Positions 1-27,644 of a stretch of 27,644 bases of DNA are shown piece by piece (positions within the stretch are counted from its first letter, which is position 1; each line of letters begins with the position of its first letter). Location of the stretch: IMG/VR virus record IMGVR_UViG_3300027985_000265, positions 1 through 27,644 of that record, one strand, 5' to 3'. The position numbers and the translations under genes are program-made. Under the pieces are notes generated by a model that saw only the letters and a program-made list of their open reading frames with translations, had not been told where the DNA came from and ran no database searches. This DNA is from a virus.

Positions 1-433
1 ATTTATAAAATATCTATTATTTATTGATAAATATATAACCGTACTAATAATACCCTATCATAGTGAAAAAGATGTATTTAAATAACCTATTATTGTGAGT
101 TACAATAGTAGAAATATATAGAGTTATTATAGGAGATTTATTGTTGGTACTTAAAGAAAGAAATATAAAGACTAATAATAATGAGTGTAGTAAGTGGAGA
201 TAGATATAATTATGGTAGTGACCTAGACACCTACCTCCCTTACTATCACTCAAAACCCTACAGTAAAACCCATCTCAACATCCTAATTCATCTTCTACTA
301 CAGGGAAATCTAACAATAAACCAACTAAAACTAACATACTTACAAGTATTTCCCCTTTAATAAGGAGATAAGAAGAAAGTCCTTAATACTTCTAATACTA
401 TTAAAAGTATTATCTTCTTATACTCCTTATATA
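1..433. other. Left-edge stretch without a convincing gene
   Basis: No convincing gene lies here. On the minus strand bases 275-337 could encode a 20-residue peptide (MLVLVGLLLDFPVVEDELGC, then TGA); it is the only short frame with a plausible ATG. The same frame runs on after the TGA for about 77 codons without a usable ATG, and its composition (runs of Leu, His and Tyr) looks non-coding. Bases 215-350 are unusually poor in G on the plus strand, so a leftward transcript would be G-rich. An imperfect inverted repeat sits at 362-428. I see no tRNA, and the function of the stretch is unknown. Confidence 0.5.
362..428. repeat. Imperfect inverted repeat downstream of the 67-aa gene
   Basis: Bases 362-375 (AAGGAGATAAGAAG) are nearly the reverse complement of 414-428 (CTTCTTATACTCCTT). 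Inside the loop a smaller repeat pairs AATACT with AGTATT. The element lies just past the stop of the leftward 67-aa gene, so it may end or stabilise that transcript. No clear T-run follows it on the minus strand, which argues against a classical intrinsic terminator. Confidence 0.35.
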
Positions 434-637
434 TTAAGATTCTCTTTCTTCCTTCCATCTTTTATACATATCTACTGCTTGAAGGATAAGTAATCCAGCT
501 ACTACCTTTGATAGGAATAATAATACTAATGCTAGCCAAAGATCCTCTAACCAGAAACCAATAGTAGGTACATACAATCCTAATAGAATACTTGTTATAA
601 CTAATAGGATAAAAAATATTGTATTAATAGTTTTCAT
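434..637 (-). CDS. Small membrane protein (67 aa), unknown function
   Basis: A leftward gene for a 67-residue protein with two hydrophobic stretches, about residues 5-25 and 31-55, and a charged C-terminal tail (YKRWKEERES). This predicts two membrane-spanning helices. The ATG follows an A/T-rich leader (ACAATTTACAAATG), the usual start context in this window. It lies downstream of the leftward 194-aa gene, separated from it by a terminator-like hairpin at 699-724, so it may be expressed by readthrough or from its own promoter. Small two-helix proteins in phages can be holins or superinfection factors, but nothing here decides that. No family was recognised. Confidence 0.6.
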   Translation of the reverse strand: MKTINTIFFILLVITSILLGLYVPTIGFWLEDLWLALVLLFLSKVVAGLLILQAVDMYKRWKEERES

Positions 638-698
638 TTGTAAATTGTTAGTGGTTATTAATAAGAATTTAAATCGTTAGGAAATTCTAAAGCTAGAA

Positions 699-724
699 GT
701 GGAACAGCCAATTGACTGCTCCAC
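699..724 (-). terminator. Hairpin terminator after the leftward 194-aa gene
   Basis: On the minus strand GTGGAGCAG pairs with CTGTTCCAC (9 pairs, one of them G-U) around an 8-base loop, 10 bases past the stop of the 194-aa gene. A weak T-rich stretch (TTCTAGCTTTAGAATTT), itself able to form a small hairpin, follows. The G-U pair exists only in the leftward RNA; on the plus strand it would be an A-C mismatch. This supports leftward transcription and partial termination before the 67-aa gene. Confidence 0.6.
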
Positions 725-733
725 ATTCTACAA

Positions 734-1318
734 TTACTTCTTCCCTTCTGTACCTAGTACTTCTGCATGAATCTCTTCATCCAGATCAAATTCTTCTACG
801 TTTGTAGTATTGCTTGTAGTACTACCTACAGATTCCATCATTTGTTGCATAAACCCTTCTGCTTGAATACGTGCTTTTGCATATTGAGTAGATGATTTAT
901 GGATAACTTGTGCTGTTGCTTCTCTCTTTAGAGTAAGAAAGCCTTCAAGTATCCTAGCACCATCTCTTTCAGCTTTGAGTTTATCACCTACTGATACCTT
1001 ACCATATAACCTATGATTAGGATTGGTCATTGCAGGTGAATCTTCTGTAACTTCGTATTCATCTCCTTGTTTATGGAAATGAATACTACCACTTACAGTA
1101 CCACCTTGTAGGTCTGCCAGTACTTCCAATACTTCTTGGTCATTCATACTGGTAACGTTGTCACCAATAAGAAATGATTCACGAAGATCAATTAAGAACT
1201 GATCATAACTACGAAGAATTGCAGGTTTATTAGCACCTACACGAATTGCTACTACGTTGATAGCTTCACCTTCCTTATTGAAAGGAATTTTACTGATTTT
1301 TGTAATTACAAGTTTCAT
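734..1318 (-). CDS. Abundant 194-aa protein, possibly ssDNA-binding-like
   Basis: The first gene leftward of the divergent region. Its 194 residues show a beta-rich body (about 1-120) and a low-complexity Ser/Thr/Asn stretch near 162-172. A strongly acidic C-terminal tail (NVEEFDLDEEIHAEVLG) follows. Four of its eight arginines use CGT, as in the major capsid gene, whereas most genes here use AGA/AGG almost only; this suggests high expression. A structured leader (hairpin 1347-1402) and its own terminator (699-724) fit a tightly controlled, abundant product. An acidic tail on a beta-rich, highly expressed phage protein is reminiscent of single-stranded DNA-binding proteins. I see no decisive OB-fold motif or canonical DDDIPF-type end, so that remains a guess. 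Confidence 0.75.
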   Translation of the reverse strand: MKLVITKISKIPFNKEGEAINVVAIRVGANKPAILRSYDQFLIDLRESFLIGDNVTSMNDQEVLEVLADLQGGTVSGSIHFHKQGDEYEVTEDSPAMTNPNHRLYGKVSVGDKLKAERDGARILEGFLTLKREATAQVIHKSSTQYAKARIQAEGFMQQMMESVGSTTSNTTNVEEFDLDEEIHAEVLGTEGKK

Positions 1319-1346
1319 AATGCTTTTAAAGTTTAAAATGTTTATA

Positions 1347-1402
1347 TTTTGGAAATGGATTCGACGATCTGACTTTAGACCGGGGGAGTTCCATTCCCAA
1401 AA
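1347..1402 (-). promoter_or_regulatory. Long hairpin, possible structured leader of the 194-aa gene
   Basis: TTTTGGAAATGGA (1347-1359) and TCCATTCCCAAAA (1390-1402) form a 13-bp stem with a 30-base loop. In the leftward RNA all 13 positions pair (one G-U); in the rightward RNA one A-C mismatch appears. The leftward sense is therefore favoured, which would place the hairpin in the 5' leader of the 194-aa mRNA, 28 bases before its ATG. The plus strand also holds GGATTCGACG, identical to the conserved 5' core of tmRNA, but no tag frame or 3' acceptor half was found. Confidence 0.45.
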
Positions 1403-1407
1403 CTTAG

Positions 1408-1429
1408 TAGTGGGGTGATAGTGGGGTGG
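1408..1429. repeat. Two tandem 11-bp G-rich repeats
   Basis: TAGTGGGGTGA (1408-1418) is followed directly by TAGTGGGGTGG (1419-1429). The period equals about one helical turn, as expected for side-by-side binding of a regulator on one DNA face. The four-G runs, with a five-G run at 1382-1386, stand out in this AT-rich genome. Confidence 0.55.
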
Positions 1430-1597
1430 ACACCTCTCTTAAAAATATACAAAAAATTTTTAAACTACATACTAAATTTTTAGTTATAACTACTATCTAC
1501 AATTAATCCCCTTTAATAATTAATAACTATTGAAAAATAAATTAAATAAATTTTAAATCTTTATTGGATATATGAATTATATTTATTAATTTTATGG

Positions 1598-1617
1598 CAT
1601 AGTATCACGATACTATG
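1598..1617. repeat. Short perfect hairpin
   Basis: CATAGTATC and GATACTATG are perfect reverse complements separated by two bases. Only three Ts follow on the plus strand, so it is a weak terminator candidate. It may instead be a dyad operator or part of a structured rightward RNA ending at the terminator 30 bases further on. Confidence 0.4.
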
Positions 1618-1646
1618 TTTCAAGTCTATTGGTTTTTCTTTCCCAG

Positions 1647-1680
1647 AGTATAGGAGTTAATAACTCCTATACTTGTTTTT
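1647..1680 (+). terminator. Strong rightward intrinsic terminator without an upstream gene
   Basis: AGTATAGGAGTT and AACTCCTATACT form a perfect 12-bp stem with a three-base loop, followed by TGTTTTT. The T-run lies only on the plus-strand side, so it stops rightward transcription. No rightward coding gene precedes it in the window, which implies either an untranslated RNA starting within about 1320-1640 or a barrier against readthrough into the late operon. Confidence 0.75.
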
Positions 1681-1760
1681 AGAACTAAATAAGATTAAAA
1701 AGTATGAAATATAAAGGGGTATTTTTAGGTCATTTTCGGGTATATTATATAATGTATAGG

Positions 1761-1781
1761 TAAATGATCAAAAATCATTTA
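1761..1781. promoter_or_regulatory. Inverted repeat upstream of the late operon (operator candidate)
   Basis: TAAATGAT (1761-1768) and ATCATTTA (1774-1781) are perfect 8-base arms around CAAAA. The dyad lies just upstream of the possible -7 box at 1794, where a repressor or activator of the rightward operon could bind. Confidence 0.35.
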
Positions 1782-1793
1782 AAAATTGCCCTA

Positions 1794-1801
1794 TAGTTTT
1801 G
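1794..1801 (+). promoter_or_regulatory. Possible Bacteroidetes-type promoter -7 box
   Basis: TAGTTTTG fits the Bacteroidetes -7 consensus TAnnTTTG and lies 48 bases before the ATG of the first rightward gene. No convincing -33 TTG element was found at the expected distance, so the call is tentative; a phage-modified promoter would not need it. Confidence 0.3.
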
Positions 1802-1849
1802 TATTGAGTTGTGAGAGGTTATATTTTTACAAATAAATTTATAGACAAT

Positions 1850-2293
1850 ATGAAAAAAGAAACTTATGTAGAGACATTGTATTCACAAGTACAGGAATAT
1901 GTAGAAGCTTTAAACAAGCAATGTGAAAGACAAGAACTATCTAATGTATATACATTGGAAATTAAGGATGGAACTGCCCCCTTAAGTACTGGGAGTGAAA
2001 CTATAAAAAACTATAAAACTATGGAATTTAGGTTAGATTCTAATGAAGGTAGTTTTTTACTATATATTGCACACGCACCAGTAAAAAATCATATAGAAGC
2101 AAGTACTAATAAGAAATGGTTATTATCATTACTTAGAGATTTTATATATCAATGTTTTACTAACTATGCAGTTATGTCTCAGGCTACTATTATAGAAAAT
2201 GAAAGAAGAAAGAAAGAAGCTGAAAAACCTTTAAAACAAGTTGGAAGTATGGTAGGATTAGATGGTAGACCATTAATGGTAAAAGGTAAATAA
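1850..2293 (+). CDS. First gene of the rightward operon, unknown function (147 aa)
   Basis: The frame is open from a GTG at 1811, but the ATG at 1850 (leader GACAATATG, first residues MKKETYVETL) has the A/T-rich context of the other starts and is preferred. The 147-residue product is alpha/beta mixed. Its N-terminal helix is rich in Glu and Gln, a central stretch alternates in beta fashion (about 60-85), and a charged helix (ENERRKKEAEKP) precedes a tail containing MVGLDGRPLMVKG. No family was recognised. Its place directly before the HU/IHF-like gene suggests a DNA- or virion-associated protein, but this is position only. Confidence 0.75.
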   Translation: MKKETYVETLYSQVQEYVEALNKQCERQELSNVYTLEIKDGTAPLSTGSETIKNYKTMEFRLDSNEGSFLLYIAHAPVKNHIEASTNKKWLLSLLRDFIYQCFTNYAVMSQATIIENERRKKEAEKPLKQVGSMVGLDGRPLMVKGK

Positions 2294-2316
2294 TTGTTAT
2301 CACTTATTACAGGGAA

Positions 2317-2772
2317 ATGAAAATAGATGAAACTACATTAAAAGCTATTAAGGTTGTTAAAGAAAAAATAGAATCTAAGTTTGATATTGAAATATCCGAA
2401 CAAGAACTTATAGATATAGTAGATTCTCAATTTCGTGGGGCTGTATATGGATTAAAGAAAGGAATAAGTGTTAAATTACCTGTTATTGGAAGATTTATAT
2501 TCTTAGATAAAAAAAGTACTTTAGAAGAAATATTTAAACTTAATAAAGTTAGGGATTTTTATAGTGAAATAGAATTTAGCCAAAAGGTATTAGAAGGTAA
2601 AATAAGAACTATAAAGAGGAATAAAGAACGTATAAGTAAGGAAAAAAAAACTAAATATAAAGTTATAGATATAATAAAAAAGCCTAATATAAGTGGAGGA
2701 CATATTTTATATGATGCTTTAAATGAAGCTTTAAAAGAAAGGAAAGAAAATGGACAATCAGGGATTATTTGA
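2317..2772 (+). CDS. HU/IHF-like DNA-binding protein with a C-terminal extension
   Basis: A 151-residue protein. Residues about 20-68 follow the HU/IHF pattern: helices (ISEQELIDIVDSQF) and then a beta segment with KLPVIGRF. This resembles the 'V-x-hP-x-hGxF' core of HU-family proteins and of the IHF-like subunits known next to packaging genes in crAss-like phages. Residues 90-125 are strongly basic (KRNKERISKEKKTKYK), so the protein extends beyond the usual ~90-residue HU fold. HU/IHF proteins bend DNA, and here it could organise DNA for packaging, recombination or transcription. It overlaps the next gene by 23 bases. The assignment comes from pattern recognition and is moderately sure. Confidence 0.6.
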   Translation: MKIDETTLKAIKVVKEKIESKFDIEISEQELIDIVDSQFRGAVYGLKKGISVKLPVIGRFIFLDKKSTLEEIFKLNKVRDFYSEIEFSQKVLEGKIRTIKRNKERISKEKKTKYKVIDIIKKPNISGGHILYDALNEALKERKENGQSGII

Positions 2773-3421
2773 AATAGATGATAATGGATTACTAGTAGTA
2801 AATAAAATTGAAACTAGGAAAATACCAGAATTTAAGAAGATACTTATTAGAGATAAGGGAAGTGAGGGTGATTATGATGGTAGAAATAAATTCTTTGCTT
2901 TTAAAGAATTTATGTATATATATTTAGTTTCTGATCCTAAATCTACATTACGGGATTTACCATTAAAAGATAGGAAAGTTAAAGCTAAACATAAATCTGA
3001 ATTACCTATTGATTGGAAAGAAGATGATACAATAAAAGATGCTATTGTAGCTTATGAAAATGAATTAAAATTATCTGGTATTGAATACGCATATTATAAT
3101 GCTAGTAGAGGTATATATGCTATTGGAAAAGATATTGAACTATTTAATGAATCTAATGATTTACTAAGAGAACGAATTAAAGAACTTAGAAATGAATTAG
3201 ATAATCCAGAATTATTACCTGATCAAAAAGAAGAAAAAACTTTACAACTTAGTAATAATATAGAAACACTTACTTCTAATACACAAGAAATTATAAAACT
3301 TAATAATATATTACCAAAATCATATCAAGCTTTAGAAGATTTATATAAGAAAATGAGAGAAGAAGCTTCTGAGAATAGTAAAGTATATGGTGGAGGTAGT
3401 CTAGGTAATAGGGAGGAATAA
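2750..3421 (+). CDS. Unknown protein with a helical C-terminal half (223 aa)
   Basis: The ATG lies inside the end of the HU/IHF-like gene (23-base overlap), which points to coupled translation. Residues 1-130 look globular, with short beta segments and the stretch KFFAFKEFMYIYLVSDPKS. Residues 130-210 are predominantly charged helix likely to form coiled coil. The end is Gly-rich (GGGSLGNREE). I do not recognise the family. Its fixed place between a DNA-bending protein and a Toprim protein upstream of the terminase suggests a role in DNA processing or as a minor virion component. Confidence 0.75.
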   Translation: MDNQGLFEIDDNGLLVVNKIETRKIPEFKKILIRDKGSEGDYDGRNKFFAFKEFMYIYLVSDPKSTLRDLPLKDRKVKAKHKSELPIDWKEDDTIKDAIVAYENELKLSGIEYAYYNASRGIYAIGKDIELFNESNDLLRERIKELRNELDNPELLPDQKEEKTLQLSNNIETLTSNTQEIIKLNNILPKSYQALEDLYKKMREEASENSKVYGGGSLGNREE

Positions 3422-3423
3422 GT

Positions 3424-4326
3424 ATGAAACTACAATCTATATCTAAAGGTACTAAAGGAAGTAGTCCATATAATAGAAATTGGATATTAAAAAACTCTCT
3501 AGAAATTATACAAGAGTATAATAAAGGTATATTATCTATAAGAGGATTACATTATAGATTGGTTGATAGAGGTATGACTAATGATATTAGACATTATAAG
3601 AAAGTAGGGGAAGCAATGAAATTTGCTAGATGGGATAATCTAATAGATTTTGATTTTTTTGTAGATAATGAAAGAGATATTATAGGTAGAACTAGATATG
3701 AAGAAACTACAGTAGAAAGTTCATTAGATAATGCTAAATACTGGATTGAGTACTATATGAATAACTACTATAAGAACAATTGGGAAAACCAAGAAAATTA
3801 TGTAGAAGTATTTATAGAGAAAAAAGCATTACAAGGGGTATTTAAACCTATATGTGAAGAAATGGGAGTTGCATTAGTACCATGTAAAGGTTACCCTAGT
3901 TTAACTTTTTTAAATGAAGCTAGATTAAGATTTGATAATGCTTATTTAGATGGAAAAGACCCTATTATATTATATTTTGGTGATTATGATCCTAGTGGAG
4001 AAGATATTCCTAGAAGTATTGTAGATAATCTTAGTAAAATGGGATGTAACGTTGAATTAGATAGGAGACTATTATTAAAACAAAATGTAATAGATTGGAA
4101 ATTACCATGTGCTCCTATAAAAGAAGGGGATACTAGAAGTAAAGAATGGGATGGTATTGGACAAGTAGAATTAGATTCAATTGACCCTAAGAAACTACAA
4201 AGATTATGTAGAGAAGCTATAAATGAATACTTTGATAAAGAATTATATAATGATTTATTAGAATTACAAAGGATAGAAAAAATTGAATATAAAAGTATTA
4301 TTAAAAATTTTATAAATAACTTATAA
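3424..4326 (+). CDS. Topo mini-A / Spo11-like topoisomerase VI subunit A homologue
   Basis: A 300-residue protein with the two-part layout of type IIB topoisomerase A subunits. The N-terminal winged-helix/CAP-like part contains SIRGLHYRLVDRG. Tyr44 falls where the DNA-cleaving tyrosine lies in the R-x-x-x-Y motif of Topo VI-A and Spo11. The Toprim domain (about 125-210) has catalytic-type Glu132 in VFIEKKAL and the acidic pair Asp187/Asp189 in YFGDYDPSGED, both needed for magnesium binding. Known stand-alone homologues in mobile elements, called Topo mini-A, lack the ATPase B subunit; none is seen here either. It may cut or relax DNA during replication or packaging. All key residues are present, so activity is plausible. 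It starts two bases after the previous stop. Confidence 0.8.
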   Translation: MKLQSISKGTKGSSPYNRNWILKNSLEIIQEYNKGILSIRGLHYRLVDRGMTNDIRHYKKVGEAMKFARWDNLIDFDFFVDNERDIIGRTRYEETTVESSLDNAKYWIEYYMNNYYKNNWENQENYVEVFIEKKALQGVFKPICEEMGVALVPCKGYPSLTFLNEARLRFDNAYLDGKDPIILYFGDYDPSGEDIPRSIVDNLSKMGCNVELDRRLLLKQNVIDWKLPCAPIKEGDTRSKEWDGIGQVELDSIDPKKLQRLCREAINEYFDKELYNDLLELQRIEKIEYKSIIKNFINNL

Positions 4327-4353
4327 TATTCCATAAACTTAAAAATAAAAGTG

Positions 4354-5304
4354 ATGAATAATAATTTTAATGTACCTGATATACAATTTGATCCTATTAA
4401 CCATACTTATACTAGAAATGGATTAATATATACATCTGCTACTACAATAGTGGGTAAATATAAAAAACCATTTAATAGAAGATTCTGGGCAATGTACAGT
4501 ACATTAAAAGAAACTTTTGAAATGTATGTTAGAGCAGATGAACCTAATAATGTTATATGGGTAAATCAAAGACCTTATACTTTAGATGAATTATATAGTA
4601 TAGAAGTATATAAAGAAGGGTCAAGGATGATGAAAAATGGGTGGGATGATACTACTAAAACAGCTTGCGATAGAGGTAATAAAATACACGATTATTTAGA
4701 AAATACTATTAATGATAGTAAAGGAGATAATGGAGAATCAAACGATATTATAAAACCCTTACAAGCTTTGAATATAAATGTATTTAGTACTGAACATGAT
4801 TTAGATTCTACTAATTTAAAAGAAGTTTATCCAGATATTTATTTTACTTTATTATATTATATACAGCAAGGATGTACTATATATGCAGAGAAGAAAGTAT
4901 ATATAGATACATATAAGGTTTCTGGTATGATTGATTGTTTAGTTATAAAAGATAATAATTTTATGATTATTGACTGGAAAACTAATAAAGATATTATACA
5001 TTTTAAATCTGGATATTATAAAAAACAAAAAGTAGGTAACAAGTATATTAAAACTGATACTTGGATAGAACACCCTAAATATCTATTAGACCCACTTAAC
5101 CATCTAGAAGAAAGTAAAGGAAATATCTATAGTTTACAATTAAGTTTGTATGCGTATATAATGGAAAGTTGGGGATATAAATTAATTAATAATGGACTAC
5201 TAATATTTCATTTTAGACCTACAAAAAATCCAGAACGTATCCCTATAAAATATATGAAACAAGATATACATACTATGTTAGAACATCATAATAAAGTTAC
5301 TTAA
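4354..5304 (+). CDS. PD-(D/E)XK nuclease (Cas4/RecB-like)
   Basis: A 316-residue protein. A GTG lies one codon upstream at 4351, but the ATG at 4354 is preferred. The C-terminal half carries the PD-(D/E)XK nuclease core: GMIDCLVI supplies the motif II Asp, FMIIDWKTNK supplies the D-x-K pair, and YSLQLSLYAYIME is the Q-x-x-x-Y helix typical of RecB/Cas4-type nucleases. A conserved Glu/His-bearing helix (RGNKIHDYLEN) lies near residue 110-121. Such nucleases trim or process DNA ends, and a place between the Toprim protein and terminase suggests replication-intermediate processing or genome end formation. Assignment to the superfamily is strong; substrate is unknown. Confidence 0.85.
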   Translation: MNNNFNVPDIQFDPINHTYTRNGLIYTSATTIVGKYKKPFNRRFWAMYSTLKETFEMYVRADEPNNVIWVNQRPYTLDELYSIEVYKEGSRMMKNGWDDTTKTACDRGNKIHDYLENTINDSKGDNGESNDIIKPLQALNINVFSTEHDLDSTNLKEVYPDIYFTLLYYIQQGCTIYAEKKVYIDTYKVSGMIDCLVIKDNNFMIIDWKTNKDIIHFKSGYYKKQKVGNKYIKTDTWIEHPKYLLDPLNHLEESKGNIYSLQLSLYAYIMESWGYKLINNGLLIFHFRPTKNPERIPIKYMKQDIHTMLEHHNKVT

Positions 5305-5305
5305 T

Positions 5306-5455
5306 ATGAAACTAATAAATAAACTGATAGATTGGTTAAATGCTGATGAAATACATGAAATAGATGTAACTAGAGGTATAATAGTTACAACTTGTAGAAC
5401 TTTTCTATTAGCTTTTATTTTTATTTTATTAACTATACTAATACTTATAATATGA
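5306..5455 (+). CDS. Small single-pass membrane protein (49 aa)
   Basis: A short gene fills the otherwise empty gap between the nuclease and the HAD-like gene. It starts one base after the nuclease stop (TAATATG) and its TGA overlaps the next ATG as ATGA, so it is tightly nested in the operon. The 49-residue product has a polar N-terminus (KLINKLIDWLNADEIHEID) and a hydrophobic C-terminal helix (about residues 30-49). This predicts a tail-anchored membrane protein. Function is unknown. The perfect coupling on both sides is the main support. Confidence 0.6.
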   Translation: MKLINKLIDWLNADEIHEIDVTRGIIVTTCRTFLLAFIFILLTILILII

Positions 5456-5925
5456 ATAAAGCACTATTTTTAACATTCGATAATACTTTAATACATACTC
5501 TTAGTGGTAGAAGAATACCACTACATAGTAAAGATTGGAGAATAAATCCTGAGATATTAAATACTATACGCCATTATGATAGGCTAGGTTATAAAATTAT
5601 TATAATAGATAATCAAGAAAGTGTAGCTGACGGATATATACATAAAGATACATTCTTAGATAAAGTATTATCTATTATAGATGTAGTAGAAAAAACTATA
5701 GAAATAAATGATAATCTTATATGTTATTCATTTTGGTTAGGTGATAAAGATGAGTATTATAAATTACCTAATCCGGGTCTAATATTTGAATGTGCCTTGG
5801 AATATGAACTAGACTTACATAATAGTGTTATGATAGGAGTATCTGATATAGATTACAATTTATTTATCAATTCTTCTATAGGGGAATTTTTGAGGGTTGA
5901 TGATATTATAAAAAATGAATATTAG
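5452..5925 (+). CDS. HAD-superfamily protein with altered catalytic residues
   Basis: A 157-residue protein with the layout of HisB/GmhB/PNK-phosphatase-type HAD enzymes. Motif I reads LFLTFDNTL (residues 5-13), motif II region IIIDNQESVADGY, the Lys motif KLPNPGLIF (Lys104), and a motif IV-like MIGVSDIDYN. The usual nucleophile, the first Asp of DxDxT, is Thr8 here. The motif II Thr is Asp53, and the Asp of the GD-type motif IV is Val130, though Asp132 and Asp134 remain. As read it should not form the aspartyl-phosphate intermediate, so it may be a binding protein or use different chemistry. It overlaps the 49-aa gene by four bases and ends with TAG five bases before terminase. Confidence 0.7.
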   Translation: MNKALFLTFDNTLIHTLSGRRIPLHSKDWRINPEILNTIRHYDRLGYKIIIIDNQESVADGYIHKDTFLDKVLSIIDVVEKTIEINDNLICYSFWLGDKDEYYKLPNPGLIFECALEYELDLHNSVMIGVSDIDYNLFINSSIGEFLRVDDIIKNEY

Positions 5926-5930
5926 GATCT

Positions 5931-8189
5931 ATGATCAATCCTAGTTATAGTGAAATACAATTAATACCAGATAGGGTTTTAAATACTCTTAAAGTCGATA
6001 CTACTCTAAATGATTTAACTAATCCTTATGAGGTAGTTGAAGGATATGATGATAATATGACTTTGTTTAAAGCAAAAGATATATCATTTGTTAATACTAG
6101 TGAATTTAGTAGGTCAGCAAAATATTTTTTAAAAAATGGTGTATATACTAAGGCACACCCTATATATGATAAAGATGAATATGATGCTTTTTGGGATGAA
6201 GAAGAGAGAAGATGTATAGAGGGTATAACACTACCTGGACGTCTTATAAGAGAGAATGATGGTACTTATAAGATGCAAAATATCCATATAACTGGTGAAC
6301 ATTATGGGTATTTGAATTACTCCCAAATGAAAAAAACTAAAGAAAAGGAAGTACAAGGTGGGGCTTTAGTTTCTAAGGATGGAGAACTACTTACTAAAAG
6401 TGCAGATAAATTGACCTCCTTTCCAGACTTTTGGGAAGGAGATTATTTTTATTTCAAAGCTAAGGAAATAGCTAGAAGAATGGGATTGCACCTAGTAGTA
6501 GGTAAATCACGTAGGAAAGGTTATTCTTATAAAAATGGATGGATAGCAGCTAATAGGGCAAACTTAATAAAAAATAGTTGTACAGTTCTTGGAGCATTTG
6601 ATAGTAGTTCATTATATCCAGAAGGTACTATGACTATGGCAGATAACTATTTACAATTTCTTGCAAAAAATACTGATTGGAGTAAAAGACGTTTAATAGA
6701 TAGAGATGATTTTATAAAATTTGGATATAAATATAATGATTCTTTAGGTGTTGAAAGAGGCTATTTGAGTAGGATAATATGTGTAAGTTTTGGGCCTAAT
6801 AGACCCGGAGCTGCAAGGGGTAAAGATGCTGACTTAGTACTAATAGAAGAAGCAGGTAAATGCCCTAATTTATCTGATGTATTAGATAGTACATTACCTA
6901 CTCTTAAAGATGGTAGTTTAGTTACTGGTCAAATGATTGTATTTGGTACTGGTGGTGGAGAAGATAAATTATGGGAAGGTTTTGAAGATCTATTTTTCTC
7001 TCCATATGCAGAGGGTTTTATGAGTTTTGATAATATATGGGATGAGGGTCAAAAAGGAACTGAATGTGGATTTTTTATTCCATCTGAACTAAATAAAAGG
7101 GGTTTTATAGATAAACATGGTAATAGCGATGAACAAGGAGCTAAAGAATTTGAATTAAAAGAAAGAGAAAAGAGAAAGAAGAAAGGTACTAAAAAACTTA
7201 ATGGGTATATAATGGAAGAACCATTTTGTCCATCTGAGGCTTTTAGTAGAAAATCCGATAGTATATTACCTGTAGCTCAATTAGCGGAACAATTAAAAAG
7301 AGTGCAACGTGATCCTAGTATAAAAGCTTTAGCTAAAACTGGTATAATAATTAATGCTGGTAAAGAAGGATTAAAGTTTAAGGATAGGATGTTTGCTGAA
7401 AGAGGTGAAGAAAAATTGTTTTATGACCCTATCACTGAATTTCCATTAAAATCTGAATCTGACCCTAGAGGTTGTGTTATAATGTGGTCTCCACCTTATA
7501 AAATAACTATGCCAGATGGATCAAGAATTATACCAGATAAACTATATAGAGCGTGGCATGACCCTTATGCTATGCCAAAAGAAACTAAATTTATTACTAG
7601 TAAAGATTCTTTAGGTTGTACATATATATTTGAAAGAAGTAATAATATTACACCCGGTTTAGGTGATAGATTAGTAGCATGTTTTACTGGTAGAAGGGAC
7701 ACAACAGATGAATACAATGATGAAATGTTTAATTTAGTTAGATATTACCATGCTGAATTAATGTTTGAAAATGATAGAGGGGATGTATTAAATTATGCTA
7801 AAAAAAATAGGTTACTCGAAATCCTTGTAGATGAGCCAGATATAATTTGGAAAAAAGCTTTACAAACAGCTAAAACAGGTAGAAATAAGGGTATTACAAT
7901 AAACACAAAGCGAAAAGAGGACGGTATAATATATGTACGTGATTGGCTATTAACTAAAAGAGGTATTGATGAAAATGGAAATGATTTGCTAAATTTACAC
8001 TATATTTATGATGAAGCTTTATTGAGAGAATTGATTAAATGGAATATGAAAGGTAACTTTGATAGAGTTTCCACTCTAATAGTAGGTATGTTTGATACTA
8101 AAGAACAATTTCATACAGAAATAAGTAAACCTAATCCTAATAGATTTAATCAATATAGTAATCATATTTTTGATAGAGACTGGTATTAA
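5931..8189 (+). CDS. terL: Terminase large subunit (TerL)
   Basis: A 752-residue packaging motor protein. The ATPase part has an unusual Walker A-like loop, VVGKSRRKGYSYK (189-201), and a Walker B strand with the catalytic acid in ADLVLIEEAGK (300-310). A coupling-type motif, IVFGTGGGED, is seen near 336-345. The C-terminal RNase H-like nuclease shows Asp544 in RAWHDPYAM, Glu613 in LMFENDRGD, and a late Asp in NFDRVSTLI near the end. These are the acidic residues used to cut concatemeric DNA. The protein docks on the portal, encoded next, and pumps DNA into the prohead using ATP. Length and motif style resemble crAss-like phage terminases. No small terminase was identified; the HU/IHF-like or first-gene products are possible stand-ins. 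Confidence 0.93.
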   Translation: MINPSYSEIQLIPDRVLNTLKVDTTLNDLTNPYEVVEGYDDNMTLFKAKDISFVNTSEFSRSAKYFLKNGVYTKAHPIYDKDEYDAFWDEEERRCIEGITLPGRLIRENDGTYKMQNIHITGEHYGYLNYSQMKKTKEKEVQGGALVSKDGELLTKSADKLTSFPDFWEGDYFYFKAKEIARRMGLHLVVGKSRRKGYSYKNGWIAANRANLIKNSCTVLGAFDSSSLYPEGTMTMADNYLQFLAKNTDWSKRRLIDRDDFIKFGYKYNDSLGVERGYLSRIICVSFGPNRPGAARGKDADLVLIEEAGKCPNLSDVLDSTLPTLKDGSLVTGQMIVFGTGGGEDKLWEGFEDLFFSPYAEGFMSFDNIWDEGQKGTECGFFIPSELNKRGFIDKHGNSDEQGAKEFELKEREKRKKKGTKKLNGYIMEEPFCPSEAFSRKSDSILPVAQLAEQLKRVQRDPSIKALAKTGIIINAGKEGLKFKDRMFAERGEEKLFYDPITEFPLKSESDPRGCVIMWSPPYKITMPDGSRIIPDKLYRAWHDPYAMPKETKFITSKDSLGCTYIFERSNNITPGLGDRLVACFTGRRDTTDEYNDEMFNLVRYYHAELMFENDRGDVLNYAKKNRLLEILVDEPDIIWKKALQTAKTGRNKGITINTKRKEDGIIYVRDWLLTKRGIDENGNDLLNLHYIYDEALLRELIKWNMKGNFDRVSTLIVGMFDTKEQFHTEISKPNPNRFNQYSNHIFDRDWY

Positions 8190-8210
8190 TATAATAATAA
8201 TAACAACTAT

Positions 8211-10538
8211 ATGGCTTCAATATATCCTAAACAAAAACTTACTTTAAAAGAGAAATTAAAAAGATCTTCTTCTGGAAGTAAGACTTGGGGTGAAGAAAAT
8301 GTAGATTACTTTATAGAACAAACTTTATTAGATGGTGAACATGAAGAAATGATACGTCTATATAAAGTAATGGGAACTGAATTGGATAAAAGTGATTATG
8401 ACTATATATTAAATCCTTTTAATACTGATATAGAAAAATATACTAAGTTTAGTGCTAGGCTTAGAAACTTCGATATAATAACACCCGTTATAGAATTATA
8501 TGTAGGTGAATTTGGTAAGAGATTAAAAAATTATCAAGTTATAGCTACTAATCCTGATTTAGAAAATAAGTATAAAAGAGAATTAGGGGAAGTGCTAAAA
8601 ATGTATTATGCACAAATGGCTATCAATTCCTTAAATAAATTAGGAATTAATACTGGTAAAGAAACTGTTGAACAGCCAAATGTAGATGAAGTAATACAAA
8701 AATTTGATAGGACTTATACAGAAAATCATGTAATTACTGGTAATGAAATCTTAGATTATATAAAATATAACGAAGATTTGGATGAAAAGTATATATTAAT
8801 GTACTATGATTGGTTAATAGTAGGTAGGATTATAAGTTATAAAGATGTAAACTTTAATGATGTAAACTTAGAACATGTTAGTGCTTTGGAAAGTTATTTT
8901 CCTAAAAATAGTGAATCTCCTTTTATTGAAGATGGAGATTGGTTTGTTAGGAAAAGAAGTGTAACTCCTAATTATATATTAGATAAATTTCATGATAGGT
9001 TAGATGATGATGCTGTATCTGTATTAGATGAATTAAATAGAACTAAAGATTATCAATTAACTGGTGAATTTACTTGGTTACCTACTGCATATATTTCTAA
9101 TGATGCTGATAAAAGAATTTTTAGTTTACATGATAGTGTATTTGGGGTTAATTTATACCATGTAGTATGGAGAAGTTTTCAAAAAGTAGGTATTCTATAT
9201 AGGTATAATGAAATAGGAGAAATAGAAGAAATAGATGTTGATGATACTTATGTTTTAGATAAAGAATCTGGGGATATAGAAATAGAATGGGAATGGATAA
9301 CACAAGTATGGGAGGGATGGGTTATAAGAGAATCTAGTATTGCAGATATATATATTGATGTTAGACCATTACCATATGATAGAGCAGAACTAAATAATAA
9401 ATCTGAACAAAAGTTACCTTATAATGGAAGATATTTATGTACACAAGAAGGTGAGATAATCAGTTTAGCTAAGACTGGATATACTTATCAAATTTTATAT
9501 AATGTAGTACATTATCAGATGGAAAGATTAATTAATAGGAATATGGATAAAATTATCGTATTACCTATTGGTATGATACCTAAAGATAAAGAAGGGTGGG
9601 ATGAAGAAAAAACTTTATATCATAGTAGAGCTAGTGGATTTTTATTTATGGATGAGACTAGCCCTAGTGCAGCTCTAGCTTTACAAGGAATTAAAGTACT
9701 AGATGCCTCCTTAGGTAGCTTTATTAATGATAGTAGAGAGTTGTTATTAGGTATAAAAAGTGATTGGTGGGATGCTATAGGTATGAACAGACAAAGATAT
9801 GGAGATACTAAAGCAAGCGATGGTAAAGGAGTAACTGAACAAGCTATATTTAGAAGTGCTATTATTAGTGAAGAACTAAATAGAAAATTTGAAAAATTCC
9901 AAGAAAAAGACTATGAGGGTTTATTAGACCTTAGTAAAATTGCTTTCTTAGGTGGTAAGAAATCTAAATATATAAATAGTGAAGAAAGAGAAGCCTTTTT
10001 AAATATGAATGCTGATGATGTTATTTATCATATGAATACTTCTTATGGTGTATTTGTTAAAAATAGTGCAGAAGAAACTAGAAAAGTAGAAGAATTAAGA
10101 GGTTATATGTTTAGTTATGCTCAAAATTCTGGAAGTTCTTCTATATTTATGGAAGCATTAGATTTAAAAAACTATACTAAAGGAAAAGAAGTTATTAGAA
10201 AATTAGAAGAAAATGAAAGAAAATTAAATGAGGATTTAAAAAGAAGGGAACTAGAAATAACTTCTAAAATAGAGGAGGAGAAGAGAAGTAGTGAAAAAGC
10301 TGATAGGGATATTAAAATATATGAAGCTGATATGAAATATGAAGCTACTATAGATTCAGCTAGAATTAGACAAGGAGATAATGAAGGAATAAGTACTGAA
10401 CAAGATACTATAATTTCCCCTATAGAAGAAAGAGAACAGGATAGGAAAGATAAAGAATTAAGTCATAAAATAAAAGTAGATAATGCTAAACTTAATATTG
10501 AAAAAAAGAAGTTACAACAATCTAAAGTTAAAAATTAA
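8211..10538 (+). CDS. Portal protein
   Basis: A 775-residue protein directly after terminase. It has the features of long portal proteins of Bacteroidetes podovirus-like phages. The N-terminal part contains RLRNFDIITPVIELYVGEFGKR, here seen as a helical segment (81-102). The region 523-565, with MNRQRYGDTKASDGKG and then EQAIFRSAIISEELNR, matches the stem/clip-proximal helix typical of this portal group. The C-terminal ~110 residues form a long charged coiled coil, fitting a portal barrel or crown. The protein should form the dodecameric ring through which DNA enters and leaves and to which the neck attaches. Expression is coupled to the terminase operon (21-base AT-only-like gap). Confidence 0.88.
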   Translation: MASIYPKQKLTLKEKLKRSSSGSKTWGEENVDYFIEQTLLDGEHEEMIRLYKVMGTELDKSDYDYILNPFNTDIEKYTKFSARLRNFDIITPVIELYVGEFGKRLKNYQVIATNPDLENKYKRELGEVLKMYYAQMAINSLNKLGINTGKETVEQPNVDEVIQKFDRTYTENHVITGNEILDYIKYNEDLDEKYILMYYDWLIVGRIISYKDVNFNDVNLEHVSALESYFPKNSESPFIEDGDWFVRKRSVTPNYILDKFHDRLDDDAVSVLDELNRTKDYQLTGEFTWLPTAYISNDADKRIFSLHDSVFGVNLYHVVWRSFQKVGILYRYNEIGEIEEIDVDDTYVLDKESGDIEIEWEWITQVWEGWVIRESSIADIYIDVRPLPYDRAELNNKSEQKLPYNGRYLCTQEGEIISLAKTGYTYQILYNVVHYQMERLINRNMDKIIVLPIGMIPKDKEGWDEEKTLYHSRASGFLFMDETSPSAALALQGIKVLDASLGSFINDSRELLLGIKSDWWDAIGMNRQRYGDTKASDGKGVTEQAIFRSAIISEELNRKFEKFQEKDYEGLLDLSKIAFLGGKKSKYINSEEREAFLNMNADDVIYHMNTSYGVFVKNSAEETRKVEELRGYMFSYAQNSGSSSIFMEALDLKNYTKGKEVIRKLEENERKLNEDLKRRELEITSKIEEEKRSSEKADRDIKIYEADMKYEATIDSARIRQGDNEGISTEQDTIISPIEEREQDRKDKELSHKIKVDNAKLNIEKKKLQQSKVKN

Positions 10539-10566
10539 TTTAATCAATAATCTAATATAAAGAATA

Positions 10567-11895
10567 ATGAAAGATTTTAATGTTTTAAAAGATTTAAATT
10601 TATTCCCATTAATAATGGATGGGGAAGAAGATCAAGAAATTGATATAGATAGTTTACTAGGTACTGGTGTAGGATCTGATAAGAACCATATTACACCTTC
10701 TAATACTCCTAATGAAGAAGAAGGTGAAGAAGAAGGTGAAGAAGAAGGTGAAGAAGAAGGTGAAGAAGGTGAAGCATCTAATTCTGATTATATCAAAAAA
10801 TTATCTACTAATTCTGAATTAACAGATGAAGAACAAGTAATTCGTAATGATTTATTATCTCATTTTAAAGGGGAAGAATTTAATGAAAATGGAGATATAG
10901 TTGATAAAGATGGAAATGTTATAGCTTCTTTAGATACTATTGATAAATTTTTATCAGAAGAACCTATTTATGATGATAAAGGGAATGAAGTAGATGAAAA
11001 AGGTAAAATTATAAAAACTAAAGCAGAAGTAGAATTTGATAAGTCTGCAATTAAAGGAGTTATTTCTGATTTAGAATATGATTTAGTAGATGATAAAGGC
11101 AATCCTATTATATATGAAGACAATTTACAAGGTTGGAAACAATTAGCACAAGACATAGCTTCAATAGAATTAGAAGAATTTAAAAATAGTTTTTTTGAAA
11201 GTAACCCGATACTAAGAGAAGTTAGTAAACATTTATTATCTGGTGGTAAATTAGAAGATTTTAATAATCCTGTAGATTATACAAAAGTAGATAAAACAAA
11301 ACTAACTGATATTGATAAAGTTGATTTAATCAGAAAATCTTTTTTGGTAAGTGGTATAGATAAAGAAAGAACTGAAGATTTAATAAATTTTATTAAAGAA
11401 AAGAAAGAAATAGACAAAGAATTAGATAAAGCTATTACTATACTAGATAATAACCAAAAAAGTTTACAACAGGAGCGAGATCAAAAATATCAACAATCTG
11501 TACAAGATGAAATTAATGCTAGGAATACATATTGGACATCTGTTAAAAAAGAACTTGATACAGGTAAAATAGGTGGATTAGATATATCAGATAAAGAACG
11601 TCAATCATTTTTTGAATATATTTCTAAATCTGTTGATAGTAATGGTAATAGTCAAGAGATGTTAGATAATGAGTCCGCTAGTTTATCTGATGATTTAAAA
11701 GCACGTTATTTAAGATATAAAAAATATGATATTTCATCTATAGTAAGAAAGGAAACTAATAAAAATAAAATAGAAAATATAAGAGAAAGAATAAATAGAG
11801 CAAATAAAAGTAAATCAACATCTAAGAGCAATACTAGGAGAGTTTCTTCTTCTGGTGGGGATGATGGTATAAACTTAGACAATCTATTACAATAA
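10567..11895 (+). CDS. Probable capsid scaffolding protein
   Basis: A 442-residue acidic protein placed between portal and major capsid protein, where scaffolds usually lie. Residues about 49-68 are a Glu/Gly run of EEEG units. The middle has repeated turn-like units with D-x-x-G (NGDIVDKDGNVI, YDDKGNEVDEKG, VDDKGNPI). Residues 270-330 are helical and charged. The end is basic and Ser-rich (KSKSTSKSNTRR) before a short acidic tip (DNLLQ), similar to the basic coat-binding ends of phage scaffolds. This fits a protein that fills the prohead and binds capsid subunits. It lacks a visible protease motif, so if it is removed by cleavage the protease is elsewhere. Confidence 0.7.
   Translation: MKDFNVLKDLNLFPLIMDGEEDQEIDIDSLLGTGVGSDKNHITPSNTPNEEEGEEEGEEEGEEEGEEGEASNSDYIKKLSTNSELTDEEQVIRNDLLSHFKGEEFNENGDIVDKDGNVIASLDTIDKFLSEEPIYDDKGNEVDEKGKIIKTKAEVEFDKSAIKGVISDLEYDLVDDKGNPIIYEDNLQGWKQLAQDIASIELEEFKNSFFESNPILREVSKHLLSGGKLEDFNNPVDYTKVDKTKLTDIDKVDLIRKSFLVSGIDKERTEDLINFIKEKKEIDKELDKAITILDNNQKSLQQERDQKYQQSVQDEINARNTYWTSVKKELDTGKIGGLDISDKERQSFFEYISKSVDSNGNSQEMLDNESASLSDDLKARYLRYKKYDISSIVRKETNKNKIENIRERINRANKSKSTSKSNTRRVSSSGGDDGINLDNLLQ
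10714..10770 (+). repeat. 12-bp tandem repeat in the scaffold gene
   Basis: Four exact copies of GAAGAAGAAGGT (10714-10761) and one 9-base copy encode EEEG units. Such repeats change length by replication slippage, so the number of units may vary among related phages without shifting the frame. Confidence 0.85.
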
Positions 11896-11922
11896 TCATT
11901 AATTTAAATTAATTATTTTATT

Positions 11923-13440
11923 ATGGAAGCAACTTTACCGAATCAACCTGCTGGAAGGATTTTGATTCATGAAAAATTTGATGGTAATGGGTTTACTAAT
12001 AACAACTCCCTTGCTCAAATGCGTTTGACAAAGGCAGATCAAATTAATCCCGTTATTACTCACCTTATGGGTAGAGAAGATCGTAAATTTCCTCTAACCT
12101 TTCTAACAGAAGGTCAAAAAGGTGGAATGAAACGTATCGAAGTAGAAGATGTAGAGTATAACTGGCCAGTTATATCTCGTATGAAACAATCAGACGTTGT
12201 AGTAGGACATTCTTATTCTGCATCTGATAAACCTGGTATTGCAGGTTCTATTTTTAAAGTTAGATTTAAAACTAACTGGTTGAAACAACAACATACAATT
12301 CACTCTCCTAATGGAATCCAAGCTAGGATTCAAGGAAGACCTGAACCTGTAGATGGTGTATGGGAATATAAGTTAGTAATAATTTACCGTGACCCATCTG
12401 AGTATTGTCCTCTTAGTGAACTACAATATGGAGCTAAATGGTCAATGACTGGTGGAGCTAACGTTGCTGAATCTTACTCTAGTGGTAATGAAAGTAATAA
12501 ACAAGCACCTGGTCGTTTGAAAAACCAAATTGGTATTCTCCGTAAATCTTATGAAATTGCTGGTAATGTATCTAATAGGACTGTAGAATTTCAGTTTAAT
12601 ATTAAAGGTAAGGTTACAAGTAAATGGATGCCATGGGAAGAGTATCAACATGAAATGCAATTTAAAGAAGTAATTGAAGAAAACCTTTGGTGGTCTAAGT
12701 ATAATAGGGATGCACAAGGTAGGATTACTACTATTGATCCTGATACTCAATTACCTATTCCTATGAGTGCAGGTGTTGATGATCAAATCCCTCATAAAGA
12801 TACCTATGGAATTTTAACAGTTCAAAAATTACATAATACTGTAGGAGATGTATTATATGGTGGTACTGATACAGGTAATATGGATGTAATTCTGTTTACA
12901 GGTATTGGCGGGGCTAGAGAATTTGATGCGTCTATTAAACGTGATACCACAGGTACAGGTGGTTGGATGCTATTACAAGGAGATGCAGCTACTAAATTTG
13001 TACGTGGAAATGGCACTCATAACTTAGAGTATGGAGGTTACTTTAATAAATATGTACATATAGATGGGCATACTATTACAGTACGTTTGTTAAATCTACT
13101 TGATTTTGGTAGTAGAGCAGATAATAGCCCTAAACATCCTATTTCTAATCTTCCATTAAGTTCATATGAAATGTACTTCGTTGATATGAGTATGTATGAT
13201 GGAGATAGAAATGTTAAGATGGTATCTCAAAAAGGACGTTCAATGATTCGTGGTATTGAACAAGGTATGACTCTAGTTAAGGGTACGAATTACGGAGACT
13301 ATAAAGGTAATGCTAATGATGTACGACTAGCAACAGATCAAGATAAAACTTCTATTCACTTCCTTAAAACTTGTGGAATTTTGATTAGAAGAAATACACA
13401 TTGTTTTAAACTATCTTGTGACCTTGAACCCGCGATATAG
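11923..13440 (+). CDS. Major capsid protein (HK97-fold candidate)
   Basis: A 505-residue protein after portal and scaffold, the standard place of the major capsid protein, and of the size seen in crAss-like phages. Arginine codons are about half CGN (13 of the 26 I counted), unlike neighbours that use AGA/AGG. Composition is less AT-rich, as expected for the most translated gene. It is preceded by a 27-base leader made almost wholly of A and T and followed by a strong terminator (13477-13507). The stop is TAG, with further in-frame TAG and TGA codons within 21 bases. No HK97 motif can be proved by eye, so the family is inferred from position, size and expression signs. Confidence 0.88.
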   Translation: MEATLPNQPAGRILIHEKFDGNGFTNNNSLAQMRLTKADQINPVITHLMGREDRKFPLTFLTEGQKGGMKRIEVEDVEYNWPVISRMKQSDVVVGHSYSASDKPGIAGSIFKVRFKTNWLKQQHTIHSPNGIQARIQGRPEPVDGVWEYKLVIIYRDPSEYCPLSELQYGAKWSMTGGANVAESYSSGNESNKQAPGRLKNQIGILRKSYEIAGNVSNRTVEFQFNIKGKVTSKWMPWEEYQHEMQFKEVIEENLWWSKYNRDAQGRITTIDPDTQLPIPMSAGVDDQIPHKDTYGILTVQKLHNTVGDVLYGGTDTGNMDVILFTGIGGAREFDASIKRDTTGTGGWMLLQGDAATKFVRGNGTHNLEYGGYFNKYVHIDGHTITVRLLNLLDFGSRADNSPKHPISNLPLSSYEMYFVDMSMYDGDRNVKMVSQKGRSMIRGIEQGMTLVKGTNYGDYKGNANDVRLATDQDKTSIHFLKTCGILIRRNTHCFKLSCDLEPAI

Positions 13441-13476
13441 TTTGATTTAGTTTAGTTATGATTAAATTTAGAATGT

Positions 13477-13507
13477 AAGAAAGGTAGGTAGTATTCCTAC
13501 CTTTCTT
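13477..13507 (+). terminator. Terminator after the major capsid gene
   Basis: AAGAAAGGTAGG and CCTACCTTTCTT form a perfect 12-bp stem with a 7-base loop, 36 bases after the MCP stop. No long T-run follows (TAAACAAT), so it may be a partial terminator or an RNA-stabilising 3' end. Downstream genes would be reached by readthrough, giving MCP mRNA in excess. Confidence 0.75.
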
Positions 13508-13528
13508 TAAACAATAAAAATATAAATA

Positions 13529-14494
13529 ATGAATACAACAACAGCGACAACAAATACTGGTTTATTAGTTACTACAGAAGTATCTATTAGAAGAAAACCC
13601 GGTTTAGTAGGTTTACCTGGAGATGATCCTACTAATTACAATATTAAATTAGGTAGTTCTTTAAAAGGTGATGGGCCTCTAAGAGGTCTTAATAGAGAAG
13701 AAGAAAAGAAATATCTACCTAGTATTATTAATGTATATCCTGAAGATCACACTCATTGGTTAACTGCTACTTCTGATTATTGGAGTAATATTGCCGTACC
13801 TATTCCTTCTGATGAAGAAACAGAAAATAGAGATTTAAGAGGGAAACTATTACGTTTTGTAGTTGAATTTACAAATAAAGGTATAGTTGAACAATATAAT
13901 GAATCCTCTTTAGAAGATAAAGCTACTATTATTGAAAAATATGGAAAAGTAGTAGAAGGTGTTCCTAATTATGTTTTATTTAGGTATTGTTTAGTTTATG
14001 GTAGGGTAGCTAATAGATTTAGTGATATTGGTAAATCTGCTAAAATTTGGTTTTATCTATATAGTAAAGATCAAGAACGTAAGGCTAAATATAATGTATT
14101 TAAGGAGAGAGCTAAAGCTAATAGAGCCTTCTTAGATATTATGGATGATGAAAAAATAGTAAATTCTTTACTTAGAATGTTTGGAACTAATCCTGAAACT
14201 TTAAATACATTAGAAGATAAACATTTAAAATTAGATGAATATATTAAAGATAAGCCTACTACATTCTTAGATTTTATTAAAGATAAAGATTTATCTATTA
14301 AATCTAGTATTAAAAGAGCTGTAGAATTGGGAATTATTTATAACCCTCAACATACTGATTCATACTATTATGGGGCAGAGCATGAAGTACTATTAGGTAA
14401 TACCTTATTAGATACTGTACTTTTTATGAAATCTACAGATGAAAAGAAAGTACGAATTAAAGAATCTATTATAGCACAAATTAAAAACATGTAA
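13529..14494 (+). CDS. Conserved head-associated structural protein candidate (321 aa)
   Basis: Directly downstream of MCP, 321 residues. It starts with a Thr/Asn-rich N-terminus, then RKPGLVGLPGDDPTNYNIKL and a motif-like stretch with YLPSIINVYPEDHTHW (residues about 62-77). The C-terminal two thirds are mainly helical. The final part carries GIIYNPQHTDSYYYGAEHEV, a tidy tyrosine-rich segment. No signal peptide or membrane segment. The position after MCP is typical of an auxiliary capsid or head-completion protein. I cannot name a family with confidence. Confidence 0.75.
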   Translation: MNTTTATTNTGLLVTTEVSIRRKPGLVGLPGDDPTNYNIKLGSSLKGDGPLRGLNREEEKKYLPSIINVYPEDHTHWLTATSDYWSNIAVPIPSDEETENRDLRGKLLRFVVEFTNKGIVEQYNESSLEDKATIIEKYGKVVEGVPNYVLFRYCLVYGRVANRFSDIGKSAKIWFYLYSKDQERKAKYNVFKERAKANRAFLDIMDDEKIVNSLLRMFGTNPETLNTLEDKHLKLDEYIKDKPTTFLDFIKDKDLSIKSSIKRAVELGIIYNPQHTDSYYYGAEHEVLLGNTLLDTVLFMKSTDEKKVRIKESIIAQIKNM

Positions 14495-14495
14495 T

Positions 14496-15560
14496 ATGAC
14501 TGTAGAAGAAATGCACATAGGAATAGACATGGGATTACAAAAGGTTAATACCTATACGCAAAAAAATCTACTACCACAAGAAAAAGACTTCTTCTTAAAT
14601 GGGGAAGTCTTAAAATTTATAAAACAACGTATTAATCCTTTATCAAATGTTAAAAGACAAGGAATTGATGAAACTATAAAAAGGTTAGAAGATTTAAGTG
14701 ATTTAAAAAAGACAGTAATTTTACCTATTAGAAAAATTTCTAATAGTGAAGGTATTTGTATTTTTCCTAGTGATTACTATTCCTATATTTCTTCTTCAAG
14801 TAATATATATCAATTATGTAGTAATGAAGTTATAAATCCTCAAACTACATCATATTATAAATGTACATTTCCACTAAATTTTGATCCTTTAACTACTTTA
14901 ACATCTTATAGTATAACCTTAAATAAACCTAGTGGTAATGTAGAATTATTTAATATTGATAATTTACCTTCTGGTTATTTATCTGATATAGATATTAATA
15001 AACAAAAATTTATGTTGTTAAAATCTATAAAAATTTTAGTACCAGAAGTACTAGATACAGTAGATACTGGTAATTATGATTTTTACTGGGAAAATTATTC
15101 AAATGAATTTAATAATAATAAATTTGTATTAATATCTAATGAAATTATTACTAATATTACTATAGATATAAATGGTGATAGTACTGTAATAAATCCAGAA
15201 TCTCTATCTTATAATAATTATACTTTTGAATCAGATTTATGGTCTAAGAATAGATTACCCGAAGAAGAATACTATGAAGATAATAGGGTGTCATCCTTGT
15301 CTGGTAGTCGTCCAGATTCGATTCTAGCCAATTTAAAAAAACAAATATTAAAAATTGAATTTCCAAAAAGTGTGATATGTAGTCAAATAAAATTAACATA
15401 TTTTCAAAAACCATCTTTAATTGATATATATTTACATAGGAATCTAAATTTAAAAGATACTGTAGAAGAAGAAATAGTAAATAATACTATAAGATTTTTA
15501 AAAGGTGTATTTAATGGGGATTATAATACATATTTACAAGAAAATATTATGATTGAATAA
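14496..15560 (+). CDS. Head-tail adaptor-like protein (354 aa)
   Basis: Starts one base after the preceding stop. The N-terminal 90 residues are helical (VEEMHIGIDMGLQKVNTYTQ, then a helix with FFLNGEVLKFIKQRINP) and lead into a beta-strand with VILPI. This resembles the opening of adaptor/connector proteins in Bacteroidetes phages. Residues 110-290 are beta-rich, Asn/Ser-rich and insert-like. The last 60 residues return to helix (LKDTVEEEIVNNTIRFLKGV). A beta insert between helical halves fits a ring protein under the portal whose insert faces outward. The family call is inferred from pattern and position. Confidence 0.65.
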   Translation: MTVEEMHIGIDMGLQKVNTYTQKNLLPQEKDFFLNGEVLKFIKQRINPLSNVKRQGIDETIKRLEDLSDLKKTVILPIRKISNSEGICIFPSDYYSYISSSSNIYQLCSNEVINPQTTSYYKCTFPLNFDPLTTLTSYSITLNKPSGNVELFNIDNLPSGYLSDIDINKQKFMLLKSIKILVPEVLDTVDTGNYDFYWENYSNEFNNNKFVLISNEIITNITIDINGDSTVINPESLSYNNYTFESDLWSKNRLPEEEYYEDNRVSSLSGSRPDSILANLKKQILKIEFPKSVICSQIKLTYFQKPSLIDIYLHRNLNLKDTVEEEIVNNTIRFLKGVFNGDYNTYLQENIMIE

Positions 15561-15578
15561 TTAATAAACTATTAGAAA

Positions 15579-16808
15579 ATGAACAAGATTTTTATTTTAA
15601 AAGATGTAGATTATGCAGCTTCTACCGGAGCAGCTATATCTTCAATTGCTGATATAGCCTTACTAGCGCAAGGTGCTATGGCTATTTTTGATCAAGATGG
15701 TGACTTAATTGACCCCGGAGCTTTAACTGGTACTTATAGTGAAATCTTCTTAGCGGTAGGACTTGCAGAAGGTATGAGTTTATCTGTACCTATCCCTGTA
15801 GTTGTTAAGAAATGGAATGTACAAGCTTATCGTGCACCTGTAAAACCAGTTATACAAGTAGGGGATGCTCTTACAACTGCACAGGTAGATACTATTACTT
15901 TAACAGGTACATCTGGTACAGCTAATGTTACTTTAGCAGGTGGTTTAACTAAAACTGCTACATTTGATACTAATTTGACTACTACAGCTGCTAATTTTGT
16001 TACCACTCATGCTGCTGCTTATGCTGCTGAAGGTATTACTGTTACTAGTTCTGGTGCCGATCTTATTTTTACTGCTACTGTTGCTGGTGTACCATTTGTT
16101 AGTCCAGCTATTGCAAATGCTACAGGGGACTTAGCTGGTACTATAGTAAATACTACTGCTAATAAATCAGCTACTACTACTTTACAATTTTTAGCAACTG
16201 GAGAATATTATATTAATGTAAAAGATAATACTTTTACTAATAAATATGGTGTTAGAACAGTAGATGCTTCTGGGTATAGGCAATCATATATGACAGAAGA
16301 AAATGTTGTAGATGATGTTGTGTCTAAACTTAATAAGACTGGATCATTTGTTGTAGCTACTAAAGTAGGTAATTCTACAGACGGATGGGGTATTTCTATT
16401 ACTACTAAAGAATATGGGGTAATTATTAATGTATCTATAGGTGGAATGTTTGAAGGTACTCCAATATATACAGATGGTACAAATGGTTCTGTAGTACAAG
16501 TATTTAGCTATGGATCAGCAGAAGATGTTCTACAACTAGAGAAAGATTTTAGTGTATTTGAGGGTAACTCTAATCCTGTTGATTATACTGAAGAGTATTT
16601 TCCAAAAACTACTGAAACTGTATCTACTTCTAATTATGAAATGATCAATATTCTTTGGAATGGTTCACATAGTACTCCATCACAAATAAAACATGTAATG
16701 AATAATAGAATTGTTATTGCAGGTGTAGATGGTTCTACTATATTAGATAATATCCAGACTATTCTTTCTGGTGTTCTTACTTCTACTGAATCTAAAACAG
16801 TAGCTTAA
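15579..16808 (+). CDS. Abundant structural (tail or decoration) protein with an inserted beta domain
   Basis: A 409-residue protein beginning MNKIFILKDVDYAAS. Residues about 97-200 form a Thr/Ala/Gly-rich insert (TLTGTSGTANVTLAGGLTKT, later TSSGADLIFTATVAGVPF). I recognise this pattern as a recurrent domain in structural proteins of Bacteroidetes phages, probably beta-sandwich. The flanking parts would make one core domain, ending ILDNIQTILSGVLT. A strong terminator follows (16823-16857), making it, with MCP, one of only two rightward genes with their own terminator; high copy number is therefore likely. It could be a tail-tube, sheath-like or decoration protein, and the sequence does not decide which. 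Confidence 0.7.
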   Translation: MNKIFILKDVDYAASTGAAISSIADIALLAQGAMAIFDQDGDLIDPGALTGTYSEIFLAVGLAEGMSLSVPIPVVVKKWNVQAYRAPVKPVIQVGDALTTAQVDTITLTGTSGTANVTLAGGLTKTATFDTNLTTTAANFVTTHAAAYAAEGITVTSSGADLIFTATVAGVPFVSPAIANATGDLAGTIVNTTANKSATTTLQFLATGEYYINVKDNTFTNKYGVRTVDASGYRQSYMTEENVVDDVVSKLNKTGSFVVATKVGNSTDGWGISITTKEYGVIINVSIGGMFEGTPIYTDGTNGSVVQVFSYGSAEDVLQLEKDFSVFEGNSNPVDYTEEYFPKTTETVSTSNYEMINILWNGSHSTPSQIKHVMNNRIVIAGVDGSTILDNIQTILSGVLTSTESKTVA

Positions 16809-16822
16809 TAATTTTTATATAT

Positions 16823-16857
16823 GAGTACTCCTATTCGTAGGGGTACTCTAATTTTTT
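16823..16857 (+). terminator. Terminator after the 409-aa structural gene
   Basis: GAGTACTCCTA and TAGGGGTACTC form an 11-bp stem with one U-G pair and a stable TTCG tetraloop, then TAATTTTTT. This is a textbook intrinsic terminator, 14 bases after the stop and 6 before the next ATG. Later genes depend on readthrough or antitermination. Confidence 0.88.
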
Positions 16858-16863
16858 AAAACT

Positions 16864-17898
16864 ATGTTACTAAAAGATACAGCTACATTTAGTATAAGTG
16901 TTTCAGAAGATATTTATACTTTTACAAATAAAACTGGTGGAGACTTAATATATAGTTTATATAGACAAGATGCAGTTAAAGTTCTTATATCAGAAAATAC
17001 TGTAGCTGCATTAGGTTCAGAATCAATAACTTTTGATGGGGATGGATTATATATAGTAGATGTTGCTGGTAATGAAACAGAAATAAGATATTATTTGCAA
17101 CTACAGGAAAACCTGTTAAGTGTTATAGAGGATTTTCTAAATGATTGTTGTTCATTTGCTAATCCTACATATGATTGTAGTTGTACTGATCCTATAGAAG
17201 TCAGATGTTCTCAATTTGCATCTGTACAAATAATGCTTCTTACTTATAAAAATTTAGTATCAGAAATACTTAATAATTCAGGTTCTGCCCTTTATTTATT
17301 ACAAGCATTTGAATTATATGAAAATGAAATAAGAACAGCCTATTTAAATCATTTTTCACAAGAGTGTATATCTGGTAAGAGTCTATATGGATCAAAAACA
17401 CTAAAATATATAACTCCTATATATTATACTCTATTTTTAGAAACTGAAAAAAGTGAAAGAGATGGAGAAGATAATGATTATATAGAATCTAAATTTAATT
17501 ATTCTACTATTTCATCTAGTATGAATAAATTAGGTATTAGTTATAGTCAATTAAAATCTATTGTTACCACAACTATTTTAATTATTATTATTTCTTTAAA
17601 TTTATCTATTCCTATAGATAGAAGTATTGATGTAACATATACATTTTCATCTTCTGATTTTCCATATACTAATGGTAATCCATTAGGTAGGACTCATATA
17701 AGAATTAATACAATACCAAATGAAGGTGAATTAGCTTATAATGGTGACGTACTTGGAGTTGATTTATCATTACCTTATATTATTGAAGAATCTAATATAG
17801 GTAATTTAGTATATACATCTAATGCAAGTAATACTTCCGCTTATGATGTAATATTTGATTATGATTCTAGTAATAATAATAAATACAATTGGGGTTAA
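16864..17898 (+). CDS. Tail-associated protein with a cysteine cluster and an Ig/cadherin-like end (344 aa)
   Basis: A 344-residue protein in three parts. Residues 1-80 are beta-rich. Residues 80-230 are helical and contain five cysteines (Cys95, 96, 105, 107, 115; DCCSFANPTYDCSCTDP), suggesting a metal site or disulfides. Residues 233-250 are hydrophobic (TTTILIIIISLNLSIP), perhaps a buried strand or helix or a membrane-piercing segment. The last ~90 residues resemble an Ig/cadherin-like domain (THIRINTIPNEGELAYNG). It overlaps the FISUMP gene by one base (TAATG). Its place between a structural gene and adhesin-like genes suggests a tail or baseplate component. No family is assigned. Confidence 0.65.
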   Translation: MLLKDTATFSISVSEDIYTFTNKTGGDLIYSLYRQDAVKVLISENTVAALGSESITFDGDGLYIVDVAGNETEIRYYLQLQENLLSVIEDFLNDCCSFANPTYDCSCTDPIEVRCSQFASVQIMLLTYKNLVSEILNNSGSALYLLQAFELYENEIRTAYLNHFSQECISGKSLYGSKTLKYITPIYYTLFLETEKSERDGEDNDYIESKFNYSTISSSMNKLGISYSQLKSIVTTTILIIIISLNLSIPIDRSIDVTYTFSSSDFPYTNGNPLGRTHIRINTIPNEGELAYNGDVLGVDLSLPYIIEESNIGNLVYTSNASNTSAYDVIFDYDSSNNNKYNWG

Positions 17899-18563
17899 TG
17901 GCCACTATTACTCTTAACATATCTAGTATATTAACATCTATTAAACTTGGTTATCTTTATAATTGGTACACTACTACCGATATTAGAAATATAGGTAATA
18001 CAGATTGGGATACTCCTACATTATTAGAAATAGAGGATTTAAGAACTTTTATAGGGGGTCTTAATTCTGGAGGGGATATGAAATCTACAGATGAAATTTA
18101 TTGGTATTCTCCTAATGAAGGTGCAACTAATTTAAGAGGATTTTCAGCTAAAGGTAGTGGTAGTAGAAGTTTTGGTGGTAATTTTGGGGGTATGTTAATT
18201 TCTGCTAATTTTTGGATAAAAGATGAAGACCTAAACCCTGTATATGCAATGAATTATAATTTTCTTTATTATTTAGATACTTTTACTATTACAGGAACAA
18301 GACCTAAAAATGCGGGTTATTCTATAAGATTAGTAAAAAATACTACTACACTAAATGAGGGTCAATCAGGTTTATATGTAGGAAATGATGGTAAAGTATA
18401 TTCAACTATATGTATAAATGGTAAAGAATGGTTAGCAGAAAATTTAGCTGAAACTCAGTATAGAAATGAGGACTTTGTAGATAATATAACTGATGATACT
18501 TTATGGGAAACCTCTATAGTAGGTGCTAGGTGTGCTTATGATAATGATGAAAAAAATGTATAA
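17898..18563 (+). CDS. FISUMP-domain virion protein, circularly permuted
   Basis: The ATG at 17898 overlaps the previous stop (TAATG), giving 221 residues starting MATITLNISS. The frame is open a little further upstream. The body is a FISUMP domain (Fibrobacter succinogenes major paralogous domain, common in Bacteroidetes surface and phage proteins). Its halves are swapped. The usual later half comes first: GYLYNWYTTTD at 18-28, TPTLLEIEDLRTFIGG, GFSAKGSGSRSFGG, GYSIRLVKN at 140-148. The usual opening comes last: GKVYSTICINGKEWLAENL at 165-183 and ARCAYDNDEKN at 210-220. Ligand binding at the host surface is the likely role. The N-terminal decapeptide is nearly shared with the LRR protein at 25113. 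Confidence 0.78.
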   Translation: MATITLNISSILTSIKLGYLYNWYTTTDIRNIGNTDWDTPTLLEIEDLRTFIGGLNSGGDMKSTDEIYWYSPNEGATNLRGFSAKGSGSRSFGGNFGGMLISANFWIKDEDLNPVYAMNYNFLYYLDTFTITGTRPKNAGYSIRLVKNTTTLNEGQSGLYVGNDGKVYSTICINGKEWLAENLAETQYRNEDFVDNITDDTLWETSIVGARCAYDNDEKNV

Positions 18564-18579
18564 ATAATAAATATAAACA

Positions 18580-18951
18580 ATGGAAAAAGCTGATGTTAAA
18601 ATATTATTTAAATATCTTAAAGATATATATTTAAGATTAGTTAATAATACTTCTAATAGTATTGTTACTGTAAATGGTAATCTTAATACTCAAGAAGTTT
18701 ACTCTTTAGAGGATACCGATTCATTACTATTAGTCTCTAATACAATAGGATATTTAAGTATTGGAGTTGAATCTGGTACTACAGTTGATATTGCTATTAG
18801 TGGTAGTAATACCATTACTTTAAATGGAGATGCAGTTAATGGTTTAGAAATTGATTTTTCTAAATATGTTAATGGAGTAAATCCATCAAATATAACTTTA
18901 ACTGTATCTGGGGTTAATAAATGTTTAATTGAATTAGGTAAAAAAGTATAA
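18580..18951 (+). CDS. Small beta-rich tail protein (123 aa), unknown function
   Basis: A 123-residue protein with an N-terminal helix (VKILFKYLKDIYLRLVN) followed by a body rich in Val, Ile, Thr, Ser and Asn with a regular alternating pattern (SIGVESGTTVDIAISG, NITLTVSG). This suggests a small beta-sandwich on a helical stalk, as seen in fibre- or baseplate-attached proteins. It lies between the FISUMP and the long fibre genes, 16 bases after the former and two before the latter, and may help attach one of them. No cysteine cluster or membrane segment. Family not recognised. Confidence 0.7.
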   Translation: MEKADVKILFKYLKDIYLRLVNNTSNSIVTVNGNLNTQEVYSLEDTDSLLLVSNTIGYLSIGVESGTTVDIAISGSNTITLNGDAVNGLEIDFSKYVNGVNPSNITLTVSGVNKCLIELGKKV

Positions 18952-18953
18952 TT

Positions 18954-21911
18954 ATGGGATTTAGAACTAAAGGATATGGAGAGAATATTACTCTACCATT
19001 AAATCCAACAAATACTATTCATACACCTGGTAGAATTAGATTTAATCCAACTGATCATACTATGGATTTGGATACTGATCTAGATGGTGTATCTATTCAA
19101 TTAGGTCAAGAGACTCTAACTATAGTATATAATGATACAGGTGTTCAAATAAATAATGGTAGTATCATCTACCCTACTGGGGAAATTTTTCTATCTAGAG
19201 CTAAAGTAGATTTAGCGTCTGCTACTACTCATGAAACCTGCCCACAAGAACTATTTGTAGCTACTATGGATATTCCTGATGGAGAGTTTGGATATGCTGT
19301 AGAATTATCTGGTAGAGTAAGAGGATTAGATACTAGTTTATTATCTCTAGGTGATGTATATTTATCAACTATCCCAGGTGCTTTTACTCAAACAAAACCT
19401 CTATCTCCTAATTATTCTAGAAAAGTAGGATCTGTAACTGTTATAGATGCAGTAAATGGAGAAATACAAGCTAGAATAACTGGTAGTCCAATAGATACTA
19501 CTATTAATTTTTGGAATGGTATTTTTAGAGAGACTATATCATTTACAATTACTAGTAATGGTAGTACTATTATAGGTTCATTAGAGAGAAAAAATGGGGG
19601 TGATTTGACTGCTATATTTAGTGATGGTCTATATCTATTAGATACTACACCTCCTTTAGAAATTAATTTAGTAGCTGGTACAGATACTAATCCACAAATT
19701 CAATATGTATATTTTTTACAATCTTCTAAAACTTTAGAAGTTGCTACAGGAGATTGGCCAGTAACAGAGCATATTAAAATATCTACTGTAGTTTTAAAAA
19801 GTGCTCCAACTACTCAATCAGAAGGGGGAGCTTTTAGAAATCAAAACTGGAATGATCATATTGAATCAATAGATAATAATATAGGACATTTACAACATAT
19901 TGGTGAAAGAATAAGACAACATCATGCAATACATCATGCAGGAACTGAAGGGTCTTGTACTATTGTAGAGGGTTCTCCTGATAATGTCTATATATCTGTT
20001 ACTAGTGGAATAGTATTTCAATTACATAGGCAAACTTTTCCTGCATTTAATATGCAAACTGGAGATGACATCCATATTGTAAATGATTTTACTACCCCTT
20101 ATAAAACAGTAACAAATTTAAATAATGAAGTATTGGATGCTAATGGGAATACTTTATCTAATAAAGCATTCTCATTTGTAGTATGGGGTATTTGTAATAG
20201 TGGAGGAGAATTAAGTCATTTAATGTTAAATAAACCTTCAAATGGATATAGTATTGGTTCTCCTAATGATGCTATTAATGATGCTTTGAATTATTCTGTT
20301 TATGATATTCCTACTATATTTAAAGGAACAGGTTTTCTAATTGCAAGATTTACATTTACATTAGGGGGAGGTGGACTACAATGGACTTTAATAGATACCC
20401 AAGATTTAAGAGGTTATGTACCTAATAATATAGCAGGAGGAGGTACAGGTGGATCGGGTATTACTACTTATTTAGGATTAACTGATACTCCTGTTACTTA
20501 TACTGCTTTAGCATTTCAAAGAGCTAATGCTAGTGGTACTGCATTAGAAAATGTTCTAGCAAACGGAGTAAACTTATCAGAATTTAATAATAATTTAACT
20601 CAAGATAATATTCCTAATGGAACTACTTATGTTCAAACAGAAAATAATTATACAGATGTAGAGAAAAGTAAATTAGCAGGACTAGAAAGTTCTAAATTTC
20701 TAGGGCAGTATGCTAGTTTAGGTGCTCTTGAAACAGCTTATCCTAGTCCTCCTATTGGTAGTTATGGTTATGTAGATGGGGGTATAGGTAGTGATGTTAC
20801 TACTTATATATGGGATAATGATGATAGTAAATATGTAGCTCAATTAGGTGAATCTAATGCTGAAACCTCTGCTAGTATTAAAACTAAATATGAATCTAAT
20901 CCAGATACAAATGCTTTCACTGATATTGAAAAAACTAAAGTAGGTAATTTAAGTGGAACTAATACTGGTGACGTTAGTTTAGTAGGTGAACCAGACTATC
21001 TTACTATAGTAGGGCAAGTATTAACTAGAAATTTAATTAATTTAGTTAATCATATTACTGGAACTTTAGGAATAGGAAATGGAGGTACAGGACAAACTAC
21101 TGCTTTAGCAGGATTTAATGCCCTAAGTCCATTAACAACACAGGGAGATATTATTTATCACAATGGTAGTGATAATATAAGATTAGCAAAAGGTACAGCC
21201 GGACAGGTGTTAACTATGAATAGTGGGGCTACTGCACCAGAATGGGCAGATGCAGGTGGCGGTGCTTCATTATTAGATTTAGTTGGTTATCAAGAAGGAG
21301 GATGGAGCGCATCAGGTAGTGGAGCAGTAGTATCTGGATGGGGTTTATGTGGATTATTATCAGTAATCCATAGTTCTTCTGGTGCTGGGGTTGATAGTGA
21401 TGGTGCATATCTAGAGCAAATCCCTACTGGGTCTGCTAATTACGATATGTACATATCATCTGGAAATGGTTCTGCGTATATATGCGAAAGTCTTTCTTAT
21501 CCTGTTTTTATGGTTAAATTTGGGCGATCATTAAATACAAGTTTTGGACTAGATGTAGGATTGAATGACGCAACAAGTTATTCTACTGTATTCAATTTCA
21601 TAGGAATAACTGATAATGGGTCAGGAGGATTACAATTTGAAACCGCAGATGATGGAGGTGAAACAACAACAGCAACAGGGGTCACATGGACAACTCAGAC
21701 ATTAATCTTAGTATGTGAGGTAGTTAGTAATACAGAAGTTAATTTTTGGCTATATGATTCTGATTATACAGAATTAGCTACAGCTACTCATACCACTAAT
21801 ATCCCTGACATTAATGAGCCTGCTTTTTTAAAAAGCTTATACAGGGATAAAGCTGGAAACAGTTCAAACACATTTAAACAGTATGCGGCTAAAATAATCC
21901 TTAAAAAATAA
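18954..21911 (+). CDS. Long tail fibre / receptor-binding protein (985 aa)
   Basis: The longest gene of the window. Residues 1-300 form a beta-rich attachment part. Residues about 305-325 hold a His-rich stretch (HLQHIGERIRQHHAIHHAG) whose IGERIR core recurs in tail proteins of Bacteroidetes phages. A middle part follows with TYLGLTDTP and fibre units such as TDVEKSKLAGL and SYGYVDGGIGSD. Residues about 700-765 carry a classic fibre repeat (GNGGTGQTTALAGFNAL, QGDIIYHNG, GTAGQVLTMN). The last ~220 residues form a Gly/Ser/Thr-rich tip, likely the receptor-binding domain. The tip DNA is richer in G+C than the rest (70 of 180 bases at 21541-21720 against 14 of 60 at 19501-19560), which suggests a later exchange. 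Confidence 0.85.
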   Translation: MGFRTKGYGENITLPLNPTNTIHTPGRIRFNPTDHTMDLDTDLDGVSIQLGQETLTIVYNDTGVQINNGSIIYPTGEIFLSRAKVDLASATTHETCPQELFVATMDIPDGEFGYAVELSGRVRGLDTSLLSLGDVYLSTIPGAFTQTKPLSPNYSRKVGSVTVIDAVNGEIQARITGSPIDTTINFWNGIFRETISFTITSNGSTIIGSLERKNGGDLTAIFSDGLYLLDTTPPLEINLVAGTDTNPQIQYVYFLQSSKTLEVATGDWPVTEHIKISTVVLKSAPTTQSEGGAFRNQNWNDHIESIDNNIGHLQHIGERIRQHHAIHHAGTEGSCTIVEGSPDNVYISVTSGIVFQLHRQTFPAFNMQTGDDIHIVNDFTTPYKTVTNLNNEVLDANGNTLSNKAFSFVVWGICNSGGELSHLMLNKPSNGYSIGSPNDAINDALNYSVYDIPTIFKGTGFLIARFTFTLGGGGLQWTLIDTQDLRGYVPNNIAGGGTGGSGITTYLGLTDTPVTYTALAFQRANASGTALENVLANGVNLSEFNNNLTQDNIPNGTTYVQTENNYTDVEKSKLAGLESSKFLGQYASLGALETAYPSPPIGSYGYVDGGIGSDVTTYIWDNDDSKYVAQLGESNAETSASIKTKYESNPDTNAFTDIEKTKVGNLSGTNTGDVSLVGEPDYLTIVGQVLTRNLINLVNHITGTLGIGNGGTGQTTALAGFNALSPLTTQGDIIYHNGSDNIRLAKGTAGQVLTMNSGATAPEWADAGGGASLLDLVGYQEGGWSASGSGAVVSGWGLCGLLSVIHSSSGAGVDSDGAYLEQIPTGSANYDMYISSGNGSAYICESLSYPVFMVKFGRSLNTSFGLDVGLNDATSYSTVFNFIGITDNGSGGLQFETADDGGETTTATGVTWTTQTLILVCEVVSNTEVNFWLYDSDYTELATATHTTNIPDINEPAFLKSLYRDKAGNSSNTFKQYAAKIILKK

Positions 21912-21914
21912 CAA

Positions 21915-22412
21915 ATGAAAAAATATAAAATAGAAAATAATCAAATAGTTGAAGAAGTAATTCTTAAAACTATACAAGATGTAGATAAATATTCTTATGA
22001 AGATGGGTGGAGAGATGATATTAAACCTACTGAAATAAATTGGAGTACTCAACAATTAGGGGATATATATTTTGATACTAATTTAGATAAGGTTACTTGG
22101 ACTGTTATTGATAAAGAATTACCTTCTTTAGAAAAATTAAAATCTCAAAAATATAAAGAATTAAATTCTACTAAAGAAGAGATTACTAATATTATTAAAG
22201 ATTTAAATAATAAATATAATCCTTTAGGATTAACTCCTAATAGGATACCTACTGATTTAATTTCTTTTTTAACAGCTAATCATCCAGAAGATTTAAATAC
22301 CAGAGCTATTACAGAGATAGAATCTTTATCTACAAAAGAAAAAGCCATAAATTATAAAATTAAAGGTACTGAGATTAAAGATTATATTGATTATCTTAAA
22401 AGTTTCTTATAA
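21915..22412 (+). CDS. Probable tail-fibre assembly/attachment protein (165 aa)
   Basis: Directly after the fibre gene (3-base gap). The N-terminal ~75 residues are a small mixed domain with DGWRDDIKP and LGDIYFDTNLDKVTW. The C-terminal part is a long charged helix (EKLKSQKYKELNSTKEEIT). This two-part layout, next to a fibre gene, is typical of fibre-assembly chaperones or fibre-tip partners (tail fiber assembly/DUF4376-like proteins). No motif proves the assignment. The gene overlaps the following membrane-protein gene by one base (TAATG). Confidence 0.6.
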   Translation: MKKYKIENNQIVEEVILKTIQDVDKYSYEDGWRDDIKPTEINWSTQQLGDIYFDTNLDKVTWTVIDKELPSLEKLKSQKYKELNSTKEEITNIIKDLNNKYNPLGLTPNRIPTDLISFLTANHPEDLNTRAITEIESLSTKEKAINYKIKGTEIKDYIDYLKSFL

Positions 22413-22633
22413 TGTTTAGTAATTTTAATTTTAATAAAATAAAGAATATATTATTTTTAATATGGAAAGATAAAGTAGATATGGCTATGTTAATTATCAT
22501 TGTCATACTATTTATTTCTTCCTTTATTACTAATAATGATTTTGCTTTAGGTTCTATTGGATTTATAAGTATATATACTTTTGGTAGTATATATAGACAA
22601 GCATATTGGAAATACATGTATAAAACTAAATAA
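22412..22633 (+). CDS. Small membrane protein (73 aa), possible lysis factor
   Basis: A 73-residue protein with a hydrophobic core at about residues 24-40 (MAMLIIIVILFISSF) and a second, weaker one at 46-60 (LGSIGFISIYTFGS), flanked by Lys and Arg. It starts within the stop of the preceding gene. Two membrane helices and a position directly before a peptidase gene are consistent with a holin-type or accessory lysis membrane protein. A second holin-like gene lies at 24290, so which one sets lysis timing is open. Confidence 0.6.
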   Translation: MFSNFNFNKIKNILFLIWKDKVDMAMLIIIVILFISSFITNNDFALGSIGFISIYTFGSIYRQAYWKYMYKTK

Positions 22634-22634
22634 T

Positions 22635-23285
22635 ATGTATATAGAAGCAGGTGATGTAGTAATGGTACATTCTAAAAAACCTATAGGTAGGTTAATACAA
22701 TTTGGAATGAATTTAATAAGATGGACATCTATTAAATCAATTTTAAGAATCTTACAGGGGAAAGAACCTATTTACAAATTTATCTATAATCATGGTGGTA
22801 TGGGTAGGTTTAGTAATACTATTCAAGAAGCTATAGCTAAAGGTGTTAAAACTAGAAATGAATCTTTAGCCTATCCTCATATGAAATTAGCTTCTAGTTT
22901 AGAAGATGCTAGATTAAATTCTAAAAAGTATATTATTGCCGTTTATAGATATAATTGGACTCAAAGACAATTAATAGCCCATGAAAATTTATCTAATAGT
23001 ATAGAAAATATTAAATATCAATTTGATAATTTTTTATTATATCTTATTTATATTTTATCTTTTAGAATTATATGGCTAGGAAAACAAAATATAAAAGCTA
23101 CAAATAATATTTACTGTACTGAGGCTAATTCATATAAAATGTTTTATATGACTAATCCTTTATTATCTACAAATAAAATAGATAAAGATATACATTATAG
23201 ATTAAGAAAATATTGGATTGGACATCCTCTTAAACAACAACTAATTTGTGAAGATTATTTTATACCTACTTATTATTACTTATAA
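22635..23285 (+). CDS. Permuted papain-like (YiiX/NlpC-P60-type) peptidase or amidase
   Basis: The frame is open from 22581, but the ATG at 22635 (TAATATG, one base after the previous stop) is the natural start and gives 216 residues. The N-terminus IEAGDVVMVHSKKPIGRL matches the opening of YiiX-like, circularly permuted NlpC/P60 proteins, where 'GD-hhh' precedes the catalytic His. His53 in YNHGGM and Glu65 (TIQEAIAKGV) fit the His and acidic positions. Cys161 in NIYCTEAN fits the late 'FCSE'-type nucleophile of this permuted group. Such enzymes hydrolyse peptide or acyl bonds. In this cassette cell-wall peptide cleavage is likely, but another amidase role is possible. All three key residues are present. 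Confidence 0.7.
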   Translation: MYIEAGDVVMVHSKKPIGRLIQFGMNLIRWTSIKSILRILQGKEPIYKFIYNHGGMGRFSNTIQEAIAKGVKTRNESLAYPHMKLASSLEDARLNSKKYIIAVYRYNWTQRQLIAHENLSNSIENIKYQFDNFLLYLIYILSFRIIWLGKQNIKATNNIYCTEANSYKMFYMTNPLLSTNKIDKDIHYRLRKYWIGHPLKQQLICEDYFIPTYYYL

Positions 23286-23326
23286 TATCTCTTAATTCAG
23301 TTAATAAGTCCTTAACTTAGTATAGT

Positions 23327-23851
23327 ATGAATGATAAAATTAAAGAATTTAACCATGTTCTGCAAAGTGGATATGAAAAAATAAGCGAATTTGATAAAAA
23401 AGGACATGAATTATTAATTAATATAGAAACTAAAGCAAATGAAGTTTTTAATAGTATAAATACTAAAAATAATAATGCTATCTGTAGTATAAATAAAATG
23501 ATAAAAGAAACTACAGATAAGTTAGAAGAAGCTCACTTAAATGATAGAAAACGTATTGAAGAAAAATCTGATAAAGCTTGGAATTTTCTAAAATGGTTTG
23601 CAATACTATCTATAGGTTCTAGTTTAGCATTATCTTTTGCTAATAAATTAGTATTAGAAACTAAAGCTAATGATTTAGAACTTAAAAACTATTATATGAC
23701 AAAAGATAATGCTAGAAAAGCATTTATGTTACATGAAGAAAGAATTAAAAAACTAGAATCAGACTCTATGTTAGTAAAAGATAATTCTAACTATCAACTA
23801 ATAATAGAATCTTTATTTGATGAAAAAAGTAGAGGTAATAAAACTAGATAA
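23327..23851 (+). CDS. Membrane-anchored coiled-coil protein (174 aa)
   Basis: Residues 1-84 and 108-165 are charged, heptad-like helices, around one hydrophobic segment at about 87-106 (FLKWFAILSIGSSLALSFAN). The protein thus looks like a single-pass membrane protein with coiled coils on both sides. It sits between two peptidase genes, after a 41-base gap that is one of the longest in this block. Roles in organising the lysis machinery across the inner membrane are possible; no family was recognised. Confidence 0.7.
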   Translation: MNDKIKEFNHVLQSGYEKISEFDKKGHELLINIETKANEVFNSINTKNNNAICSINKMIKETTDKLEEAHLNDRKRIEEKSDKAWNFLKWFAILSIGSSLALSFANKLVLETKANDLELKNYYMTKDNARKAFMLHEERIKKLESDSMLVKDNSNYQLIIESLFDEKSRGNKTR

Positions 23852-23853
23852 TT

Positions 23854-24288
23854 ATGTGTAAGTGTATCTATTTTAAAATATATGAATTAGTATCTGAACA
23901 AGTTTATAATAAATATGGGGAATCTGCTTGGAGGTTTTTTGATCCTAGATTATTAGAAACTTTAGATTGGGTTAGACTAAATTTAAATAAACCAATTATT
24001 ATAAATAACTGGTATTGGGGAGGTCATTTAGATGAGAGGGGTTTAAGATGTAATTTAGATTCTATAGTAAAAAATGCTACATTAAGAAATAAATTATATT
24101 GTTCTGCTCATACTAGAGGAATGGCTGTAGATTTTACGGTAGAAGGAATGACAGCACAGGAAGTAAGAAATTGGTTAATTAATAATAAAGATTTAATACC
24201 TTCCCCCATAAGATTAGAGAAAGATGTATCTTGGGTTCATTTAGATGTAGTAGATACAGGAGAAAAAATATATTTATTTACTGCTTAA
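23854..24288 (+). CDS. Zinc M15-type peptidase, probable endolysin
   Basis: A 144-residue protein with the Peptidase M15 signature. His86 and Asp93 in SAHTRGMAVDF and His129 in WVHLDV are the three zinc ligands expected for D-Ala-D-Ala or L-Ala-D-Glu peptidases. An Arg-bearing loop (DERGLRC) precedes them. The length fits a bare catalytic domain without a wall-binding module, as in endolysins against Gram-negative hosts. No signal peptide is visible, so release should depend on a holin, and a holin-like gene follows one base later. It likely cuts peptidoglycan cross-bridges or stem peptides at lysis. Confidence 0.85.
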   Translation: MCKCIYFKIYELVSEQVYNKYGESAWRFFDPRLLETLDWVRLNLNKPIIINNWYWGGHLDERGLRCNLDSIVKNATLRNKLYCSAHTRGMAVDFTVEGMTAQEVRNWLINNKDLIPSPIRLEKDVSWVHLDVVDTGEKIYLFTA

Positions 24289-24289
24289 T

Positions 24290-24496
24290 ATGTTACAAAA
24301 TAAAACACGAATAAGATTGACTTGGTATGCTGTAGTTTCTTCTACAGCTATTGCCATTTTAGGAGTATTTAAAGGTATGGAAACATTAGCTATAACTGCT
24401 TTAGGAGTTATAAGTACAGTATCTATGGCTTATATAGGTAGTAAAGCTTATACTAATGCTAAATTTATGGAAACAAATGTCAAAAATAAAGAATAA
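24290..24496 (+). CDS. Holin-like membrane protein (68 aa)
   Basis: A 68-residue protein with two hydrophobic helices, about residues 11-27 (TWYAVVSSTAIAILGVF) and 31-52 (ETLAITALGVISTVSMAYIG), and charged ends. The size, topology and position directly after the M15 endolysin gene are those of a holin, which makes holes in the inner membrane and releases the endolysin. It overlaps the next gene by 20 bases when the ATG at 24477 is used. Confidence 0.7.
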   Translation: MLQNKTRIRLTWYAVVSSTAIAILGVFKGMETLAITALGVISTVSMAYIGSKAYTNAKFMETNVKNKE

Positions 24497-25112
24497 TATA
24501 TCAGTATTAATATGGGTAGTATTTATTTTTATACTATTACCTATATTATTTAACACAAATTATAAGCATAATTTAATAAAATTTTTAGGTGGTTATACAA
24601 CTAAAGATACTATTAAAATTTCTATAGATACTCTAGATATTAAAATAGATACTACTAGAATCATAAATAATTGGATAGAAGTTAATGCAGATTTATTTGA
24701 ACCTATTATAATAGATAATACTAAAGATAGTATTGTTTATAAAGATAGTATTATTTATTTAAATAATGGTATAATATACGATTATAAAAATTCTATAACT
24801 GATAGTTTATTATTTGGTTATATACATACTAGTATAGATTATGGAAATAAAAAAATATTAGCTCAAAATTTGGTTTATAAACCAAAATTTCCTATTATTA
24901 TAACAAAAACTATACCTATTCTAAAAACTATAGAAACAAATACTTATAATAATTATAAAATAGGTGGAGGATTTGATATAAATAGTTTAGGAGATATAGG
25001 TATAATAGGGGCTTATCAAAATAATAAAGGACTTCAATATACTATAACTTATGAATTAAATAATAGTATTCCTAATAATAGTTTAAGATTTGGTATAATA
25101 AAATTTTTTTAA
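24477..25112 (+). CDS. Spanin-like protein with N-terminal membrane anchor (211 aa)
   Basis: The ATG at 24477 (MSKIKNNI) gives 211 residues; an upstream ATG at 24456 in the same frame adds seven and cannot be excluded. Residues about 9-23 are hydrophobic (SVLIWVVFIFILLPI), a membrane anchor or uncleaved signal. The periplasmic part is rich in Asp, Ile, Thr and Asn with a regular beta pattern. It ends in a Gly-rich beta stretch (YKIGGGFDINSLGDIGIIGA, then RFGIIKFF), like an outer-membrane-facing beta end. Next to an endolysin and holin this suggests a spanin-type function, joining inner and outer membranes at lysis. No lipobox was seen. Confidence 0.6.
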   Translation: MSKIKNNISVLIWVVFIFILLPILFNTNYKHNLIKFLGGYTTKDTIKISIDTLDIKIDTTRIINNWIEVNADLFEPIIIDNTKDSIVYKDSIIYLNNGIIYDYKNSITDSLLFGYIHTSIDYGNKKILAQNLVYKPKFPIIITKTIPILKTIETNTYNNYKIGGGFDINSLGDIGIIGAYQNNKGLQYTITYELNNSIPNNSLRFGIIKFF

Positions 25113-26771
25113 ATGGCAACTATAACACTACAAATAAGTTCTTTAAACTCTTTTGAAACTGTTTGGAATATGACTTCTGGTAATTTTACATTACCTTTAA
25201 AAAGTGGATTATTTACACATGACTTCTATGTAGATTATGGTGATGGAACACCTGCTGTCCATGTAAGTAGTTATAATGATCCTAATGCTACTCATAGTTA
25301 TGTCTCTGATGGTACTTATATTATAAAAATATCTGGTATTTGTGAAACATGGAATATAAATAATAATTCTAATATAAAAGATAAATTAGTATCTATACAA
25401 AATTGGGGTAGTGTTGGTTTTAAATCTCTAAATTATGGATTTTATGGATGTTCTAATTTAGTATCTTTACCTTCTGGTGGTATAACTGGGTCAGAACAAG
25501 TAACAGATTTTAGTGGTACATTTGGTGCATCTGGATTAACTTCTATACCTTCTGATTTATTCAGTCTAAATACTAATGCCACTTTATTTAATTCTGTATT
25601 TCAAGATTGTGATGGATTTACATCTATACCTAGTACATTATTTAGTAATAATACTAATGCTACTAGCTTTTATCAATCTTTTTATGGATGTTCTGGTATT
25701 ACTACTGTACCTAGTACATTATTTAGTAATAATATTGATGCTACTAATTTTAGAGGTACATTTAGAAATTGTAATAATTTTATTACATTACCTAGTGGAT
25801 TATTCAATAATAATATTAATGTAGAATCCTTTACAGAAACATTTAGAAATAGTGCTATTACATCTATACCTTCTGGATTATTTGATAATTGTACTAATCT
25901 ACTATATTGCGAATCTACTTTTGATAATTGCTATTCTTTATCTAGTATTCCTATTGGATTATTTTCTAATAATACCTTAGTTCAAACTTTTAAAAGTGTA
26001 TTTTATAATTGTGATAGTTTGACATCTATACCAGATAATTTATTTAATGGTTGTAGTGATAATACTACATTTGAAAGTGCTTTTCAAGGAAGTAGTAATA
26101 TAGTTACAATGGGTAATAATATATTTAATAATTGTAATAATGTCACCACATTTAGAAGAGCTTTTTCAGGTTGTGTTAAACTAACTAATATTTCTACAGG
26201 TTTATTTAATAGTTGTAGTAATGTTACTAGTTTTTATGAAACATTTTTTAATACTGATATATTAAGTATTCCAATTGGATTATTTGATAATTGTCCAAAT
26301 GTAACAACGTTCGAAAGTACGTTTAATCAGATAAATACTACGTCTATTCCAATTGGATTATTTGATAATTGTCCAAATGTAACAACATTTAAGAGTACAT
26401 TTTTAGGATCACCTATTACATCTATACCTTCTGGATTATTTGATAATTGTACTATAGTTACTACATTTGATTCTACATTTAGAGGAACTCTTATCACATC
26501 TGTACCTAATAATTTATTTGATAATAATGTTTTAGTTACTAACTTTACTAGCACTTTTTGGATAACAGGACAATTACATACAGTTCCTTCTGATTTATTT
26601 CAATATAATATAAATGTTACAAGTTTTATACAAACATTTGCTAGTTCTGCGATAACTTTTGCACCTGAATTATGGGTATCACATCCTTTAGCTTCTCATA
26701 CTAACTGTTTTTATTTATGTACTGGTGCAAGTAACTATGCTTCTATACCTAATGATTGGAAAGGATTATAA
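25113..26771 (+). CDS. PKD plus BspA/DUF285-type leucine-rich-repeat protein (552 aa)
   Basis: Starts MATITLQISS, almost the same decapeptide as the FISUMP protein, immediately after the preceding TAA in the same frame. Residues about 33-80 form a PKD-like beta domain (YVDYGDGTP, ATHSYVSDGTYIIKISG). The rest, to about residue 545, consists of about 16 leucine-rich units of 22-28 residues with the pattern S-I-P-x-x-L-F-x-x-x-x-x-x-x-x-F-x-x-x-F-x-x-C, as in BspA/DUF285-type surface proteins of Bacteroidetes and mycoplasmas. Such repeats bind host or matrix proteins. In a phage it should be an adhesin-like virion protein or a surface factor. No signal peptide was found, which favours the virion. 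Confidence 0.8.
   Translation: MATITLQISSLNSFETVWNMTSGNFTLPLKSGLFTHDFYVDYGDGTPAVHVSSYNDPNATHSYVSDGTYIIKISGICETWNINNNSNIKDKLVSIQNWGSVGFKSLNYGFYGCSNLVSLPSGGITGSEQVTDFSGTFGASGLTSIPSDLFSLNTNATLFNSVFQDCDGFTSIPSTLFSNNTNATSFYQSFYGCSGITTVPSTLFSNNIDATNFRGTFRNCNNFITLPSGLFNNNINVESFTETFRNSAITSIPSGLFDNCTNLLYCESTFDNCYSLSSIPIGLFSNNTLVQTFKSVFYNCDSLTSIPDNLFNGCSDNTTFESAFQGSSNIVTMGNNIFNNCNNVTTFRRAFSGCVKLTNISTGLFNSCSNVTSFYETFFNTDILSIPIGLFDNCPNVTTFESTFNQINTTSIPIGLFDNCPNVTTFKSTFLGSPITSIPSGLFDNCTIVTTFDSTFRGTLITSVPNNLFDNNVLVTNFTSTFWITGQLHTVPSDLFQYNINVTSFIQTFASSAITFAPELWVSHPLASHTNCFYLCTGASNYASIPNDWKGL
26268..26388 (+). repeat. Recent internal duplication in the LRR gene
   Basis: A ~38-base stretch starting ATTCCAATTGGATTATTTGA is present at 26268 and again at 26346, 78 bases (26 codons) apart. 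Another ~36-base stretch, encoding TSIPSGLFDNCT, recurs at about 25860 and 26418. Identity at silent positions in an otherwise diverged repeat array indicates recent copying or conversion between units. Confidence 0.75.
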
Positions 26772-26773
26772 TT

Positions 26774-27412
26774 ATGACTTTAAATGATATAGTTGAAAAT
26801 ATTGCATACTCTTTAGGAGATCAATTTAATGATACTCTTAGACAAGCTTTAAAACATACTGTTATTATATATAGGGCAAAATTAATTAAAGATGAACTGG
26901 ATAGAAATTTTATGAGTTATCCAGACTATCTTCAATACTTCTATGCTAAATTGATAAAAATAGATAAAACCCCTTATTGTGATACTTGCAAATTATTAAG
27001 AACAGAAACAAGAATAGCTAAACCTTTAAGAATTAAAGGACTTGGTAAAGCCCCATATAAATTTGTAGGTCAAGTTGATAGTGGAGAATCTTTTGTTTAT
27101 TCTCAATTTGAGGAGTTTAAGTATTTACAACATTTAAAATACCAACATAATACTATATATTATACTTGGAGTGATGGATATATTTATATCTTAAATAATT
27201 TACGGTTATGTAATATTAAAGTTGAATCAATATTTTCTGATCCTAGGGATATTAATATATCATGTGAGGATAGTAAAACTATATTTGCAGATGATAGAGA
27301 ATTTCCTATTTCAGAGGCTTTACTAGTTATTATAAGAAAAGGAATCATTAGTGGTGAGTTTCAGATTATAGGAGATGGTGAAGAAATAACTTTGAAAAAT
27401 GATAACAACTGA
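26774..27412 (+). CDS. Conserved neck/tail structural protein candidate (212 aa)
   Basis: The frame is open from an ATG at 26756 inside the previous gene, but the ATG at 26774 (leader TAATTATG, two bases after the stop) is preferred, giving 212 residues starting MTLNDIVENI. The N-terminal helix bundle (LGDQFNDTLRQALKHTVIIYRAKLI) is followed by a beta-rich part. That part has AKPLRIKGLGKAPYKFVG and a late IFADDREFPISEALLVIIR. This pattern resembles small structural proteins found in tail/neck modules of Bacteroidetes phages, including crAss-like ones. A Cys pair (CDTC at about 69-72) is present. It overlaps the next gene by 14 bases. Confidence 0.6.
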   Translation: MTLNDIVENIAYSLGDQFNDTLRQALKHTVIIYRAKLIKDELDRNFMSYPDYLQYFYAKLIKIDKTPYCDTCKLLRTETRIAKPLRIKGLGKAPYKFVGQVDSGESFVYSQFEEFKYLQHLKYQHNTIYYTWSDGYIYILNNLRLCNIKVESIFSDPRDINISCEDSKTIFADDREFPISEALLVIIRKGIISGEFQIIGDGEEITLKNDNN

Positions 27413-27644
27413 TTTATTATATAAGATGTATATGGAAGTTATTAATATAAGAATTAATAACTTATTAGAAGAAAATTTATCTTATTATACTATATATAAT
27501 AATTTAATTACTAGAATATCATCTTATAAAGATTATATAAATTCTTGTACTAATTATACTATAGAAGAATTTTTAAAACTTACTAATGAAAATAGATTAG
27601 ATAAAATCATATTTAGTAATGATTCTATTTTTATAGAAAGTAAA
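27399..27644 (+). CDS. Unknown protein, 3' end cut by the window edge
   Basis: A frame starting at the ATG at 27399, inside the end of the preceding gene, stays open for 82 codons to the last base. The product begins MITTDLLYKMYMEVINIRIN and is rich in Asn, Tyr and Ile, with helical stretches. Strong overlap with the upstream gene supports it as the next member of the operon. Too little is visible to assign a family; its context suggests a tail or structural protein. Confidence 0.65.
   Translation, partial: MITTDLLYKMYMEVINIRINNLLEENLSYYTIYNNLITRISSYKDYINSCTNYTIEEFLKLTNENRLDKIIFSNDSIFIESK

Follow-up and report, generated by a model that had tools for sequence, protein, structure and literature searches.

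What might two otherwise unrelated proteins of one phage, encoded 7 kb apart, gain from beginning with nearly the same ten residues? The question is raised by a virus record of 27,644 bases (the whole stretch of DNA analysed, here called the window), which is part of a Crassvirales phage. This membership follows from the crAss-type capsid and portal proteins encoded in the window (matches to phrog_11589 and phrog_6547) and from conserved gene order, the packaging and head genes being arranged as in Rudgehvirus jaberico, to whose capsid protein that of the window is 39% identical. The head genes are separated from the tail genes by a variable block containing a FISUMP protein, a fibre, lysis genes and a PKD-LRR protein, and it is the FISUMP and PKD-LRR proteins that share their start. 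The features discussed below are the following.

11923–13440, + strand: major capsid protein (phrog_11589, E = 7.5e-88; 39% identity to Rudgehvirus jaberico)
16864–17898, + strand: acceptor gene, 344 aa, with a predicted C-terminal Ig/cadherin-like domain lacking the last strand (ORF; HMM domain match reaching the ORF end; gene-order position as for the acceptor genes of L084 and L138)
17587–17895, + strand: predicted strand-less Ig-like acceptor domain, residues 242–344 of the 344-aa protein (alignment with 40 other cut domains; AF2 model)
17896–17900, + strand: TAATG stop/start overlap of the acceptor and FISUMP genes (sequence; identical 2-nt offset in 10 of 41 acceptor–donor pairs)
17898–17927, + strand: putative donor strand 1, MATITLNISS (rank 1 of 28 window N-termini; homologous to in-cis G strands)
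17898–18563, + strand: FISUMP protein, 221 aa, tagged module 1 (PF09603, E = 9.6e-15, residues 17–147)
25113–25142, + strand: putative donor strand 2, MATITLQISS (rank 2 of 28 window N-termini)
25113–26771, + strand: PKD/BspA-like LRR protein, 552 aa, tagged module 2 (phrog_9915, E = 2.7e-92; similar to BspA-family and phage tail proteins)

The starts MATITLNISS at 17898 and MATITLQISS at 25113 were both confirmed. The two tags are identical at nine of ten residues, yet only 20 of their 30 bases agree, and six of the nine identical residues are written with different codons. Comparison of the FISUMP and PKD-LRR proteins by BLASTP gave a significant alignment limited to the first 11 residues, the remainder being dissimilar, and the back-translated decapeptide pattern was found twice in the window against 0.00 expected (100 dinucleotide shuffles). 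On this sequence evidence the tag pair is real and preserved at the peptide level, in agreement with a sequence-only reading of the window, which had proposed a decapeptide carried by two unrelated proteins and kept while the DNA diverged. The span of that reading, 17898–25142, omitted the key partner, the gene at 16864–17898, with whose stop codon the MATITLNISS start shares a TAATG overlap. The MATITLQISS start sits immediately past the TAA of its own upstream gene.

The remainders of the two proteins are distinct modules. The FISUMP protein matches PF09603 with 55.8 bits, above the curated cut-off of 33.9, and the match begins at residue 17. The long BspA-type repeat region of a P2-like tail protein in Klebsiella phage ST16-OXA48phi5.4 (MK416015.1, 23679–26705) resembles the PKD-LRR protein of the window. 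No homologues of the FISUMP and PKD-LRR proteins were found in 23 relatives, the LRR search having been run without a positive control, and orthologue comparison of the tagged modules is impossible for this reason. A fibre of 985 aa with an SO2946-like C-terminal domain is encoded between the two tagged genes (18954–21911); its start, MGFRTKGYG, is off the donor pattern.

To judge by the sequences searched, the literal decapeptide is local to the window phage. Allowing up to two mismatches, no match was obtained in 25 related phage records, and none of 4420 N-terminal pairs within related contigs reached five of nine identities. Apart from a single unrelated phage family, MATITLDIRSELPM, the IMG/VR and GTDB contigs contained the decapeptide start elsewhere only in frames that were short or unrelated. 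The proteins of this family (L001, L002, L003, L006 and L008) are of about 222 aa, and their MATITLDIRS-type start is apparently convergent. The outcome that the sequence-only reading had named as its own refutation, no relative sharing the start, is thus literally what these searches gave, even though the cut domain and the strand pattern, described below, are both widespread. Identity-shared N-termini are lacking within the genomes of relatives because the strand pattern is conserved and the letters are not.

Bacterial pili and matrix fibres are known to use donor-strand complementation. In pili, the strand absent from the Ig-like fold of one subunit is provided by another, through an N-terminal extension in which hydrophobic residues alternate (PMC4654587). 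We consider it likely that the decapeptide of the window is a detached G strand, which acts as donor for the strand-less Ig domain of the 16864–17898 protein and so attaches interchangeable modules in trans. Both parts of such a system can be read in the window: the acceptor domain is, by alignment and model, an Ig-like fold without one strand, and MATITLNISS and MATITLQISS are, by their pattern of alternating hydrophobics (Ile4, Leu6 and Ile8), predicted N-terminal strands of the required kind.

The joint between cut domain and strand recurs in other phages. In the window, the acceptor gene, which ends in FDYDSSNNNKYNWG, is followed by the gene starting MATITLNISS. L084, a relative, has at the position of window 16864–17898 a gene with a cadherin/Ig-like end, FDFSARDTGSLTWIN; next come an in-frame ORF of 12 codons, MAKVKIVIKPRR, and a gene starting MATVFLNIGEG. 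Cellulophaga phage phi14:2 has two such joints, g083 ending in FSARDEGSKIWVS and overlapping a gene (g082) that starts MAIFNIISEE, and g080 ending in EVADAGSKKFTA and overlapping a gene (g079) that starts MGTFSITVPL. Here, as in the window, the domain is cut at the equal point and the overlapping gene starts with the strand; the donor modules are different ones, and the joint is undescribed in the record annotation. The annotation lists both acceptor-bearing proteins, g083 and g080, among the virion proteins detected by MS/MS, and g080 has a strand at its N-terminus as well as a cut domain at its C-terminus. BLASTP detected no homology between the window acceptor and phi14:2 g083, the Ig domains being linked by profile alone.

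Uncut copies of the domain inside other proteins run on with a strand (e.g., GISIVISD and NIIVTVVK). In L089, L090 and L103, the Ig-like domains are uncut within one gene (753 aa) and the next genes have strand-less starts (MKNALKFIRN, MKLNINNRIF); the downstream genes of L089 and L090, without a donor-type start, constitute a small natural control. The layout of the window is found again in L138 (4182–8938; the contig of L099), with an acceptor, an overlapping donor (MATVTINTG, 224 aa, PKD) and, further on, a second donor (MALVTINNY, 468 aa, weak FNIP match). This distal donor has no detectable relationship with the LRR protein of the window.

The origin of the tag can be read by comparing these two arrangements. 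Complete internal copies of the domain, with the strand in cis, include SNMATITINTEAYVNQPPSEVGD, NNMATFKINSTQYVNQAPSEVGD and NNMGLFTINNGAYVNQPPSQVGD, and N-termini of separate proteins that match the strand plus linker include MATFTVTVNSKDNQPPNQIGN, MAIFTLTTNSYTNLPPNQIGD and MALFTVTTNSYVNLPPSQVGN. The in-cis copies and the donor N-termini read alike, and the N-terminal peptide therefore corresponds to the G strand of the preceding domain, together with its linker in chain-type proteins. At the level of sequence, these matches show that the tag is homologous to the G strand that Ig/cadherin-like domains carry in cis. Furthermore, each of the 28 gene starts of the window was appended to the acceptor and scored by a profile built on the complete domains of other phages. 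The start at 17898 ranked first and that at 25113 second in completing the window acceptor, with small gains (3.7 and 3.4 bits, respectively). Across all acceptors, the median rank of the acceptor's own next ORF was 41 of 298 in the same scoring.

Generality was assessed with a domain-alignment scan, which yielded 39 loci that were pooled with earlier loci. ORFs ending with the Ig domain numbered 46, or 43 once near-duplicates were removed, from Crassvirales contigs including phi14:2; the crAss capsid family was present in 32 of 33 acceptor records tested against 0 of 14 control genomes. The cut falls recurrently at one point of the domain, the ORF stopping exactly nine residues from the D of DxGS in 41 of the 43 domain ends. 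Of the two exceptions, one is the window copy, which is divergent (at most 27% identical to the other cut domains, with no exact DxGS) but whose alignment end is equivalent. An ORF of at least 10 codons starts within 60 nt of the domain end in 41 of the 43 cases, and it is typically opened by the strand: 29 of these 41 next ORFs start M[AG]xΦxΦ (Φ, at positions 4 and 6, being hydrophobic), whereas the other N-termini of the same loci, which served as background, do so in 18 of 297 cases (Fisher p = 2e-20, a value that overstates independence because the cases, in 19–30 acceptor clusters, share descent). With the strand pattern allowed in either register, the counts are 38 of 41 and 71 of 297. 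Most of the 18 background matches resemble further donors, namely the PKD-LRR protein and several proteins with an N-terminal strand plus inter-domain linker. The ORFs following the acceptors L130, L139 and L145 are without a clear strand. The 42 donors fall into 22 module families, including FISUMP, PKD, collagen, fibre-repeat, DUF5977 and weakly FNIP-like modules.

Micro-ORFs of 10–16 codons were also observed directly past the cut Ig domain: MAKVKIVIKPRR (L084:17047–17082), MATFKVITRK and MATFKVITKK (L128 and L132, 11 nt past the acceptor stop) and MGTMSLRVQPLFIDPV (L134, 2 nt past).

Compatibility of strand and domain was examined with AF2. The acceptor of L084 was extended past its TAA to include the 12-residue ORF, and the alignment supplied consisted of 40 cut domains, with no rows covering the donor; the readthrough is a device joining both pieces in one chain, and natural readthrough of the TAA is not claimed. 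The model (pLDDT 95, pTM 0.86) contains one extra strand, residues 102–114, made up of the acceptor stub and the donor residues. The strand is thus predicted to fit the groove, in cis and for the relative L084 only, not for the window pair. Modelled alone, the window domain has the strands of the L084 model minus the last one, with coil after residue 96 and moderate confidence (pLDDT 80). BFVD models of phi14:2 match over 117 columns for g080 versus 105 for the cut g083. Fold matches in the PDB (CSPG4 repeats, the Milano and 7-7-1 collar domain, PAD2, intimin and pilins) are weak, with Z below 9 throughout, and are read as a common Ig-like arrangement only.

According to the donor-strand reading, the protein encoded at 16864–17898 ends in an Ig/cadherin-like domain without its G strand and should therefore expose a hydrophobic groove, into which the N-terminal strand of the FISUMP or of the PKD-LRR protein would snap in trans, completing the fold. 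As both modules carry the strand, different surface modules could occupy one acceptor. With the frequent stop/start overlap, acceptor and first donor would be made side by side, and any protein gaining the ten-residue start could join the acceptor. The micro-ORFs may supply free cap strands, and chains are possible because proteins such as phi14:2 g080 bear both an N-terminal strand and a C-terminal cut domain. We infer that the pairing takes place in trans between separate proteins; both window donors presumably use the acceptor at 16864–17898, and the complex would be located on the virion, binding the host or its surroundings. Further acceptors may exist elsewhere in the genome because the window is a fragment. 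The core of the earlier idea, a docking tag for interchangeable modules on one site, is hence well supported, with a detached Ig G strand as the tag and the strand-less C-terminal Ig domain next door as the likely site; of the neck or capsid dock that had been suggested, nothing was found beyond the acceptor gene. For the Crassvirales more widely, it is likely that virions build modular surface chains by donor-strand complementation. In these chains, C-terminal strand-less Ig domains would take G strands from the N-termini of many unrelated modules, and also from Ig-chain proteins acting as donor and acceptor at once; micro-ORFs are possible caps, and the ten-residue tag would be the means of recruiting modules.

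Four other explanations were weighed against donor-strand complementation. Tandem-Ig genes may have been split in the F–G loop, leaving the strand on the downstream gene as a relic of fission without any docking role. The N-terminal strand and linker are indeed homologous to the in-cis copy, and most donors adjoin an acceptor, but some lie away from any (25113, 7 kb off; L121:5545; L138:7532), the donors comprise 22 module families, micro-ORFs of 10–16 codons hold little besides the strand and the cut point is constant across highly divergent domains; we regard such a relic as improbable. Slightly less probable again is fusion in cis by recoding, in which a frameshift or stop readthrough would give one long polypeptide with a completed domain. 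Spread over all three frames (20/12/9), the acceptor–donor offsets do not favour it, an in-frame stop blocks the frameshift in 17 of 41 pairs, inspection of the junctions by eye revealed no shared slippery site, and the tag at 25113, 7 kb distant, would be left unexplained. In its favour are the −1 overlap of donor and acceptor in the window, where the donor frame is open 16 nt ahead of the stop, the geometrical possibility of a shift in 24 of 41 pairs and the established occurrence of frameshifted Ig-like domains in phages.

The tag could instead dock to another virion protein, such as a capsid hexon pocket or the tail hub, as do the fibres of crAss001 through short N-terminal segments of 26–58 residues (PMC10172136). 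We give this very little credence, since the tag is homologous to the very strand missing from the neighbouring domain and the two tags complete the acceptor profile best among the window N-termini. Least credible of all is chance or convergence, by which MAxIxLxI would be a common β-strand start and the match meaningless: one unrelated phage family does start MATITLDIRS, but the shuffles, the absence of any comparable pair among the 4420 in relatives and the strong enrichment of such starts behind cut domains all oppose it, and the enrichment and homology data already contradict it.

In tailed phages, virion proteins are known to bear Ig-like surface domains that are optional, their coding sequence running across a stop codon by frameshift. 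There, a whole domain is added in cis by recoding, whereas here the domain stops short of its last strand, which opens separate proteins instead. Closer in principle are the chaperone-usher pili, which likewise have a strand-less Ig-like fold completed by the N-terminal extension of a partner (PMC4654587). The phage case differs in that a phage-encoded cadherin-like domain of another sequence family is used with many unrelated donor modules, the acceptor retains a short strand stub and micro-ORF donors occur; membership in the chaperone-usher pilus family is not claimed. In Agrobacterium phage Milano, the linking proteins LP1 and LP2 are two virion proteins that, like the tagged proteins, have a similar N-terminal strand; an Ig-type domain is predicted in one of them, and the other has 38 residues (PMC10491603). 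LP1 and LP2 differ in linking capsid proteins, with disulfides, and no strand-accepting cut Ig domain is described for them (PMC10491603). The head fibres gp21 and gp29 and the tail fibre gp22 of crAss001 are also Crassvirales surface proteins that dock via short N-terminal segments, but their docks are the capsid hexon pocket and the tail hub, and no missing Ig strand is described for their 26–58-residue docking parts (PMC10172136).

Among the open-access papers searched for donor strand or strand complementation together with phage, no phage virion case was found, and a 2026 paper that treats the Ig-like adhesins of gut phages does not contain the word “strand”. If correct, the donor-strand reading would extend donor-strand complementation to phage virions and provide a concrete, testable rule for the mounting and exchange of crAss-like phage surface modules, a ten-residue strand being sufficient to join an acceptor. 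It would also explain two puzzling features behind Ig domains, the overlapping genes and the micro-ORFs, and the tag, being readable in sequence, could serve to find unannotated adhesins in uncultured phages.

Two acceptor types occur in series in L122, L126, L127, L134, L137 and L155, where an end of the form DTGSMIWVx is followed by two-Ig proteins of MLYTITN type, whose own cut end precedes small MG-type proteins. Strand specificity may encode the order of a chain.
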